DNA of 64,000 nucleotides from Acidaminococcus sp. (GTDB taxonomy: Bacteria; Bacillota; Negativicutes; Acidaminococcales; Acidaminococcaceae): contig JAKVOM010000001.1 of NCBI GenBank assembly GCA_022482815.1, forward strand, positions 2,066,946-2,130,945. Direction: 5' to 3'. Under the pieces are notes generated by a model. It saw only the letters and a list, made by a program, of their open reading frames with translations, was not told where the DNA came from and did not search any database. The translations under genes and the position numbers were made by a program. Below are positions 1-64,000 of this stretch, one piece after another. Positions within the stretch are counted from its first letter, which is position 1; each line of letters opens with the position of its first letter.

Positions 1-1037
1 CCGGCAAATTGATACCCTTTTTCCTTGAATTCGTTGATGAGGTTGCGGTTATCCTTACGCTTGGAACCAGGCGTGGAGAGCGGCAGGAAGAACTGGGCAC
101 CGCCGCCCATGACAACTTTCGGCGGATTGTTGCGGTTCAGGTATTCACTGGCAATGTAGTTCTGCTCACCGCGGCGGCGCGTATGGCTCATGACGGCAGC
201 CGGCGTAGCGTCGGTGATGGCAGCAGTGGAAACCATACCATAGGACATCTTCTTACTGCGGGACAGGATTTCTGCCACCGTTTCGACTTTCGGGTCGTCA
301 AGAGGCGTCTTGGTCTTATTTTCATATACACCCATGGCGTTTACGACGGATTTGTTACCAGTCATATAAGCGGACATACTGTTGGCCGAGTCGGTTACGA
401 GGGAATCATAGCCGGAAGTTGTGATGAGAGCCATGTTTGGCATCTTTTCCATGGCAAGCAGGTCATTAAATTTGCCGTCGGACAGGCCTTTCGAAAGGAT
501 ACGGCCCAGTTCCTTGGCCTGCATACTCATGCCGTCACCGATGAAGAGAATGACGTTCTTTGCTTTTCTTTTGGCTGCTTCTTTCACGACAGTGTAGTTG
601 GCTCTCTTGGAAAGATTGCCGATTACGCCGCTGGCCGTGGCAGAAACTGCTTCAGAACCGGGTTTGGAGAAGGTGACATTATTGATACGGTAGGAGATAT
701 GCGTACCGTAGTTTGTGATTGTCGCTTTCTTTCCAAAAACATCTTCGGCATCTTTACCATTGATGGTTACTTTTTGGTTCGTGCTGCCGGTCGGGAATTC
801 CACTTCGAAATCGAAGCGCTGGCCAGCCCACAGTTTAGCGCGGTTTATTGGAAGAATTGTGATGGAATCTTCAGTGACCACACTGCCTCTGGCGTTGTTG
901 TGAAATTCAGCCTGCTGGGAAATCGCTGTCGGTGCGGCAGCGGGAGCGGCGGCCTGGGCCAGGGAGCCAAAGCTCATGGAAAGAGCTCCGACCAGGGAAA
1001 GTTGTACAAACACTTTGAGACGACGGTTTACGTTCAT
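1..1037 (-). CDS. phoA: Alkaline phosphatase, secreted, 3' end beyond window
   Basis: Hydrolyses phosphate monoesters outside the cytoplasmic membrane. Translation of the complement from the ATG at 1037 gives 345 residues running off the window start. Residues 1-29 form a signal peptide (Arg-Arg, hydrophobic core, AQA cleavage). Residues about 160-345 match the alkaline phosphatase family: VILFIGDGMS with the metal-binding Asp168, and TDSANSMSAY with the nucleophile Ser217. The Asp-to-Ser spacing of 49 resembles the 51 of E. coli PhoA. The region 30-155 is extra, beta-rich looking, and not part of the catalytic core. A good RBS (ggaggc) precedes the start. Upstream phased GTAAA repeats suggest PhoP control. 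The family call is secure; the extra N-terminal domain is unassigned. Confidence 0.93.
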   Translation of the reverse strand, partial: MNVNRRLKVFVQLSLVGALSMSFGSLAQAAAPAAAPTAISQQAEFHNNARGSVVTEDSITILPINRAKLWAGQRFDFEVEFPTGSTNQKVTINGKDAEDVFGKKATITNYGTHISYRINNVTFSKPGSEAVSATASGVIGNLSKRANYTVVKEAAKRKAKNVILFIGDGMSMQAKELGRILSKGLSDGKFNDLLAMEKMPNMALITTSGYDSLVTDSANSMSAYMTGNKSVVNAMGVYENKTKTPLDDPKVETVAEILSRSKKMSYGMVSTAAITDATPAAVMSHTRRRGEQNYIASEYLNRNNPPKVVMGGGAQFFLPLSTPGSKRKDNRNLINEFKEKGYQFA

Positions 1038-1360
1038 AGATTTGCCTCCTACCTTTTGGTTAAGTTCGGAAAAACTTCGTAAAATTAAAGTTTTTCGGGT
1101 ACATCTTAAGACACGGGTAGTGTACCATGGGTAGTTGGTAAATCCTGAAAAAACGGCGTAAAAACGAAGTAAAAGATTTTTACATAGTGTAAAAAGAAGG
1201 TAAAGGGTCTGTCCTTCGGCTGCTATGCTGCGTGTACCTGCCAGCTTTGGTACTGTGACAACAGTTCAATCTATCCATTTCTTTCCTATCTATGGTAAGA
1301 TACGTATTATATGATTCTGAATATTAGTAAAAAAGTTTTTGAAGTCGAGGAGGAATTTAC
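1038..1360. promoter_or_regulatory. Divergent intergenic region phoA / nudC with phased GTAAA repeats
   Basis: This 323-base gap separates two divergent genes. GTAAA followed by A, T or G occurs at 1138, 1158, 1169, 1189 and 1200, so the spacings are 20, 11, 20 and 11. On the minus strand, the phoA sense, these read as TTTAC repeats about 100-165 bases before the start. Eleven-base phasing of short direct repeats is typical of PhoB/PhoP boxes, so this is a candidate phosphate-starvation operator. A TGGTAAGATA element near 1292 may be an extended -10 for nudC. Nothing coding was seen. Confidence 0.45.
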
Positions 1361-2197
1361 ATGATCCAGGACATTGGTTCCGGTCTTTTTCATAATGAGT
1401 TTGGGCATCCTGAGCCGCAGGCTGACGATTGGGTCTTTTCCTTTGAAAATCGGACGGTACTTCTGCGTGAGGGTGCAAAGGGGATTGAAGTGCCCCTCGT
1501 ACGTGAGCTGCCGGTGGATAAGCAAAACACTGCCAGTCTCCAATTTTTGTTCCGCGTAAACAGGAAAGCTTGTTATCTCTGGTATGAAAAAGAGCCGCTT
1601 ATGGTAACTTCTTATTCTTACGAAAAGCTGCGTCTTTTACGCAGTGCCCATCCGCAGGATGTCTGTTTTGCCGGTGAAACGGCATTCCAGCTTTATGGCT
1701 GGTACCGGGATAATCAATTTTGCGGCCGCTGCGGTAAGCCTATGCACCCGGATAAGGTGGAACGGGCCATGAAATGTGATGCCTGCGGTCATATTGTCTA
1801 TCCCAAGATTATGCCGGCCGTTATTGTCGGTGTACTCTGGAACGATAAAATCCTGACAACCCGGTATGCAGGGCGGGAATTCAAGGGACGGGCCCTGATT
1901 GCCGGATTCTGCGAAATTGGGGAAACCGGGGAAGATACGGTCAGACGTGAGGTCATGGAAGAAGTGGGACTTCGCGTCAAGAATATTCGTTATTTTGCCT
2001 CGCAGCCCTGGGGTTTTGAGTCGGATCTTCTCATTGGATACATTTGCGAGGTCGACGGTGACCCGACAATTCATGTCGACCATCAGGAACTTGCCATCGG
2101 CGAATGGATGACACGCGAAGCCCTGCAGCAGGAAGAACTTCATACCATCAGCCTGACGGCGACGATACTGGATGCTTTCCGTAAGGGAAAGTTGTAA
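1361..2197 (+). CDS. nudC: NADH pyrophosphatase (Nudix, NudC type)
   Basis: Cleaves NAD(H) to NMN(H) and AMP, and may remove NAD caps from RNA as NudC does in other bacteria. At 278 residues it has the usual NudC length. An N-terminal domain is followed by a zinc ribbon with Cys121, Cys124, Cys139 and Cys142. The Nudix box spans Gly182 to Leu204 with Glu188, Arg196 and Glu200/201 in place. The NudC signature SQPW follows at 214-217. The ATG is preceded by gaggagga. It is monocistronic or read with the MFS gene 80 bases downstream. Confidence is high because the zinc ribbon and SQPW occur together. Confidence 0.95.
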   Translation: MIQDIGSGLFHNEFGHPEPQADDWVFSFENRTVLLREGAKGIEVPLVRELPVDKQNTASLQFLFRVNRKACYLWYEKEPLMVTSYSYEKLRLLRSAHPQDVCFAGETAFQLYGWYRDNQFCGRCGKPMHPDKVERAMKCDACGHIVYPKIMPAVIVGVLWNDKILTTRYAGREFKGRALIAGFCEIGETGEDTVRREVMEEVGLRVKNIRYFASQPWGFESDLLIGYICEVDGDPTIHVDHQELAIGEWMTREALQQEELHTISLTATILDAFRKGKL

Positions 2198-2277
2198 TTG
2201 TATGGAGAACAATATTTTTTCGTCGTTTATTTATCTCTGTGGTAAGATAAGACCATATATAATTAGAAGGTGATAGG

Positions 2278-3477
2278 ATGACTGAAACCAGGAAAACAAG
2301 AGGAATCGGGGCTGTCATCGCTTTTGGCCTGATTGCTTGTCTTTTGTATGGTCTCGGTGCAGGCATCCGCGGCGATATCGGCATTTTACTGAAACCGCTT
2401 TCGGCACACAGCGGCCTCCCTTATGAAGATGTAAGCCTCTGTATAGCTATTATGGAGCTTGTTTTCGGGCTCACTCAGCCTTTTTTCGGGCTCCTGGCTT
2501 CCCGTAAGTCCAATCGTCTTGTGCTGGAACTGGGGTCTGTGCTTCTCATTGTCAGTATGGCCGGAATGCTGCTCGTTCATTCCTTTATCGGACTGGCCCT
2601 CTTCCTGGGTGTTATTTTCGGCGCCGGGGCCGGTGCCATTTCCTTTGGAATGGTGCTTACTTCTGCCATTCATTTTGTGGGGCCGCAGTACTCGATGCTG
2701 CTTGCGGGCATGCTGAACGCTGCCGCGGGTATGGTCAGTTTCTTCTTGTCTCCCGGCATCGTTGCACTGCTGCAGTGGGGCGGTATCCAGACGGCACTCA
2801 CTGCTCTTGGATTTTTGTGTGCTCTTTTGATTCCGATTACGCTCATCGTAACGAGTCATGATCCAAGAAAGGCAAAAGGAGAGCAGGAAGAAGAATATGT
2901 GCCCGTTCGCAAATTCTTTAAAGAGGCCCTGCAAAATCGGACCTATCGTCTGCTGCTTGCCGGGTTTTCAACCTGCGGTTTCCATATGGTCATCATTGAA
3001 TCACACTTGTTTTCTCAGTTTCTGGCGTTTGGTATTGCCGATTATCTGGCAGGCTGGGCTTTTTCCGTATACGGCATTTCGACCATTACGGGAGCACTCT
3101 TATCCGGATATTTGAGCACCCGTCTCCATAAAGGTCATCTCCTTGGATTTTATTATGGCTTTCGTGCCGTGTGGGTACTCGGTTATATTTTCTTTGTCCC
3201 GAAAACTTTTGTCACTGCCCTGATTTTTTCTGCCGGGCTTGGCTTCACTGGCGATGCTACCGTATCTCCTACGTCGGGACTTGTTCAGGATAATTTCTCC
3301 TTAAGCAAGACAGCAACGCTCATCGGGCTGCTTTTTGCAGGCCACCAGATTGGTGCGTTTTTCAGTGCCTATCTGGGTGGTGTGATTGTCAGTGCGACAG
3401 GCGGGTATAGTCTTTTGTGGATTTTTGACATTATTCTTTGTTCCCTGGCTTCTTTTGCTTCACTCCGGATCTGGTAA
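2278..3477 (+). CDS. Major facilitator superfamily transporter
   Basis: A 399-residue, strongly hydrophobic protein with roughly 12 predicted membrane spans. It is split by a charged cytoplasmic loop (about residues 197-225, rich in Glu and Lys) between the two six-helix halves. The layout and glycine-rich helices are those of MFS secondary transporters. I see no motif that fixes the substrate. The start ATG follows gaaggtgatagg. A TGGTAAGATAAG promoter-like element lies about 35 bases upstream. The neighbours (nudC, QueG-like protein) do not reveal a cargo. Confidence 0.82.
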   Translation: MTETRKTRGIGAVIAFGLIACLLYGLGAGIRGDIGILLKPLSAHSGLPYEDVSLCIAIMELVFGLTQPFFGLLASRKSNRLVLELGSVLLIVSMAGMLLVHSFIGLALFLGVIFGAGAGAISFGMVLTSAIHFVGPQYSMLLAGMLNAAAGMVSFFLSPGIVALLQWGGIQTALTALGFLCALLIPITLIVTSHDPRKAKGEQEEEYVPVRKFFKEALQNRTYRLLLAGFSTCGFHMVIIESHLFSQFLAFGIADYLAGWAFSVYGISTITGALLSGYLSTRLHKGHLLGFYYGFRAVWVLGYIFFVPKTFVTALIFSAGLGFTGDATVSPTSGLVQDNFSLSKTATLIGLLFAGHQIGAFFSAYLGGVIVSATGGYSLLWIFDIILCSLASFASLRIW

Positions 3478-3717
3478 CCTTAAAAAATCTCAAAAAAGTC
3501 ATCGTATGCCGCCTGTGTGTTGGCTATTTGAACCTCATTTTGTGGTGATTGAATAACTATCGGTTTCTTGCAATCTTTTTCAAGAATCCGTGCAAGTTGA
3601 TTTCATTACAATTATACTAACCACCCGCCGCTAATCACTATCCACTTTATACACCCTTACTCATTTTCACCTTTTCCCTTGTGTTGTATAATAATTTTAA
3701 GAAGCGGAGGTGGGAGT

Positions 3718-4476
3718 ATGGCCGATGCAAAAGCATTGAAAGAAGAACTTTTCTCTTTACTGAAGTCCAAGGGGGCGGCCCTTGTCGGTGCAGGAAGCCT
3801 GGAGGGGATTACGCTCAACGAAGGTATGTTTCCGGATGATAATGCCCGTCTGCTTCGTCAGGCTTTTGAAGAAAAGAAACTGAAAATCGGGGTTTCGGTG
3901 GCAGTTCCTGTCCCGGCTTCCATCGTCAAAGACCTGAAAACAGCACCTACGAAAGAATATCGTGATGCTTATTTTGCGTTGAATCACGAGCTCGATGAGA
4001 TTGTTAAAGCAGGTGAGAATTTTCTTTGTACCAAGGGGTTTCTGGCCTTTGCTAATTCCACGGACCGGGTCCACAAAAATGAAGACAACCGGACACCTCT
4101 TCCGCATAAGACTGTAGCCACTCGTGCAGGTATCGGGTGGATCGGCAAAAATTGCCTGCTTGTGACGCCGCAGTACGGCTGTGCTGTGCGTATCTCGAGT
4201 CTCCTCACTAACGCACCGCTTCCGCTTAACGAACCCATTGAGACCAGTCGCTGCGGTTCCTGCCGCCGCTGCGTAGAAGCTTGTCCGGCCGGTGCCTTGA
4301 AGGGTACCCTCTGGAAGGAAGGCGTAGAGAGGGCGGCCATTTTTGACTGGCCGAAATGCAGGCAGAAACAACTGGAGCGAATGATTGCGGCTACAGGGAT
4401 TCATCAGGCTTTATGCGGTCTTTGTTTTGCCGTTTGCCCTTTTACGCAAAAATATCTGCAGCAGAATCGTAAATGA
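3718..4476 (+). CDS. QueG-like double [4Fe-4S] protein
   Basis: A 252-residue soluble protein related to epoxyqueuosine reductase. It contains the QueG-type block HKTVATRAGIGWIGKN around residues 128-143, then a ferredoxin-like pair of cysteine clusters: CGSCRRCVEACP and, later, CGLCFAVCP. QueG itself is longer (about 310-380 residues) and carries a C-terminal repeat domain that is absent here. This may therefore be a short iron-sulfur reductase of the same superfamily rather than a true QueG. The ATG at 3718 is chosen over the upstream start at 3679 because gcggaggtggga sits immediately before it. Confidence 0.78.
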   Translation: MADAKALKEELFSLLKSKGAALVGAGSLEGITLNEGMFPDDNARLLRQAFEEKKLKIGVSVAVPVPASIVKDLKTAPTKEYRDAYFALNHELDEIVKAGENFLCTKGFLAFANSTDRVHKNEDNRTPLPHKTVATRAGIGWIGKNCLLVTPQYGCAVRISSLLTNAPLPLNEPIETSRCGSCRRCVEACPAGALKGTLWKEGVERAAIFDWPKCRQKQLERMIAATGIHQALCGLCFAVCPFTQKYLQQNRK

Positions 4477-4606
4477 TGTGTTGAAAATAATGTGATAGGG
4501 AATATCGTGAGAAGTATCGGTTTTCTCTTGTCATTGTCGGTAAAAAATAAATTTTACGAACGGCTGGCATTCAGCCGCCTAACTAGCAGAAAGGTTGTGA
4601 ATCGCA

Positions 4607-5050
4607 ATGAAAACGTTACATGTGGCAGCTGCTGTCATTGTCAAGGGAGATATGGTGTTAGCCGCACAGCGCGGCTACGGTCCCTATAAGGGCGGCTGGG
4701 AATTCCCCGGCGGCAAGATTGAAGAAGGTGAAACTCCTGAAGAGGCACTGAAACGTGAAATTCGGGAAGAACTTGATATGGAAATCAACGTCGGGAAAAA
4801 ACTGGTGGAAGTCATATATGATTATCCGGAAATCCACCTCATCATGGAATGCTATCTCTGCACGGTGGCTTCCGGAAAACCGGTTCTCAAGGAACATGAA
4901 CAGGCCCGCTGGCTGACTCCGTACGAATTGAATACCGTTGATTGGCTTGAGGCCGATAAAAAGACGGTGGAAGCACTGAAACGCTTCCAGAAAGATGCCG
5001 AACGGTTTGAATTTCGGACTGTGGAGCTCAGTTCCCCGGAATTTCACTAA
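4607..5050 (+). CDS. MutT-like Nudix hydrolase ((deoxy)nucleoside triphosphate pyrophosphohydrolase)
   Basis: Probably hydrolyses oxidised or noncanonical nucleoside triphosphates such as 8-oxo-dGTP to monophosphates, protecting replication. It has 147 residues, starts with a beta strand rich in Val and Ala, and has a Nudix box beginning at Gly36 (GGKIEEGE, then REIREEL). The WEFPGGK block is typical of MutT and CTP pyrophosphohydrolases. The specific substrate cannot be decided from sequence. The start is ATG, with a weak RBS (agaaaggttg). A metallo-beta-lactamase gene follows after 34 bases, possibly cotranscribed. Confidence 0.88.
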   Translation: MKTLHVAAAVIVKGDMVLAAQRGYGPYKGGWEFPGGKIEEGETPEEALKREIREELDMEINVGKKLVEVIYDYPEIHLIMECYLCTVASGKPVLKEHEQARWLTPYELNTVDWLEADKKTVEALKRFQKDAERFEFRTVELSSPEFH

Positions 5051-5084
5051 TCAATCATATTTCAATTCTTGAGGAGGAAGCTGC

Positions 5085-6341
5085 ATGCAGGGTAGTTTGA
5101 CCGCTTTTGGCGGCAGTGGGGAGCACGGAAGGAATTGTTATGCCTTGTCGGTACCGGAGGGCACATATCTTTTTGATTGTGGTGTCAAAAAGACGGTTCA
5201 TGGCCTCGAGGTTGGTGCTTATCCACTTCTTTCGCGGGAAGCAGTCAGTAAAATCCGGGCCGTGTTCCTTTCCCATGTCCACGAGGATCACTGCGCTGCA
5301 CTGCCTCTTCTGTATCACCTGGACTATCAAGGTGTCATTTATGCTTCGCCGGAATCCATTGCGATGGTTCGCGGCATGCTGGATAAGTGGCGCTCTTATG
5401 CAGCGAGAAGGGGCGGAACGCTTCCTTATACGGAAGCAGACTGCCGCGCCCTGCGGTTTGTTCCGCTGAGTCCCGGTACCCATGATATAGAGGGCATTAC
5501 TGTAACAACAGGGTCATCCGGGCATATGCTCGGGAGCTTCTGGTATCATGTGAAGTGTGCCGGCGGAACCTTTTATTACAGCGGGGATACTGTTTTTAAT
5601 CCTTTGCTGCTTAAAAGGGAGTCTCCGCCGCAGGCGGAAACGGCCGTCCTTGACTGCGGCTATGCCGGGCGGCATATTGACCAGGAGGCCCAATGCCGCC
5701 AGCTTATTTCCGAGACGAGGCAAGTCCTTAAGGATGGAGGGAAAGTGCTTTTTCCACTGCCTCCCAAGGGGCGGGCTGCCGATGTGTGGTCGCTCCTTTC
5801 CCGTACGTTTACCTGTGTTCCTTTTTATGTGGATGAGGCAATTGACAGTTACGTAAAGTCGCTGGTAAGCCATACAGAATATCTGCAGGAAGGAAAACTT
5901 TCTGCCGGGCTATCCGGCCGCATCGTACGTTCTGATGATGAAAGGCTTCAAATCTGCAGGAAAGACGAACCGGCTTTGATTTTAACCCAGGATGGGATGC
6001 TGACGGCGCCGGAAGGACTATTTTATCTTAAACAGCTTAAAAAGGAAGCTCGGCACAAAGTCATTTTTACGGGAAAACTTTCCAAGGGAACAGAAGGTAA
6101 TCTTCTCTTTTCGGATACGTACTGCCATCAGAATGACATTTATTTGCAAAAGAGCCGGGTGATTTTTAAAGTCCATCTGGATGAGGAGGACACGATTGCT
6201 CTTGCAGATGAAGTAAGGGCGAAGCAGTGCCTTCTTTTTCATGCCCGGAAGGATGCCAATGATGGAATCCTGCAAAAGCTCCGGGATAGAGGAGTCAATG
6301 CCCGTATCCTGGCACCGGGAGAAACCTGGGAACTTGGATAA
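5085..6341 (+). CDS. Metallo-beta-lactamase-fold hydrolase, RNA-processing exonuclease-like
   Basis: A 418-residue protein whose N-terminal half is a metallo-beta-lactamase fold: His64, His66, Asp68 and His69 (HVHEDH), a later GHMLGS segment and a YSGD segment. The C-terminal half has a VIFTGKLSKGTEGN block resembling beta-CASP proteins of the YSH1/COG1236 group, which cut RNA. The exact substrate is unknown. A strong RBS (gaggagga) precedes the ATG at 5085. The next gene starts 18 bases downstream, so they probably share an mRNA. It is distinct from RNase J, which is encoded at 46141. Confidence 0.8.
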   Translation: MQGSLTAFGGSGEHGRNCYALSVPEGTYLFDCGVKKTVHGLEVGAYPLLSREAVSKIRAVFLSHVHEDHCAALPLLYHLDYQGVIYASPESIAMVRGMLDKWRSYAARRGGTLPYTEADCRALRFVPLSPGTHDIEGITVTTGSSGHMLGSFWYHVKCAGGTFYYSGDTVFNPLLLKRESPPQAETAVLDCGYAGRHIDQEAQCRQLISETRQVLKDGGKVLFPLPPKGRAADVWSLLSRTFTCVPFYVDEAIDSYVKSLVSHTEYLQEGKLSAGLSGRIVRSDDERLQICRKDEPALILTQDGMLTAPEGLFYLKQLKKEARHKVIFTGKLSKGTEGNLLFSDTYCHQNDIYLQKSRVIFKVHLDEEDTIALADEVRAKQCLLFHARKDANDGILQKLRDRGVNARILAPGETWELG

Positions 6342-6359
6342 ACAAAGGGAGTGAAGAGA

Positions 6360-6812
6360 ATGCTCGAAACAGGAATTGTGGCACCGGATTTTATACTTCC
6401 GGACCAAAATGGGAATGAAGTCACCTTAAGCCAATTCCGCGGCAAAAAGGTGGTTCTCTATTTTTATCCCAAGGATATGACCGCTGGCTGCACGAAACAA
6501 GCCTGTGGCTTTGCTGAATTGTATCCGCAGTTTACGGAAAAGGACGCTGTAGTCATTGGCGTCAGTAAGGACGGCGTGGCTTCTCATAAAAAGTTTGAAA
6601 CGAAGTACCAGCTGCCTTTTATTTTGGCGGCAGATCCGGAGCTTACGGCTGTCAAAGCCTATGATGTATGGAAAGAAAAGAATATGTATGGCCGCAAGAC
6701 CATGGGTGTCGTCCGCACGACTTACCTGATTGATGAAAAAGGCATGATCATTAAGGCCATGGAAAAAGTGAAGCCGGCAGAAAATCCAAAGCAAATGCTG
6801 GCATTACTATAA
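6360..6812 (+). CDS. bcp: Thioredoxin-dependent thiol peroxidase (Bcp/PrxQ peroxiredoxin)
   Basis: Reduces hydrogen and alkyl peroxides using a peroxidatic cysteine. It has 150 residues with the thioredoxin-like AhpC/TSA fold: PDFILPDQNG, YFYPKDMTAGC, Cys44 as peroxidatic cysteine and Cys49 as resolving cysteine (CTKQAC), the spacing of atypical two-cysteine Bcp proteins. The ATG at 6360 is preferred to a GTG at 6351 because the RBS aaaggga lies 8 bases before it. It begins 18 bases after the upstream metallohydrolase gene. Confidence 0.93.
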   Translation: MLETGIVAPDFILPDQNGNEVTLSQFRGKKVVLYFYPKDMTAGCTKQACGFAELYPQFTEKDAVVIGVSKDGVASHKKFETKYQLPFILAADPELTAVKAYDVWKEKNMYGRKTMGVVRTTYLIDEKGMIIKAMEKVKPAENPKQMLALL

Positions 6813-6842
6813 AATGATGAATAGGGAGCGTTCAGTAAAAAG

Positions 6843-7868
6843 ATGAGTGAGAAAGTATTGCTTACCGGTGCCGACGGCTATCTGGCCGGTTTTACGATTA
6901 AGGCACTGCTTGAAGCGGGGTATGAAGTGACGGGGACAGTCCGTTCCGACGACAAAGCAAGATTGACACGGGATGTGCTGTCAGAGATGCAGGTCCCCAA
7001 TCTGGATAAACTTTCTTTTGTCCAGGCCGACATCCGGGAAGATGCGGGCTGGGCGGAAGCGATGCAGGGTGTAAATGCCGTCATCCATATGGCGCACCCG
7101 ACACCGGGACGCTGGAATCTCGATGGTCATGAGAAAATAGATATTACCGCCGATGGCGTGCACCGTGTGATGCAGGCTGCCCATGACGCCGGTATTAAAC
7201 GTGTAATCCTTACGAGCTGTGCCGGTGCCGTCAATGGCGGTCACGAGCATCATGATGCACTTTTCACCGAAGAGGATTGGAGTGACTTATCCGATAACGG
7301 CATTCCTGTCGACTACGATGCACGCGCTAAAATGAAGGGTGAACAAACCGCCTGGGATTTTGCAGAGGAAAATCAGATGGAACTTACTTCCATATTGCCG
7401 TCGCTCATTATCGGACCGGCTCTAGGCGATTCATTTTCCAGGCAGAGCATGATCATCCAGGCAATGCTTATGGGTCAATTGTCCCATCTTCTTCAGCAAT
7501 CCTTTAACTACGTCGATGTGCGGGATGTGGCTGCTTTTCATGTCCTCGTGCTGCAGCATCCGGAAACAGTCGGACAGCGTTATATTGTGTCCGCCGAAGA
7601 ATATGTTTCCTATAAGCAGATGGCCATGTGCCTGAAGGAAAGACTGGGCGACAAAGCCACTAAAGTTCCGACCAAAGAATTGTCGAATTTTGCTGCTAAA
7701 GTCCTTTCCCTTCTCGTAACGGATCTGCGCATGCCCGTGAAATATCTGGGCAGAAATACAGCGCTTTCTGCTGCCAAGGCAGAAAAAGAATTGGGCTGGA
7801 AAGCAAGAATCGCTTACGATGTGATTGGTGAGTGCGCGGAAGAGATCATCCGTGTAAAGGGTTTGTGA
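6843..7868 (+). CDS. NAD(P)-dependent extended SDR, dihydroflavonol reductase-like
   Basis: A 341-residue oxidoreductase with an N-terminal Rossmann fold (LLTGADGYLAG at 6-16) and a catalytic region ILTSCAGAV followed by VDYDARAKMKGE. The overall pattern is that of dihydroflavonol-4-reductase/aldehyde-reductase-like epimerases. Counting back from the conserved WDF, the active-site lysine is five residues after the tyrosine instead of the usual four (Y-x3-K), so chemistry may be altered or the alignment shifted. No clear RBS close to the ATG (gggag is 14 bases away). Substrate unknown. Confidence 0.78.
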   Translation: MSEKVLLTGADGYLAGFTIKALLEAGYEVTGTVRSDDKARLTRDVLSEMQVPNLDKLSFVQADIREDAGWAEAMQGVNAVIHMAHPTPGRWNLDGHEKIDITADGVHRVMQAAHDAGIKRVILTSCAGAVNGGHEHHDALFTEEDWSDLSDNGIPVDYDARAKMKGEQTAWDFAEENQMELTSILPSLIIGPALGDSFSRQSMIIQAMLMGQLSHLLQQSFNYVDVRDVAAFHVLVLQHPETVGQRYIVSAEEYVSYKQMAMCLKERLGDKATKVPTKELSNFAAKVLSLLVTDLRMPVKYLGRNTALSAAKAEKELGWKARIAYDVIGECAEEIIRVKGL

Positions 7869-7994
7869 GATTTTTTATCATTTCAGCTGTAAGGAGAAGC
7901 GGGTGAAGCTAATAGTAACGTAGTCCGCCGCCTGCACTCAATAGTTAGGAATCATCGGTATTTAAATTGATCATGCCCAAAGGAGGGTTTCCTT

Positions 7995-8918
7995 ATGAAA
8001 ATTATGGTTACGGGTATCGGTGCCATCGGCGGCTATCTGGCTTCCGTCCTGACACTGAATTACCCTGATGACGTAACAATCATTGCCAGAAGAGGACGCA
8101 AGGATTCTATCCTGGAAAAGGGACTGGTGCTTCACAGCGCACTTCTCGGTGAGAAGGTGACGCATCCGAAAGTGACGGATGACCCTGCTTCCGCCGGCAT
8201 CCAGGATGTCATTTTTGTCTGCGTCAAGAACTATTCACTTGAAGCAGCTTTGAAGGGAATCTCTCCCTGCGTGGGTCCGGAGACCATCGTGGTGCCTATG
8301 CTGAATGGTGTAGATCATACAGAAGTAGCAAAAGCAATCCTGCCGAAAGGGACGACTTTTGTCGATACTGTTATTTATATTAATTCAGCAGCTGATAAGG
8401 ATTATTCCATTCATCAGCTGAGTAAGTTTGCCATCCTCTTTGTGGGCGGGGAGGACAAGGCAGCAGCAGAAACTGTATTTACTCTCCTTAATCACGAGGG
8501 CTTCAAAACTCACCTTGCCGATGATATCCAGGTCGAGATGTGGAATAAATATATAACGAACTGCGCCTACAACGTGATTACCGCCTATTATGAAAAGACC
8601 ATCGGTGAAATTCTGAATCTGCCGCAGGGCAAGGAAGAGCTTCATACGCTTCTTATGGAAGCCCAGAAAGTAGGCGAGGCTCAAGGGATTGCTCTCAACC
8701 CGCAGGAAGCCGAAACGATTTACGGACGCATTCTCAAGCAAAAAAATAAGGATGTATACAGCTCGCTGGCCCTTGATTTTATGCATAAACAGCAGAGCGA
8801 ACTGGAAACTTTCAGCGGTTATATTGCCCGCACAGGACGAAAACTCGGTGTCGATGTGACCCTTTCTGCCAAAATGTACGAAGCGCTCAAGAAACGCAGT
8901 GAGGCTTTTATAAAATAA
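7995..8918 (+). CDS. panE: 2-dehydropantoate 2-reductase (ketopantoate reductase family)
   Basis: Reduces ketopantoate to pantoate with NADPH in coenzyme A synthesis. It has 307 residues: the N-terminal nucleotide-binding loop GIGAIGG at 7-13, a central YINS segment, and the active-site lysine Lys185 in EMWNKYITNCAYN, followed by the C-terminal helical ApbA_C domain. Gut Firmicutes often have several PanE paralogues acting on other 2-oxo acids, so the exact substrate is less certain than the family. RBS aaaggagg; closed by the terminator at 8931. Confidence 0.85.
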   Translation: MKIMVTGIGAIGGYLASVLTLNYPDDVTIIARRGRKDSILEKGLVLHSALLGEKVTHPKVTDDPASAGIQDVIFVCVKNYSLEAALKGISPCVGPETIVVPMLNGVDHTEVAKAILPKGTTFVDTVIYINSAADKDYSIHQLSKFAILFVGGEDKAAAETVFTLLNHEGFKTHLADDIQVEMWNKYITNCAYNVITAYYEKTIGEILNLPQGKEELHTLLMEAQKVGEAQGIALNPQEAETIYGRILKQKNKDVYSSLALDFMHKQQSELETFSGYIARTGRKLGVDVTLSAKMYEALKKRSEAFIK

Positions 8919-8930
8919 GAAATGTGACTT

Positions 8931-8977
8931 CCGGAGTGAACCCTGCCATCGGTGCAGGTGCATCACTCCGGTTTTTT
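8931..8977 (+). terminator. Rho-independent terminator after panE
   Basis: Perfect 9-base arms CCGGAGTGA (8931-8939) and TCACTCCGG (8963-8971), with an inner CCTGC/GCAGG stem, followed by a run of six T residues. It ends the panE transcript. Confidence 0.9.
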
Positions 8978-9269
8978 ATGCAAAAAATCGAACTTAAAAT
9001 AATGCCTTATAATAATTGTTCATTTTGTCAAATCCTTTACAATTTTTTAAAAAACAAAATTATGTAACATATTTTACCCCAAATATTTTTATTATTTTAT
9101 AATTAATTTTTTTCTTATTTCCTCTTGTAAAGTAGCATTTACCTGCTATAATAAGGAAGTACAACGACTTGTGTACATAAAGTTTATATGCGAGAGACTA
9201 ATGTGTACAAGTTGCACTATAATTATCACACTTCGTTATACTCATTTTTTTACTACAGGAGGGGTTCTC
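8978..9269 (+). promoter_or_regulatory. AT-rich promoter region of pyruvate carboxylase with inverted repeat
   Basis: Very AT-rich leader. A possible promoter has TTGTAA at 9125-9130, a 16-base spacer and TATAAT at 9147-9152. Just downstream lies an imperfect inverted repeat, ACTTGTGTACAT (9167-9178) and ATGTGTACAAGT (9201-9212), 10 of 12 positions pairing, which could be an operator or a leader hairpin. A second TATAAT is at 9218-9223. No gene seen here; the reading frame upstream of the GTG at 9270 lacks an RBS-supported start. Confidence 0.5.
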
Positions 9270-12200
9270 GTGAGAAAGATTCGTTCGGTTTTGGTGGCTA
9301 ACCGAGGTGAAATAGCCATTCGTGTTTTTCGTGCCTGCAATGAATTAGGAATTCGTACGGTTGCAATCTATTCCAAGGAAGATTCTCTTTCTCTGCACCG
9401 TTTTCGAGCTGATGAGTCCTATCTCGTAGGAGAAGGCAAAAAGCCGGTTGACGCCTACCTTGATATCGATGATATCATCCGTATTGCCCATGAGCATCAT
9501 GTCGATGCCATCCATCCAGGCTACGGTTTCCTTTCAGAAAATGCTGAATTGGCTAAACGCTGCGAAGAAGAAGGCATTATCTTTATCGGCCCGAAGGTCG
9601 AACACCTGATTATGTTCGGTGATAAAGTGAATGCCCGCAAGCAGGCCAAGAAAGCAGGTATCCAGTATATTCCGGGTAGTGACGGTCCTGTCATGAACTA
9701 CGCCGAAGTAGAAAAATTTGCCCGGGATGTAGGTTTCCCGATTATGCTGAAAGCCGTTAATGGCGGCGGCGGCCGCGGTATGCGTATGGTTGACCGCATG
9801 GCCGATCTGCGCGACGCCTATGATCGTGCCAAGTCCGAAGCTAAACTCGCTTTCGGCAATGATGAAATCTATGTAGAAAAGTATATTCAGAATCCTAAGC
9901 ACGTAGAAGTGCAGGTCATGGGTGATGAATACGGTCATGTGGTTCATCTTTTTGAACGTGACTGTTCCATTCAGCGCCGCCATCAGAAAGTCGTTGAAAT
10001 TGCTCCGGCTTTCGCCCTGCCTGTGGAACTGCGTCAGAAAATCTGCGATGCCGCCATTAAACTCATGAGCAATGTGCACTACGTAAATGCCGGTACCGTT
10101 GAATTCCTGGTTACGCCGGACGGTCAGTTTTACTTCATTGAAGTTAACCCGCGTGTCCAGGTAGAACATACGGTCACCGAAATGATTACGGGCATCGATA
10201 TTGTCCAGACCCAAATCAAGGTGGCAGAAGGGTATGCCCTCGACAGTGAAGAAATCGGTATTCCTTCCCAGGAATCCATTCAGTGCCGCGGCAACGCTAT
10301 TCAGTGCCGTATTACGACCGAAGACCCGACGAATAACTTCATGCCTGATTCCGGTAAAATCATTGCTTACCGCAGCGGCGGCGGTTTTGGCGTACGTCTC
10401 GACAGCGGCAACGCTTTTACGGGCGCCATCATCACTCCGTACTATGATTCCCTCCTGGTTAAGGCGACCACGTATGGCCTGAGCCATGCCAAGGCTGTGC
10501 AGAAGATGCTGCGTGTACTCGGTGAATTCCGTATCCGCGGTGTCAAGACGAATATCGGTTTCTTAATTAATGTACTGAAGGAACCTTCCTTTGTAAAAGG
10601 TGACTATAACGTCAACTTCATCGATAACCATCCTGAGCTCTTCGATCTGCCGGTCGTTCATGACCGCGGGACGAAGCTCCTGAAATACATCGGTGATACG
10701 ACCGTTAACGGCTACAGCAATGCCGGGCATCAGGATGTGCCTGATTTTGTGCCTCTGGAAATGCCGGTGCCGGCGGAAGGTGACTTCCCGAAGGGCACGA
10801 AGCAGCTCTTTGACGAAATGGGTCCTGATAAGTTCTCCAAATGGATTCTCGACCAAAAGAAGGTACTGCTGACAGATACGACCATGCGTGATGCCCATCA
10901 GTCCCTTATGGCAACGCGTGTCCGCACCATTGATATGCTGCGCGTCCTGGAAACGGCTGCCAAGAAGCTGCCGCATTTCTTCTCCTATGAGTGCTGGGGC
11001 GGCGCTACCTTTGACGTGGCTTATCGTTTCCTCTATGAAGATCCGTGGGAACGGCTTCGTAAAATTTGTGAAAAGTCCCCGAATATCCTGCACCAGATGC
11101 TGATCCGCGGCGCTAACGCCGTCGGCTATACCAGCTATCCGGATAACGTAGTCAAGAACTTCGTGGAACTTTCTGCCAAAAACGGCGTCGATGTCTTCCG
11201 TATCTTTGACTCCCTGAACAGCCTTGACAATATGTATGAGACAATTCAGGACGTCCGTGAAACGGGCAAGATTGCCGAAGTGGCCCTGTGCTACACCGGG
11301 GATATCCTGGATCCGTCGCGGCCAAAGTACAACCTTGATTATTATGTCAAGATGGCAAAGGAACTGCAGCGTGCCGGTGCCAATATCATCGCAATCAAGG
11401 ATATGGCCGGTCTGCTCAAGCCGGAAGCCGCTTATCAGCTCGTTTCTGCTTTGAAGGATGCTGTAGATCTGCCGATTCATCTGCATACGCACGATGGGGC
11501 AGGCAACGCAGTGACGACGCTCTGCCGGGCTGCCGATGCCGGCGTTGATATCGTGGATGTAGCCTACGCTTCCTTCGCAGGCGGTACGAGCCAGCCCAGC
11601 ATGAACAGCTTCTATTACGCTATGAGCGGCAAGGATCGTCAGCCGGAAATGGATACAGACTCCATGGAAGAAATCACGCGTTACTGGGCTACGGTTCGTC
11701 CATACTACAAAGGCGTAGATAAGGCGGAACCGTATCCAAACACGGAAACTTATTACTGCGAAATGCCTGGCGGTCAGTTCTCCAATCTGCGTCAGCAGGC
11801 CAAGGCTTTAGGCCTGGGTGACCGTTGGAACGACATTAAGAAGATGTATCATGATGTCAACCTTATGTTCGGCGATATCGTAAAAGTGACGCCGTCCTCC
11901 AAGGTTGTCGGCGATATGACGCTCTTCATGGTGCAGAACGGACTGACGGAAAAGGATATTTACGAAAAGGGTGATACGATTGACTTCCCGAAGTCTGTCG
12001 TAGAATTCTTCGAAGGCCGTCTGGGCTTCCCGTACCAGGGCTTCCCTGAGAAACTCCAGAAGATTATTCTGAAGGGGAAGAAGCCGCTTACGCAGCGCCC
12101 GGGCAAGCTTCTTGATCCGGTGGATTTCGAATCTGTCCGCAGCAAACTTGCCAGCGCAGGCTACGGCAGCACGGATGAAGATATCAACGCATACTGCCAG

Positions 12201-12701
12201 TATCCGAAAGTCTTTGCTGACTACAGCGAGAAGCTGAAGCGCTATGGCGATGTCAGCGTACTGGATACGCCGACGTTCTTCTTCGGCATGAAGGTCAATG
12301 AAGAAATCACGGTTGAACTGGAAGAAGGCGTGCAGCTCATTATCCGCCTGATCAATATCAGTGATCCTGACGATGACGGTATGCGTACGATTACCTTCAT
12401 GTTCAACGGTGCTGAACGTGAAATCCAGGTACTTGATAAGAGCGTCAACCAGACGACTGTCAAGACGAAGAAGGCTGATCCGGATAAGCCCGGCGATATC
12501 GGTGCCACCCTTTCCGGGTCCGTCGTAAAGGTACTCGTGACGAAGGGTCAGAAAGTCAAGAAGGGCGATCCGCTGGTCGTTACGGAAGCTATGAAGATGG
12601 AAACTACCATCACTTCCCCGATTGACGGTGTCGTTGGCGAGATTTATGCTCAAAAAGGCAAGGCCATCATCAGCGGCGACTGCCTGCTTGAAATTGAATA
12701 A
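9270..12701 (+). CDS. pyc: Pyruvate carboxylase, single-chain
   Basis: Biotin enzyme converting pyruvate, bicarbonate and ATP to oxaloacetate; anaplerotic supply for aspartate and C4 acids, and so for the lysine/DAP pathway encoded later in this window. It has 1143 residues, the family norm. Domains: N-terminal biotin carboxylase with ATP-grasp loop GGGGRGMR (about residues 1-460), carboxyltransferase beginning near residue 535 (TTMRDAHQS), conserved C-terminal tetramerisation region, and a biotinyl domain with the biotin lysine Lys1109 in EAMKME. The GTG at 9270 follows caggagggg and gives the canonical N-terminus MRKIRSVLVANRGEIA; a longer frame from 9171 is unsupported. Confidence 0.97.
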   Translation: MRKIRSVLVANRGEIAIRVFRACNELGIRTVAIYSKEDSLSLHRFRADESYLVGEGKKPVDAYLDIDDIIRIAHEHHVDAIHPGYGFLSENAELAKRCEEEGIIFIGPKVEHLIMFGDKVNARKQAKKAGIQYIPGSDGPVMNYAEVEKFARDVGFPIMLKAVNGGGGRGMRMVDRMADLRDAYDRAKSEAKLAFGNDEIYVEKYIQNPKHVEVQVMGDEYGHVVHLFERDCSIQRRHQKVVEIAPAFALPVELRQKICDAAIKLMSNVHYVNAGTVEFLVTPDGQFYFIEVNPRVQVEHTVTEMITGIDIVQTQIKVAEGYALDSEEIGIPSQESIQCRGNAIQCRITTEDPTNNFMPDSGKIIAYRSGGGFGVRLDSGNAFTGAIITPYYDSLLVKATTYGLSHAKAVQKMLRVLGEFRIRGVKTNIGFLINVLKEPSFVKGDYNVNFIDNHPELFDLPVVHDRGTKLLKYIGDTTVNGYSNAGHQDVPDFVPLEMPVPAEGDFPKGTKQLFDEMGPDKFSKWILDQKKVLLTDTTMRDAHQSLMATRVRTIDMLRVLETAAKKLPHFFSYECWGGATFDVAYRFLYEDPWERLRKICEKSPNILHQMLIRGANAVGYTSYPDNVVKNFVELSAKNGVDVFRIFDSLNSLDNMYETIQDVRETGKIAEVALCYTGDILDPSRPKYNLDYYVKMAKELQRAGANIIAIKDMAGLLKPEAAYQLVSALKDAVDLPIHLHTHDGAGNAVTTLCRAADAGVDIVDVAYASFAGGTSQPSMNSFYYAMSGKDRQPEMDTDSMEEITRYWATVRPYYKGVDKAEPYPNTETYYCEMPGGQFSNLRQQAKALGLGDRWNDIKKMYHDVNLMFGDIVKVTPSSKVVGDMTLFMVQNGLTEKDIYEKGDTIDFPKSVVEFFEGRLGFPYQGFPEKLQKIILKGKKPLTQRPGKLLDPVDFESVRSKLASAGYGSTDEDINAYCQYPKVFADYSEKLKRYGDVSVLDTPTFFFGMKVNEEITVELEEGVQLIIRLINISDPDDDGMRTITFMFNGAEREIQVLDKSVNQTTVKTKKADPDKPGDIGATLSGSVVKVLVTKGQKVKKGDPLVVTEAMKMETTITSPIDGVVGEIYAQKGKAIISGDCLLEIE

Positions 12702-12716
12702 ACTCCTTCTCTCAAT

Positions 12717-12766
12717 AAAAGGGGCTGTGAGATAATGTACACGCATTATTTCACAGCCCCTTTTCG
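12717..12766 (+). terminator. Terminator after pyc, member of a repeated hairpin family
   Basis: Arms AAAAGGGGCTGTGA (12717-12730) and TCACAGCCCCTTTT (12751-12764) pair perfectly. Closely similar hairpins occur at 27291-27336 and 32981-33025. Confidence 0.9.
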
Positions 12767-13049
12767 CAGGCCGCAGGTTGCTGGTCGCATTGTATGTAGA
12801 AAAATTACGAAAGCAATTTTTTCTCAATTTCATAAAGTCAGGTTCTTGCTGCTGCAGGCCCGCCGGCGAAGCCGGCCACAGCGTTATAGCAGCGCAGTTT
12901 TTACCCGTAGGTTAAAAGCGCTTTTTATAAAGCGCCACAGCGTCACATCCGCACTACCCGTAAAACGGGTGGTGCTATTTTACCCCCTACAATCTTAATT
13001 AGAGATATGGTATAATAACACCTAATTGATTTTGAAGGGAGTTGTTTTG
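12767..13049. repeat. Noncoding region with clustered short palindromes
   Basis: Three short palindromes are packed together: GCCGGC-gaa-GCCGGC (12862-12876), GCGCTTT-ttat-AAAGCGC (12918-12935) and ACCCGT-aaa-ACGGGT (12956-12970). The first two are each followed directly by CCACAGCGT (12876-12884 and 12935-12943), so the unit hairpin plus CCACAGCGT is repeated. This resembles REP-type noncoding elements. A TGGTATAAT extended -10 near 13010 probably drives mscL. Confidence 0.5.
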
Positions 13050-13493
13050 ATGTCCAACTTTTTGAAAGAATTTAAGGCGTTTGCTCTGCGCGGCAACGTG
13101 GTGGACATGGCCGTCGGCGTTATCATTGGCGGTGCTTTCGGTAAGATTGTGGCCTCCTTTGTCTCCGACATCATTATGCCTCCGATCGGGAAAATTATCG
13201 GTGGTGTTGATTTCTCCAATTTGTTCATCAACCTTTCCGATAAAAAGGTAAGTACGCTTGCCGAAGCTACGGCTGCCAAGGTTCCTGTCATTGCCTATGG
13301 TAAGTTTTTGACGAGTGTCATTGACTTTATCATCATGGCTTTCGTCATTTTCTGCATGATTTCAGTCCTGAATAAGTTTAAGAAGGAAGAAGTCAAGGAA
13401 CCGGAAAGACTCTGCCCGTACTGCAAGATGCCGGTGGATAAAGAAGCGACCAGGTGCCCTCACTGCACTTCCGAGCTTCCGAAGAATGCATAA
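13050..13493 (+). CDS. mscL: Large-conductance mechanosensitive channel with C-terminal zinc ribbon
   Basis: Opens under membrane tension to release solutes on osmotic downshock. It has 147 residues: N-terminal amphipathic helix, first membrane helix with the pore-lining [17 protein letters not shown] (15-31), periplasmic loop, and second membrane helix (about 85-107). The usual C-terminal helical bundle is followed by a zinc ribbon, Cys122, Cys125, Cys136 and Cys139 (CPYC and CPHC). That ribbon is absent from E. coli MscL (136 residues). The ATG at 13050 fits the conserved N-terminus; RBS gaaggga. Confidence 0.95.
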
Positions 13494-13520
13494 TCCGGCT
13501 CTAATTTATGCTGCTTATTC

Positions 13521-13560
13521 GTACCTGCTGCGAATCTGATTCCGGCAGGTACTCTGTTAT
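13521..13560 (+). terminator. Hairpin after mscL
   Basis: Arms GTACCTGC (13521-13528) and GCAGGTAC (13545-13552) followed by a weakly T-rich stretch. Probable mscL terminator; it also forms the tyrS upstream region. No T-box signature was found here. Confidence 0.5.
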
Positions 13561-13602
13561 TTATACATTAAGTGATTTTTATCATTCGAGGAGGTTATTC
13601 CA

Positions 13603-14829
13603 ATGAACGTATTAGATACGCTTCAGGAAAGAGGATACCTGAAACAATTATCCCATGAACAAGAAATGCGAGAACTGCTGGATAAAGAGAAGATCACTTT
13701 CTATATCGGTTTTGACCCTACGGCTGACAGCCTTCATGTCGGTCACTTTATAGCCCTTATGGTCATGGCCCATATGCAGCGGGCCGGCCACCGTCCTATT
13801 GTCCTCTTAGGCGGCGGTACCGGTATGATCGGCGACCCCAGCGGCAAGAATGAAATGCGTAAGATGCTGACTCCGGAATTTATTCAGCACAACGTGGAAT
13901 GTTTCAAAAAACAGGTAGGCCGTTTCATTGATTTCTCTGACGGCAAAGCTATTATTGCCAACAATGCCGATTGGCTGCTGGATCTGAACTATGTAAAGTT
14001 TTTGCGGGAAATTGGAGTGCATTTCTCCGTGAACCGGATGCTGGCTGCCGAATGCTATAAAAATCGTCTTGCCAGTGAAAACGGACTTTCTTTCTTTGAA
14101 ATGAACTATATGATTATGCAGGCATATGACTTCTATATGCTGCATAAGAAATATAATTGTGTCATGGAGCTCGGCGGCGATGACCAGTGGTCCAACATGA
14201 TTGCCGGCGTGGAACTGATTCGCCGCAAGGATCATCAGCCTGCTTTCTGCATGACCAACACGCTCCTGACAAACAGCCAGGGCCAGAAGATGGGTAAGAC
14301 CGTAGGCGGTGCCGTATGGCTGTCTGCGGAAAAGACGTCTCCTTATGATTTCTATCAATACTGGAGAAACATCGATGATGCGGATGTAGAGAAGTGCCTC
14401 GCGCTTTTGACTTTCCTTCCGATGGATGAAGTCAGACGTCTGGGCAGCCTCAAGGGTTCGGCAATCAATGATGCCAAGGTTACGCTTGCTTACGAAGTGA
14501 CAAAGCTGGTTCACGGCGAAGAAGAAGCTAAAAAGGCCAAAGAAGCAGCGGAAGCTGTATTTGGCAGCGGTTCCAACAAGGAAAACATGCCGACTGTTGA
14601 AATTACGCAGGATAAGCTTGGTACAAAGCTGCTCGACCTGATGCAGGAAAATAAGATTATTGCTACGAAGAGTGAAGGCCGTCGTTTGATCAAGCAGAAT
14701 GGCCTGAGCCTTGGTGATGATAAAGTCACCGATTTTGATCTTGCTGTTACGGCTGATCTCTTTAAAGGCAATGATGAGCTGATGCTTCGCAAGGGTAAGA
14801 AGAAGTATTACCGTCTCGTCTTAAAATAA
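13603..14829 (+). CDS. tyrS: Tyrosyl-tRNA synthetase
   Basis: Charges tRNA-Tyr with tyrosine. A 408-residue class I synthetase: HIGH-type motif HVGH at 45-48, KMSKS-type motif KMGKT at 229-233, and a C-terminal S4 RNA-binding domain (about residues 340-408). Length and motif variants fit the bacterial TyrS. RBS gaggagg before ATG. The gene lies alone between the mscL hairpin and its own terminator. Confidence 0.97.
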
Positions 14830-14836
14830 GCATGCT

Positions 14837-14869
14837 GAGGATGCTGCTTTTGCAGTGTCCTCTTTTTTT
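14837..14869 (+). terminator. Terminator after tyrS
   Basis: GAGGA, mismatch, CTGC / GCAG, mismatch, TCCTC hairpin followed by seven T residues. Confidence 0.85.
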
Positions 14870-15053
14870 GTCTCAATCGGTAGATTTATGGACAGATAAT
14901 TTATAATCGTTCATTGCCGGAACAGAGGATGGAACCTGACTTTTCACGTTTCCGACTCACTTTTTGCCGGTATCGTGCTTCTTTTATCTATTTGTTCCAT
15001 GTGGTATAATAATCTGATTAATGATGCATAAAGTTGCGTTCGAGGTGAACACG

Positions 15054-15695
15054 ATGGATGATGAACTGAAGAAAAAACAAGATGAAGATGTCGCAGTAGA
15101 AGAACAAGACGAAGATATGGGATCGATTCAAGTTGATGATGAAGTCCTGAGCATTGTGGCCGGTCTTGCGGCCTCCGAAGTTCCTGGTGTCTACGGAATG
15201 AGCGGCGGAATCCGCGGCGGCATCAACGATATGCTTGGCAAGCAGAATTTTTCAAAAGGAATTAAGGTTTATACAGAAGGTAAAACGGTTCGTGTGGAAG
15301 TCCATATGATTATTACGTATGGCTACAATATCCCGGATGTAGCTATCAAGCTGCAGGAAAAAGTCAAGGAAGCCGTCGAAAGCATGGCCGGCTACGAGGT
15401 TACAGCCGTAGATGTCCATGTGGAGGGCGTGCGTAAGGATAAGCTGAACAACCTTGAAGAAACAAAAGATGATGTAGAGGATTTGGAAAAGAAATATAAA
15501 GAAGCCGAATCGGAGGAACTTTCCCAGAAATCTGAGGCAAAGCCTGAAGAGGCAAGCGCAGAAGAGGATAAATCCGAAAACGGGGAAACGCAGAAGGCTG
15601 ATGCGGAAACTTCGGATAAAGCACCGGCTGCAACAGACGCCGCTGCGGAGAAAGAAAAAGTGGAAAGCCAGGAGGCTTCGGGGGATAAGGCATGA
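15054..15695 (+). CDS. Asp23/Gls24 family envelope stress protein
   Basis: Member of the Asp23/Gls24 (DUF322) family, which associates with the membrane through AmaP and is linked to envelope and alkaline stress. It has 213 residues: an acidic N-terminus, the Asp23 domain at about 20-125 (VLSIVAGLAASEVPGVYGM, then VRVEVHMIITYGYNIPDVA), and a long Glu/Lys/Ala-rich low-complexity tail (about 130-213). The ATG at 15054 has gaggtg six bases upstream. It overlaps the AmaP gene by four bases (ATGA), showing translational coupling. A TGGTATAAT -10 lies near 15002. Confidence 0.9.
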   Translation: MDDELKKKQDEDVAVEEQDEDMGSIQVDDEVLSIVAGLAASEVPGVYGMSGGIRGGINDMLGKQNFSKGIKVYTEGKTVRVEVHMIITYGYNIPDVAIKLQEKVKEAVESMAGYEVTAVDVHVEGVRKDKLNNLEETKDDVEDLEKKYKEAESEELSQKSEAKPEEASAEEDKSENGETQKADAETSDKAPAATDAAAEKEKVESQEASGDKA

Positions 15696-16216
15696 GCATT
15701 TTTGATCGCATCATTCTGACGCTGTATACGTTCCTGATGGCTGTGGCCGCTGTGTTGATTATCATCGTCAGCGTCAATTTTGTACCGCTTGACGATTTCG
15801 TGGCCTTTGCCGCACGCATCCCGGGCCGCTGGGAATATACGGTGGGCGGCGCCGTGCTGCTTCTTGTGAGTGTCCGTCTTTTTGTCGCAAACTGGTGGAG
15901 TCACAGCAGCAGTGCCGACCTGACGCTGGAAAGTGAACACGAAGGTCAGATTCACGTGAGCCAGAAGGCACTTGAAGATTATATTGCCAGCTTCAGTAAT
16001 GAAGTGTTCGGCGTTCACAGTGCCAAGGCCCGCATCAAGATGGAAGACCAGAAACTCTCCGTGCGCATCAATGCGTCCATTGAGCCGGGCATCAATATTC
16101 CCGACACAACGGATGAAGTCCGCAGAACGGTAAAAAAGAATATCAAAAAAGTGATAGGCATCGAAGTTTCCGATGTAGAACTCTATTGCAAGCATATTAA
16201 GGCGAAAGAAGAGTAG
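15692..16216 (+). CDS. amaP: Alkaline shock response membrane anchor protein (AmaP)
   Basis: Membrane partner of Asp23. A 174-residue protein with two N-terminal membrane helices (about 8-30 and 50-70) and a cytoplasmic domain that itself resembles the Asp23 fold (VRINASIEPGINIPDTTDEVR). It sits between asp23 and a DUF2273 gene, the order seen in other Firmicutes. The ATG overlaps the asp23 stop codon. Confidence 0.88.
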   Translation: MSIFDRIILTLYTFLMAVAAVLIIIVSVNFVPLDDFVAFAARIPGRWEYTVGGAVLLLVSVRLFVANWWSHSSSADLTLESEHEGQIHVSQKALEDYIASFSNEVFGVHSAKARIKMEDQKLSVRINASIEPGINIPDTTDEVRRTVKKNIKKVIGIEVSDVELYCKHIKAKEE

Positions 16217-16229
16217 GAGGCGAGACGAT

Positions 16230-16454
16230 ATGTGGCAGGAATTGCTGAAAAAATTGTTTGAAACGTCTCGTTGGCGCATTATCTGCGCCTTGATTGGCTT
16301 TTTTGTAGGAATTTTGTTTATTATCCTGGGCTTTTTCCGGGCCGTTTTTCTGCTTTTTTGTATCGGTCTGGGTTTTTATATTGGTTACAAAATGGACGAA
16401 GGAGAAGATCTTGCCGATTTGCTGGATAACTGGCTCCCGCCCTATCATAAATAA
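16230..16454 (+). CDS. Small membrane protein, DUF2273 family
   Basis: A 74-residue protein with one or two hydrophobic helices (ICALIGFFVGILFIILGFF at about 18-36, then VFLLFCIGLGFYIGY) and an acidic C-terminus. Size, topology and position immediately after amaP match DUF2273. Function unknown; it is presumed to work with Asp23 and AmaP. RBS taggaggcg. Confidence 0.85.
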   Translation: MWQELLKKLFETSRWRIICALIGFFVGILFIILGFFRAVFLLFCIGLGFYIGYKMDEGEDLADLLDNWLPPYHK

Positions 16455-16468
16455 GAAATGAGGATACT

Positions 16469-16885
16469 ATGAGTAGAAGAGAAGCAAGAACGGTGGCGCT
16501 GAAGAGTTTGTTTTCCCTGGATTTTTCCTCGGACGCCGTACCGGGTGAAGTCGTAAAAGAACTTCTGGAGGATGAAGACTGCCCTCTGAAAGGGTCCCAT
16601 GACAAAGCTTACACACTGAAGCTGGTTGAAGGGACAAGGAAAAATCTCGAAGCAATCGACGCGGAACTGAATACCCTTTCCAAAGACTGGGCTGTAGACC
16701 GGATGAGCGGTGTCGACCGCAATTTGATGCGCATGGCCGCTTTCGAAATGTACTACAGTGATGAAAAGATTCCGCCGGCCGTAGCCATCAACGAAGCTGT
16801 GGAGATCGCCAAAGTTTACGGCGGTGATGAATCTCCCGCTTTTGTTAACGGTATGCTGGGGACTTTGGTGAAAAAACATGCCTGA
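16469..16885 (+). CDS. nusB: Transcription antitermination factor NusB
   Basis: Binds boxA RNA with NusE (ribosomal protein S10) to promote rRNA antitermination. A 138-residue all-helical protein: MSRREARTVALKSLFSLDF at the start and VDRNLMRMAAFEMYY / VAINEAVEIAKVYG in the C-terminal half are NusB hallmarks. The 3' end overlaps the next gene by eight bases. Confidence 0.94.
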   Translation: MSRREARTVALKSLFSLDFSSDAVPGEVVKELLEDEDCPLKGSHDKAYTLKLVEGTRKNLEAIDAELNTLSKDWAVDRMSGVDRNLMRMAAFEMYYSDEKIPPAVAINEAVEIAKVYGGDESPAFVNGMLGTLVKKHA

Positions 16886-17840
16886 AGAAGCTGTGCTGGG
16901 CATTGATACGAGCTGCTACACCACTTCTGTTGCTATACTTTCGATGGAAGGCACTTTGCTGGAAGACCGGCGGAGAGTACTGTCCGTAAAACCCGGCAGA
17001 AGAGGGCTTGCGCAGTCTGAAATGGTCTTTCAGCATACCCGGAATCTGCCCGAGCTTATTGAATCCTGCAGAATGGAGAAGCTCTCTATCCGGGCCATCG
17101 GCGTTTCCAATAAACCGAGGCCTCTCATAGATTCTTACATGCCGGCTTTTCTGACTGGCTTCGGGCTTGCCCGCAGTCTTGCTCATGTACTGCGCGTCCC
17201 GCTCCATGTACTGACCCATCAGCATAATCACATGTTTGCCGGCCTTTGGTCCGTGAGGAAAGAGGCACCGGCTCATTTTCTTGTTGTCCATGTTTCGGGC
17301 GGCACAACTGACCTGCTTCTTGCAGATAAAAATGACGATGGTGAGTATGCTTTAACGCCTCAGGGTACGAGTATCGATCTTCATGCCGGCCAGATGATTG
17401 ATCGTGTCGGTGTGGCCATCGGACTGCCTTTTCCCTGCGGCCGCCATCTGGAGAAGCTGGCTTTTTCCGCAAAAGAAGCTTTTGATTTGCCCGTCTGGAC
17501 CGATAAGGGAAATATGAGTTTATCCGGCCCGGCCACCAAGGCACTGCGCGCACTGGAACAGGGAGCCGATCCCGCTTCCGTAGCACTCGGTACGGAACGG
17601 GTAATCGCCAAGGGCCTTGTAAAGACAATCAGCAGCGTCTGTGAGGCCCATGACCTGCACGAAGTACTTTTTGTGGGCGGCGTCAGTGCTAACGAAGAAA
17701 TCAGAACGCAGCTTAAACGCCATTTAACAGGAAAACAGATTGAGGTCTGGACTCCTGATCCGGCCTACAGCGTGGACGGGGCCGTTGGCTGCGCTTTTTA
17801 TGCATTACGTAAAGAGAGGAATGGACATGATTTTTGGTAA
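16878..17840 (+). CDS. TsaD/Kae1-like (peptidase M22 family) paralogue
   Basis: A 320-residue ASKHA-fold protein related to TsaD, the tRNA t6A transferase subunit. It shows an N-terminal GIDTSCYTTSVAI, a metal-binding-like His114-x3-His118 pair, VHVSGGTTDLLL, and a C-terminal VGGVSANEEIRTQL. Overall divergence from canonical TsaD and its nusB-xseA neighbourhood suggest the second, uncharacterised paralogue found in several Firmicutes, annotated as O-sialoglycoprotein endopeptidase, a historic name. It overlaps nusB by eight bases and xseA by 14. Confidence 0.82.
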   Translation: MPEEAVLGIDTSCYTTSVAILSMEGTLLEDRRRVLSVKPGRRGLAQSEMVFQHTRNLPELIESCRMEKLSIRAIGVSNKPRPLIDSYMPAFLTGFGLARSLAHVLRVPLHVLTHQHNHMFAGLWSVRKEAPAHFLVVHVSGGTTDLLLADKNDDGEYALTPQGTSIDLHAGQMIDRVGVAIGLPFPCGRHLEKLAFSAKEAFDLPVWTDKGNMSLSGPATKALRALEQGADPASVALGTERVIAKGLVKTISSVCEAHDLHEVLFVGGVSANEEIRTQLKRHLTGKQIEVWTPDPAYSVDGAVGCAFYALRKERNGHDFW

Positions 17841-19047
17841 GGTGTATACCGTTTCCGAAGTCAATGCCACGATTAAGGGATTGATTCACAGCAAGCCTGA
17901 GCTTGCCAACCTCCAGATTCAGGGGGAAATCTCGAATTTTCGGCGCTATCCATCCGGTCACTGCTATTTTAATTTGAAAGATGGCCGGGGACTCCTGAAA
18001 TGCGTCATGTTTGCCGGCAGTGCAAGACGCCTGAAACAGCTGCCCCAGAACGGGGACAAAGTTGTCGGCATCGGCCGCATCGATTTATATGAACGGGACG
18101 GTGTCTATCAGTTTTATGTTGATATGATGATGCCGCTCGGAGCCGGCGATCTGATGGCCGCCTTTGAAGCACTGAAAAAGCGTCTGGCTGCAGAAGGACT
18201 ATTCGATCCGGCACTCAAGAAACCGATTCCGACACATCCGCGCGTGGTCGGCGTCGTGACATCGTCTGCCGGCGCCGCTGTCCGCGATATCATTACCGTT
18301 TCGGGCCGGCGCGATTCGTCGGTCAGGATTCTTCTGTATCCGGTCAAAGTGCAGGGAACCGAAGCGCCTCCCGAGATTGTTCACGGTATCGAGTTCCTGA
18401 ATCGTCATCATCTTTGTGATGTGATGATTGTAGGGCGCGGCGGTGGTTCCATGGAAGATTTATGGGCTTTTAATGATGAACGTGTCGTGCGTGCCATCGT
18501 GGCTTCTGATATCCCTGTGATTTCCGCGGTTGGTCACGAAATTGATTTTACTTTGAGTGACTTTGCCGCCGATCTGCGCGCGGCTACGCCGTCTGCGGCG
18601 GCTGAGCTGGCCGTGCCGGATACCGCAAAGGAAAGAGCTGCTTTTGAAGGGCTGGCTCAGCGGCTTACGCGAAGCGTGGAACTGGAACTCTCCCGGTGCC
18701 GGGATCAGCTTTCCAAGCTTGACCAGCGCCCTTGTTTCCTTTATCCTCAGCGTTTATTTGAAAATACAGGACTGCGCCTTGACCAGCTGACTCAGGCCAT
18801 GGCCGTCAGCGGTCAGAAAGCGCTGCAGTCGCGTAAGGACAAGTACCAGGTACTTGCGGTTAAACTGCAGGCCCTTGACCCGCAAAAAGTCCTGGAACGG
18901 GGTTATTCCATTACGGAAACGGATGACGGTCACGTTATTCTGGATCCGGGAAAGCTTACTAAAGGAGACCGCATTCGTACCTATATGTCCGGAGGAACTA
19001 TCGAATCCCTTGTAGAAACAGCGGAGGTTCATAAACATGGCAACTAA
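17827..19047 (+). CDS. xseA: Exodeoxyribonuclease VII large subunit
   Basis: Catalytic subunit of exonuclease VII, degrading single-stranded DNA from both ends. It has 406 residues: an N-terminal OB-fold ([14 protein letters not shown], then [10 protein letters not shown]), a catalytic domain with [16 protein letters not shown] and [18 protein letters not shown], a [14 protein letters not shown] block, and a C-terminal coiled region ending in ERGYSIT. The ATG at 17827 is preferred over 17821 or 17740 because agagg lies seven bases upstream. Confidence 0.95.
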
Positions 19048-19282
19048 AAAAGCAAAGGCAAAATCATTTGAAGACAGCATGAAACGACTGGAAGAGATTG
19101 TGCAGACGCTGGAAAGCGGAACCCTTTCTCTTGAAGAGACGGTCGCTTTATATAAAGAAGGAACGGAACTCAGCAAGTACTGCGGTTCTGTACTCAAAAA
19201 AGCAGAGCAGGAAGTCAAGAAGATTTCCGAAACCCCTGATGGGGAGTTTACCCTGGAAGATTTCCCGGAGGTGAAGGCATAG
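19037..19282 (+). CDS. xseB: Exodeoxyribonuclease VII small subunit
   Basis: Small helical subunit that binds the XseA coiled region to form the holoenzyme. It has 81 residues; [19 protein letters not shown] and [13 protein letters not shown] are diagnostic. It overlaps xseA by 11 bases and ispA by one. Confidence 0.95.
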
Positions 19283-20157
19283 TGGATTTAAAAGCATATT
19301 TGAAAGAGCGGGGAGCCCTGGTCAATCAGTTCCTCGATGAAACCATTGGCAAAGGGAGTATTTCTCCTGTTGACGAGGCAATGAAGTACAGCGTCATGGC
19401 AGGCGGCAAGCGTCTGCGTCCGATTCTGCTCATGGCTTCGGCGGATATCGTGGGAGCTGACGGCACGAAGTTTATCAACGTAGCTGCAGGTCTTGAGATG
19501 ATTCATACCTATTCGCTGATTCATGACGACCTGCCGGAAATGGATAATGATGATTACCGCCGCGGCCGTCTGACCAACCATAAGGTCTTCGGTCATGCTA
19601 TGGCTGTGCTTGCCGGTGATGGTCTGCAGTCCCAGGCTTTTGAAGTGATGCTCGAGCAAAAGGGCGTTGCTCCGGAAAAACTGGTGGAAGTGGTGCACCT
19701 TGTGGCGCACTGTGCCGGTCCGTTCGGAATGGACGGCGGTCAGGCCCTGGATATCACTTCCGAGGGCAAAAAGCTGACGCTCGCTCAGATGAAGCAGCTC
19801 CATGAAGCTAAGACCGGGGCTCTTTTCATTGCATCAATCCGCGGCGGAGCTATTCTCGGCGGCGGGACCCCGGAAGAAATCGAAACCCTGACGAAGTTTG
19901 CCCGTCTTTTTGGCCTGGCTTTCCAGATTACGGACGATATTCTTGACGTCGAAGGCGACGAGGCTGTCATGGGCAAGAAGGCCGGTATGGATCAGCTTAT
20001 GAACAAGTCTACCTATGTCACATTGTTCTCTCTCGAAAAGGCCAAGGAAATGGCTAAGGAAACCCTGGAAGAAGCCCGCAAAACGCTTGCTCCTTTTGGT
20101 ACCAGGGCGGAAGTCCTGACGGCAATTACGGAGCATCTTTATAACCGGAAGAAATGA
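19282..20157 (+). CDS. ispA: Polyprenyl (farnesyl-type) diphosphate synthase
   Basis: Condenses isopentenyl and allylic diphosphates to C15 (possibly C20) prenyl diphosphates for undecaprenyl and quinone precursors. It has 291 residues with the first Asp-rich motif DDLPEMD at 82-88, the second DDILD at 218-222, and GGKRLRP at 41-47. It starts at GTG 19282, overlapping the xseB stop by one base, with an RBS (cggaggtg) inside xseB. The next gene, dxs, feeds the same pathway. Confidence 0.93.
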   Translation: MDLKAYLKERGALVNQFLDETIGKGSISPVDEAMKYSVMAGGKRLRPILLMASADIVGADGTKFINVAAGLEMIHTYSLIHDDLPEMDNDDYRRGRLTNHKVFGHAMAVLAGDGLQSQAFEVMLEQKGVAPEKLVEVVHLVAHCAGPFGMDGGQALDITSEGKKLTLAQMKQLHEAKTGALFIASIRGGAILGGGTPEEIETLTKFARLFGLAFQITDDILDVEGDEAVMGKKAGMDQLMNKSTYVTLFSLEKAKEMAKETLEEARKTLAPFGTRAEVLTAITEHLYNRKK

Positions 20158-20182
20158 TCTGGAGCTGTAAGGAGGCGTGCGC

Positions 20183-22081
20183 ATGAGTTTACTTGAAACG
20201 ATTCATTCCCCACAGGATTTGAAAAAACTCTCGATTCCACAACTGAATGCCCTTTGCGCAGAAATTCGCTCCCTGCTGATTGATGTAACAAGCCGCAATG
20301 GTGGACACCTGGCACCGAATCTCGGAGTGGTGGAACTGACGGTCGCCCTGCATAAGGTATTTTCCGCTCCACGCGATAAAATTGTCTGGGACGTGGGCCA
20401 TCAGTCCTATGTCCATAAAATATTGACGGGGCGGTGCAAGGCTTTTTCGACACTACGCCAATACGGCGGCATCTGCGGATTCCCGAGACGGGATGAGAGT
20501 CCTTATGACTGTTTCGGTACCGGACACTCCAGTACATCCATTTCAGCCGCTTTGGGGATAGCCTTTGCCCGTGACCTTGCCGGCGACGATTACAACGTGC
20601 TGGCGGTGATTGGTGACGGCGCGCTGACCGGCGGTGAGGCGATTGAAGGCCTGAACAACGCAGGGGCCCTGAAAAAGCGTCTCATTGTCATTTTGAACGA
20701 TAACGAGATGTCTATCTCGAAAAACGTCGGGGCCCTGTCGAGCTATCTCACTGATTTGCGGACAGCACCGACCTATTCCCGTGTCAAAGCGGATATCGAA
20801 AGCTTTTTGAAGAGCATTCCGACAATCGGTGATTCCGTGGCTAAAACGGTAGCACGGATCAAGGATAGTCTGAAATATCTGGTCGTACCCGGCATGTTTT
20901 TCGAAGATTTGGGTTTTACCTATCTGGGACCCGTGGACGGCCATGATATCCTTGTATTGATTGAAACGCTGCAGAAGGCAAAGACCCTGAACGGACCTGT
21001 ATTCATCCATGTGATTACCAAAAAAGGCAAGGGGTATCCACCTGCCGAAAAATATCCTAATAAGTTTCACGGGACTGGTCCTTTTGATATTGCAACGGGG
21101 CAGAAGATTACTGCTAAGGACGCACCCCCTTCCTATACAAGCGTGTTCAGCAAGGCTCTGGTAGAGCTTGGCGCCAAAAATCGTAAGATTGTTGCCATCA
21201 CAGCTGCCATGCGGGAAGGTACGGGGCTTGATGCCTTTGGAAAATTTTATCCGGACCGGTTTTTTGACGCTGCCATTGCCGAACAGCATGCGGTCACCAT
21301 GGGGGCCGGTATGGCTGCCAACGGTTATCATCCGGTAGTTGCGATTTATTCGACATTTGCGCAGCGTGCTTTCGATCAGCTGCTGCATGACGTGGCGACG
21401 CAGAATCTGCCCTTTACGCTGTGCCTTGACCGTGCGGGGCTTGTCGGTGACGACGGGGCTACGCATCACGGCAACTTTGACCTTTCCTATCTGCGGCTCA
21501 TGCCGAATATGACGATTATGGCGCCTAAAGATGAAAATGAACTGCGCCATATGCTTTGTACGGCTGTCAATTATAATGGCCCGACTGTACTGCGGTATCC
21601 GCGCGGCAGCGGACTCGGGGTGCCTGTGGATGAACCGATGCATACAATCCCGATAGGTGTCAGCGAACGTCTGCGCGAAGGTACCGATATGGATATCTGG
21701 GCAGTAGGTACGATGGTCGATACGGCAATGAAAGCAGCGGATCTGCTTGCCAAAAAAGGCATTTCCGCCGGTGTCGTCAATGGCCGCTTCATTAAGCCGC
21801 TTGATACCGAAGCACTGGAAAGTTCCGTGAAGGAAAAGTCTTATCTTGTCACGATGGAAGAAAACGCCCTGATTGGAGGATTCGGTGAGGGTGTGCTTTC
21901 CTTCCTTGAGCAAAAGATGCTGCTTACGGATAAACGCGTACTGATGCTGGGCATGCCTGACCGCTTTATTCCTCACGGAAACAAAGCGCAGCTGCTGAAA
22001 GATGTGGGCCTTGACCCGGAAGGTGTTGCTGCCCGCATTGAAGAAGATTGGAATTTATGGAAACGGGCTAAAAAAGCATGA
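20183..22081 (+). CDS. dxs: 1-deoxy-D-xylulose-5-phosphate synthase
   Basis: First enzyme of the MEP isoprenoid pathway: joins pyruvate and glyceraldehyde 3-phosphate using thiamine diphosphate. It has 632 residues: N-terminal ThDP domain with VWDVGHQSYVHKILTG and the GDGALTGGEA motif, transketolase-like middle (IAEQHAVTMGAGMA), and C-terminal transketolase domain. The ATG at 20183 follows aaggagg by seven bases; an upstream GTG at 20177 lies too close to it. Confidence 0.96.
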   Translation: MSLLETIHSPQDLKKLSIPQLNALCAEIRSLLIDVTSRNGGHLAPNLGVVELTVALHKVFSAPRDKIVWDVGHQSYVHKILTGRCKAFSTLRQYGGICGFPRRDESPYDCFGTGHSSTSISAALGIAFARDLAGDDYNVLAVIGDGALTGGEAIEGLNNAGALKKRLIVILNDNEMSISKNVGALSSYLTDLRTAPTYSRVKADIESFLKSIPTIGDSVAKTVARIKDSLKYLVVPGMFFEDLGFTYLGPVDGHDILVLIETLQKAKTLNGPVFIHVITKKGKGYPPAEKYPNKFHGTGPFDIATGQKITAKDAPPSYTSVFSKALVELGAKNRKIVAITAAMREGTGLDAFGKFYPDRFFDAAIAEQHAVTMGAGMAANGYHPVVAIYSTFAQRAFDQLLHDVATQNLPFTLCLDRAGLVGDDGATHHGNFDLSYLRLMPNMTIMAPKDENELRHMLCTAVNYNGPTVLRYPRGSGLGVPVDEPMHTIPIGVSERLREGTDMDIWAVGTMVDTAMKAADLLAKKGISAGVVNGRFIKPLDTEALESSVKEKSYLVTMEENALIGGFGEGVLSFLEQKMLLTDKRVLMLGMPDRFIPHGNKAQLLKDVGLDPEGVAARIEEDWNLWKRAKKA

Positions 22082-22878
22082 AAAAAGAACGACTGGATGT
22101 TTTTTTGACTGAACAAGGATATTTCGAATCGCGGAGCAAGGCTCAGGCTGTGATTATGGCCGGAGAAGTTCTTGTGGACGATCAGAAAATAGATAAGCCG
22201 GGCACGATGGTGAAACCGGATGTAAAAATTACGCTCCTGGGTAAGAAGATGCCTTTTGTCAGCCGCGGCGGGTATAAACTCGACAAAGCCCTGAAGGTAT
22301 TTCCCATCAGCGTGGATGGGAAAGTGGTGGCTGACCTTGGTGCCTCTACCGGCGGCTTTACCGATGTGGCTCTGCAGAACGGGGTGAAAAAGGTCTTTGC
22401 CATTGATGTCGGTTACGGCCAGCTTGCCTGGAAACTGCGCAATGATGAGCGCGTTGTCAATATGGAAAGGACCAATGTCCGCTATCTGGAAGCGGATTCC
22501 CTGGGAGAGCTCGTTGACGCTGTGACCATTGATGTGGCTTTCATTTCACTGGATAAAGTGCTTCCTGCAGCTTTTAAGATCCTGAAGGCTGACGGCTTCG
22601 TCATTGCACTTATTAAACCGCAGTTTGAGGCCGGGCGGGAGAAAGTCGGGAAAAAAGGTGTAGTCCGCGATCCTGCCGTCCATCTGGAAGTCATCCATAA
22701 AGTATTGGCACAGGCCCGGGAAATGGGCTTTATACCGCTGGGCCTTTCCTATTCTCCTATCAGGGGACCGGAAGGCAATATCGAATATCTGTTATATCTT
22801 GGAAAACAGGGCGAGGATCAGGTCCCGGATGATCTGCCTGCGCAGGTTGTCAAAGAATCACACGCTGCCCTGGAATGA
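22078..22878 (+). CDS. tlyA: TlyA family rRNA methyltransferase
   Basis: Probably 2'-O-methylates rRNA using S-adenosylmethionine; historically called hemolysin A. It has 266 residues: an N-terminal S4 domain (RLDVFLTEQGYFESRSKAQ) and a FtsJ-like Rossmann methyltransferase with VADLGASTGGFTDV and a later IKPQFEAGR. The ATG overlaps the dxs stop by four bases. The dxs-tlyA-nadK-argR-recN order is common in Firmicutes. Confidence 0.93.
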   Translation: MKKERLDVFLTEQGYFESRSKAQAVIMAGEVLVDDQKIDKPGTMVKPDVKITLLGKKMPFVSRGGYKLDKALKVFPISVDGKVVADLGASTGGFTDVALQNGVKKVFAIDVGYGQLAWKLRNDERVVNMERTNVRYLEADSLGELVDAVTIDVAFISLDKVLPAAFKILKADGFVIALIKPQFEAGREKVGKKGVVRDPAVHLEVIHKVLAQAREMGFIPLGLSYSPIRGPEGNIEYLLYLGKQGEDQVPDDLPAQVVKESHAALE

Positions 22879-22890
22879 GGGGGAGATTGC

Positions 22891-23766
22891 ATGGAAGAGG
22901 TCCGTATCGGCATTTTTCCAAACCTGCAGAAACGCCTCGTAAGGGAAATTCTTCCCGCTCTGGCGGAGTACTGCAGGCGTGAACATGTCCATATCGTTTT
23001 TCCAAAAGAGATTGCGGCAAGCTATGAGCTTCCTGCTTATGATCAGGAAGATATCGAGTCTCTTAAGCTTCTTGATGTCGCACTGACCCTTGGCGGTGAC
23101 GGTACCATTCTGCGGGCGGCCCATTATGTAACACCGGCCGGGATTCCGCTTATTGGTGTGAACCTGGGAAAGCTGGGCTTTCTTACGGAAGCCTCCCTGC
23201 CGGATCTCAAGTCAACGCTTCGGGAACTGAGGGACCGTCAGTATACCATTGAACGCCGCAGCATGCTGCAGCTGACACTCTTTGATAAGGGACGTATCAT
23301 CAAGAAAGCTCATGCTCTGAATGATATGGTACTGGAAAGCGCGGACCGTTCCCGTCTGACGCGGCTCAAGCTGCGTATCGGCGGAGAACCGACCGCCAAT
23401 TTTCCTTCGGATGGGCTGATTATCGCGACAGCTACCGGCTCGACGGCTTATTCGCTTTCGGCCGGAGGTCCGGTCGTGCATCCCTGTCTGGATGCCACTA
23501 TCATTACGCCGATTTGTCCGCACGCGCTTCACGCGCGGCCGATAGTCATTCCTATGTCGGACAATATTGAGGTGGAACCTTATCCTCCCTTTGAAAAAAT
23601 CATTATTTCCGCTGACGGCATGACCGTTTCCGGATTAGATGAAAAGCAGAAAGTAGTCATTGAGAAATGTCCCTTTGATGCCCTTTTTGCCAGAATCCGG
23701 CCTCTGTCCTATTATGCAACGTGGCAATACCGGATGCTGCGTAACGAAGGTCAGACCATTATTTAG
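22891..23766 (+). CDS. nadK: NAD kinase
   Basis: Phosphorylates NAD to NADP. It has 291 residues; the GGDG motif is at 68-71 (LGGDGTILRA), followed by GVNLGKLGFLTE, NDMVLE, and the TGSTAYSLSAGGPV block. RBS gaggggga; 12 bases after tlyA. Confidence 0.95.
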   Translation: MEEVRIGIFPNLQKRLVREILPALAEYCRREHVHIVFPKEIAASYELPAYDQEDIESLKLLDVALTLGGDGTILRAAHYVTPAGIPLIGVNLGKLGFLTEASLPDLKSTLRELRDRQYTIERRSMLQLTLFDKGRIIKKAHALNDMVLESADRSRLTRLKLRIGGEPTANFPSDGLIIATATGSTAYSLSAGGPVVHPCLDATIITPICPHALHARPIVIPMSDNIEVEPYPPFEKIIISADGMTVSGLDEKQKVVIEKCPFDALFARIRPLSYYATWQYRMLRNEGQTII

Positions 23767-23775
23767 AGGTGCCCT

Positions 23776-24228
23776 ATGAAATTATCAAGACAGGAAGCTA
23801 TTAAACAAATTATCAAAACCCAGACGATTGAAACGCAGAGCGACCTGGCCGAAGCTCTGAAAAAAGCTGGATTTAATGTGACTCAGGCCACGGTTTCCCG
23901 TGATATCAAGGACATGTTCCTAATCAAGATCCCTGATGAGGACGGGCGCTACAAGTATTGTTTTCCGACCGAACAGAATCAGATGATTACGCCGGAGCGG
24001 CTGAGAGATATGCTGCGCAGCTATACGCTGACTCTCAATACCTCCGAAAATCTCATTGTGCTTCATACCCTTCCGGGGATGGCACCGGCTGTTGCTTATG
24101 CCCTGGATCATCTGAGCTGGAGTGAGGTCCTCGGTACGGTAGCAGGGGATGATACCATCCTGATTGTTGTTGATAACCGGGATCATATCGAACAGGTCAA
24201 AACCAGAATTTTGCAGAAGAAAGGCTAA
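23776..24228 (+). CDS. argR: Arginine repressor ArgR/AhrC
   Basis: Arginine-sensing hexameric transcription factor controlling arginine metabolism genes. It has 150 residues: an N-terminal winged helix (IKQIIKTQTIETQSDLAEAL, then ATVSRDIKDMFL) and a C-terminal oligomerisation/arginine-binding domain with GTVAGDDTILIV. No arginine genes lie nearby; as in Bacillus it is linked to recN. Confidence 0.94.
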   Translation: MKLSRQEAIKQIIKTQTIETQSDLAEALKKAGFNVTQATVSRDIKDMFLIKIPDEDGRYKYCFPTEQNQMITPERLRDMLRSYTLTLNTSENLIVLHTLPGMAPAVAYALDHLSWSEVLGTVAGDDTILIVVDNRDHIEQVKTRILQKKG

Positions 24229-24240
24229 GGTGGAAACGCC

Positions 24241-25932
24241 ATGCTTACTTCACTGGAAATCCATCATTTTGCCTTGATCGATCGGCTGCGGGTGGAATTT
24301 TCCGATGGGTTTAACGTATTTACAGGTGAAACGGGCGCCGGCAAGTCCATTTTGATTGATGCCCTTGGCATCGTCCTGGGCGGCCGTGCGTCCGCTGTAT
24401 ATTTACGGGACGGAGCGGATTCCTATGATATCCAGGCCATCTTTGACCTCAGCGATGCTCCGCAGGCAGAGGCTGCGTTAAAAGACCTTGCCCTTGACGG
24501 GGAAGATGATCTTTTGTTCCTGCGCCGCCGCGTTGCTGCATCTGGTAAAAGCCAGGCTTTTGTCAACGACCGTCAGGTCCCGCTCAAAGTTCTCTCCAGA
24601 CTGGGGAGCCTTTTGGTCGATATTCATGGGCAGCATGAAAATCAGTTCCTTCTGCGTCCGGAGGCCCCGCTCACGATTCTTGACCATTATATCAAGGAGC
24701 TTGCGCCGGCCCTTGCTTCCTATCGAGAAGCCTACAATGCATATCAGGAGACATCCAAAGAGCTTCAGTATTGGCAGGGAAAGCATCTCCATCAGGGAGA
24801 TGACCTGGCCCGCCTGGAAGCCGATATCAATGAAATAGAAGAGGCACAGATCAAAATCGGTGAAGACAGTGAGCTGCGGGATACCGTGAAGAAGCTGTCT
24901 TACCACGACAAGATTATGCAGGCCCTCAGTACAGCCCATACCCTTCTGGAAGGGGAGGAGGGCGGCGTCCTTGACGGAGTTACAGAAGCCCGTAAGGCAA
25001 TCGATCAGGTGTCATCCCTTGATGAAACACTGGCTCCGCTCAGTGAATCCCTCGATTCTGCCTGGCAGACGCTGGAAGATGTCAGGCAGAACGTGGCCGA
25101 CCGGCTTGCCTCTGATGAGGATGTTTCGGAGGCCCTGAACGAGGCACAGAGCCGCCTTGATCTGCTGTATCATCTGAAGCAGAAATATGGCGGCACCTTG
25201 GAAGCTGTATTATCCTATGCTGAAAAGGCAAGAGAAGAGTACGAAAGCCTCGAAAAACTTTCCGAAACGATTGAAAAGTGGGCTAAAGAGACAGAAGCCG
25301 CGAAGAAGATTATGCTGGAAAAGGCTGCGGCACTCACAGCGCTGCGCAAAAAAGGAGCAGAGGCTTTTTGCAAAGCCATGCTTCCGCATATCCATGATCT
25401 TGCCATGCCGGAAGGCAAAGTGGAAATCGCTTTTTCCAAGCTGCCTCAGTGTGGAAGGAATGGACAGGACGAAGCGACGTTCCTCTTTTCTGCAAACCTT
25501 GGCATGAAACCGCAGCCGCTCGGGAAAATTGCTTCCGGCGGCGAATTATCCCGTTTTGCCCTGGCTGTTAAGACTGTGCTGCTCGAAAAATTTGGTGTGC
25601 CCACTATGATTTTTGATGAAATCGATACCGGTGTGGGCGGCGTTACTGCGCAGAAAATGGCTGAAAAAATTGCCCTGATTTCTGCCAGACGGCAAGTCTT
25701 GTGTGTGACCCATCTGCCCCAGATTGCCTGCTTTGCGGATCGTCATCTCTATATTTCCAAGGCCGCTAAGGACGGCAGTACGGTCAGCAGTGTAAAAGTC
25801 CTGGATACGGAAGGTCAAGTGGAAGAATTGATGCGCATGACAAGCGGGACGCAGGTGTCGGAATCGGCTCGTACCAACGCTCGTGAACTGCTTGCCATGG
25901 CGGCAAGTTACAAAAATAAAATGAAGGAGTGA
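24241..25932 (+). CDS. recN: DNA repair ATPase RecN
   Basis: SMC-like ATPase acting at double-strand breaks. It has 563 residues: Walker A GETGAGKS at 29-36, a long coiled-coil centre (about 160-380), ABC-type signature region ASGGELSRFALA and Walker B MIFDEIDTGVGG in the C-terminal lobe. It starts 12 bases after argR. No LexA-like palindrome was noticed close upstream; it appears to depend on the operon promoter. Confidence 0.96.
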   Translation: MLTSLEIHHFALIDRLRVEFSDGFNVFTGETGAGKSILIDALGIVLGGRASAVYLRDGADSYDIQAIFDLSDAPQAEAALKDLALDGEDDLLFLRRRVAASGKSQAFVNDRQVPLKVLSRLGSLLVDIHGQHENQFLLRPEAPLTILDHYIKELAPALASYREAYNAYQETSKELQYWQGKHLHQGDDLARLEADINEIEEAQIKIGEDSELRDTVKKLSYHDKIMQALSTAHTLLEGEEGGVLDGVTEARKAIDQVSSLDETLAPLSESLDSAWQTLEDVRQNVADRLASDEDVSEALNEAQSRLDLLYHLKQKYGGTLEAVLSYAEKAREEYESLEKLSETIEKWAKETEAAKKIMLEKAAALTALRKKGAEAFCKAMLPHIHDLAMPEGKVEIAFSKLPQCGRNGQDEATFLFSANLGMKPQPLGKIASGGELSRFALAVKTVLLEKFGVPTMIFDEIDTGVGGVTAQKMAEKIALISARRQVLCVTHLPQIACFADRHLYISKAAKDGSTVSSVKVLDTEGQVEELMRMTSGTQVSESARTNARELLAMAASYKNKMKE

Positions 25933-25938
25933 CCCTGC

Positions 25939-26508
25939 ATGCTGAAAATCATGCATGATAAGCGTTTGGATGAAAAAAAGGTAAGTTCTGAAAATATCTT
26001 CAGCGGTCGGCTGCTGCATGTATTTAAAGACACGGTATCTCTGCCGAATGGGCATGAGACCACGCGTGAATATATCCTGCATCAGGGTGCTGTCGCTGTG
26101 CTTCCGATTCTTCCGAATGGGGATATGATCTTTGTGCGGCAGTTCCGTTATCCCATCAATTCCGTGATTTATGAAGTGCCGGCGGGCAAATTGGAAAAAG
26201 ATGAAGATCATCTGGAATGCGCTAAACGTGAGCTTTCGGAAGAAACTGGATACACGGCCCGGAACTGGATGTATCTTACAAGTATTGTCACGACGCCTGG
26301 ATTTACCAATGAGACCATTCATCTTTATGCAGCTTCCGGGCTTGAAAGAGGACCGCAGCATCCTGATGACGACGAGTTTATTGATGTCAAGGCATTTCCG
26401 GAAGAACAGGTAAAGAGAATGGTCATGAATCAGGAAATTTATGATTCTAAAACCTTAGCAATTCTCTATGCTTATATGCTGAGCAAGGACAATTACACTA
26501 GTTTATAA
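25939..26508 (+). CDS. nudF: ADP-ribose pyrophosphatase (Nudix, NudF type)
   Basis: Hydrolyses ADP-ribose to AMP and ribose 5-phosphate. It has 189 residues. The Nudix box starts at Gly83, with Glu89, Arg97 and ELSEETG. The preceding VIYEVPAGKLE block is characteristic of ADP-ribose pyrophosphatases. It starts six bases after recN (RBS aaggag overlapping the recN end) and is the last gene of the long operon. Confidence 0.9.
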   Translation: MLKIMHDKRLDEKKVSSENIFSGRLLHVFKDTVSLPNGHETTREYILHQGAVAVLPILPNGDMIFVRQFRYPINSVIYEVPAGKLEKDEDHLECAKRELSEETGYTARNWMYLTSIVTTPGFTNETIHLYAASGLERGPQHPDDDEFIDVKAFPEEQVKRMVMNQEIYDSKTLAILYAYMLSKDNYTSL

Positions 26509-26520
26509 TTTAAAACAAAC

Positions 26521-26555
26521 AATTTACAAAAAAAAACTAGTAAATTTTTATTTTT
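26521..26555 (+). terminator. AT-rich hairpin after nudF
   Basis: AATTTAC (26521-26527) pairs with GTAAATT (26540-26546), followed by a T-rich run. Likely a weak terminator of the long operon. TATAAT at 26560-26565 may be the -10 of spoVS. Confidence 0.5.
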
Positions 26556-26624
26556 GTGTTATAATATGCTTAATTTAATTCTATGCTATCTCATCTTTCG
26601 ATTCATTTAATGGGGGGACAAAAA

Positions 26625-26885
26625 ATGGATGTACTAAAAGTATCTACTAAATCCAATCCAAACTCTGTAGCAGGTGCCTTAGCTGGCGTATTGAGAGAAA
26701 AAGGTAAAGCTGAGATCCAGGCAATTGGTGCTGGTGCCTTAAACCAGGCAGTAAAGGCTGTTGCCATTGCGCGGGGGTTTGTTGCTCCTCATGGAATGGA
26801 TCTCGTTTGTGTACCTGCGTTTATTGACATCACGATTGATGGAGAAGAAAGGACTGCCATCAAACTGCTCGTTGAGCCACGCTGA
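26625..26885 (+). CDS. spoVS: Stage V sporulation protein S (SpoVS) family
   Basis: An 86-residue Alba-like small protein; VLKVSTKSNPNSVAGALAGV and GAGALNQAVKAVAIARG are the highly conserved SpoVS core. In Bacillus it affects septum formation and spore development, but homologues are kept in non-sporulating bacteria, so a nucleic-acid-binding or cell-division role is likely here. The ATG at 26625 follows ggggggac. It has its own promoter region and a strong terminator. Confidence 0.93.
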   Translation: MDVLKVSTKSNPNSVAGALAGVLREKGKAEIQAIGAGALNQAVKAVAIARGFVAPHGMDLVCVPAFIDITIDGEERTAIKLLVEPR

Positions 26886-26899
26886 GCAGTAAGAAATAG

Positions 26900-26964
26900 A
26901 ATCCCCGGGGAAGGAAGCGGAGCTGGCTTGAGGTTCCGTTTCCTCCTCCGGGGATTTTGGTTTT
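26900..26964 (+). terminator. Terminator after spoVS
   Basis: Long hairpin: outer arms AATCCCCGG (26900-26908) and CCGGGGATT (26948-26956), inner GGAAG/CTTCC-like pairing, followed by TTTTGGTTTT. Confidence 0.85.
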
Positions 26965-26969
26965 AGAAA

Positions 26970-27076
26970 TGTGGTTAGTGGTCAGTGGCAAGTGGTTAGT
27001 ACGCTAGCGCAGGCAGGTTGTAAGGTGAAACAATAGGCAGGTAGCAGTTAGCAGATAGCAGTAAGCTGATAGCTGT
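26970..27076. repeat. Two degenerate 7-bp tandem arrays
   Basis: The 26886-27383 gap is noncoding. At 26970-27000 the sequence is a heptamer array of AGTGGTT-like units (TGTGGTT, AGTGGTC, AGTGGCA, AGTGGTT). At 27034-27076 a second array reads TAGCAGT, TAGCAGA, TAGCAGT, AAGCTGA, TAGCTGT. Both keep a strict seven-base period. Function unknown. Confidence 0.6.
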
Positions 27077-27169
27077 GGCTGCTAGAGGATAAAAAGGCGC
27101 TTTTGGCTTTTGGCCTATGTCATTTAGCCTCGTCTGCAGCAGTGTAGTAAGACTTTTTTGAGCAAAATA

Positions 27170-27216
27170 AAAACCTAAAATTTAGCAGCTAACCCAAATT
27201 TTAGGTTTTATTTTTC
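27170..27216. terminator. Bidirectional terminator
   Basis: Perfect 14-base arms AAAACCTAAAATTT (27170-27183) and AAATTTTAGGTTTT (27196-27209), with T-rich tracts on both strands. On the minus strand it can end the ABC operon; on the plus strand it backs up the spoVS terminator. Confidence 0.75.
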
Positions 27217-27290
27217 TAAGTTCGTAGAAAAATGCCCTGGCAATTTTTCTTCTACGGGCGACCCGCGTCCAGCGGCCAGCGACCGGTGTA

Positions 27291-27340
27291 ACAGGGGCTG
27301 TGAAATAATGCACTCGCATATTTCACAGCCCCTGTTTTGT
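27291..27340. terminator. Palindromic hairpin of the GGCTGTGA family
   Basis: ACAGGGGCTGTGAAATA (27291-27307) pairs with TATTTCACAGCCCCTGT (27319-27335). The T-run TTTTG lies on the plus strand only, although the adjacent gene is on the minus strand. Same family as the pyc and fba terminators. Confidence 0.65.
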
Positions 27341-27383
27341 CATCATTTCATTGCTTTTATAATTTTAAGTCATCACCGGCAAA

Positions 27384-28358
27384 TTACTTTACGAATAAGC
27401 TGTCTACGTCTACTTTATTTTCCATCATCTTGGAAGAGACGAGGAAGTCCTGGGTCTTTTTGAGGGATTCAATGGCTTCCGGTGTGATGTCCATGCTGAA
27501 ATTATACAGACCGTACATGGAGCGAACGGCTTTTTCATCAAGTTCCGTTGCTTTCATGGTAGCTTCCAGGGCTTCTTTCTCATGATCTTTCATGTAAGCC
27601 AGGGTTTCTTTTTGAACAGCGAGGAACGTATCAACCAGGTCTTTGTGTTCTTTCAGGAATTTACCGCTCGTTGCCGTGACGGTGAGCCCGGATACCAGAC
27701 TTTCACCCGTTGTAACTACATGGAGCCCTTTTTGTTCGCTCTGGTAGGCAAGCGGACCTGCGAGCAATGCGCAGTCGGCAGAACCATTTTCAAGAGCGGC
27801 GCGGGCATTGGGCAGTCCCATGGAAACGAATTTTACATCATTCATGCTCATACCGGCCTTCTGGAGGTAAGCTGCCAGTAACTCATGCAGGATGGTTCCT
27901 TTCGGACCGGCAATCGTTTTACCTTTCAAATCCTGCGCAGATTTAATAGAAGGATCTTTGGAGAAAAGTTTAAAGGCTTTTGGAGCCTGGGAATATAAGC
28001 TGATGATTTTGATATCGGCTCCGTTAGCTGCGGAAAGCAGCACAGAAGAACCGCCTACACAGTTCAGGAACTGAATGTCGCCGGAAGCCAGGGCAGCAGT
28101 CTGATCGGCGCCGGAAGTAATAGTGGAATATTCAGCAGTAACGCCTTTTTCCTTGAATTTTTTCTCAAAGCTTTGGTTCGCTTTTTCTACAATAGAAGGA
28201 ACGTTCAGCGGTGCCTGTACATAGGTGATGCTTACCTTTTCAACCTTGGGGGCAGCTTCCTTTTTGGTTTCTTGTTTACCGCCGCACGCAGTCAGCATTA
28301 ACGCTGCAGCGAATACTCCAATGACCCCTAATACTCGTTTTTTTAGCTTTTTGTTCAT
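27384..28358 (-). CDS. ABC transporter substrate-binding lipoprotein (nitrate/sulfonate/NMT1-type)
   Basis: Extracytoplasmic ligand-binding component of an importer. About 324 residues, with a lipoprotein signal ending at Cys25 (LTAC). The mature part shows the NMT1/SsuA-like pattern: SITYVQAPLNVPSIVEKANQ, LASGDIQFLNCVGGSS, LKGKTIAGPKGT, ADCALLAGP. The ligand could be a sulfonate, a thiamine precursor or another small anion; sequence alone does not decide. The ATG at 28358 is preferred over 28367, whose RBS would have no spacing. Last gene of a four-gene minus-strand operon. Confidence 0.87.
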   Translation of the reverse strand: MNKKLKKRVLGVIGVFAAALMLTACGGKQETKKEAAPKVEKVSITYVQAPLNVPSIVEKANQSFEKKFKEKGVTAEYSTITSGADQTAALASGDIQFLNCVGGSSVLLSAANGADIKIISLYSQAPKAFKLFSKDPSIKSAQDLKGKTIAGPKGTILHELLAAYLQKAGMSMNDVKFVSMGLPNARAALENGSADCALLAGPLAYQSEQKGLHVVTTGESLVSGLTVTATSGKFLKEHKDLVDTFLAVQKETLAYMKDHEKEALEATMKATELDEKAVRSMYGLYNFSMDITPEAIESLKKTQDFLVSSKMMENKVDVDSLFVK

Positions 28359-28378
28359 CTTTGTCATCCTTTCCCGTT

Positions 28379-29104
28379 TTACTTTTTATATGAATCATCT
28401 GTCTGCAGCGCGTCGAGCAGACGCCGTTTCAACAAAATGAATTCAGGAGAGAGTAAGTCCCGCTTGGTTTCACCCGCTGGTACTTCTTCTTCAAATGTAA
28501 AATTTCCGTTTTCCAAAACAAGAATTGTATCGGCGAGGTTCAGCGCTTCTTCTACGTTATGAGTTACAAGAATCAGTCCCAGATGCAGCTGGTTTTTCAT
28601 GTCCATCAGTTCCTGCTGCAGGCGGAGGCGCGTAAAATAATCAAGAGCCGCAAAGGGTTCATCCATCAGGATGACCCGCCGATTCATGGCGAGCGTTCTT
28701 GCGAGAGCTGTCCGCTGCTGCATGCCGCCCGAAAGTTCATGCGGGTAACGGTCTGCCGCATCCGTCAGATGTACCAGTTTCAGCAGTTCATCAATGCTGC
28801 GTCCGCCGCTTGCTTCCCGTTTTCCCAGGGCTACATTCTGCCGGCAGGTCAGCCAGGGCATAAGCCGCGCCTCCTGAAACATCATGCCAAAGGAATGCTC
28901 GGGCGGCCAGTAGATGGTTCCCTCATCGGGTGTTTCCAGTCCTGCCATCAGGCGAAGCAGCGTCGTTTTTCCGCAGCCGCTTTTCCCCAAAATAACAGTA
29001 CAGGCATCCAGCGAAAACTCGTGCGAAAGATGAGAGAGCACTGTATGTCTTTCAGCATTTTCGCCGTAGGATTTGGAAAGGTCTCGAATCACTAAATCTG
29101 CCAT
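28379..29104 (-). CDS. ABC transporter ATP-binding protein (nitrate/sulfonate type)
   Basis: Energises the importer. It has 241 residues: Walker A GKSGCGKT at 40-47, Q-loop MMFQEARLMPW, signature LSGGMQQRTALAR, Walker B VILMDEPFAALD and the switch His in LVTHNVEEAL. The sequence is closest to SsuB/TauB-type ATPases. It abuts the permease gene (shared base at 29104), indicating cotranscription. Confidence 0.93.
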   Translation of the reverse strand: MADLVIRDLSKSYGENAERHTVLSHLSHEFSLDACTVILGKSGCGKTTLLRLMAGLETPDEGTIYWPPEHSFGMMFQEARLMPWLTCRQNVALGKREASGGRSIDELLKLVHLTDAADRYPHELSGGMQQRTALARTLAMNRRVILMDEPFAALDYFTRLRLQQELMDMKNQLHLGLILVTHNVEEALNLADTILVLENGNFTFEEEVPAGETKRDLLSPEFILLKRRLLDALQTDDSYKK

Positions 29105-29856
29105 CAGGCGTGCCTCCTTTCATAAGGAAGGAGATACCAGGTCAGAAAGGAGAAAATTCCGTCAATCAGAAATCCCAGCGCACCGATAGCAAGGATTCCG
29201 ATAATGACCTTATCGCTTCGGCTCATTGTCTGAGCATCGAGAATCAAAAAACCGAGGCCGCTGTCGGCGGCAATCATTTCAGCACCGATGATGGCGCGCA
29301 GGCTGTAGCCCATACCTACTTTGACACCTGTTAAAATGTAGGGAAGCGCAGAAGGAACACGAATCTTCCAGAGCTGTTCCAGCCGCGTCATGCCAAGCAT
29401 CTTTCCCAGTTCCAGCAGCTTCGGATCGCAGCGCCGGATACTTTCTTCCATGTTGAGATAGATAGGGAAAAAAGTAGCCAGGACGATAATAATTGTCTTT
29501 GGCGTTTCGCCGATGCCAAACCAGAGAATCAAAAGCGGAATCAAAGAGAGGGGCGGGATATGCTGCAGTACCGAAAATAATCCTCTGTCCAGTTTTTTCA
29601 GTACCGGAACCAGCAGCGATGCAATGGAAAAAATCGATGCCAGTCCGAAGGCCCATACGAAGCCCCAGAACACGCGCCGCAGGCTGATGATAGTGTGCTT
29701 CAGGAGTTCTCCTGAGGCGAGCATACGCTGCGCCGTTGCAAGCACTTGTTCCGGCGGGGGAAGGATGTACGTACTCCACCTTCCCGAAGCGACAGCGGCC
29801 TGCCAGGCTAACAGCAGGATGACAAAGGGAATCAGCGGAAAAAGTTGTTTACGCAT
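29104..29856 (-). CDS. ABC transporter permease (nitrate/sulfonate type)
   Basis: Membrane channel of the importer. About 250 residues with six hydrophobic segments and the cytoplasmic coupling motif region (GMTRLEQLWKIRVPSALPY, then MIAADSGLGFLI) typical of SsuC/TauC-type permeases. The start is placed at 29856, where the ATG overlaps the stop codon of the upstream TM1266-like gene; longer starts lie inside that gene. Confidence 0.9.
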   Translation of the reverse strand: MRKQLFPLIPFVILLLAWQAAVASGRWSTYILPPPEQVLATAQRMLASGELLKHTIISLRRVFWGFVWAFGLASIFSIASLLVPVLKKLDRGLFSVLQHIPPLSLIPLLILWFGIGETPKTIIIVLATFFPIYLNMEESIRRCDPKLLELGKMLGMTRLEQLWKIRVPSALPYILTGVKVGMGYSLRAIIGAEMIAADSGLGFLILDAQTMSRSDKVIIGILAIGALGFLIDGIFSFLTWYLLPYERRHA

Positions 29857-30109
29857 GAGCTTCCGGCATTTTAGCATAGGCAATCTTGGCCGTTACCCCT
29901 TCCAGACGGCCGATTTTGCCGGATGCCTGACTGATTGTATCCTGGGGCGCATCCATTACGACACTGATAATGTGGATTTTGCGTTCCCGGTAGGGAAGCC
30001 CCATCCGACCGATAATCCAGCGGCCGTATTCATGCAGGATAGCGTTTACTTTTTCGGCAGCCTCGGGATCTTCCACAATAATTCCAATAAGTGCGACACG
30101 GGTTTCCAT
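29849..30109 (-). CDS. TM1266-family small regulator-like protein
   Basis: An 86-residue protein with an ACT/NikR-C-like ferredoxin fold pattern. METRVALIGIIVEDPEAAEK, HEYGRWIIGRMGLPY and ISVVMDAPQDTISQASGKIG match the family named as iron-only hydrogenase system putative regulator. No hydrogenase maturation gene is visible here; instead it leads an ABC importer operon, suggesting it senses or regulates that transport. The ATG at 30109 follows taggaggaac; upstream sequence in frame is leader RNA, not protein. Confidence 0.88.
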   Translation of the reverse strand: METRVALIGIIVEDPEAAEKVNAILHEYGRWIIGRMGLPYRERKIHIISVVMDAPQDTISQASGKIGRLEGVTAKIAYAKMPEAHA

Positions 30110-30345
30110 AGTTCCTCCTAACATAAAAAAACGCATCTGACATGCAGATGCGGTCTGGTACAGGCGGCGAAAACAAAGTTGAAAGGTCTTATCCATGTCA
30201 GCTGTTTCCGGCAGAGCCTGTCTAATTATTTTCCTGCATCTTGCATCGCAACCCAGTTTTGATGTGAGATGATAGCTAATCTCATTTTAGATTTTATTTT
30301 TCTGTCCGTTGAAAGTATACGTCATCTGAGCTTAGTTTGTAAAGA
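30110..30345 (-). promoter_or_regulatory. Promoter and attenuator-like leader of the TM1266/ABC operon
   Basis: On the minus strand a promoter is seen: TTTACA (30343-30338), 18-base spacer, TATACT (30319-30314). The ~200-base leader ends in a strong terminator, CGCATCTG/CAGATGCG (30152-30132) plus seven T residues, only 15 bases before the first ATG. An upstream leader segment (minus TGCAAGATGC, 30245-30236) can pair with the 5' arm of that hairpin and would disrupt it. A further ACAGGC/GCCTGT pairing encloses a structured core (about 30219-30160). I cannot assign it to a known riboswitch class. Confidence 0.6.
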
Positions 30346-30518
30346 GCAGCGGACGTGCCCACTGGCTTTTCCTCACGAAAAAGAGTATCTATATAGTAGT
30401 CTGAGGGTGGTGATAATGGAGGTTGTTCTTTTTTCAAAAGCGTAAAAAGTAAACGGCTCTATTTTCGATTCTTTGTGCTAGAATAGGGGAAAACTGGGTG
30501 TAAAGGAGGGGGAAGGAC

Positions 30519-31883
30519 TTGAATCAAAAAGAAAAAGAAGCAAAAAAATTGCATGAAATGCTGGAAGCTCCCCTGGATCGCCTGATTGTCAAACTGGCCG
30601 TACCTTCTGTCATCAGTATGCTGACGACCAGCTTTTATAATACAGCGGATACCTTTTTTGTCAGTAAATTGGATACGAGTTCCACGGCGGCTGTAGGGAT
30701 TACCTTTGCCACGATGTCGATTCTGCAGGCCGTAGGATTCTTCTTCGGCCAGGGCTCCGGCACCTATATGTCCAGGGAGCTGGGCGCTTCCCGCCGTGAA
30801 CATGCGGAAATTATGGCTTCTACAAGTTTTTTGTATGCTTTTACCATCGGGTGTGTTCTCCTTGTGCTGGGCCGCATTTTTGCACCTGAAATTGCCCGGA
30901 TTACCGGTTCTACACCGACGATTCTTCCTCATGCCATCGCTTATCTTTCCATTATTGTCCATGGCGCTCCCGTCGTGCTTTGTTCTTTTCTTATGAATAA
31001 TCAGCTGCGTTTCCAGGGCAGTTCCGCCTTCGGCATGATCGGCATCATGTCGGGCGGCGTTTTAAACGTCTTTCTGGACCCGCTTTTTATTTTTTCCTTT
31101 GGCATGGGCGTTGCCGGAGCCGCTCTCGCTACAGTGCTCAGCCAGTGTGTCAGTCTTTGTATCCTTCTTGCCATGGCGCGTCAGGGCGGGAATATCCCGA
31201 TTCGGATCCGGAATATGCATCCCTCTGTGAATTTGTTTAAGGAAATCGTGGCCGGTGGTATTCCTTCTCTTTTCCGGCAGGGACTCAATAGTTTTTCTAC
31301 GATTTGCCTTAATGTCTCAGCCGGTGCTTTTGGTGATGCTGCCATTGCCGCAATGTCCATCGTGACGCGTCTGATGTTTATCGGGACTTCCGTCGTCATC
31401 GGTATCGGTCAGGGCTTTCAGCCGGTCTGCGGCTTCTGCTACGGCGCTGGAAAATACATCCGGCTGCGGAATGGCTTCCGTTTTGGCCTGAAAATCAATA
31501 TTATTCTCAGTTTCCTTGCTTCACTATTCGGCTTTTTGAATGCTGATTTCATTTTGCGCCTTTTCCGGGATGATCCTCTGGTCATTCAGATTGGCGTGCT
31601 TGCCCTGCGCGCCCAGTGTCTTACCTTTATGACAGCGAGTCTCATCATTATCAGCAATATGACGCTTCAGGTAACGCGTAATACGCGGGGCGCTGTCATG
31701 ATTGCGGCAGGACGCAGCGGATTGTTTTTAATTCCTCTTGTATTGACGCTTCCGCGTATTTTTGGACTCTATGGTCTTGTTGTCTGCCAGCCGCTTGCCG
31801 ATATCTGTTCCTTTTTGCTGGCGTCGTACCTCATCCGGCTCTTCTTTCGGCGGCTGCCCCGGGAGGACAGATGCGGTGAGTGA
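30519..31883 (+). CDS. MATE family multidrug/metabolite efflux transporter
   Basis: Sodium- or proton-driven exporter. It has 454 residues with about 12 membrane helices and MATE hallmarks: LDRLIVKLAVPSVISMLTTS near the start, YNTADTFFVSKL, and an internal repeat around GGIPSLFRQGLNS. It starts at TTG 30519 behind a strong RBS (aaggaggggg). Divergent from the TM1266 operon leader. Substrate unknown. Confidence 0.9.
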   Translation: MNQKEKEAKKLHEMLEAPLDRLIVKLAVPSVISMLTTSFYNTADTFFVSKLDTSSTAAVGITFATMSILQAVGFFFGQGSGTYMSRELGASRREHAEIMASTSFLYAFTIGCVLLVLGRIFAPEIARITGSTPTILPHAIAYLSIIVHGAPVVLCSFLMNNQLRFQGSSAFGMIGIMSGGVLNVFLDPLFIFSFGMGVAGAALATVLSQCVSLCILLAMARQGGNIPIRIRNMHPSVNLFKEIVAGGIPSLFRQGLNSFSTICLNVSAGAFGDAAIAAMSIVTRLMFIGTSVVIGIGQGFQPVCGFCYGAGKYIRLRNGFRFGLKINIILSFLASLFGFLNADFILRLFRDDPLVIQIGVLALRAQCLTFMTASLIIISNMTLQVTRNTRGAVMIAAGRSGLFLIPLVLTLPRIFGLYGLVVCQPLADICSFLLASYLIRLFFRRLPREDRCGE

Positions 31884-31920
31884 TTACAGGTTTGCAGCCT
31901 GTCAGGGACGCAGCTGGATG

Positions 31921-32937
<1,017 letters not shown>

Positions 32938-32977
32938 GTCTTTCTGATGGGGCTGCGGCTTCTCACAAGTAGTTAAC

Positions 32978-33027
32978 AGCAAAAGGCTGTGAAGAAATGA
33001 ATGCTCGTTTCTTCACAGCCTTTTTAC
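32978..33027 (+). terminator. Terminator after fba, GGCTGTGA hairpin family
   Basis: AAAAGGCTGTGAAGAAA (32981-32997) pairs with TTTCTTCACAGCCTTTT (33008-33024) and continues into T residues. It lies between convergent genes and may also stop the minus-strand pseudouridine synthase transcript. Confidence 0.9.
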
Positions 33028-33072
33028 GTAACCAGCCGGATACGGCCGTCCTGTTTTATGCGCAAATGGAAT

Positions 33073-33963
33073 TTATATATATTTGCGGATCTTATCAGCA
33101 GGCAGCGCTTTTCTCATGACTTCCTTCATATCGTCCGGCAGCGGTGCTTTGATGGTGATGGGCTTTCCGGTCAGCGGATGAACAAAGGAAAGGGCGTAGG
33201 CGTGCAGCAGATGACGCTGCTGGGGCTGCGGTCTGCCGTACAGGCTGTCTCCCATCAGCGGATGCCCTGCGGCCGCGCAGTGCACACGGATTTGGTGTGT
33301 TCTTCCGGTACTCAGCACAAAACGGACCAGCGAGATACCATTCCCTTCTGCCAGTACTTCGTATTTTGTTTCTGCCGGCCGGCCTTTTTCATAGTCAACC
33401 ATGCGTTCGATGATGGAGCCTGGTTTTCTCGCGATGGGGCCGTCCATGATTCCTGCTTTCACATCCCATCTGCCTTCCGTTAAACCAAGATAGACTTTTG
33501 TGAGCGGGCGGTTTGTCATCATGTGGTGGATACAGGCATTTTTCGCGAAGAGAACAAGGCCTGATGTTTCCTTATCCAACCGGGAAACGGGGTGCACGGC
33601 TGCAGCAATCTCTTTTTGCCGGTAATACCAGGCTACACGGCGGGAGAGGGCACTGATTCTTTCTTTTCCTGGGTTATGGGTGAGGAGTCCGGCAGGCTTT
33701 GCCACGGCAAGCAGTACGTTGTCTTCATACAGGACAGACACAGCGGTTTCTTCCGGGAGCAGTGCTGACGTTTCCGGCAGGAAATCCCACTCTACCCGGT
33801 CTCCGGGGCCAAGCATACAGTCTCTATCCTGAGCGAGACCATTTACTCTTATGGTGCCTGACATTTTCAGTTTTTTCCAGTAGCGGTCAGAAATCCCATA
33901 CTGCTTAAGCAGTGTCTTCAGCCTGATGGGTGCGGCATGACCGGGAAGCGTGAATTGAAACAT
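33073..33963 (-). CDS. RluA/RluD family RNA pseudouridine synthase
   Basis: Isomerises uridine to pseudouridine in rRNA or tRNA. It has 296 residues: an S4-like N-terminal region (PIRLKTLLKQYGISDRYWKK) and the catalytic domain with Asp130 in HPVSRLDKETSG, then RTHQIRVH and GDSLYG. Which uridines are modified cannot be told from sequence. ATG with gaaagga RBS; convergent with fba. Confidence 0.92.
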   Translation of the reverse strand: MFQFTLPGHAAPIRLKTLLKQYGISDRYWKKLKMSGTIRVNGLAQDRDCMLGPGDRVEWDFLPETSALLPEETAVSVLYEDNVLLAVAKPAGLLTHNPGKERISALSRRVAWYYRQKEIAAAVHPVSRLDKETSGLVLFAKNACIHHMMTNRPLTKVYLGLTEGRWDVKAGIMDGPIARKPGSIIERMVDYEKGRPAETKYEVLAEGNGISLVRFVLSTGRTHQIRVHCAAAGHPLMGDSLYGRPQPQQRHLLHAYALSFVHPLTGKPITIKAPLPDDMKEVMRKALPADKIRKYI

Positions 33964-34002
33964 CGGATTTCCTTTCTATGCAGGAGGGTCTTTTCCAATT
34001 AA

Positions 34003-34060
34003 GTCCCGATTCGGGGACGTAAAAATATTTGACTATCTATTCCCGATTGGGTAATATGAG
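34003..34060 (+). promoter_or_regulatory. Promoter upstream of secreted hypothetical gene
   Basis: TTGACT (34029-34034), 17-base spacer, TAATAT (34052-34057). A palindrome GTCCCGATTCGGGGAC lies just upstream at 34003-34018, and a half-copy TCCCGATTGGG sits inside the spacer, so a repressor or activator site is possible. Confidence 0.6.
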
Positions 34061-34102
34061 GAGAGCATCATTGATTTTTCCGGAGAAAGAACGAGGAAGT
34101 TT

Positions 34103-34711
34103 ATGAAGAAGCAAATTCTGGGCCTGACGCTGTCACTGCTTGCTCTTTGCGGCGCTTCCCGCTGCTTTGCCAAGGATGATACCGCCTGGGACCTTGTACA
34201 GGAAAATAAAGCGGGTATCTATTATGTCAGCAGGGAGTCTGTGGAAAAGACGCTCAAAAAGCCGGAGGCCCCGCAGGTCTATAAGGTGCGGACAAAAGCT
34301 GTCTTTAAAGATGAGCCTTTTATCCGGCTCTTGAATGAACATTTTGGCAAGAAGCTGAAAGAAGGGGATTCAGCTTCCAGCTGCGAGCTTATTTTATCAC
34401 TTAATACGGAAGATGACACCTACCGCGTGGAAAAGGTGGAACTCTTTTCAAAAAAAGGAAAAAGGCTGGTGAAAAAGTCACTGGAGGAAGAGTTCCAGAC
34501 CATTCCTCAGTCCACTTACGTATCTGTGCTCGAAAAAAAGCTGAAAGAGCAGAATACGGCACCTGTCACTCAAGAAAAGAAAGACAGCGATGGCACTGAA
34601 GACAAAAAGGATAAGGCTGATTCTAAAGACAAAATGAATCAGACCGGCGTCAAAGACAAAAAGAATCAGAAAGGAACGACTATAAATAATGACGAAAGTA
34701 AGAGGATTTGA
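34103..34711 (+). CDS. Secreted protein of unknown function with charged repeat tail
   Basis: A 202-residue protein with a signal peptide (residues 1-23, cleavage after CFA). The mature part (about 24-150) has alternating strands (AGIYYVSRESVEKTL, YKVRTKAVF) that may form a small exported domain. The C-terminal 50 residues are Lys/Asp/Glu-rich with repeated DKKD/KDKM-type units, and look disordered. It overlaps the dUTPase gene by 23 bases in another frame. No family recognised. Confidence 0.7.
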   Translation: MKKQILGLTLSLLALCGASRCFAKDDTAWDLVQENKAGIYYVSRESVEKTLKKPEAPQVYKVRTKAVFKDEPFIRLLNEHFGKKLKEGDSASSCELILSLNTEDDTYRVEKVELFSKKGKRLVKKSLEEEFQTIPQSTYVSVLEKKLKEQNTAPVTQEKKDSDGTEDKKDKADSKDKMNQTGVKDKKNQKGTTINNDESKRI

Positions 34712-35144
34712 AAAAATTTCAGCCTATAAAGATAAGGAATTTCCGATGCCGCGCCGCCAGACGAAGGCTTCTGCCGGGTATGATATCTATCTGCCTGATG
34801 ACGCTGTGATTCCGGCCCATGGGCAGACCATGGTTCCTACGGGTGTCAAGGCGTACATGCAGGGTAATGAATATCTCGGCATCCATATTCGTTCCAGTAT
34901 GGCCATCAAACGCCACTTGCGTCTTTTAAACAACGAAGGTATCGTGGATGCCGATTACTATAACAATCCTGACAATGAAGGACATATTATGCTGGCTCTT
35001 GCCAACGATACGGATGAGGATATCGTCCTCAAAAAAGGGGAAAGGGCCGCTCAAGGGATTTTCTATTCCTATTTGCTGGCCGATGACGACGATAAGGCTC
35101 CCAAGGCCGATAGGAGCGGCGGCTTCGGCAGTACTTCAAAATGA
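34689..35144 (+). CDS. dut: Deoxyuridine 5'-triphosphate nucleotidohydrolase (dUTPase)
   Basis: Converts dUTP to dUMP and pyrophosphate, keeping uracil out of DNA and feeding dTMP synthesis. It has 151 residues with all five trimeric dUTPase motifs in order: AGYDIYLP, RSSMA, NNEGIVDADYY, ERAAQGIF, and RSGGFGSTS. It begins inside the upstream gene; RBS not obvious because of the overlap. Confidence 0.92.
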   Translation: MTKVRGFEKISAYKDKEFPMPRRQTKASAGYDIYLPDDAVIPAHGQTMVPTGVKAYMQGNEYLGIHIRSSMAIKRHLRLLNNEGIVDADYYNNPDNEGHIMLALANDTDEDIVLKKGERAAQGIFYSYLLADDDDKAPKADRSGGFGSTSK

Positions 35145-35156
35145 GGGTGATTAATT

Positions 35157-35591
35157 ATGGATGAACAAAAGATGATTTCCCTGGTCAATACCATTGGAGA
35201 TGCCGGGGGATATAAAATTATCGAATGGTTTAAACTGTTTCCTGATGACCGGGAGCAGGCACTGCGCGAATATCTCTATCTCAAGGTTTATCTGATCCGG
35301 ATGGCACTGCACCAGACAGGGACCAATCTCACGGATGATGAGTACCGTCTTTTCTGTGCACACGTGGCGGATGCTTACCTCGCTCAGCCCAATGACTACT
35401 ACGGGGCGACGCCGCAGGGACTTCTCGAAGCACTTCAGGCCTATGAGGGTCATTCCTGGAAAGAGCTGATTTCTATCTTTGCAGAAAGAAGCGGAATCAG
35501 TGCGTCCATCTATGCCAGACGTTTTGTATCGGATTTAACAGATTTGTTCACGAATCTGATGGCAAATCTTAGAGTTGCCCTTAAATCGTGA
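35157..35591 (+). CDS. Hypothetical protein, helical, 144 residues
   Basis: No family recognised. Predicted mostly alpha-helical and soluble, rich in aromatic and acidic residues (IIEWFKLFPDDREQALREYL, YLAQPNDYYGATPQGLLEAL). The RBS aatgagggtga and the 12-base gap after dut indicate cotranscription with it. It ends just before the lysine-riboswitch promoter. Confidence 0.7.
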   Translation: MDEQKMISLVNTIGDAGGYKIIEWFKLFPDDREQALREYLYLKVYLIRMALHQTGTNLTDDEYRLFCAHVADAYLAQPNDYYGATPQGLLEALQAYEGHSWKELISIFAERSGISASIYARRFVSDLTDLFTNLMANLRVALKS

Positions 35592-35619
35592 AAAATTATG
35601 CTAAATTTTCGGAATAGCA

Positions 35620-35655
35620 TTGACATATTGAATCAAATTTTCTATACTGTACACA
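35620..35655 (+). promoter_or_regulatory. Promoter of the lysine/DAP operon
   Basis: TTGACA (35620-35625), 17-base spacer, TATACT (35643-35648): a near-consensus sigma-A promoter placing the start of transcription just before the riboswitch. Confidence 0.85.
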
Positions 35656-35666
35656 TAACTTAACAA

Positions 35667-35823
35667 GAGATAGAGGCGCGGGACCTAAAAGTAATCTCCG
35701 GAGGGACACCGTAGAAGGGGATGAAAGGAGCGACCGCCGAAGTGCTGATCCGGGTACGGAGAGGCGCTGGGCCAACGGTTAACAGCTGTTGGACTGTCGC
35801 CAGAATTGGTGGAGAGCTATCAT
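35667..35823 (+). ncRNA. Lysine riboswitch
   Basis: The leader carries the lysine (L-box) aptamer pattern: P1 strand GATAG (35669-35673) pairs with CTATC (35817-35821); conserved blocks AGAGGCGCGG near the 5' end, AAAGTAATCTCCGGAGGG, GAAAGGAGCGACCGCCGAAG in the middle, and GGCGCTGGGCCAACGG before the last stem are present in order. Lysine binding is expected to favour the downstream terminator and shut off dapB-asd-lysC-dapA. Confidence 0.9.
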
Positions 35824-35866
35824 GTGAAGTAGAATGATGTGTGCCCGTTACATTGGGTCGGTTCTT

Positions 35867-35904
35867 ACGGTCATTGGGATGGTTCTCAATGATCGATTTT
35901 TTTT
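35867..35904 (+). terminator. Regulated terminator of the lysine riboswitch
   Basis: GGTCATTG (35869-35876) pairs with CAATGATC (35887-35894), followed by eight T residues, 27 bases before the dapB start. Confidence 0.85.
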
Positions 35905-35930
35905 GCTAGTCTGGAAAAGGGATGAATCTT

Positions 35931-36704
35931 ATGATCAAAGTACTCGTCAACGGAGCTCTTGGAAAGATGGGTTCCACTGTAGCAAGAACCGTAGTTGAGC
36001 AGGATGATATGGAATTGGTCGCTGCCGTTAATGATCACGGCGCCGGAAAACCCGTGGCGGGGGTTGTTGTTGAAAGTAACCTGGCCGAAGCTATTGCTGC
36101 TCACCATCCGGATGTAGTTGTAGATTTCACAAGGCCGGATGTCGTCATGGACTGCCTGCGGACTGTACTGAACGCTAAAGTCAATGCTGTGGTGGGGACT
36201 ACAGGATTTACGCAGGAAAATCTTGATGAACTGAAAGCTCTGGCTGAAAAAAATAATGTGGGCTGCCTGATTTGCCCGAACTTTGCCATGGGCGCTGTAC
36301 TCATGATGAAAATTGCCGCGGAAGTAGCAAAATATTTTCCGAAAGCTGAAATCATCGAGCTTCATCACGACCAGAAACTGGATGCACCTTCCGGAACCGC
36401 AATTCTGACAGCACAGAAAATGGCTGAAGCCCGCGGCGGAGGATATATTGCTCAGGGCCGCCCCGATGAAGTGGAAAAACTGCCGCATGTAAGAGGGAAC
36501 GATTTCCAGGGCATGAGGATCCACTCGGTACGTCTTCCCGGTTTCGTAGCTTCCGAAGAAATCATTTTCGGGAGTACAGGTGAAACACTGACAATCCGGA
36601 ACGATTCCATTAACCGTGACTGCTATATGCCCGGCGTTATGCTCGGCTGCCGGACCATGGTGAAACGCAAAGGTCTGGTTTACGGACTTGACGCTATTTT
36701 ATAA
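35931..36704 (+). CDS. dapB: 4-hydroxy-tetrahydrodipicolinate reductase
   Basis: NAD(P)H reductase of the diaminopimelate/lysine pathway. It has 257 residues: Rossmann loop VNGALGKMGS at 6-15 and the diagnostic ELHHDQKLDAPSGTA active-site block. The ATG at 35931 has aaaaggg nine bases upstream; the ATG at 35922 directly abuts the RBS and is less likely. First gene under the lysine riboswitch. Confidence 0.95.
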   Translation: MIKVLVNGALGKMGSTVARTVVEQDDMELVAAVNDHGAGKPVAGVVVESNLAEAIAAHHPDVVVDFTRPDVVMDCLRTVLNAKVNAVVGTTGFTQENLDELKALAEKNNVGCLICPNFAMGAVLMMKIAAEVAKYFPKAEIIELHHDQKLDAPSGTAILTAQKMAEARGGGYIAQGRPDEVEKLPHVRGNDFQGMRIHSVRLPGFVASEEIIFGSTGETLTIRNDSINRDCYMPGVMLGCRTMVKRKGLVYGLDAIL

Positions 36705-36739
36705 AGATTATTTAGAAGACTTGAAGGGAGAAAACAAAA

Positions 36740-37771
36740 ATGAAGGAATACAATCTTGCGATTCTGGGTGCAACGGGTGCCGTTGGTCATGAATTTATCA
36801 ACCTGTTGAACGAAAGAGACTTTCCGTTCAAAAATCTGAAACTCTTGGCTTCTTCCCGCACGGCAGGTACGGAACTTACCGTCCGCGGCAAAACCTATAA
36901 AGTTGAAGAAGCAACGGCCAACTCCTTTAACGGGGTTGATGTAGCTTTGTTTGCCGGTGGTTCCATCAGCAAGACCTTCGCTCCGATTGCCGTCAAGGCC
37001 GGTGCTGTTGTCATCGATAACTCCAGCACGTACCGCATGGATCCGGAAGTTCCCCTGATTGTTCCTGAAGTTAACCCGCAGGATATTACGAAACATAAAG
37101 GTATCATCGCCAATCCGAACTGCTCCACAATCATTATGGTAATGGCGCTGAAACCGATTTACGATCTGGCCCGTATCAAGAGAATCATCGTTTCCACCTA
37201 TCAGGCAGCCTCCGGGGCCGGCAAGGATGGTTTGGATGAACTGGAAAACCAGATTAAACAAGCCGCTGCCGGTGAAGAAATGACTGCCAAGATTTTCCCG
37301 ATGGCCAAAGCTGAAAAGCACTTCCCGCTGGCTCTGAACCTGGTACCGCAGATTGATATCTTCCTGGATAACCTTTATACCAAGGAAGAAATGAAGATGG
37401 TCAATGAAACGAAGAAGATTTTCTCCGATTATGATATGAGAATTACGGCTACGACGGTTCGTGTTCCTGTCTACAGAAGCCACAGTGAATCTGTGAACGT
37501 GGAACTGGAACATGATGTACAGCTGGAAGATATCCGCAAAGCATTGAGCAGCTTCCCGGGTGTTGTTCTGCAGGATGATCCTTCTCAGCAGATTTACCCG
37601 ATGCCGCTTTATACTTCCGGTCTGAATGATGTATATGTAGGCCGTCTGAGACGCGATGAATCCGCACCGAACAGCTTCAACTTCTGGTGTGTAGGCGACC
37701 AGATCCGCAAGGGCGCCGCACTGAACACGCTGCAAATTGCGGAAACGATGGTTAAGAACGGTTGGCTCTGA
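36740..37771 (+). CDS. asd: Aspartate-semialdehyde dehydrogenase
   Basis: Reduces aspartyl phosphate to aspartate semialdehyde, the branch point to lysine, threonine and methionine. It has 343 residues with NADP loop GATGAVG at 10-16, catalytic Cys128 in NPNCST, and YQAASGAGKDG. Thirty-five bases after dapB; RBS gaaggga. Confidence 0.96.
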   Translation: MKEYNLAILGATGAVGHEFINLLNERDFPFKNLKLLASSRTAGTELTVRGKTYKVEEATANSFNGVDVALFAGGSISKTFAPIAVKAGAVVIDNSSTYRMDPEVPLIVPEVNPQDITKHKGIIANPNCSTIIMVMALKPIYDLARIKRIIVSTYQAASGAGKDGLDELENQIKQAAAGEEMTAKIFPMAKAEKHFPLALNLVPQIDIFLDNLYTKEEMKMVNETKKIFSDYDMRITATTVRVPVYRSHSESVNVELEHDVQLEDIRKALSSFPGVVLQDDPSQQIYPMPLYTSGLNDVYVGRLRRDESAPNSFNFWCVGDQIRKGAALNTLQIAETMVKNGWL

Positions 37772-37789
37772 TAAGGAGGGGCATTTTCG

Positions 37790-39010
37790 ATGAATATTAT
37801 TGTACAAAAGTTTGGCGGTACTTCTGTTGCCACTCCGCAAACGCGCCAGCTTGTTTTAAAGAAAGTAAAGGAAGCTATCGATAATGGGTATGCCCCTATC
37901 GTAGTTGTATCTGCCATGGGGCGGAGGGGTGACCCGTATGCAACGGATACGCTCATCGATATGCTGAAATCTGTCAATGAATCACCTGATGTGCATGAAC
38001 TGGATTTGATGATGGCCTGCGGGGAAATCATTTCTTCGACCGTTATGGCCGCTACCCTGCAGAAGGCCGGGCTCAATGCCCGGGCCCTGACAGGCGGTCA
38101 GGCTGGTATGATTACGGACAGCCGTTACGGCAATGCCCGCATCAAAACGGTCAAGGCAAAACATTTGAAAGACCTCGTATCTCAGGGCGTAATTCCTGTC
38201 ATCTGCGGTTTCCAGGGCGTAACTGATGATAACCTCAATATCACCACACTGGGCCGCGGCGGCAGCGATACGTCGGCTGCAGCCTTCGGCGTGGCCGTCG
38301 GCGCTGATAGAGTCGAAATCTATACGGATGTAGACGGCATCATGACAGCTGATCCGCGCATTGTTTCCGATGCCCAGATCATCAAACATATTTCTTACGA
38401 TGAAATTCGCGAGATGGCTCACCAGGGTGCTAAAGTCATTCATCCGAGAGCGGTTGAAATCGTCATGCGCTACGGCGTTCCCATGGTCGTAAAGAGTACC
38501 TTCTCTGATGCACCGGGGACACTGATTACCGCTGATGACCAGATTGAAACGATTGAAGAGCAGGATGACGTAGAGAGCAATCACGCCAGCGGTGTAGCCA
38601 ATATGATGAATCTGGCTTTCTTCCAGGTTTCCCTGAAATCCGGGGAATCAGCAAACGGCAGCAGATTGTTCAGAGCCCTGGCTGACGGCGGTGTCAGCAT
38701 CGGCAGCTTCAGTATGCAGCCAGGCTCCCTGATGTTTGCTGTTTACTCCGAGGCAGCTCCCAAGGCAGAAGAGATCCTGAAATCGTCCGGTTACACATAC
38801 AAACTGATTCCAAACTGTGCCAAGGTTACTGTCGTCGGTTCCCGTATGGGCGGCGTACCCGGCTATATGGCCCGGTTTGTCAGCGCCTTAACGGATGCAG
38901 ATATTGAGATCCTTCAGACTACGGACTCGGATAACATGATTGCCGCTATCATCAAGGATTCACAAGTAAAAGAAGCAGTGAATGCGCTTCATCACGCATT
39001 TAAGTCTTAA
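37790..39010 (+). CDS. lysC: Aspartokinase
   Basis: Phosphorylates aspartate, first step of the aspartate family pathway. It has 406 residues: N-terminal KFGGTSVA at 7-14, GRGGSDTSAAAFGVAVGA, then two C-terminal ACT domains (about 265-406) suited to allosteric feedback by lysine and/or threonine. Single-domain kinase, no homoserine dehydrogenase fusion. RBS aaggagggg. Confidence 0.95.
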   Translation: MNIIVQKFGGTSVATPQTRQLVLKKVKEAIDNGYAPIVVVSAMGRRGDPYATDTLIDMLKSVNESPDVHELDLMMACGEIISSTVMAATLQKAGLNARALTGGQAGMITDSRYGNARIKTVKAKHLKDLVSQGVIPVICGFQGVTDDNLNITTLGRGGSDTSAAAFGVAVGADRVEIYTDVDGIMTADPRIVSDAQIIKHISYDEIREMAHQGAKVIHPRAVEIVMRYGVPMVVKSTFSDAPGTLITADDQIETIEEQDDVESNHASGVANMMNLAFFQVSLKSGESANGSRLFRALADGGVSIGSFSMQPGSLMFAVYSEAAPKAEEILKSSGYTYKLIPNCAKVTVVGSRMGGVPGYMARFVSALTDADIEILQTTDSDNMIAAIIKDSQVKEAVNALHHAFKS

Positions 39011-39025
39011 GGAGGAGTAGAGATT

Positions 39026-39922
39026 ATGAACAAGCCTTATTTTGGTCGTCTGATTACAGCTATGGTAACACACTTCAACGAAGATGGTTCTCTGAACGCA
39101 GAAGGTACGGCGAACTTTGCTTCCTGGCTTGTCGATCATGGTTCTGACGCTATTTTGGTGGCAGGAACTTCGGGAGAAGCACCGACTATGACCGTGGAAG
39201 AAAAGGAAGAACTGTTCACGGCTGTCATCAAAAAACTGAACCATCGTGTTCCTGTGATTGTAGGTACCGGCTCCAATGATACAGCAGCTACCATCCGGAT
39301 GAATAAGGTTGCCGAAAAAGTCGGCGCCGACGGCGTCCTTGTGGTGGGTCCTTTCTATAACAAGCCTTCCCAGGAAGGTTTCTACCGTCATTTCAAGACC
39401 GTTGCTGACAATACGTCCCTGCCTGTCGTCATTTATAACGTTCCGGGCAGAACGGGTTCCAATATTCTTCCGGCTACCGTAGCAAGACTGGCCCATGACT
39501 GCAAGAATATCGTGGCCATTAAGGAAGCTTCCGGTAAGGTTGATCAGGTGGCTGAACTGTACCGTCTGCTGCCTGAAGATTTCTCCATCTACAGCGGTGA
39601 TGACGGCCTGACGCTTCCGTTCTTTGCCGTAGGCGCCTGCGGGCTGATTTCCGTTCTGAGCAACGTCGGCGGTGAACTGCTGCAGGATCTGATGCAGAGC
39701 TTTGAACGCGGCGATATTCAGCGCGCCCGTGAACTGAACAAGATCATGGTGCCTCAGGCAAAGTCCATGTTCATCGTCAGCAACCCGATTCCTATCAAGG
39801 AAGCCATTACGAGAATGACTCCGTTCAATGCAGGTCCGTATCGTCTGCCACTGTGCCCGATGACGGACGAGGAACGAGCCAAGGTTGAGGCTGCCTGGAG
39901 AGAGACCGGACTTTTGAAGTAA
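39026..39922 (+). CDS. dapA: 4-hydroxy-tetrahydrodipicolinate synthase
   Basis: Condenses pyruvate with aspartate semialdehyde. It has 298 residues in a TIM barrel: GTSGEAPT near 47-54, Tyr137 in IYNVPGRTG, and Schiff-base Lys166 in VAIKEASG. Last gene of the lysine operon, 15 bases after lysC with RBS taaggagga. Confidence 0.96.
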   Translation: MNKPYFGRLITAMVTHFNEDGSLNAEGTANFASWLVDHGSDAILVAGTSGEAPTMTVEEKEELFTAVIKKLNHRVPVIVGTGSNDTAATIRMNKVAEKVGADGVLVVGPFYNKPSQEGFYRHFKTVADNTSLPVVIYNVPGRTGSNILPATVARLAHDCKNIVAIKEASGKVDQVAELYRLLPEDFSIYSGDDGLTLPFFAVGACGLISVLSNVGGELLQDLMQSFERGDIQRARELNKIMVPQAKSMFIVSNPIPIKEAITRMTPFNAGPYRLPLCPMTDEERAKVEAAWRETGLLK

Positions 39923-39938
39923 TTTCATATCGATTATC

Positions 39939-39978
39939 AAAGAACCTGTGACAGATAAAATGCCGCAGGTTCTTTTTT
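39939..39978 (+). terminator. Terminator after dapA
   Basis: AAAGAACCTG (39939-39948) pairs with CAGGTTCTTT (39966-39975), followed by further T residues. Confidence 0.9.
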
Positions 39979-40122
39979 ACTGCCATTGCTGGGTATGGAT
40001 TTATAAAGTAGATTGCCTCTCTCCCGACGAGATGTCATTTATTTCCCCCTTTTTCCTAAAGGGGGTGAAACACCGGCGCCCTCATGTTATAATAAATAAG
40101 ATATTATGGGAGGAGTGTCAGT

Positions 40123-40962
40123 ATGTTAGCTGATTTACACATCCATACGACATTTTCAGACGGTGTCAATACGCCTGAGGATGTTGTCAGGGAAGCGGTA
40201 AATGCGGGATTGGCAGCTATTGCCATCACCGATCATGATAATATCAGAGGTTACGAACGGGCGGAGCGGTATGTAAAAACAAATCAGCTTCCGCTGAAAG
40301 TACTTCGCGGCGTGGAGATTGATACGGACTATAAAGGAAAAGATGTTCATGTCCTTGGCTATTATTTCGCTCCGGATGATCCGGATCTGATGCAGGCCCT
40401 TGCCTGGAACCGCAGTCAGCGGGTGGACAGAGTGCAGCGTATTGTTTCGAAAATTCATAGTTTCGGATATCCCATTTCTTTTCCTGAAGTCGTAAAGGAG
40501 GCAGCCGGGTCCCGCAGCCTTGGCCGTCCTCACATTGCGCGGCTCCTCGTCAAAAAGGGCTGCTTTAAGACGGTCAGTGAAGTTTTTGATACGCTTATCG
40601 GCGCGGGAAAGCCATGTTATCTGCGGCAGGTCAAGATGTCTCCAAAGGAAGCGGTTGCTCTGCTTCATAATGCCGGCGGTATCGCAGTGCTTGCGCATCC
40701 TGCCGAATTGGAAAATTATGATCTTGTGCAGGAAATTCTTAATGGAACGGCTTTTGATGGGATGGAAGTCTGGCATCCTTCCACGTTAAATGAACATCCG
40801 CATCATGACTGGAAAGCTGTTGCCGAAGCGCACCATCTTATCCCCAGCGGCGGCAGTGACCTGCACGGCAATCCGGGACGCTTTCCCATGCATTTGGGTG
40901 AATTCCGGATTCTTTACGAAGATGTGAAAGGGATTATCGACTATAAAAAACATTCAAATTGA
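40123..40962 (+). CDS. PHP-domain phosphoesterase (YciV/RNase AM-like)
   Basis: Metal-dependent phosphoesterase of the PHP family, related to enzymes removing 3'-phosphates or 5'-nucleotides from short nucleic acids. It has 279 residues: metal ligands begin with His6 and His8 (DLHIHTTFSDG), followed by ITDHDN, GVEIDT and GSDLHG. RBS gggagga. A CCCCCTTT/AAAGGGGG hairpin (40045-40065) and a TTATAATAAA -10 lie upstream. Confidence 0.87.
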   Translation: MLADLHIHTTFSDGVNTPEDVVREAVNAGLAAIAITDHDNIRGYERAERYVKTNQLPLKVLRGVEIDTDYKGKDVHVLGYYFAPDDPDLMQALAWNRSQRVDRVQRIVSKIHSFGYPISFPEVVKEAAGSRSLGRPHIARLLVKKGCFKTVSEVFDTLIGAGKPCYLRQVKMSPKEAVALLHNAGGIAVLAHPAELENYDLVQEILNGTAFDGMEVWHPSTLNEHPHHDWKAVAEAHHLIPSGGSDLHGNPGRFPMHLGEFRILYEDVKGIIDYKKHSN

Positions 40963-40970
40963 GGCGCACT

Positions 40971-41816
40971 ATGAAAGTTATCGCATTTACAGGACCCAGC
41001 GGTACCGGCAAAAGTTTCCGGGCTATCGGTGTGGCGCATGATCACCTTTGTGACGGCATCATCGATGATGGCCTCTTGATTGAAGGAACCAAAATTTTAG
41101 CCGGCACTTCGGCAAAAACAGAACAAAATAAAGTCCAGGCCGTAAAGCGTGCTATTTTCATGGATAAGAAACACTGTGCAGAAGTCAGGAAGGCCCTTGC
41201 GGGCAGCAACATTGAAAATCTTCTTGTCATCGGCACCTCCGATAAAATGGCTGTCACGATCTGTAAACGGCTTGGTATTCCGCAGCCTTCGGAGTATGTC
41301 CATATCCAGGATATTGCGACTCCGCGGGAAATGAAAAGAGCCCGGGAGCTGCGAATCAAAGAGGGAAAGCATATTGTCCCGGTTCCTACCATTGAATTGA
41401 AACCGCATCTTTCGGGTGTGTTGGTGGATTTGCCGCACCGTTTGTTCAGCCGCAATAAAAAGCACAAGAACATCCAGAAAAAATCCATTGTCCGTCCTTC
41501 TTTCAGCTACTATGGCAAAATTTCTGTGACAGATTATGTGGTCAGCGATATTGTACGTATTGTCGTGGAGAAGAATAAGAACGTTGACCGGATTACTTCT
41601 ATTAAGGTCCGCCGTCCGGCCGATACCAGCAAGGGAATGACGATTTATCTGGATCTTGTGCTGTTTTTCGGGGCTGAAATCTTTGACACGGTGAAGCAGC
41701 TCCAGACAAAAATTAAATTTAAGGTAGAAGGCATGACTTCCATGCCAGTAAGAGATATTAATGTGGCTGTTCGCAGCCTTACCGTGCGGCAGCCGAAAAC
41801 GTCTGAAAACGAATGA
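40971..41816 (+). CDS. P-loop NTPase fused to an Asp23/Gls24-like domain
   Basis: A 281-residue two-part protein. The N-terminus is a P-loop domain with GPSGTGKS at 8-15. The C-terminal ~95 residues (about 180-275: ISVTDYVVSDIVRIVVEK, then MTIYLDLVLFFGAEIFDTVK and VNVAVRSLTV-like end) follow the strand-helix pattern of Asp23/Gls24 proteins such as the one at 15054. The fusion suggests an ATP-dependent role in envelope stress. Starts at ATG 40971, eight bases after the PHP gene; function unknown. Confidence 0.7.
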   Translation: MKVIAFTGPSGTGKSFRAIGVAHDHLCDGIIDDGLLIEGTKILAGTSAKTEQNKVQAVKRAIFMDKKHCAEVRKALAGSNIENLLVIGTSDKMAVTICKRLGIPQPSEYVHIQDIATPREMKRARELRIKEGKHIVPVPTIELKPHLSGVLVDLPHRLFSRNKKHKNIQKKSIVRPSFSYYGKISVTDYVVSDIVRIVVEKNKNVDRITSIKVRRPADTSKGMTIYLDLVLFFGAEIFDTVKQLQTKIKFKVEGMTSMPVRDINVAVRSLTVRQPKTSENE

Positions 41817-41826
41817 GGAGTGCAGT

Positions 41827-42786
41827 GTGGCACAAAATATAAAGAAAAATGTTTCTTTTGAAAATTGGGTGCAGGAAGCAATTGAAAAATTGCAGCCCCT
41901 GGCGGCAGAGCCAATTGCGGAGAAAGCTATTAATTACGGTGTCCAGCTGACGATTAAAGATAAGGGGCAGGATGCCAAGTTAAACCTGTACCATGGAAAG
42001 AAAGGCTTTACCATGACCTGGGGCGGAAAAGATACGCCCTTCAGGGCCTCTCTGCAGGAAGCACTGGAGAAGCCTGCGGCCCAGGGGGAGGCTTCCGGCC
42101 CGCTGGTCTCTGCTGTTTCCCTTCTCGATGACATTCCGGGTTTTGACGGCGTCTGGGCCGGCAGTGATGAATCGGGGAAAGGTGACTTCTTCGGGCCACT
42201 CGTCGTAGCGGCTGTCTGTGTCAATCGGGAAATTGCTTCCGCTTTTCGCCAGGCTGGCGTGCGGGATAGTAAAGCACTGACAGATGCGCAAATCGGTCGG
42301 CTGGCAAAGCAAATCAAGGAGCAGGCTCTCGCCGTAAAGGTACTGGCTCTGCCTCCGGATCTCTACAATAAGCGCTATCAATGGTTCAAAGAGCGGGGCT
42401 GTAATTTAAATCAACTTTTGGCAAATGGTCATGTCCAGGCACTTTCCGGAGTGCTGACGGATGTGCCTTCTTGTCATTTTGCTCTCGTTGACCGTTTTGC
42501 TGTCCATAATAAGATCACTGAACGTCTGACATCACAGTTTGTCGGATTAACAGTACGTCAGCAGCCCAGGGCGGAAGCTGATATGGCAGTTGCTGCCGCT
42601 TCTATTCTGGCGCGGGATGAATTTGTCCGTATTATGAAGCAGCTTGGCATGGAAGCAGGGATGGAACTGCCCAAAGGGGGCGGAGCGCAGGCTACGCAGA
42701 CGGCTCTCGTCTTAGAGAAAAAAGTGGGACGGAAAAAAATGCCGCATTTTGTGAAAATGCATTTTGCTAATGCCGGCGCGCTCTAA
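41827..42786 (+). CDS. rnhC: Ribonuclease HIII
   Basis: Cleaves RNA in RNA/DNA hybrids. It has 319 residues: an N-terminal TBP-like substrate-binding domain (about 1-100) and the catalytic domain starting WAGSDESGKGDFFGPLVVAA, with acidic residues Asp and Glu of the RNase HIII signature, and ALVDRFAVHNKI later. It starts at GTG 41827 behind aatgaggagtg, ten bases after the previous gene. Confidence 0.93.
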   Translation: MAQNIKKNVSFENWVQEAIEKLQPLAAEPIAEKAINYGVQLTIKDKGQDAKLNLYHGKKGFTMTWGGKDTPFRASLQEALEKPAAQGEASGPLVSAVSLLDDIPGFDGVWAGSDESGKGDFFGPLVVAAVCVNREIASAFRQAGVRDSKALTDAQIGRLAKQIKEQALAVKVLALPPDLYNKRYQWFKERGCNLNQLLANGHVQALSGVLTDVPSCHFALVDRFAVHNKITERLTSQFVGLTVRQQPRAEADMAVAAASILARDEFVRIMKQLGMEAGMELPKGGGAQATQTALVLEKKVGRKKMPHFVKMHFANAGAL

Positions 42787-42904
42787 CTCAATATTCTGCA
42801 CGGTGCAGTGTGTATTTTGCAGTTGTCAGGCTTTATGATTTTTTGAATTTTGTTGGGAATTTAGTAATTTTTTAAAACAATTTAGGATTATGTTCTGTTA
42901 GATG

Positions 42905-42983
42905 CACTTTCCTATGGTATAATAAATAAGTTGCGGATTCAGTTATCGAGTTATCAATAAATCTATTGGCAGGTCTTTCTATA
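42905..42983 (+). promoter_or_regulatory. Promoter before the YbhN-type gene
   Basis: An extended -10 TGGTATAAT near 42916-42924 lies about 60 bases before the ATG at 42984. No clear -35. Confidence 0.5.
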
Positions 42984-43988
42984 ATGAGAAAAACAATCTT
43001 CAGGATGCTGGCGGTTCTCTTTTTCGTAGTCATCTGCGTATCTGCCGGTGTTATTTATTTTACATTTGATACAAGGGCGCTCAAGTACCTGACAACTTTC
43101 CAGCCGGAGTATTGTCTGCTGGCGCTGGGAATATTGAGTGTCGGGCTCTTTTTTGATGCTTCACGTCTTATCACATTGACCCACCTTTCTGGTGAGAAGA
43201 TGGATTATAAGCACGTATTCAACGTGGTTTTCAGTAACTACTTCCTGGCCCTTCTGACACCGGGGCAGGGAGGCGGCGGTGTCGCCCAGCTCATGTTCAT
43301 GAAACGGGCGGGTGTATCGGTGGCCAAGTCTACGCTCATCATTATTGTGCGTACGGTCATGTCAATTTTGTTCCTCTTTTTGACGGTCCCGATTGTCTTT
43401 TATTTTGATCCCGGCCTTGTCAGCTGGATGCCGCCCAGTCTGATTGCCCTCATCTGTCTCTTTGTGATTTTTGCCCCGGGGCTGCTCATTTTCTACATCA
43501 TCACCGGGCGCTTTGAGAGATGGCTGATTCGCTTCTGCCGGAGATTTTCTCCCAAAGTTCAGGAGGCCGTGTTTCTGTGGTACCGGGATTTCCAGCAGGC
43601 CCTTTTCCTTTTGGGCAAGAATCCGAAACAGGTGCTGCGGGCTTTTGCTGAATCAGGTGCCAGCCTTTTGTGTATTTATGGCGTTGTCCCTGTCTTTATC
43701 CACGCATTTGGGATTACAGATGTGCCGCTTCATATCATTATGGGCCGCATGTGCCTGGTCAACCTGGTGCTTTATTTTACGCCGACTCCGGGTGGTACCG
43801 GTGTGGCTGAAGGCGGTTTCCTTGTGATGTTCAATCCGCTGCTGCCTGCCGGCGTAACCGGTGTCATTGCCGTCATGTGGCGCTTTTTCTGTGAGTATAT
43901 ACCGTTTACGATTGGTGCTATCGTCACCATCCGGTATTTTGGCCTTGATATTCTGACGCAAATTCGAAGGAGGAATTCGGACGAATGA
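42984..43988 (+). CDS. Lysylphosphatidylglycerol synthase TM region/UPF0104 (YbhN-like) membrane protein
   Basis: A 334-residue integral membrane protein with about eight hydrophobic helices and family marks: ALLTPGQGGGGVAQLMFMKRAGVS-like loop (shorter pieces: LLTPGQGGGG, FTPTPGGTGVAEGG). It lacks a C-terminal synthetase domain, so it is probably a flippase-like or lipid-transport homologue. The ATG at 42984 is chosen over an upstream TTG. It overlaps the epimerase gene by four bases. Confidence 0.82.
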   Translation: MRKTIFRMLAVLFFVVICVSAGVIYFTFDTRALKYLTTFQPEYCLLALGILSVGLFFDASRLITLTHLSGEKMDYKHVFNVVFSNYFLALLTPGQGGGGVAQLMFMKRAGVSVAKSTLIIIVRTVMSILFLFLTVPIVFYFDPGLVSWMPPSLIALICLFVIFAPGLLIFYIITGRFERWLIRFCRRFSPKVQEAVFLWYRDFQQALFLLGKNPKQVLRAFAESGASLLCIYGVVPVFIHAFGITDVPLHIIMGRMCLVNLVLYFTPTPGGTGVAEGGFLVMFNPLLPAGVTGVIAVMWRFFCEYIPFTIGAIVTIRYFGLDILTQIRRRNSDE

Positions 43989-44908
43989 GAAAAATCCTCG
44001 TAACCGGGGGAGCTGGCTTTATCGGTTCCCATGTCCTTGAGAAATTGCGTCTCCACGGATTTACGGACGTGACGGTACTTGACTCTTTTGTCTCCGGCTG
44101 CCGCGCCCATATCCCTGATGGTATGCGGGTTGTAGAAATGGATGTGCGTGATCCGCAGCTTTCTTCTTTCCTTGCAAGGGAGCATTTTAAATGCGTTATT
44201 CATCTGGCAGCTCAGACTCAGGTTCCGTATTCTATGGAACATCCGGAAGAAGATGCCGATATCAACATCATGGGGCTTCTGAATCTCCTGGAAGGATGCC
44301 GTAAGAGCGGTGTATCTCAGATTATTTTTTCATCCAGTGCTGCCGTCTACGGTGACAATCCGCATCTTCCTCTTAAAGAAGAAGAAACGGTTCGTCCGCT
44401 TTCCTTCTACGGGCTTTCCAAGGCGGTATCAGAGTCGTACATTCGTCTTTACTGCCATGAATATTCTATGGATGGCATGATCCTGCGCTTTGCAAACGTG
44501 TATGGCGAGCGCCAGGGTGAGAGTGGGGAAGGCGGTGTCATCAGCATCTTTGCCAAAAAGATTGCCAGGGGCGAGGACCTAACCGTTTTTGGCGATGGGA
44601 GCCAGACCCGTGATTTTGTCTATGCCGGTGATATTGCGGAAGTCATTGTGAGGGCTATTGGTGAACCGGGTGTGCATGTTCTGAACGTAGCTACCAATAC
44701 GCGTGTGTCCCTGAATGAGCTGATTGAACTGTTCAGAAAACTCACGGACCACCCCTTTGCCGTTCATTATGGTCCTGTCCGGGACGGCGATATCTGCGAC
44801 TCGGTCCTTTCTAATGAAGCTTTGAATAAAACGCTGGGATTCAGGCAGTTTACTAATCTTTCCGAGGGGCTGAAAAAAACGCTGGAAGATACGCTGAAAC
44901 ATTGCTGA
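43985..44908 (+). CDS. NAD-dependent nucleotide-sugar epimerase/dehydratase (GalE-like)
   Basis: Extended short-chain reductase acting on UDP- or dTDP-sugars. It has 307 residues: NAD loop VTGGAGFIGSH at 6-16, FSSSAAVYG, catalytic Tyr142-x3-Lys146 (YGLSK), RFANVYG and RDFVYAGDIAE. Probably supplies sugars to cell-surface polymers; exact substrate not resolved. Coupled by ATGA overlap to the upstream membrane-protein gene. Confidence 0.88.
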   Translation: MRKILVTGGAGFIGSHVLEKLRLHGFTDVTVLDSFVSGCRAHIPDGMRVVEMDVRDPQLSSFLAREHFKCVIHLAAQTQVPYSMEHPEEDADINIMGLLNLLEGCRKSGVSQIIFSSSAAVYGDNPHLPLKEEETVRPLSFYGLSKAVSESYIRLYCHEYSMDGMILRFANVYGERQGESGEGGVISIFAKKIARGEDLTVFGDGSQTRDFVYAGDIAEVIVRAIGEPGVHVLNVATNTRVSLNELIELFRKLTDHPFAVHYGPVRDGDICDSVLSNEALNKTLGFRQFTNLSEGLKKTLEDTLKHC

Positions 44909-44930
44909 ACCCAGTTTCGGGTAAGATAAA

Positions 44931-45920
44931 ATGAAAAAGAGTTTTACAATTTTAACACTCATCTGCTGTCTTCTTCTGGGTGCCGGCTGCCACAAGGAAG
45001 CCAAGGCGCCGAAGCCCGTAAATGAGAAGCCGGCTGTGATGTCGGTTCGCATCGGCGCGGGTAATGTGCCGGGAGTTTATGCCCGCATCGGATCCGAGCT
45101 CGATAAGCTCCTGAAAAAGGAACTTCCGGATGCGGCAGACGGTACGTTATCATCGAATGGTTCTATTGCCAACGTCGAGCTGCTGCACCAAAAGAAAGTG
45201 GAACTGGCGCTGACCCAGGAAGATGTCGCCGAACTTGCCTTTGCAGGAAAGGGTCCCTTTGCGGGGCGTCCGTTCCAGGATATCCGGCAGATTGCGTCCC
45301 TCCACCTGGAAGCACTCCATTTCATCGTGCCTTTTGATTCTCCGATACGCAGTGTGGCCGATTTAAAGAAAAAACGGATTGCCCTGAATGCACCGGGGTC
45401 GGGTTCTGAGGTCACTGTACGTAAGGTCCTGCAGGCCTGGCACTTGACTGATCAGGATGTGGATATCCAGTATCTTCCTGAAGATCAGATTTTAAAAGGG
45501 TTGGAAGCTGGAACGCTGGATGCCGCTTTTATCATTACCGGCTTTCCCAGCCTGGAACTGAAGCCTTATGTGGCAGATCATAAAGTCAGACTTGTCTCTT
45601 TGGAAGGCCCCCAGCTGGCCTCGATGTTCGAGCGCTATGGATATTATCATCCGGTGCTTATGGGGGCAGGTACTTACAAGGAACAGAACAACCCTGTCGT
45701 CACGCTGGGAGTACGCTGCCTGCTGGTCTGCACGGAATCTACACCCAAAGAGATTACGGCGGCAGCGGCTTCTGTGATCTGCGCTCATCTGGAAGACCTG
45801 AAGATTGCTGATGAAGCTTTCTGGCCTTTGGAAAAGTCGGATCTTTTTCCTGTACTCGGTGTTCCCATGGTGGAAACTTCCAAAGAGTTTAAAGCGAAAG
45901 TGTCAGAGAAAAAGCGGTGA
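44931..45920 (+). CDS. TAXI family TRAP solute-binding lipoprotein
   Basis: Extracytoplasmic binding protein of the TAXI branch of TRAP transporters. It has 329 residues; the lipoprotein signal ends at Cys19 (LGAGC). Mature sequence shows SVRIGAGNVPGVYARIGSEL, SIANVELLHQKKVELALTQED, and LKKKRIALNAPGSGSEVTVR, typical of TAXI proteins. No TRAP membrane subunit lies nearby, so it is an orphan here. Ligand unknown, glutamate-like acids being one possibility for the family. Confidence 0.85.
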   Translation: MKKSFTILTLICCLLLGAGCHKEAKAPKPVNEKPAVMSVRIGAGNVPGVYARIGSELDKLLKKELPDAADGTLSSNGSIANVELLHQKKVELALTQEDVAELAFAGKGPFAGRPFQDIRQIASLHLEALHFIVPFDSPIRSVADLKKKRIALNAPGSGSEVTVRKVLQAWHLTDQDVDIQYLPEDQILKGLEAGTLDAAFIITGFPSLELKPYVADHKVRLVSLEGPQLASMFERYGYYHPVLMGAGTYKEQNNPVVTLGVRCLLVCTESTPKEITAAAASVICAHLEDLKIADEAFWPLEKSDLFPVLGVPMVETSKEFKAKVSEKKR

Positions 45921-45959
45921 ATTTGCAGGTATACCACTGTATTGCAATTCCTATTTTTT

Positions 45960-46130
45960 CTCTGTATAATGTTGAACGTGTACATTTATTGCCCCAGCTA
46001 TGCTATAATGGGCGCTTATGGGGCAATTTGCTGCGGTATAATTTTATTTTTGTTTTTTACTGGACAGTGGACTGACTGTTCAGTGCTTTTATATTCATTT
46101 TAAATAAAGATTAATAAAAGATTTGTGAGG
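45960..46130 (+). promoter_or_regulatory. Promoter region of RNase J with palindrome around a -10
   Basis: Three TATAAT boxes occur (45965-45970, 46004-46009, about 46037-46042). The middle one has an extended TGC before it and lies between the arms of an inverted repeat ATTGCCCC (45988-45995) and GGGGCAAT (46020-46027). This could be an operator or a leader hairpin. Confidence 0.5.
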
Positions 46131-46140
46131 AGGTGCCTTT

Positions 46141-47814
46141 TTGAATAAAGGTCAACGTAATACAAAAAAGTTAAATATTATTCCCTTGGGCGGATTAGGT
46201 GAAATCGGAAAGAATATGACCGCCTTTAAGTATGGGGAAGAAATCATTCTTGTGGATGCCGGTCTGGCATTCCCTGACGATGATATGCTCGGAATCGATC
46301 TGGTTATTCCTAATTTTGCTTATCTGCAGGAGAATAAGGAAAAAGTCAAGGGTATTTTTCTGACCCATGGCCACGAAGATCACATCGGTGCGCTGCCATA
46401 TGTAATGAAGGAAATCGACTGTCCCGTTTACGGTACGCCGCTGACGCTTGGCATCCTGTCCGGACGTCTTAAGGAAAATGGCGTTTCTGACGCCAAATGC
46501 AGGGAAGTGAAACCCGGCAGTACGGTTCGTGCCGGCTGTTTCCGTGTTGAATTTATCCACGTCAACCACAGTATCCCTGACGCGGTAGCACTCGCCATCC
46601 ATACCCCGGTTGGTGTGATTGTTCACACGGGTGACTATAAGTTCGATCAGACCCCGGTGGACGGCCAGCCGACGGATTTTGCCCGCCTGGCTGAAGTCGG
46701 CGATAAGGGCGTGCTGCTGCTCATGGCTGACAGTACGAATATTGAACGGCCGGGATTTACGCCCAGTGAAAAGAACGTCGGTAAGATCCTTGACGAACAG
46801 TTCCGTCTGGCTAAAAACAGGGTCATTGTGGCAACGTTCTCTTCCAACGTGCACCGGATTCAGCAGGTGATTGATGCTGCTGTCGTAACGCACCGTAAGG
46901 TAGCTGTCATTGGCCGCAGTATGGTCAATGTTGTCAATATCTCTATTGAAATGGGATATCTGAATGTGCCCAAAGGTGTCCTGATTGATATCGATGAAAC
47001 GCGCAACTATGCACCGCGGCAGATTGCCATTATTACCACGGGCAGCCAGGGCGAGCCGATGAGTGCCCTGACGCGCATGGCGAACAGTGACCATAAGAAA
47101 GTTTCGATTATGCCGGGCGATACGGTTATTATTTCCGCAACGCCGATTCCGGGCAACGAAAAGGGCGTTGCCCGTACTATTGATAATCTGTATAAACAGG
47201 GCGCTGAAGTTGTCTACGGCAGAGAACGCGGCATTCACGTTTCCGGGCACGCCAGCCAGGAAGAAATCAAGATGATGCACCGTTTGATCCGTCCGAAGTT
47301 CTTCATGCCGGTTCACGGTGAATACCGTCATCTGGTTCTTCATAAGAAGCTGGCAATGCAGCTCGGTATGCCGAAAGAAAATGTGGTCATTGCCGAAAAC
47401 GGTTCCATTGTGGAACTGACACCGAATTCTATCGGCATCAACGGAAAAGTAACTTCCGGCAAGGTCCTGATTGACGGGCTTGGTGTCGGCGATGTCGGGA
47501 ATGTTGTTCTTCGTGACCGCCGTCAGCTTTCTCAGGATGGTATCCTGATTGTGGTTGTTACCATCGATCACAGCAATTACTCCATTGCTGCCGGCCCGGA
47601 TATCGTTTCCCGCGGTTTTGTCTACGTCCGTGAATCGGAAGAATTGATGGAAGGGGCCCGCGATCGTGTCCTCAGCACGCTTGACAAGTGCCGCGAGGAC
47701 CATATTACCGAATGGTCCGCACTGAAGTCTGCCGTACGTGATTCCCTCGGTAAGTATCTTTTTGAAAAAACGAGACGGCGTCCGATGATTCTGCCGCTCA
47801 TCATGGAAATTTGA
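46141..47814 (+). CDS. rnj: Ribonuclease J
   Basis: Metallo-beta-lactamase/beta-CASP 5'-3' exo- and endoribonuclease for mRNA decay and rRNA maturation. It has 557 residues: zinc motif HGHEDH at 76-81, HTGDYKFD, beta-CASP region ATFSSNVHRIQQ and a HASQEE/PVHGEYRH segment, plus a C-terminal domain. It starts at TTG 46141 after gaggaggtg. FtsK follows 22 bases on. Confidence 0.95.
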   Translation: MNKGQRNTKKLNIIPLGGLGEIGKNMTAFKYGEEIILVDAGLAFPDDDMLGIDLVIPNFAYLQENKEKVKGIFLTHGHEDHIGALPYVMKEIDCPVYGTPLTLGILSGRLKENGVSDAKCREVKPGSTVRAGCFRVEFIHVNHSIPDAVALAIHTPVGVIVHTGDYKFDQTPVDGQPTDFARLAEVGDKGVLLLMADSTNIERPGFTPSEKNVGKILDEQFRLAKNRVIVATFSSNVHRIQQVIDAAVVTHRKVAVIGRSMVNVVNISIEMGYLNVPKGVLIDIDETRNYAPRQIAIITTGSQGEPMSALTRMANSDHKKVSIMPGDTVIISATPIPGNEKGVARTIDNLYKQGAEVVYGRERGIHVSGHASQEEIKMMHRLIRPKFFMPVHGEYRHLVLHKKLAMQLGMPKENVVIAENGSIVELTPNSIGINGKVTSGKVLIDGLGVGDVGNVVLRDRRQLSQDGILIVVVTIDHSNYSIAAGPDIVSRGFVYVRESEELMEGARDRVLSTLDKCREDHITEWSALKSAVRDSLGKYLFEKTRRRPMILPLIMEI

Positions 47815-47836
47815 TTATAATGCAGGAAGGGTAGCA

Positions 47837-50218
47837 GTGAAAAAGAAGGGTTCTAGAAAAAATACACAAAAGAATACTCAGCAAATTGAAATCATCCCGA
47901 ACCGCGAAGTCATCGGGATCTTGCTCTTCGCCTTTGCATGCATCATGGGGGCCGGTCTTCTTGGCTTTGAAATGGGCTCACTGGGGTCTTTTATCAAGCG
48001 GGTACTGACGTATTCCCTGGGCAAGGGCGCGTTCCTTTTCCCGCTGTACATTGCTTGTCTGGGACTCGGTTACATCGTTAATCATGAGCATCTGCGTCTT
48101 TCCAAGCGTTTCTTTTCTCTGCTTCTTTTTGTGGTTTCTCTCTTATCCCTGTGGCATGTCTATGTTGTTCCCCAGGGATCTGAGATTATGCCTGAATACC
48201 TTCCGGTCGGCGGCGGCCTTCTCGGAGGCTCCATCGTGTTTGTTCTGACCAAGATTATCGGCCGGCTCGGCACAATCATTGCGCTGGCGGCTCTGACACT
48301 GGTATCCATGGTCCTGACCAATCGTTTTTCTCTTTCCAAGCCGCTGAAATTTGCCGGCGAAGAAATGAAGGAAGGCGCTGCTACGGCCGCACAAAAAATT
48401 GAGTCCATCCATCTCAACTGGAAGAAGGATGAACCCCAAAATGATATTTATGATCAGGAAGAGGAACCTGATACGAGAAAGCGTTCCCGGAATGGGGACA
48501 AACCAAAGAAGTCCCTGGCCCAGAAAATCAAGGATACTGTAAGCAGCAATAAGCCAATCCTGCATTTTGACCCTGAACAGATTGAAGGCACAAGTGCGGA
48601 TTCCGGTGCAGGAGCTACTTCCCGTACGGATACGGCTCCGCGGGTCTACACGCCTGCAATCCCGCCGAATATCCCTGATGACGAACAGAAACCCGTCAGT
48701 GTGGAGGAGACTGCTCCTTTATTTGAGCCGGAGCAGGGAGCAGGGGAGGGGAGTACTGAGCCCCAGTATAAGTTCCCTCCGTTTTCGCTGCTGGATAGTC
48801 CGCGTCCGGTGAATCTGAAAAATTCCCAGAAAGAAATGCAGCGGCAGGGCGGTATTATCGAACAGACACTCAGTGATTTTGGTGTCAATGCCTCTCTCAT
48901 CAATGTGACGAAAGGGCCTTCCGTCACTCGCTATGAAGTGGCACCGGCCCCTGGCGTCAAAGTCAATAAGATTCAAAATCTTGCTGAAGATATTGCACTT
49001 AAACTGGCTGTGACCAGTGTACGTATCGAGCCTATTCCCGGAAAGGCAGCGATTGGGATTGAAGTACCGTCAAACTTAAAAGAGCCGGTTACTTTCCGTT
49101 CCATTGTGGACTGTGATGAAGTGCGCCGCGCCAAGGGTAAACTCTGCGTAGGTCTCGGCAAGGATATTTCCGGCCGTGTTATTGTGGCCGATCTGAGTAA
49201 AATGCCGCACCTTCTGATAGCCGGTTCTACCGGTTCCGGTAAAAGTGTGTGCATCAATACGATTATTGCCAGTCTCCTGTATCGGGCCCGTCCGGATGAA
49301 GTGAAGCTGATTCTGGTCGATCCGAAAGTGGTGGAACTGACCAACTATAATGGCATCCCGCATCTTCTGACTCCTGTAGTCACGGGACCGAAGCAGGCTG
49401 CCTCTGCCCTTCACTGGGCTGTGGTAGAAATGGAACGCCGTTACAGCCTCTTTGCCAAGACGGGCGTCCGCAAAGTCGATGATTATAATAAGATTGCCGG
49501 TGAAGGGGAGAAACTTCCCTTTATCGTCGTCATCATCGACGAGCTGTCTGATTTGATGATGGTTGCTGCCGTGGATGTGGAAGACGCTATCCTTAGACTT
49601 GCCCAGAAAGCACGTGCTGCAGGAATCCACTTGATTCTTGCCACGCAGCGTCCTTCCGTCGACGTCCTTACCGGTACTATCAAAGCCAATATTCCTTCCC
49701 GTATTGCGTTTGCCGTGTCGTCCAATACGGACAGCCGGACAATCCTGGACATGAGCGGTGCTGAAAACCTGCTTGGCAAGGGCGATATGCTCTATTTTCC
49801 GACAGGTGCCAATAAGCCGATCCGTGTGCAGGGCGCATTCATTACGGATGAGGAAATTGCCCGTATCGTTAACTTTATCAAGGTTGAGTCCATTCCTACA
49901 AATTATACGGAAGAAGTCACCACACAGGAACTTTCCGAAGATAAGAAAAAACATACTACCGGACCTGAAACTGAAGCCGAGGATCCGCTCTTTCTGGATG
50001 CACTTCAGCTTGTACTGGATACGCACCAGGCGTCTTCCTCGATGCTTCAGCGTAAGTTCCGGATTGGTTATACAAGGGCAGCACGATTGGTAGATACGAT
50101 GGAAGAGAAGGGTATTGTAAGCCCTGCCGACGGCAGTAAGCCGAGGACCCTGAGAATGAGTGAAGCTGCCATTGAAGAAAGATTTTTTAATAAGAACAAG
50201 AAAGAGGCTGACTTTTGA
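47837..50218 (+). CDS. ftsK: DNA translocase FtsK/SpoIIIE
   Basis: Septal DNA pump for chromosome segregation. It has 793 residues: four N-terminal membrane helices (about 25-165), acidic/Pro-rich linker, then the motor with VTKGPSVTRYEV, Walker A GSTGSGKS at 463-470, Walker B FIVVIIDELSDLMM, and a C-terminal gamma winged helix (about 720-790). It starts at GTG 47837. It overlaps the RodZ-like gene by one base (TGATG). Confidence 0.96.
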   Translation: MKKKGSRKNTQKNTQQIEIIPNREVIGILLFAFACIMGAGLLGFEMGSLGSFIKRVLTYSLGKGAFLFPLYIACLGLGYIVNHEHLRLSKRFFSLLLFVVSLLSLWHVYVVPQGSEIMPEYLPVGGGLLGGSIVFVLTKIIGRLGTIIALAALTLVSMVLTNRFSLSKPLKFAGEEMKEGAATAAQKIESIHLNWKKDEPQNDIYDQEEEPDTRKRSRNGDKPKKSLAQKIKDTVSSNKPILHFDPEQIEGTSADSGAGATSRTDTAPRVYTPAIPPNIPDDEQKPVSVEETAPLFEPEQGAGEGSTEPQYKFPPFSLLDSPRPVNLKNSQKEMQRQGGIIEQTLSDFGVNASLINVTKGPSVTRYEVAPAPGVKVNKIQNLAEDIALKLAVTSVRIEPIPGKAAIGIEVPSNLKEPVTFRSIVDCDEVRRAKGKLCVGLGKDISGRVIVADLSKMPHLLIAGSTGSGKSVCINTIIASLLYRARPDEVKLILVDPKVVELTNYNGIPHLLTPVVTGPKQAASALHWAVVEMERRYSLFAKTGVRKVDDYNKIAGEGEKLPFIVVIIDELSDLMMVAAVDVEDAILRLAQKARAAGIHLILATQRPSVDVLTGTIKANIPSRIAFAVSSNTDSRTILDMSGAENLLGKGDMLYFPTGANKPIRVQGAFITDEEIARIVNFIKVESIPTNYTEEVTTQELSEDKKKHTTGPETEAEDPLFLDALQLVLDTHQASSSMLQRKFRIGYTRAARLVDTMEEKGIVSPADGSKPRTLRMSEAAIEERFFNKNKKEADF

Positions 50219-51369
50219 TGAAGAAAGTGGGAGAGTATTTACAGAAACTGCGGGTCGAAAAGAATGTTTCCCTGGAAGAAGTTGCCGAGAAGACAGGCAT
50301 ACGCGTCCAGTACCTGCAGGCTCTTGAAAATGGTGACTATAATAAAATCCCGGGGGATGTCTTTATCAAGGGATTTATCCGTAACTATGGGAATTATCTT
50401 GGTGTTGACGGCAATGGCCTGGTAGATGCTTATATCAAGGAAAATGAACAGCCGGCAGCTTCAGCCCCTGCCGCTGATCAATCTTCTGATACCATCGTGA
50501 TTCATCGTCCTCTTTCTTCTCATGATGAAGAAGAAGGGGATGGGGCTACCAAACCGCTCGATGTGGTGCCGCTGTCCGATGCTCCTCCGACCGTTCCTGA
50601 GTCCGAAGAGGAAGAAGAACCGCAGCCGGAAATCAAACCGTTCATCAAGGAATTGGATGATGATGATCTGGCTGACCTCGAAAATGCCGCTGAAGAGGAG
50701 AGCCAGGGCGGCTTTGTGCAGCGCATCAAACGCTTTATTGATGAGAATTTGTACGAAGATGTGCCCGACGAAGAGGATGATAAGGGAAGCGGCGCGTTTT
50801 CCGGCTATGCTTATCAAAAAGAGGAAGAGGATGGCAGTAAGAAAGGTCTTGCTGCTTATCTGAATATGAAGGTATTTACCGTTGTTTTCGGTGTCTGCCT
50901 CTTGATTTTCTGTCTTGTCATGGCGTATTTTATCTTTGGCGGCAAGACGACGCCTGAGATTCCTGCCACTACATCGCTTTCTGACAGCGTAAAGAGTGAA
51001 AACTCGAATACGAGGGCAGCTGAGAAGGAAGAACAGAAAGCCCAGGAAACCGAGAAAACGGATACAACGAAAGACACGAAGAAAGAAGAGAAAAAGAGTG
51101 AAACCAAGACCTACGGTCAGGCGACCAAGGGTGGCGTCACGGTGGAAGTTACGTATAACAAGCCGGTATGGACCCAGACCAGTATCGATGGGAAATCCGT
51201 GGAAGCGATGACGGTCCCGAAGGGATCTACACGCATATTTAACGGCAAAAAATCGGTCCGCATCACTTTCGGCAGTATTCGTGATGTGTCCATCAAGGTG
51301 AATGGTAAGGATGCTCCGCTCAAAGATACTGAATGGGGCACTATGACAAAGACATTTACAGCAAAGTAA
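50218..51369 (+). CDS. rodZ: RodZ-like helix-turn-helix membrane protein
   Basis: Cytoskeletal adaptor linking MreB to the cell wall machinery. It has 383 residues: N-terminal Xre-type HTH (VGEYLQKLRVEKNVSLEEVA through about 70), long acidic linker, a single membrane helix (VFTVVFGVCLLIFCLVMAYF, about 219-238), Lys/Glu-rich periplasmic stretch and a C-terminal DUF4115 domain (about 300-383). ATG 50218 shares a base with the ftsK stop. Confidence 0.9.
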   Translation: MKKVGEYLQKLRVEKNVSLEEVAEKTGIRVQYLQALENGDYNKIPGDVFIKGFIRNYGNYLGVDGNGLVDAYIKENEQPAASAPAADQSSDTIVIHRPLSSHDEEEGDGATKPLDVVPLSDAPPTVPESEEEEEPQPEIKPFIKELDDDDLADLENAAEEESQGGFVQRIKRFIDENLYEDVPDEEDDKGSGAFSGYAYQKEEEDGSKKGLAAYLNMKVFTVVFGVCLLIFCLVMAYFIFGGKTTPEIPATTSLSDSVKSENSNTRAAEKEEQKAQETEKTDTTKDTKKEEKKSETKTYGQATKGGVTVEVTYNKPVWTQTSIDGKSVEAMTVPKGSTRIFNGKKSVRITFGSIRDVSIKVNGKDAPLKDTEWGTMTKTFTAK

Positions 51370-51374
51370 TGAAT

Positions 51375-51407
51375 GAGGCTGCTGCACACTTGTGGTGCAG
51401 CAGCCTC
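51375..51407 (+). other. Perfect 13-bp hairpin between rodZ and rimO
   Basis: GAGGCTGCTGCAC (51375-51387) and GTGCAGCAGCCTC (51395-51407) pair without mismatch around a 7-base loop. There is no following T-run, so it may be a processing or stabilising element rather than a terminator. Confidence 0.6.
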
Positions 51408-51466
51408 AGCAGATAACAGAGACAAACGAAGCCGGTTCTGCCGGTCTGTAGAGAAGGGAGCCTATT

Positions 51467-52795
51467 TTGAAGATTGGTGTTGTCAGCCTTGGATGTCCGA
51501 AGAATCTGGTCGATTCCGAAGTGATGATGGGGCTTATCGAAGAAAGAAAATGGGAAATAACCAATGATCCGGCCGCTGCGGATATCATCATTGTGAATAC
51601 GTGCGGATTCATCGAGAGTGCCAAGACGGAATCTATCAATACGATTCTGCAGATGGCAGAATATAAAAAAGGCGATGCACATAAAAAGCTTATTATGACG
51701 GGATGCCTGGGACAGCGGTACGCCGATGAACTTTTTGAATCCCTGCCGGAAGTGGATGCCATTGTCGGCACGGAATGTTATGACCGAATCGGCGAGGTCA
51801 TTGACCGCGTTGAGAAGGGCGAGCGTTTTAAGATGATTCTGCCGGTAAAGGCATACTCCCAAAAAGCAAACCGTGTTCTTACTACGCCGAAATATACAGC
51901 TTATCTTAAAATCGCCGAAGGCTGCAGCAATTGCTGTACCTATTGCGCCATTCCTAAGATTCGGGGGCCTTATCGCAGCCGTCCCTATGAGGAAATTATA
52001 GCAGAAGCCCGTAAACTGGCGGATGCCGGCGTCAAGGAAATTATCCTGGTGGCGCAGGACACCACCCAGTATGGCATCGACCTATACGGGAAGTACCGTC
52101 TCGCGGAGCTTCTGCGTGATCTGAATAAGATTGAAAAATTGAAATGGATCCGCATTCTGTACTGCTATCCAGATTCTTTCACGGATGAACTCATTGAAAC
52201 CATCGCCACCTGTGAAAAGGTATGCCATTATGTGGATTTACCGCTGCAGCATGCCAGCAATTCGCTTCTCAAAACGATGCGGCGCCGTGATACGCGTGAA
52301 CAGGTGGAAACGCTGCTCGATAAACTGAGACGCCGAATTCCGGACATCTGTCTGCGGACAACCTTTATTGTCGGTTTCCCCGGCGAAACGGAAGAACAAT
52401 TCGAGGAACTGCTCGATTTCACTGAAAAGGAACGCTTCCAGTGCGCCGGTGTCTTTACCTATTCCAAGGAGGAAGGTACGGAAGCTGCGGAAATGCCAAA
52501 TCAAATCGATGAGGACGTCAAACAGGACCGTTATCACCGCCTGATGGCCCTCCAGGCCAAGATTTCAGAAGAAATCCAGCAAAGTCGTGAAGGCAGGACG
52601 CTGGAAGTCGTTGTGGAAGGCCACGATGAGGAAAATCCGGACCTTGCCGTAGGACGCTCCTATGCGGAAGCCCCCGACATCGACGGAAAGATCTTTATTG
52701 AAAACGGCAGGAACCTGAAGACCGGTTCCTTTGTGAAAGTAGAAATCCAACAGGGCTTTACGTACGAAGCGGTTGCTCAACTTGTGACGGAGTGA
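51467..52795 (+). CDS. rimO: Ribosomal protein S12 methylthiotransferase RimO
   Basis: Radical SAM enzyme that methylthiolates an aspartate of ribosomal protein S12. It has 442 residues: N-terminal UPF0004 domain with Cys10, Cys46 and Cys80, radical-SAM Cys153-x3-Cys157-x2-Cys160 (GCSNCCTYCAIP), and a C-terminal TRAM domain. It starts at TTG 51467 after gaaggga. Its last ~22 codons are duplicated at 55228-55294, just before cinA. Confidence 0.95.
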   Translation: MKIGVVSLGCPKNLVDSEVMMGLIEERKWEITNDPAAADIIIVNTCGFIESAKTESINTILQMAEYKKGDAHKKLIMTGCLGQRYADELFESLPEVDAIVGTECYDRIGEVIDRVEKGERFKMILPVKAYSQKANRVLTTPKYTAYLKIAEGCSNCCTYCAIPKIRGPYRSRPYEEIIAEARKLADAGVKEIILVAQDTTQYGIDLYGKYRLAELLRDLNKIEKLKWIRILYCYPDSFTDELIETIATCEKVCHYVDLPLQHASNSLLKTMRRRDTREQVETLLDKLRRRIPDICLRTTFIVGFPGETEEQFEELLDFTEKERFQCAGVFTYSKEEGTEAAEMPNQIDEDVKQDRYHRLMALQAKISEEIQQSREGRTLEVVVEGHDEENPDLAVGRSYAEAPDIDGKIFIENGRNLKTGSFVKVEIQQGFTYEAVAQLVTE

Positions 52796-52803
52796 TTCCT
52801 GAT
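52729..52803 (+). repeat. Direct repeat copy 1 (3' end of rimO)
   Basis: Nearly identical to 55228-55301: two substitutions and one one-base deletion across about 74 positions; weaker similarity reaches about 16 bases further upstream. Flanks a 2.4-kb segment. Confidence 0.9.
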
Positions 52804-52886
52804 AAAAGCGGAAATCTCCAGGCGTGGCTTAATCAAGCTGCGGCCGTACTCCGCTTTCTTTGCGGCTTTGTAAGGAGATTTTTTAT

Positions 52887-54269
52887 ATGACTGATATACA
52901 TTCCATAGTTCGTCTGCTCAAAAATCATCTGTATCCAACGTATCAGCTGCATGCAGTCATGGCAAACAAAAGAATAACGCCTGAGGATGGTCTCAAGCGT
53001 GGGGCCCTTACGGTTATCGACTGGGTCTGCCAGCGGCTGGGCGGGGACGTACCATCGTCTCTGCAAGTGCCGAAGCCGGAAGAGTATGCGAATTTTGACA
53101 GCAATCGCCTTGTATCAGTGCATTTGAACTATGGCTTTGTTATCGATATTGTTTCGCTGCCGGAAAAGGGAATCTGGAGTCTGCAGATTACGGAACCTGA
53201 CCTTGGCAGCGATCCGGGGAATCCGCATCAGGGGCGTCAGCCTGTGGCGGGCCGTATTTTTGAGACAGATGTGGCTTTTCTGGTGCAGGATAATGAACTG
53301 GAAATCGGCGTCAAGACTATCATTTCAGATCCGGTAGGGTCGGCTCTGGCGGATGTGTATCGGCCGGCTTTTGTTAAAAAACTATACAATGATCCGGAGT
53401 TCGGCCTGAAGCATCTGATCCCGATTGAGCCAAAGCTGCACATGGTGCAGAATCAGGCGCAGCTGAAAAGGGTACTGCATCTTTACCATCATCCGGAAAA
53501 CCAGCTGCCGCTGGTGCTATTCAGCAAAATCAGGAAAAATATCTCTGAGGAACGCCCGGCAATGCCAGGTCTTACGTTGAATCAATTGCAGACCGGAGGG
53601 GCTCTGCATAAGGATATTACACTTCCGGGCGGACATCTGTTAAAAAACAATGTGGGAAAGAAGCAAAATCCCATTTGGGCAAAAGAAAAAGCCGCCAAGG
53701 GACATCAGAAAGGAAAGCCCCGTGAATGGAACGGTGCAGCGATGGGAAGTTTACGGGAATTCAAAGTAAAAGGGCCTTCCGGTTCAGACCAGATCGATTC
53801 ATTACGGATTCTGAACGGCAATTCTTTTGCCGAAGCACTCAAACCAGTGGAACCGTCAAAACCCAGTACATCTTTTCAAACCGTTTTCCCACCGTACGAT
53901 GTGAAGCGGTTTGCTGCTTCTCTGGCAGGCTTTGCCCATGTATTCCTGTTGGAACCGGAACTGCTCGACACGTTGAATCAAGAGGAAAATCTGGAGCTTA
54001 GAACTGGGGACGTCCTCCTTCTGGAGCCTCAGTGTTTTCAAGGCGCAAAAAAGATATTCCCGCTGGCGCAGGCCAGGCAAAATACCAGGCTGTTATGGCA
54101 ATATCTATATACCTATCCGCGGGAAAAGGCATTCGACTTCGGCAATGTGTATTTTCTAAGCGGTGCCCAGGAGGCACTGGTACATAGCGGGCAGGAGGCA
54201 CAGAATTTTTCCCTCAGACAGGCGGAACGTTATGCTACGGAGCAGGAAGTCAAAGATGCACAGTGGTAG
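52887..54269 (+). CDS. Large protein of unknown function, N-terminal part, ended by an amber codon
   Basis: 460 residues to a TAG at 54267-54269. The same frame stays open beyond the TAG for 218 codons to 54926, with coding-like sequence, so the original protein was about 679 residues. Visible parts: residues 1-220 contain WSLQITEPDL and GRIFETDVAFLV; a Lys-rich linker (about 250-290); and a domain around 330-440 (FAHVFLLEPELLD, DVLLLEPQCF, DFGNVYFLSGAQEAL). No family recognised. ATG 52887 has aaggag nine bases upstream. It lies inside the segment bounded by rimO repeats. Confidence 0.7.
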   Translation: MTDIHSIVRLLKNHLYPTYQLHAVMANKRITPEDGLKRGALTVIDWVCQRLGGDVPSSLQVPKPEEYANFDSNRLVSVHLNYGFVIDIVSLPEKGIWSLQITEPDLGSDPGNPHQGRQPVAGRIFETDVAFLVQDNELEIGVKTIISDPVGSALADVYRPAFVKKLYNDPEFGLKHLIPIEPKLHMVQNQAQLKRVLHLYHHPENQLPLVLFSKIRKNISEERPAMPGLTLNQLQTGGALHKDITLPGGHLLKNNVGKKQNPIWAKEKAAKGHQKGKPREWNGAAMGSLREFKVKGPSGSDQIDSLRILNGNSFAEALKPVEPSKPSTSFQTVFPPYDVKRFAASLAGFAHVFLLEPELLDTLNQEENLELRTGDVLLLEPQCFQGAKKIFPLAQARQNTRLLWQYLYTYPREKAFDFGNVYFLSGAQEALVHSGQEAQNFSLRQAERYATEQEVKDAQW

Positions 54270-54926
54270 GAACGCCTGAAAGAAAAAGACCGGGCTTTAG
54301 CAATACTCGAAAGCAAGCTGCATAAACAGGAGCAGCAGCTGACCATAGCCGGAGAAAAAGCTATCGACGAGAGGCAGCAGTTACAGCAGAAAATCGAAAG
54401 GCAGGATAAGCTCCTCCGGGAGAATGAGGATTATATCCGATATCTGAAGGAACGAATTGCCCGTCCTCATACGAAAAAGGAAATATCCGGCTGGGCGGAG
54501 AGCCAGCTTTCTGATCATCTGGTGCTGCTGCCCAAGGCTTTATCGGCACTCGACGCTGCTTCTCTCAGCAGTGACAGACTGGAGGAAGTTTATGATTCGC
54601 TGGAGTTTCTGGCTCACGAATACTGGGAATCCCGCTATGCAGGGCTGACAGAAGAACAGCTGCTGCTGCGGTGCTCCTTGAAGTACAATAAGAAGTTTGA
54701 GATTACGCCAAACAGTGACAGCAGCATCAATACGTATCCGGGACAGTATAAAGTGTTCCATTACAAAGAGCCGGACGGAAACGAAGTCACGAAAGAACTG
54801 AAATATCATCTGAAATCCGGCAACAAAGCAGAACACCTGGTGCGGATTTACTTTTTCTTTGATGATGCCCGCCGGCTGATTGTGGTCGGCAGCCTGCCGG
54901 ATCATCTGGATACGGTACTGTATTAA
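54270..54926 (+). pseudogene. Downstream part of the amber-interrupted gene
   Basis: In frame with the preceding reading frame after the TAG. Residues just after the stop form a Glu/Gln/Lys-rich coiled coil (about 75 residues), then a C-terminal domain (EFLAHEYWESRYAGL, LVRIYFFFDDARRL, IVVGSLPDHLD). The pattern of a basic strand, IYFFFD and GSLP-HL ending is seen in C-terminal domains of various uncharacterised bacterial proteins. Independent translation could only begin at a GTG at 54522 with no good RBS. Most likely a nonsense mutation, CAG to TAG, in one gene of 52887-54926. Confidence 0.7.
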
Positions 54927-54946
54927 TTTTGAGTGAAAAGATCAGG

Positions 54947-54980
54947 AGGCACTTCTTTTAAGATACGTGCCTTCTTTTTA
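54947..54980 (+). terminator. Terminator after the interrupted gene
   Basis: AGGCAC (54947-54952) pairs with GTGCCT (54967-54972), followed by TTCTTTTT. Confidence 0.7.
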
Positions 54981-55227
54981 ACGATTTTATCCTTTGGCCG
55001 CTTACTGCTGATTTCCTGTGACAATTGCATCAGGGGGCAATCTGTGATAACATGATAAATTGCCACTGATATACGCAAATTGTTTTCTGCTCGGTATCGG
55101 CAAAAGTCGCTTTTACCAATGCCAGGCTGCAATTCCCCGAATTTTGTGGCTTCCCATTCGCATCAGAATGGGCCGGATATTGATGGTACCTTTTTATTGG
55201 ATACGAAAATGACCTGAATCCAGGGTT
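54981..55227. other. Noncoding or decayed stretch inside the inserted segment
   Basis: No convincing gene. On the minus strand an open frame of about 80 codons (from just above 55132 down to 54923; WEATKFGELQ, ISVAIYHVITDC) has protein-like composition but no RBS or standard start, and may be a remnant. No tRNA or complete insertion sequence. Confidence 0.4.
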
Positions 55228-55301
55228 CTTTGTGAAAGTAGAAATCCAACAGGGCTTTACGTACGAAGCGGTTGCCCAACTTGTGAAGGAGTGATCCTGA
55301 T
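55228..55301 (+). repeat. Direct repeat copy 2 (rimO tail before cinA)
   Basis: Repeats the rimO 3' end including its stop codon (TGA at 55292-55294) and carries the cinA RBS AAGGAG (55286-55291), five to nine bases before the cinA ATG. Encodes the same tail as RimO with one change (Thr to Lys before the last Glu). Confidence 0.9.
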
Positions 55302-56544
55302 GGATGTAGAAATCATTAATACGGGTACAGAGCTGCTTTTGGGAGACATTGTCAACACAAGTTTCCAGATTCTTGCCCGTACGCTCAATGATGCCGGTTA
55401 TAACGTACTGTATCAGACGACAATCGGGGATAACCCTGACCGTCTGCTGGAGTCCCTCAAAATAGCCCTTTCCCGTGCGGATATTGTTATTACAACAGGA
55501 GGTCTTGGGCCTACCCGCGGCGATATTACGACAGAAATTGTGGCTAAATTAGTGGGCAAACAGCTGGTGCTCGACACCTGGTGGTACGAAAAGTTAAAGA
55601 AAGACTTTGCACTGCGCGGCCGCGAGCTCACAGAGAACCACCGCAAGATGTGTCTCATCCCTGAAGGCGGGAAAGCACTCTATAATTCCGTGGGGACAGC
55701 CCCCGGTATTGCCGTAGAGACTCCGGAACATAAGCTCATTATCATGCTGCCCGGTCCTCCTGCTGAAACGAAAGCTGTCTTCATGGAACAGGTGATGCCC
55801 CTTCTGAGAAAAGCATATGCTTCTCAGGGCGTAATCCATTCCCGTGTGCTGCACCTCATTGGTGTAACCGAATCGTATGTGGCAGAACAGCTTGACGACG
55901 TGGTACAGGCACAGACTAACCCGACGGTCGCTATTTATGCCCGCAATGGGGAAATCATCGTCCGGCTTACGGCAAAGAGTGATACGCTGGAACATGCGGA
56001 AGCGATGCTTGCTGAAGAGGAAGCACTCATTCGCAGCCATGTCGGCGATTTTATTTACGGCGTTGACTATGAAAGCCTGGCTGAGACTCTGGGAAAAGCA
56101 CTGAAGGCCAGGAACCTTACCATTGCTTTTGCCGAATCTTGCACAGGTGGACTTGCTTCGAGCCTTATGACCGATATTCCGGGCAGTTCCGAGTATTTAC
56201 CCGGTTCCATTGTCTCTTACTGCGATCGTGTCAAGCATGAACAGCTTGGCGTCCCGTCAGATATTCTGGAAAAATATACGGCTGTCAGCAAAGAGACGTG
56301 TAAAGCCATGGCAGAAGGTGTACGTGCGCGCATTAAGGCGGATGTTGGCGTCAGCGTAACCGGTATTGCCGGTCCTGGCGGCGGCACACCGGAAAAACCG
56401 GTAGGCCTTGTCTATATTGGCTGCGCTACCAAACTTGGAACAGTAGTGCGGGAACTTCGTTTCAGGGCTTCCCGGACGACCATTAAAAAGAGAAGTGCCA
56501 TGCGTGCCATGGGCCTCGCACTGGAACAAGTTAAAAAATTATAA
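55300..56544 (+). CDS. cinA: CinA family nicotinamide-nucleotide amidohydrolase
   Basis: Two-domain enzyme of the NAD salvage pathway (NMN deamidase) linked to competence in some Firmicutes. It has 414 residues: N-terminal MoCF-like domain (GTELLLGDIVNTS, ITTGGLGPTRGDITTE, LPGPPAE) and C-terminal CinA domain with the catalytic FAESCTGGL and VTGIAGPGGGTPEKPVG. The ATG at 55300 has a perfect RBS donated by the rimO-tail repeat; longer starts are unlikely. Confidence 0.94.
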   Translation: MDVEIINTGTELLLGDIVNTSFQILARTLNDAGYNVLYQTTIGDNPDRLLESLKIALSRADIVITTGGLGPTRGDITTEIVAKLVGKQLVLDTWWYEKLKKDFALRGRELTENHRKMCLIPEGGKALYNSVGTAPGIAVETPEHKLIIMLPGPPAETKAVFMEQVMPLLRKAYASQGVIHSRVLHLIGVTESYVAEQLDDVVQAQTNPTVAIYARNGEIIVRLTAKSDTLEHAEAMLAEEEALIRSHVGDFIYGVDYESLAETLGKALKARNLTIAFAESCTGGLASSLMTDIPGSSEYLPGSIVSYCDRVKHEQLGVPSDILEKYTAVSKETCKAMAEGVRARIKADVGVSVTGIAGPGGGTPEKPVGLVYIGCATKLGTVVRELRFRASRTTIKKRSAMRAMGLALEQVKKL

Positions 56545-56567
56545 ATCATAATTTAGAGGGGAGTATA

Positions 56568-56604
56568 AGGGAGCACCATCCCGATGGAGGCTCCCTTTGC
56601 TTTT
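56568..56604 (+). terminator. Terminator between cinA and the helicase gene
   Basis: AAGGGAGC (56568-56575) pairs with GCTCCCTT (56590-56597), followed by T-rich bases that merge into the helicase RBS (taaggag). Confidence 0.65.
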
Positions 56605-56615
56605 AAGGAGATTCT

Positions 56616-58238
56616 ATGACCGAAACTATAGAAGAAAATGTAAATGAAAATGAAGTAACCTCATTTGAGGACTTGCATATTGAACCGAAAATTTTAAAAG
56701 CGCTGCAGGATATGGGATTCGAAGAGCCTTCTCCTATTCAGAAAGGCGCGATTCCTCTTGCCCTGAAGGGCGAGGATATTATCGGACAGGCCCAGACCGG
56801 TACAGGTAAAACGGCCGCTTTCGGTATTCCTATCATCCAGTCTTTGAATGAAAAGGACCGTCATGTGCAGGCGCTTGTCATGTCACCGACCCGTGAACTT
56901 TGCATCCAGGTCGCTGAAGAAATCGGTAAGATTGGACGTACGAAGAGAGTACGCGTCCTGCCTGTTTACGGCGGACAGCCCATTGAACGGCAGATTCGTT
57001 CCCTGCGCAACGGCGTTCAGGTGGTGATCGGCACTCCGGGCCGTCTTCTGGACCATCTGCACCGCGGTACGATTAAACTCGACCATGTCCGTTTCCTCGT
57101 GCTGGATGAAGCCGATGAAATGCTGGATATGGGCTTTATCGAAGACATTGAGAACATTATCAAACAGGTTCCGTCCGAACGTCAGACGATGCTCTTTTCG
57201 GCTACCATGCCGCGCCCGATCCTGAGCATCAGTAAGAAGTATATGCGGGCACCGAAACTTGTGGCCATCCATAAAGAAATTATTACGGCTCCGACCATCG
57301 CCCAGTACTATTATGAGACCCGGGACAAAGTAGATGGCCTCTGCCGGATTCTCGATACGACGGATAATTTCAAGATGATTATCTTCTGCCGTACAAAAAA
57401 AGGCGTGGATGAACTTGTTATTGCCCTTGCAACGCGCGGCTATGAGGCGGAAGGACTGCACGGCGACCTGAGTCAGAGTCAGCGTGACCGTGTTATGAAA
57501 AAGTTCCGCCATAATGAAGTCGATATCCTTGTGGCTACCGATGTGGCTGCTCGTGGCCTCGATATTGACAACATCACCCATGTTGTTAACTTCGATGTGC
57601 CTCAGGATCCGGAAAGTTATGTGCACCGCATTGGCAGAACAGGACGTGCCGGCAATACGGGCGTTTCTTTGACCTTTATTACGCCGCGTGAATTCCGTCA
57701 GCTGAAGCTCATTGAACGGACAATCAAAACGAAGATTATCCGCGGTACGCTTCCTACGGATGAAAATGTACTGGAACGCCAGCGCGAACAGATTATTTCC
57801 AAGATGCAGAGCGTGCTGGAACAGGATGCATATCATGATTATCTGCCCATTGTAGAAGCATTGGAAAAGGATTATGATATCCACGATATTGCGGCTGCAG
57901 CCCTGAAATTCATGCAGGAAGGCAACAAAGCGCTCGAGGCTCCGGAGGATGCTGACACTCTGCCGGCAGCCCTTGCCAACACGGGTGCCCGTCCCGGCAT
58001 GGTACGGCTCTTCATCAACGTGGGGCGCAGTGCCAAAGTGACCATTCGGGATATTGTGCAGACCATTTCCATCGAAGCGGAAATTCCGCCCCGCAGCATC
58101 GGAAAAATCAGCATGTACGACAAATTCAGTTTCGTAGAAGTGCCGGCAGAATCGGCTGAAAAAGTTATCGGCGTTATGCACAGAAATACAATCCGCGGTT
58201 ATCGCGTCAATATGGAGCCTGCCAGAGCTAGAGGATAA
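56616..58238 (+). CDS. DEAD-box RNA helicase with DbpA-type RNA-binding domain
   Basis: ATP-dependent RNA unwinding, ribosome assembly or cold adaptation. It has 540 residues: Q motif and motif I AQTGTGKT at 59-66, PTRELCIQ, DEAD box at 164-167, SAT, helicase C domain with ATDVAARGLDI and HRIGRTGRAG. The C-terminal ~80 residues (VRLFINVGRSAKV to YRVNMEPARARG) form a DbpA-like RRM. Resembles DeaD/CshA. The next gene follows seven bases later. Confidence 0.93.
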   Translation: MTETIEENVNENEVTSFEDLHIEPKILKALQDMGFEEPSPIQKGAIPLALKGEDIIGQAQTGTGKTAAFGIPIIQSLNEKDRHVQALVMSPTRELCIQVAEEIGKIGRTKRVRVLPVYGGQPIERQIRSLRNGVQVVIGTPGRLLDHLHRGTIKLDHVRFLVLDEADEMLDMGFIEDIENIIKQVPSERQTMLFSATMPRPILSISKKYMRAPKLVAIHKEIITAPTIAQYYYETRDKVDGLCRILDTTDNFKMIIFCRTKKGVDELVIALATRGYEAEGLHGDLSQSQRDRVMKKFRHNEVDILVATDVAARGLDIDNITHVVNFDVPQDPESYVHRIGRTGRAGNTGVSLTFITPREFRQLKLIERTIKTKIIRGTLPTDENVLERQREQIISKMQSVLEQDAYHDYLPIVEALEKDYDIHDIAAAALKFMQEGNKALEAPEDADTLPAALANTGARPGMVRLFINVGRSAKVTIRDIVQTISIEAEIPPRSIGKISMYDKFSFVEVPAESAEKVIGVMHRNTIRGYRVNMEPARARG

Positions 58239-58245
58239 ATTCCCC

Positions 58246-60060
58246 ATGGAAAAGACCATTTTTGGAAATACAGAAGGCATCAAAAAGAACATTCTTGACC
58301 GTCTGGAAGGAATGTATGATATGACGGCAGACCAGGGTCAGCTGATTTCTCATGAGCTGGCTCTGGTACTGCGTGACCTTTCGGCTGCCATCGGCCGTGA
58401 GGTCTCTATTTATGTCGACCGCAAAGGCCGCGTCATCAGCGTAGCGGTTGGATCTGACCGCAACGTAACGTTACCCGACACGGGGTCTCGAAAGAGCCGC
58501 TGGAGGCTTTCCGGCGTGAGCTGTGTCCATACGCATCCTTCCGGTGCCGCTCGTCTCAGCAGCGTGGATATTTCGGCCCTGAAATCACTGCGGCTCGATG
58601 CCATGGCTGCACTTGCCTGGGCGTCTCCCGAAGCGGAACCGCTCCTTTCCTTCGGTATGATTACCGAGTTTTCCGAGACGCTGGAACCGCGTGTTCAGGA
58701 GTTTGGTCCCTATACGGCAAAGGAAGCCGCCCATCTGCCTTTTGGCCGGATTGTGGCGGCTGTAGAAAAAATCCTGGGTAAAACCGCACATAGTCATGAA
58801 ACCCGTGAGGGTAAGGAACGGGCTATGCTCATTTCCATGAGCTGGGGTGACACGAAGTCCCGCTGGTCCGCGGAGGATTCCGTAGAGGAACTGGCGGAAC
58901 TTGCGAAAACAGCCGGGGCTGAAGTCGTCGGCCGTTTTGTCCAGACGCGCCCCAAGCCGGATCCGGTATATTTCATCGGGCGCGGGAAAGTACATGAAAT
59001 GTCTCTTTTTGCTCAGCAGGAAGAAGTTGATCTTTGTATTTTTGATGACGAGCTTTCACCGGCTCAGCAGAGAAACCTGGAACAGGCGCTGGGCGTCCGC
59101 ATCGTTGACCGTACCGGCCTGATTCTTGATATATTCGCCCAGCGGGCCCGCACGAGTGAAGGAAAACTTCAGGTCGAACTGGCCCAGCTGCAGTATGAAC
59201 TGCCCCGCATTATGGGGCAGGGCATGGTGCTTTCCCGTCTGGGCGGCGGTATCGGAACGAGAGGCCCCGGTGAAACAAAGCTGGAAGTAGACCGGCGCCG
59301 CATCAGGGACCGGATTGCTTTTCTGGAAGACCAGATCCAGAAAATGAAACTTTCCCGTAAGACGCAGCAGCGTTCCCGGATAAAGCACGAAATTCCTCAG
59401 ATCTGTCTTGTTGGATATACGAATGCCGGTAAATCGTCACTTCTTAATACGCTGACAAATTCCGATATTTACACGCAGGATCAGCTTTTTGCCACGCTGG
59501 ATCCGACGACTCGTCAGCTTACCCTTCCTGATAAGGAAAATTGTACCCTGACCGATACCGTAGGCTTCATCCAGCGCCTGCCGCATCAGCTCGTAGCAGC
59601 CTTTAAATCAACGCTCGAAGTCGTGAAAGACGCGGATCTTCTGCTTCACGTCGTTGACTGCAGCAATGAAATGTATCATGAACAGGAACTGGCCGTTTAT
59701 GATGTCCTGCATGAGCTTGGCGTCGAGAACAAGCGGATTCTGACGGTTTACAATAAGATCGATAAACTGCCGGAACATGCGGCGCTGCCGTCTCACCTGG
59801 AACGGGAAAATACGGTGGCTGTTTCGGCTAAAACAGGAGAGGGGATACCACAGCTCCTGAAAGCAATTGAAACGATTCTTAATGAAGACAAAAAAGAAGT
59901 CACTCTGCTGATTCCTTATAGTGATACCAAAACTGCTGCGACCCTTCACACGGATGCTACAGTGCTTGAAGAAACGTATGAAGCAAATGGCGTTCGAATG
60001 AGAGTTCGTATGGAAAAAGCCCGCATTGACAAAGTACGTCCGTATCTTGTCAACGGGTAA
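58246..60060 (+). CDS. hflX: GTPase HflX with N-terminal extension bearing a JAMM-like motif
   Basis: Ribosome-splitting GTPase. It has 604 residues, longer than the ~420 of classic HflX. The first ~190 residues contain CVHTHPSGAARLSSVD: His95-x-His97, seven residues, Ser105-x2-Asp108, the exact spacing of JAMM metalloprotease motifs. Residues ~195-385 are the HflX N-terminal domain with a GGGIGTRGPGETKLE loop. The GTPase has GYTNAGKSS from 390, DPTTRQ, DTVGFIQ and NKID. Starts seven bases after the helicase gene. Confidence 0.93.
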   Translation: MEKTIFGNTEGIKKNILDRLEGMYDMTADQGQLISHELALVLRDLSAAIGREVSIYVDRKGRVISVAVGSDRNVTLPDTGSRKSRWRLSGVSCVHTHPSGAARLSSVDISALKSLRLDAMAALAWASPEAEPLLSFGMITEFSETLEPRVQEFGPYTAKEAAHLPFGRIVAAVEKILGKTAHSHETREGKERAMLISMSWGDTKSRWSAEDSVEELAELAKTAGAEVVGRFVQTRPKPDPVYFIGRGKVHEMSLFAQQEEVDLCIFDDELSPAQQRNLEQALGVRIVDRTGLILDIFAQRARTSEGKLQVELAQLQYELPRIMGQGMVLSRLGGGIGTRGPGETKLEVDRRRIRDRIAFLEDQIQKMKLSRKTQQRSRIKHEIPQICLVGYTNAGKSSLLNTLTNSDIYTQDQLFATLDPTTRQLTLPDKENCTLTDTVGFIQRLPHQLVAAFKSTLEVVKDADLLLHVVDCSNEMYHEQELAVYDVLHELGVENKRILTVYNKIDKLPEHAALPSHLERENTVAVSAKTGEGIPQLLKAIETILNEDKKEVTLLIPYSDTKTAATLHTDATVLEETYEANGVRMRVRMEKARIDKVRPYLVNG

Positions 60061-60144
60061 GCGTTTATTAAATTCGATATACAATTTTACATAACATGTT
60101 TGCCGCTTATAAAGTGACATACCTTAGGAGGTTCAGATTTTAGC

Positions 60145-61392
60145 ATGATTGATTGGGACAAAATTGAAAATGACGCACTTGCCTGTGTAGCTAAAGCATC
60201 TGCAAGCCATGAGAAAGCAGCTCTTATTAACACTAAAAAGGTTCTCGATGCCTTTGCCAAACACCAGGTTTCCGACTACTATCTGAAACCCAGTACCGGT
60301 TATGCTTATTCTGATACCGGCCGTGATGAACTTGACGGCGTCTTTGCCGATATTTTCCATACCGAATCCGCCCTTGTTCGTTCCCAGTTTGTTTCCGGTA
60401 CTCACACGCTGGCCGTGGCACTCCTGGGCACTTTAAAGCCCGGCGATGAACTCATTGCCGCGACCGGTGAGCCTTATGATACGATGCAGACCATCATCGG
60501 TTACCCTGTCAAGACACCGGGCTCACTTGTGGATCTTGGCGTTTCTTATAAACAGATTCCCATGAAGGGAAATCATCCTGATATCAAAGCGATTGTGGAT
60601 GCCATTACGCCCAAGACGCGCATGGTCCATGTACAGCGTTCCTGCGGCTACAGCAGCATCCGGAAAACTCTGACAGTCGACGAAATCGGCGAGATTTTTA
60701 AGGCTGTCAAAGCGGCTAAACCCGATGTAATCTGCTTTGTCGATAACTGCTACGGTGAATTTATCGAAGATAAGGAACCGACCGATGTCGGAGCCGACTT
60801 GATGGCAGGTTCCCTGATTAAGAATCCGGGCGGCGGTATTGCACCGACAGGCGGTTATATCGTCGGACGCGCCGACCTTGTGGAGCAGGCTTCCTATCGC
60901 CTCACGGCCCCTGGCCTCGGCGGCGAAATGGGAGCTACCCTGGGGGACACGGCCCGCGAATTTTACCAGGGCCTTTTCCTGGCACCTCATGTGGCGCTCC
61001 AGGCAGTAAAAACCTCCATTTTTGCGGCTTCTGTATTCCAAAGTCTCGGTTTTGAAGTGTCTCCGCTGCCGGAAGATAAGCGCAGCGACATCATTCAGAC
61101 GATTACACTCAATACGAAAGAAAATCTTTGTCGCTTCTGCGAAGCTATCCAGGCGCATTCCCCGATTGATTCTCATGTCCGCCCCATTCCCTCTCACCTG
61201 CCTGGTTACCAGGATGAAATCATCATGGCAGCCGGGACCTTTGTACAAGGCGCTTCCATCGAGTTAAGCTGTGATGGTCCCTGCCGTGAACCTTATAAAG
61301 TCTACCTGCAGGGCGGCCTGACGTTTGAACACGGTCATATTGCCATCATGGCGGCTGCTAAACAGATTATGAAATCCATGAAGAAAGATTAA
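60145..61392 (+). CDS. PLP-dependent methionine gamma-lyase/aluminium-resistance family protein
   Basis: Fold-type I PLP enzyme annotated as aluminium resistance protein or methionine gamma-lyase family. It has 415 residues: substrate/cofactor blocks SGTHTLAVALLGTLKPGDE, VQRSCGYSSIRKTLT, FVDNCYGEF, and PLP-binding Lys226 in GSLIKNPGGGIAPTGGYI. Probably a C-S lyase acting on sulfur amino acids, which is an inference from the family. RBS taggagg. Confidence 0.9.
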   Translation: MIDWDKIENDALACVAKASASHEKAALINTKKVLDAFAKHQVSDYYLKPSTGYAYSDTGRDELDGVFADIFHTESALVRSQFVSGTHTLAVALLGTLKPGDELIAATGEPYDTMQTIIGYPVKTPGSLVDLGVSYKQIPMKGNHPDIKAIVDAITPKTRMVHVQRSCGYSSIRKTLTVDEIGEIFKAVKAAKPDVICFVDNCYGEFIEDKEPTDVGADLMAGSLIKNPGGGIAPTGGYIVGRADLVEQASYRLTAPGLGGEMGATLGDTAREFYQGLFLAPHVALQAVKTSIFAASVFQSLGFEVSPLPEDKRSDIIQTITLNTKENLCRFCEAIQAHSPIDSHVRPIPSHLPGYQDEIIMAAGTFVQGASIELSCDGPCREPYKVYLQGGLTFEHGHIAIMAAAKQIMKSMKKD

Positions 61393-61418
61393 CTCTTTCT
61401 TAAATTTAAATATCTTAC

Positions 61419-61453
61419 AGGCTCCCGCTATTTTACGGCAGGAGCCTTTTTTA
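61419..61453 (+). terminator. Terminator after the PLP enzyme gene
   Basis: AGGCTCC (61419-61425) pairs with GGAGCCT (61441-61447), followed by six T residues. Confidence 0.9.
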
Positions 61454-61821
61454 TATGAAATATGATTAGTTAATCATGTACGAGATAAAAAAGGCTCAAA
61501 AACGAAATTTGAAGCTCATCTTAATGAAAGGGCGAGTGTAGTCTATTCATGTTTTCTATTGACTTCAAAAATCACTTTCAAGATGAAACCAATTTTCAAA
61601 TTTTGAAATCAGGACAAAAAGTTAAAAATAATTTTTCCGGTTTCGTAATTTGATTCTAATCTGGAAAATAGAGAAGATTTTTCTCAAAAATTTATAAAAC
61701 ACTTAAATTATCGTGAAAAAGAAAAAATTACAAACCATCAGTAAAAAATGGCCTCTAAATTTAGCTTTAGAGGCCATTTTTGATAATTATTTGATTAACT
61801 ACATACAAAAACATTAAAAAC
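61454..61821. repeat. AT-rich noncoding stretch with large palindrome and direct repeat
   Basis: A perfect 16-base inverted repeat AAAAATGGCCTCTAAA (61744-61759) / TTTAGAGGCCATTTTT (61766-61781) with a six-base loop. An 18-base direct repeat, GGCTCAAAAACGAAATTT at 61493-61510 and GCCTCAAAAACGAAATTT at 61822-61839, 17 of 18 identical. No gene seen. Confidence 0.55.
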
Positions 61822-61872
61822 GCCTCAAAAACGAAATTTAGGCCTAATAGAGGCAAAACGTCATTTTGAGGC
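61822..61872 (-). terminator. Terminator of lexA
   Basis: On the minus strand GCCTCAAAA (61872-61864) pairs with TTTTGAGGC (61830-61822), followed by GTTTTTAATG. Its plus-strand 5' arm is part of the 18-base direct repeat. Confidence 0.7.
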
Positions 61873-61923
61873 TATTTTTAAATTTAATATTGAAGAAAAA
61901 TTGGCTTTTCAGTACATTTTTCC

Positions 61924-62568
61924 TTAAAGAACACGGAATACACCGACGACAACACCCATAATTTGAATATTATCCGTTCCGACGATAGGATCATAATCAG
62001 GATTCTCCGGCTGCAGACGAATCTGTTTCAATTCACGGTAAAATCTTTTGATGGTAGTTTCCTCTCCGTTAATGAGGGCAACTACTACATCACCGTTGGA
62101 AGCAAAATTCTGTCTGCGGACGAACACGTAATCGTGATCCAGGATACCGGCGTTTTTCATACTGTCGCCTTCTACCGTCATCATGAAAACGTCATCCTTG
62201 GTGCCGAGCAGATCCACAGGAATAGGGTAGGTGTCTTCAATATTTTCGTCGGCAAGAATAGGATTGCCGGCATGAACAGCACCGACGAGGGGCACAGGAA
62301 CCATAGTTTTCTGGCGCCAGGAGATGTCCTGGGTAATGCCGTAGGTCCGCGGTTTATCGGGGTTCCAGCTTAAAAAGCCCAACTGTGCTAACTTTTTGAG
62401 GTTATTATGAACGCTGGCACTGGAAGCAAGGCCAACAGCTTTGCCGATTTCACGAACAGCAGGAGGAAAGCCATTTTTGAAGGTATATTCCTTAATATAT
62501 TCTAAAATCTGACTCTGGCGGGGAGATAATGCAGTTTTCTTGGATGGATCTGAATTACGAGCTGCCAT
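61924..62568 (-). CDS. lexA: LexA SOS repressor
   Basis: Self-cleaving repressor of DNA-damage genes. It has 214 residues: N-terminal winged helix (LSPRQSQILEYIKEYTFKNG, VREIGKAVGLASSASVH), cleavage site Ala100-Gly101 (GAVHAGNP), and a C-terminal protease with Ser136 (GDSMKNAG) and Lys174. ATG with ggaggct RBS. A perfect palindrome overlapping its own -35 suggests autorepression. Confidence 0.96.
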   Translation of the reverse strand: MAARNSDPSKKTALSPRQSQILEYIKEYTFKNGFPPAVREIGKAVGLASSASVHNNLKKLAQLGFLSWNPDKPRTYGITQDISWRQKTMVPVPLVGAVHAGNPILADENIEDTYPIPVDLLGTKDDVFMMTVEGDSMKNAGILDHDYVFVRRQNFASNGDVVVALINGEETTIKRFYRELKQIRLQPENPDYDPIVGTDNIQIMGVVVGVFRVL

Positions 62569-62604
62569 AGGAGAGCCTCCTTAAATTTATTCTATATACA
62601 GTAA

Positions 62605-62645
62605 AGTATAACAATAGATTTTCAAATAGTCAAACAAATGTTTGA
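62605..62645 (-). promoter_or_regulatory. lexA promoter with candidate LexA operator
   Basis: Minus-strand promoter: TTGACT (62633-62628), 17-base spacer, TATACT (62610-62605). The palindrome TCAAACAAATGTTTGA (62630-62645) overlaps the -35. Its form, CAAAC-N4-GTTTG, is like the Gram-positive SOS box (GAAC-N4-GTTC) with changed outer bases. Confidence 0.7.
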
Positions 62646-62944
62646 AAGATAGAACAAGAATCAAACATAAACGAAAAAAGCTGCAGCAGAAAAAATATAA
62701 TCATAAAAGCAGAATCGAATAACATAAATACAAAAATAAAAAATAAAGATCCATATAAAAAGGAACCAATAAAATGATGCTGGAGAAATTCGTACGAGAA
62801 ATAAAATTATAAAGTGAAGCAGAAATAATAAATTAATAAGCAAAGCAGAGTGCAGCCAAAGTGACCTCTCTTTTTGCGTTTTATTTTACGTCCTATAATA
62901 TATATTATGTAAAATTCTATCAAAAAATATGGACACATATAAAA
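62646..62944. other. AT-rich intergenic stretch
   Basis: About 300 bases, very AT-rich, between the lexA promoter and the terminator of the next minus-strand gene. Only short hydrophobic frames without RBS; nothing supported. Confidence 0.5.
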
Positions 62945-62981
62945 TAACCCCGAGGCGCATGGAATCTTGTGCTCGGGGTTA
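62945..62981 (-). terminator. Terminator of the minus-strand hypothetical gene
   Basis: AACCCCGAG and its complement CTCGGGGTT (62946-62954 and 62972-62980) pair around a 17-base loop; on the minus strand it is followed by TTATTTTA. Confidence 0.8.
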
Positions 62982-63005
62982 ATCTGAGTCAAATTTGTAA
63001 TTTAA

Positions 63006-64000
63006 TTAGTCAGCAGCCGTTGTATTTTCTTCATCCTTCAGTAACGTAAAAGATTCTACGGCCTGGCGGAAGGCTCTGAGCTTCAAATCATAGTTGATGG
63101 TATCATCCGTCTGGAAATGAAGCATATAACCTTTGCCTTGCGGGTTCAGGAGATATGCGTTGAGGATAAAGGCCTTTTTCAAATCTTCGTTATCAGTAGA
63201 TTCGAAGAGGCTCCCGCGCAGGTCTCCGACCGTAATCGGTTCGTGCTTCAGGATTGTAATATTTGGTGTATACTGGGTGATTTTATTAATAAAGTTGGTT
63301 TCTGCCTGTGCGATGGTATCTTTGCTGGCATTTCCCAGTTCTCTGAAGCTGTCATCACTGAATTCCCGGATCATGAGGTTATCTGTATGGACACTGCTCA
63401 GGGATCTTGCAAAGATGACATTGTCAGCTCTTACCGTGAAGACGCGCCATCCGCTGGGAATCTCAATGCTGTAATGCTCTTTCGGCACTGTCAGAAGGTT
63501 GATATCCGGGTATCTCACGCGGCTTAATTTCATTTTTTGCGTCATGGCCTTCAGGGCTTGTCCTGCAGCATCCGCATTTTCATCAGTCGTTCTAACTGTC
63601 ACAACCAGCAGTGAGTTTTTCTGCGGCTGGTAAGCTTTACCAATGATATACGGCCGGTTTGTCTTTGCCGGATCATTCGGTTTTGCACGGAACTCGTAAC
63701 TTTTATCGTTGATGACGCGTTTTGGTTTTCTGGACGTTTCCTTATCAGCCGGTACCGTTTGTGTGGATTTCCCTTCCGCACGCTGACGCAGCCGGTCTAA
63801 CGCACTTCCGCCTGCCGCTTCGCCGGCACCAATCTGTTCTATGGTACCGTCCTGGTCATCCTGGATTTTGGCAAGGAATTTATCGAGTTCCTTTTTCTGT
63901 TCACTGGAATATTGTTTCATTGGAACAGAAATGAAACTCGGCAGCGCGTATAAATCGGCGCTTACCATGAAATCCTGTCCGACTTTAAAACGAATTCCGG
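63006..64000 (-). CDS. Hypothetical protein, 5' end beyond window
   Basis: The frame is open from 63006 to the window end (331 codons). An internal ATG at 63968 is possible but the preceding in-frame residues (GIRFKVGQDF) look coding, so the true start is probably upstream. Visible: a Gln/Glu/Lys-rich helix near the start, a basic linker (about 75-105), a strand-rich middle (SLLVVTVRTTDENADAAG), and a C-terminal domain with IEIPSGWRVFTVRADNVIFA and MLHFQTDDTINYDLKLRAF, reminiscent of small exported proteins. No family recognised. Confidence 0.7.
   Translation of the reverse strand, partial: GIRFKVGQDFMVSADLYALPSFISVPMKQYSSEQKKELDKFLAKIQDDQDGTIEQIGAGEAAGGSALDRLRQRAEGKSTQTVPADKETSRKPKRVINDKSYEFRAKPNDPAKTNRPYIIGKAYQPQKNSLLVVTVRTTDENADAAGQALKAMTQKMKLSRVRYPDINLLTVPKEHYSIEIPSGWRVFTVRADNVIFARSLSSVHTDNLMIREFSDDSFRELGNASKDTIAQAETNFINKITQYTPNITILKHEPITVGDLRGSLFESTDNEDLKKAFILNAYLLNPQGKGYMLHFQTDDTINYDLKLRAFRQAVESFTLLKDEENTTAAD

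What the first reader, a model, noticed from the sequence alone, without database searches (positions are those of the whole stretch)
52713..55301. rimO 3' end duplicated 2.5 kb downstream, bracketing an inserted module between rimO and cinA
The last ~75 bases of rimO (52729-52803) recur at 55228-55301 with two substitutions and a one-base deletion, and weaker similarity extends about 16 bases further upstream. The second copy supplies the cinA RBS (AAGGAG then TGA then ATG), so rimO and cinA were probably adjacent before 2.4 kb was inserted. Elements that restore the target gene's 3' end use exactly this layout. No integrase is visible, so the mechanism (site-specific, or recombination after capture from a relative's rimO) is open. 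rimO as a cargo site would be a useful, little-noted hotspot.
Basis: partly seen in the sequence, partly recalled or inferred. Interest (0 to 1): 0.8.

Follow-up and report, generated by a model that had tools for sequence, protein, structure and literature searches.

The report
Defence-like gene inserted between rimO and cinA
In one bacterium a stray, now-broken antiviral-type gene has been dropped between two neighbouring housekeeping genes, and the end of the first of them was copied in the process; this looks like an ordinary DNA-recombination accident rather than a new kind of mobile element.

Summary
The repeat is real: 52729-52795 recurs at 55228-55294 with 65 of 67 bases identical, then a one-base deletion. 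It is the only direct repeat of 45 nt or more found in the 64 kb. The insertion is real and derived: in 45 of 45 other family genomes with both genes close together on one contig, cinA begins 10-188 bases after the rimO match; here it is 2,507. The cargo is one gene, a relative of the candidate defence family HEC-07, interrupted by an in-frame amber codon. Its C-terminal domain models like RelE/ParE-type toxins, a lead only. The second copy is a mosaic: about 94 bases before it are diverged rimO-like sequence. With no recombinase found in the insert, this fits a single crossover or homology-assisted joining better than a site-specific element, but neither version explains every detail. Among 361 class genomes with a rimO tail only this one has a partial second copy, so no hotspot shows in the class. 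rimO as an integration site is already in print. The insertion reading holds; the element and hotspot readings are not supported.

The parts
51467..52795 (+). rimO (30S ribosomal protein S12 methylthiotransferase), intact
   Evidence: ORF; NCBIfam TIGR01125 526 bits, cut-off 357
52729..52795 (+). copy 1 of the repeat: last 67 bases of rimO including its stop
52796..52816 (+). rimO-cinA spacer and possible decayed cinA-start bases behind copy 1
   Evidence: anchored similarity (spacer included) to copy 2 and to the cinA start of 8 congeners; 0-25 of 300 shuffles reach the score, depending on the row
52887..54926 (+). HEC-07-like candidate defence gene, broken by an in-frame TAG at 54267-54269 (residue 461, inside a predicted long helix, probably a coiled coil)
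   Evidence: PADLOC HEC-07 E 8.4e-31; one stop inside an otherwise open frame; model
54459..54923 (+). part coding for the C-terminal domain that models like RelE/ParE-type toxins
   Evidence: model pLDDT 84.3; VIA-align 2 top Z 7.1; Foldseek E 0.2 or worse
54944..54980 (+). terminator-like hairpin with T run after the inserted gene
   Evidence: -14.2 kcal/mol, z -2.89, 2 of 200 shuffles fold as well; not listed by the pattern scan
55133..55227 (+). diverged, frameshifted rimO-like remnant in register with copy 2
55228..55294 (+). copy 2 of the repeat: native-type rimO end carrying AAGGAG, the cinA ribosome-binding site
55300..56544 (+). cinA, intact
   Evidence: ORF; NCBIfam NF001813 474 bits, cut-off 379

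Best explanation
A short DNA fragment carrying a HEC-07-like gene next to a rimO 3' end was captured at the rimO-cinA junction of one species, probably of the Acidaminococcaceae, by recombination at the rimO tail: most likely a single crossover of a circularised fragment, or else homologous joining at one end with illegitimate joining at the other. The event left a native-type junction on both sides of the insert. rimO stays whole in front; cinA keeps its ribosome-binding site, which is encoded in rimO's last codons, behind. The foreign-looking rimO stretch left of copy 2 marks the joint. The captured gene was broken by an amber codon that separates its C-terminal toxin-like domain from the rest. 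Shown: the insertion, the duplication, the mosaic second copy, the broken gene. Inferred: the foreign origin of the remnant, the crossover mechanism, and the order of events.
For: Ancestral adjacency in 45 of 45 other family genomes with both genes close together on one contig. HEC-07-like gene in 4 of 380 class genomes including this one, and in 0 of 8 congeners. Remnant is rimO-like (own 13, best 22, largest of 400 nulls 5). Its differences from own rimO fall mostly at third codon positions (22 of 32, against 21 of 62 elsewhere, Fisher p 0.002), the pattern of a diverged coding sequence rather than of a decaying fresh copy. It is nearest to a rimO of another genus (61.7%, own 54.3%; nearest row in genus g16 in 3,368 of 5,000 bootstraps and in the own genus in 739). 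Copy 1 continues into spacer and cinA-start-like bases. In E. coli, 56 of 60 selected recombinants from conjugation with a plasmid carrying a lacZ end gave the duplication PCR product, and 14 sequenced ones had 109-950 bp of that gene end duplicated, attributed by the authors to a single crossover of a circular molecule (PMC3240628, section 12 read).
Against: Neither version explains simply why the last 67 bases of both copies are native-like while the 94 before copy 2 are diverged; a later gene conversion or an already mosaic donor must be added. The remnant's placement is weak: 94 sites, best of 43 rows, 16 sites match only the nearest foreign rimO and 9 only the own one, and the unanchored similarity is marginal. 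True homology-facilitated illegitimate recombination usually gives deletions, not duplications (passages; 4 of 60 clones). No donor with a HEC-07-like gene beside rimO was found; in the closest relative it lies between secA and a regulator-like gene (gene names recalled). GC and GC3 of the inserted gene are in the range of its neighbours. A ComEC-type domain is present but is also found in 10 of 14 control genomes, E. coli among them, so it shows no competence. The cinA-start trace behind copy 1 is about 20 bases, spacer included.
Confidence: 0.55

Rival explanations
1. A site-specific element (or the trimmed remains of one) integrated at the rimO 3' end using an attP with a rimO tail; its integrase was lost or acts in trans.
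For: The layout (restored gene end in front, displaced end behind) and a 67-base core are as expected; rimO is a printed integration site for a 160-kb island in Acidithiobacillus (passages) and for an element in Polaromonas (passage); four tyrosine recombinases exist in this genome.
Against: No recombinase match in the inserted gene or in ten small ORFs of the insert; tail absent from the phage, plasmid and viral collections as searched, where needed an exact 44-base match and a short-query confirmation; rimO-like sequence lies upstream of the core in copy 2, where no gene restoration needs it; both copies extend into the spacer; among the other 360 class genomes with a rimO tail only G076 has a second match at E 1e-5, and there it belongs to a second long rimO gene.
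Confidence: 0.2
2. Native duplication of the rimO end with later decay: a tandem duplication of rimO-cinA DNA in which the inserted gene landed, and gene conversion kept the last 67 bases alike.
For: Both copies are native-like and both include the rimO-cinA spacer; own rimO still scores well above the shuffles against the remnant (13 against at most 5).
Against: The remnant's differences are concentrated at third codon positions, and its identity to own rimO (54.3%) is lower than that between own rimO and the g16 rimO over the same columns (62.1%).
Confidence: 0.2
3. Assembly artefact.
For: Only one genome of the species is held here.
Against: The genome is one contig, 99.99% complete; the two copies differ at three places; the inserted gene occurs in relatives of the same family.
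Confidence: 0.03

Closest known systems
Single-crossover products with duplicated gene ends, and homology-facilitated illegitimate recombination (E. coli lacZ experiments, PMC3240628; passages and section 12 read)
   Same: Incoming DNA bearing one gene end inserts and, in the 14 sequenced clones of the major class, leaves 109-950 bp of that gene end duplicated
   Different: There a conjugated plasmid cut in the cell was used; here the second copy is mosaic with a diverged rimO-like stretch, and the mechanism is inferred from one genome
Displaced gene 3' ends behind inserted modules in Vibrio cholerae type VI clusters (PMC5361080, passages read)
   Same: Module inserted beside a conserved gene, displaced 3' end left downstream, homology-facilitated illegitimate recombination proposed
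   Different: There the module replaces an effector; here a core gene is kept whole and one candidate defence gene is added
Mobile elements in rimO (Acidithiobacillus ferrooxidans, passages in PMC10322971; Polaromonas naphthalenivorans CJ2, passage in PMC4482086)
   Same: rimO is the target; the Acidithiobacillus island is listed with a direct repeat in rimO
   Different: The Acidithiobacillus ones are a 160-kb island and a partial ICE; here 2.4 kb, one gene, no recombinase found
HEC-07 (PADLOC candidate defence family; HEC = Hma-embedded candidate, passage in PMC12988326)
   Same: Inserted gene and its relatives match the HEC-07 models; the passage says several HECs, including HEC-06, have shown antiviral activity
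   Different: Window copy is broken; no paper with the term HEC-07 was found, and no antiviral test of HEC-07 was seen

Membership tests
Site-specific integrative element at a gene 3' end | integrase or recombinase within the element | tested here: not met
   inserted gene: Pfam, NCBIfam, PADLOC, PHROGs; ten small ORFs of the insert: Pfam; nearest PF00589 match in the genome about 37 kb away
Site-specific integrative element at a gene 3' end | direct repeat equal to the restored gene end at both borders | tested here: met
Site-specific integrative element at a gene 3' end | precise excision or excised circle | not testable with these tools
   needs DNA
Site-specific integrative element at a gene 3' end | same site occupied in relatives (usual, not strictly defining) | tested here: not met
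   45 of 45 other family genomes with both genes close together on one contig are empty; partial second rimO tail only in this genome among 361; one genome per species
Homology-facilitated or single-crossover insertion product | partial duplication of the homologous gene end around the insert (single crossover) | tested here: met
   compare PMC3240628 section 12
Homology-facilitated or single-crossover insertion product | deletion at the target with illegitimate junction (homology-facilitated illegitimate recombination proper) | tested here: not met
   rimO and cinA are both whole and a duplication is present
Homology-facilitated or single-crossover insertion product | donor sequence homologous to the target at one border | tested here: inconclusive
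   rimO-like remnant, nearest to another genus but weakly resolved
HEC-07 | profile match along the protein | tested here: met
   PDLC04161 8.4e-31; 9 of 9 aligned members match it at E 0.01 or better
HEC-07 | antiviral activity | not testable with these tools
   needs phage assays
RelE/ParE toxin superfamily (C-terminal domain) | fold | tested here: inconclusive
   top Z 7.1, rmsd 3.0, 83 residues aligned; 34 of the first 37 rows are titled as RelE/ParE/YoeB/YafQ/HigB-type or other toxin-antitoxin entries (grouping into one superfamily recalled), but Z is under 8 and Foldseek E is 0.2 or worse
RelE/ParE toxin superfamily (C-terminal domain) | sequence-profile match | tested here: not met
   no RelE/ParE-type Pfam match in 8 of 8 members at E up to 1

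The most novel reading that the evidence does not exclude
HEC-07-type proteins are one-protein defence devices: an N-terminal sensing part and coiled coil joined to a RelE/ParE-like toxin domain. They spread among Firmicutes of animal guts without an integrase by riding on short arms of core genes such as rimO, and the amber codon in this copy is a disarming mutation that cuts off the toxin domain.
Probability: 0.15. Interest if true: 0.6.

Novelty: new member of a known kind. Interest (0 to 1): 0.35.

Why it matters
It is a clean single-genome case of how a defence-type gene can be added next to a core gene with no mobile-element machinery in sight. It also suggests why the duplicated tail would be kept: the last codons of rimO are the likely ribosome-binding site of cinA, so an insertion that did not restore them would probably silence cinA (inference). 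The RelE-like reading of the HEC-07 C-terminus, if it holds, gives a candidate defence family a checkable effector.

Tried and rejected
Not favoured: a site-specific element as first choice (no recombinase found, no second site). rimO as a class hotspot (E 1e-5 would miss a very short or decayed second tail, 19 of 380 genomes had no match, and the second match of this genome is taken to be copy 2 because the place list was cut). Flanking gene-end repeats as a general property of HEC-07 genes: seven of eight loci were scanned (L052, a 3.3-kb record, left out; 5.7-9 kb of each). Four showed no repeat of 30 nt (L047, L048, L051, L053); L049 has repeats mostly in a repetitive ORF, L054 one of 41 nt at 71%, and L050 a 37-nt terminator-like repeat that starts at the end of its HEC-07-like gene and recurs 1.3 kb further on, not followed up. 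Rfam: one match at E 0.58, far under its gathering score. PHROGs: no match. Viral contigs for the gene: 5 stretches, none confirmed, with a single-sequence query. PMC10872708 was a false lead, the Rimov reservoir. The DNA search with the remnant over 380 genomes gave only short matches besides itself, one of them inside the rimO of G034. The remnant against own rimO without anchor is marginal (13 of 500 shuffles). Solved structures by sequence: mostly coiled-coil-type matches, best E 0.0068. The whole-protein model of HEC-07 is weak (pLDDT 70.6, pTM 0.44); Foldseek gave nothing at E 0.001; thioredoxin-like (Z 11.3, rmsd 2.8, 107 residues) and START-like (Z 7.8, rmsd 3.4, 119 residues) matches to its N-terminal parts were not followed up. 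Rows dropped before counts: in the remnant comparison 3 of 50 loci had no recognised tail (L029, L075, L077); four genomes appear twice among the 47 rows, and one search uses 43 rows without the repeats; three of 14 loci had no motif. One search counts gaps from the end of the rimO match to the start of the cinA match, the stop codon included; 11 of the 59 family genomes had no cinA match, G012 has the genes on different contigs, G075 only cinA.
Full report
Observation. The last 67 bases of rimO (52729-52795) recur at 55228-55294 with two mismatches, then a one-base deletion. It is the only direct repeat of 45 nt or more reported for the 64-kb window. A 120-base query finds only these two places in the genome; the next match has E 0.09.

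Ancestral state. rimO and cinA were sought in 59 genomes of the family. Both lie close together on one contig and strand in 46; in 45 of these cinA follows after 10-188 bases, and in the window's genome after 2,507, counted between the protein matches with the stop codon included. All 8 congeners are among the 45 (gap 10-18). Nine genomes have rimO but no cinA match, G012 has them on different contigs, G075 has only cinA, and G019 and G069 have neither at the thresholds used. The insertion is therefore derived and, at one genome per species, private.

Which copy is native. In 7 of 8 congeners rimO ends in AAGGAG before its stop, and in the other in GAGGAG; its place before cinA makes it the likely ribosome-binding site of cinA. 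Copy 2 has AAGGAG, copy 1 ACGGAG. Copy 2 is thus of the native type; copy 1 has lost a motif it no longer needs there. Behind copy 1 about 20 bases still resemble the spacer and the first codons of cinA (0 to 25 of 300 shuffles reach the score, depending on the row; the spacer counts in the score).

The remnant. Upstream of copy 2, about 94 bases continue the rimO register but are diverged and frameshifted. An alignment anchored at the copy gives 13 with own rimO and up to 22 with a relative of another genus; the largest of 400 shuffled scores is 5. Without the anchor the similarity to own rimO is marginal (13 of 500 shuffles). Differences from own rimO are 22 of 32 at third codon positions and 21 of 62 at the others (Fisher p 0.002). 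Identity is 61.7% to G033 (genus g16) and 54.3% to own rimO; the nearest row falls in g16 in 3,368 of 5,000 bootstraps and in the own genus in 739; 16 sites match only G033 and 9 only the own gene. This points to a foreign rimO end but does not prove it: the stretch is short and G033 was the best of 43 rows.

The cargo. The single long gene (52887-54926) matches PADLOC's HEC-07 (8.4e-31; 9 of 9 aligned members match), has no Pfam match at E 0.1 and carries one in-frame TAG at residue 461. Relatives without a stop exist. It is rare: 4 of 380 class genomes including this one, and 8 confirmed loci in the genome collection, two of which are the family members already seen. Neighbours of the relatives include, judged from the sequences by recall only, WYL-type regulators, a restriction-type helicase, a DUF262-like protein and dynamin-like GTPases. 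A terminator-like hairpin follows the gene. GC and GC3 of the gene lie in the range of its neighbours, as expected for a donor of similar composition or after amelioration. Ten small ORFs of the insert have no credible Pfam match (one at E 0.037, under its cut-off).

C-terminal domain. The motif of the last 150 residues suggested RelE/HigB-type toxins by eye, and this was noted before the search. The domain model (pLDDT 84.3) gives, in a second look at Foldseek's matches, toxin or toxin-antitoxin entries (RelE, ParE, YoeB, YafQ, HigB and the like) in 34 of the first 37 rows, the other three carrying other titles; top Z 7.1, rmsd 3.0, 83 residues aligned of an 84-residue chain. Z is below 8, Foldseek E-values are 0.2 or worse, and Pfam shows nothing of the kind in 8 of 8 members, so this is a lead. 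The amber codon lies in a predicted long helix (residues 424-524), ahead of this domain.

Mechanism. A site-specific element would explain the direct repeat, but no recombinase was found and its attP need not contain rimO upstream of the core. A single crossover of a circular molecule bearing a gene end gives a duplicated gene end around the insert (PMC3240628, section 12 read: duplication product in 56 of 60 clones, 109-950 bp in 14 sequenced); homology-facilitated illegitimate recombination proper was 4 of the 60 there and gave deletions, which are not seen here. Interchromatid integration during transformation also makes duplications, though of about 100-900 kb (PMC3784515, abstract and section 9 read). 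Displaced 3' ends after module insertion are described in Vibrio (PMC5361080, passages). A ComEC-type domain is encoded, as in 10 of 14 control genomes, so competence is not shown. The native-like tail in both copies beside the foreign-like stretch still needs either gene conversion or a mosaic donor; that is open.

Hotspot. A rimO-tail profile matched 361 of 380 class genomes; two matches are counted only in this genome and in G076, which has two rimO-cinA pairs. rimO as an integration site is already printed for Acidithiobacillus (passages) and Polaromonas (passage). Searches for further cases; beyond the papers named here only listings were seen.

Verdict. A real, private insertion of one broken candidate defence gene with a duplicated native-type junction; probably a recombination accident that selection for cinA's ribosome-binding site may have helped to preserve.

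Noticed in passing
window 54459-54923: C-terminal domain of the HEC-07-like protein models like RelE/ParE-type toxins; no such link was seen in the passages read.
   Followed up: partly
window 52935-54113: Model of the N-terminal part has START-like (residues 17-173, Z 7.8) and thioredoxin-like (181-409, Z 11.3) matches.
   Followed up: no
window 52793-55300: The last codons of rimO look like the cinA ribosome-binding site in 8 of 8 congeners (AAGGAG in 7, GAGGAG in 1), a likely translational coupling.
   Followed up: partly
L065-L068 (genus g16) rimO loci: The four g16 genomes have rimO but no cinA match.
   Followed up: no
L050:9832-9868 and 11158-11194: A 37-nt terminator-like sequence at the end of a HEC-07-like gene recurs 1.3 kb downstream at 89% identity.
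   Followed up: no
G076, contigs C177 and C1: Two rimO-cinA pairs in one assembly, more likely a strain mixture or contamination than a duplication.
   Followed up: no
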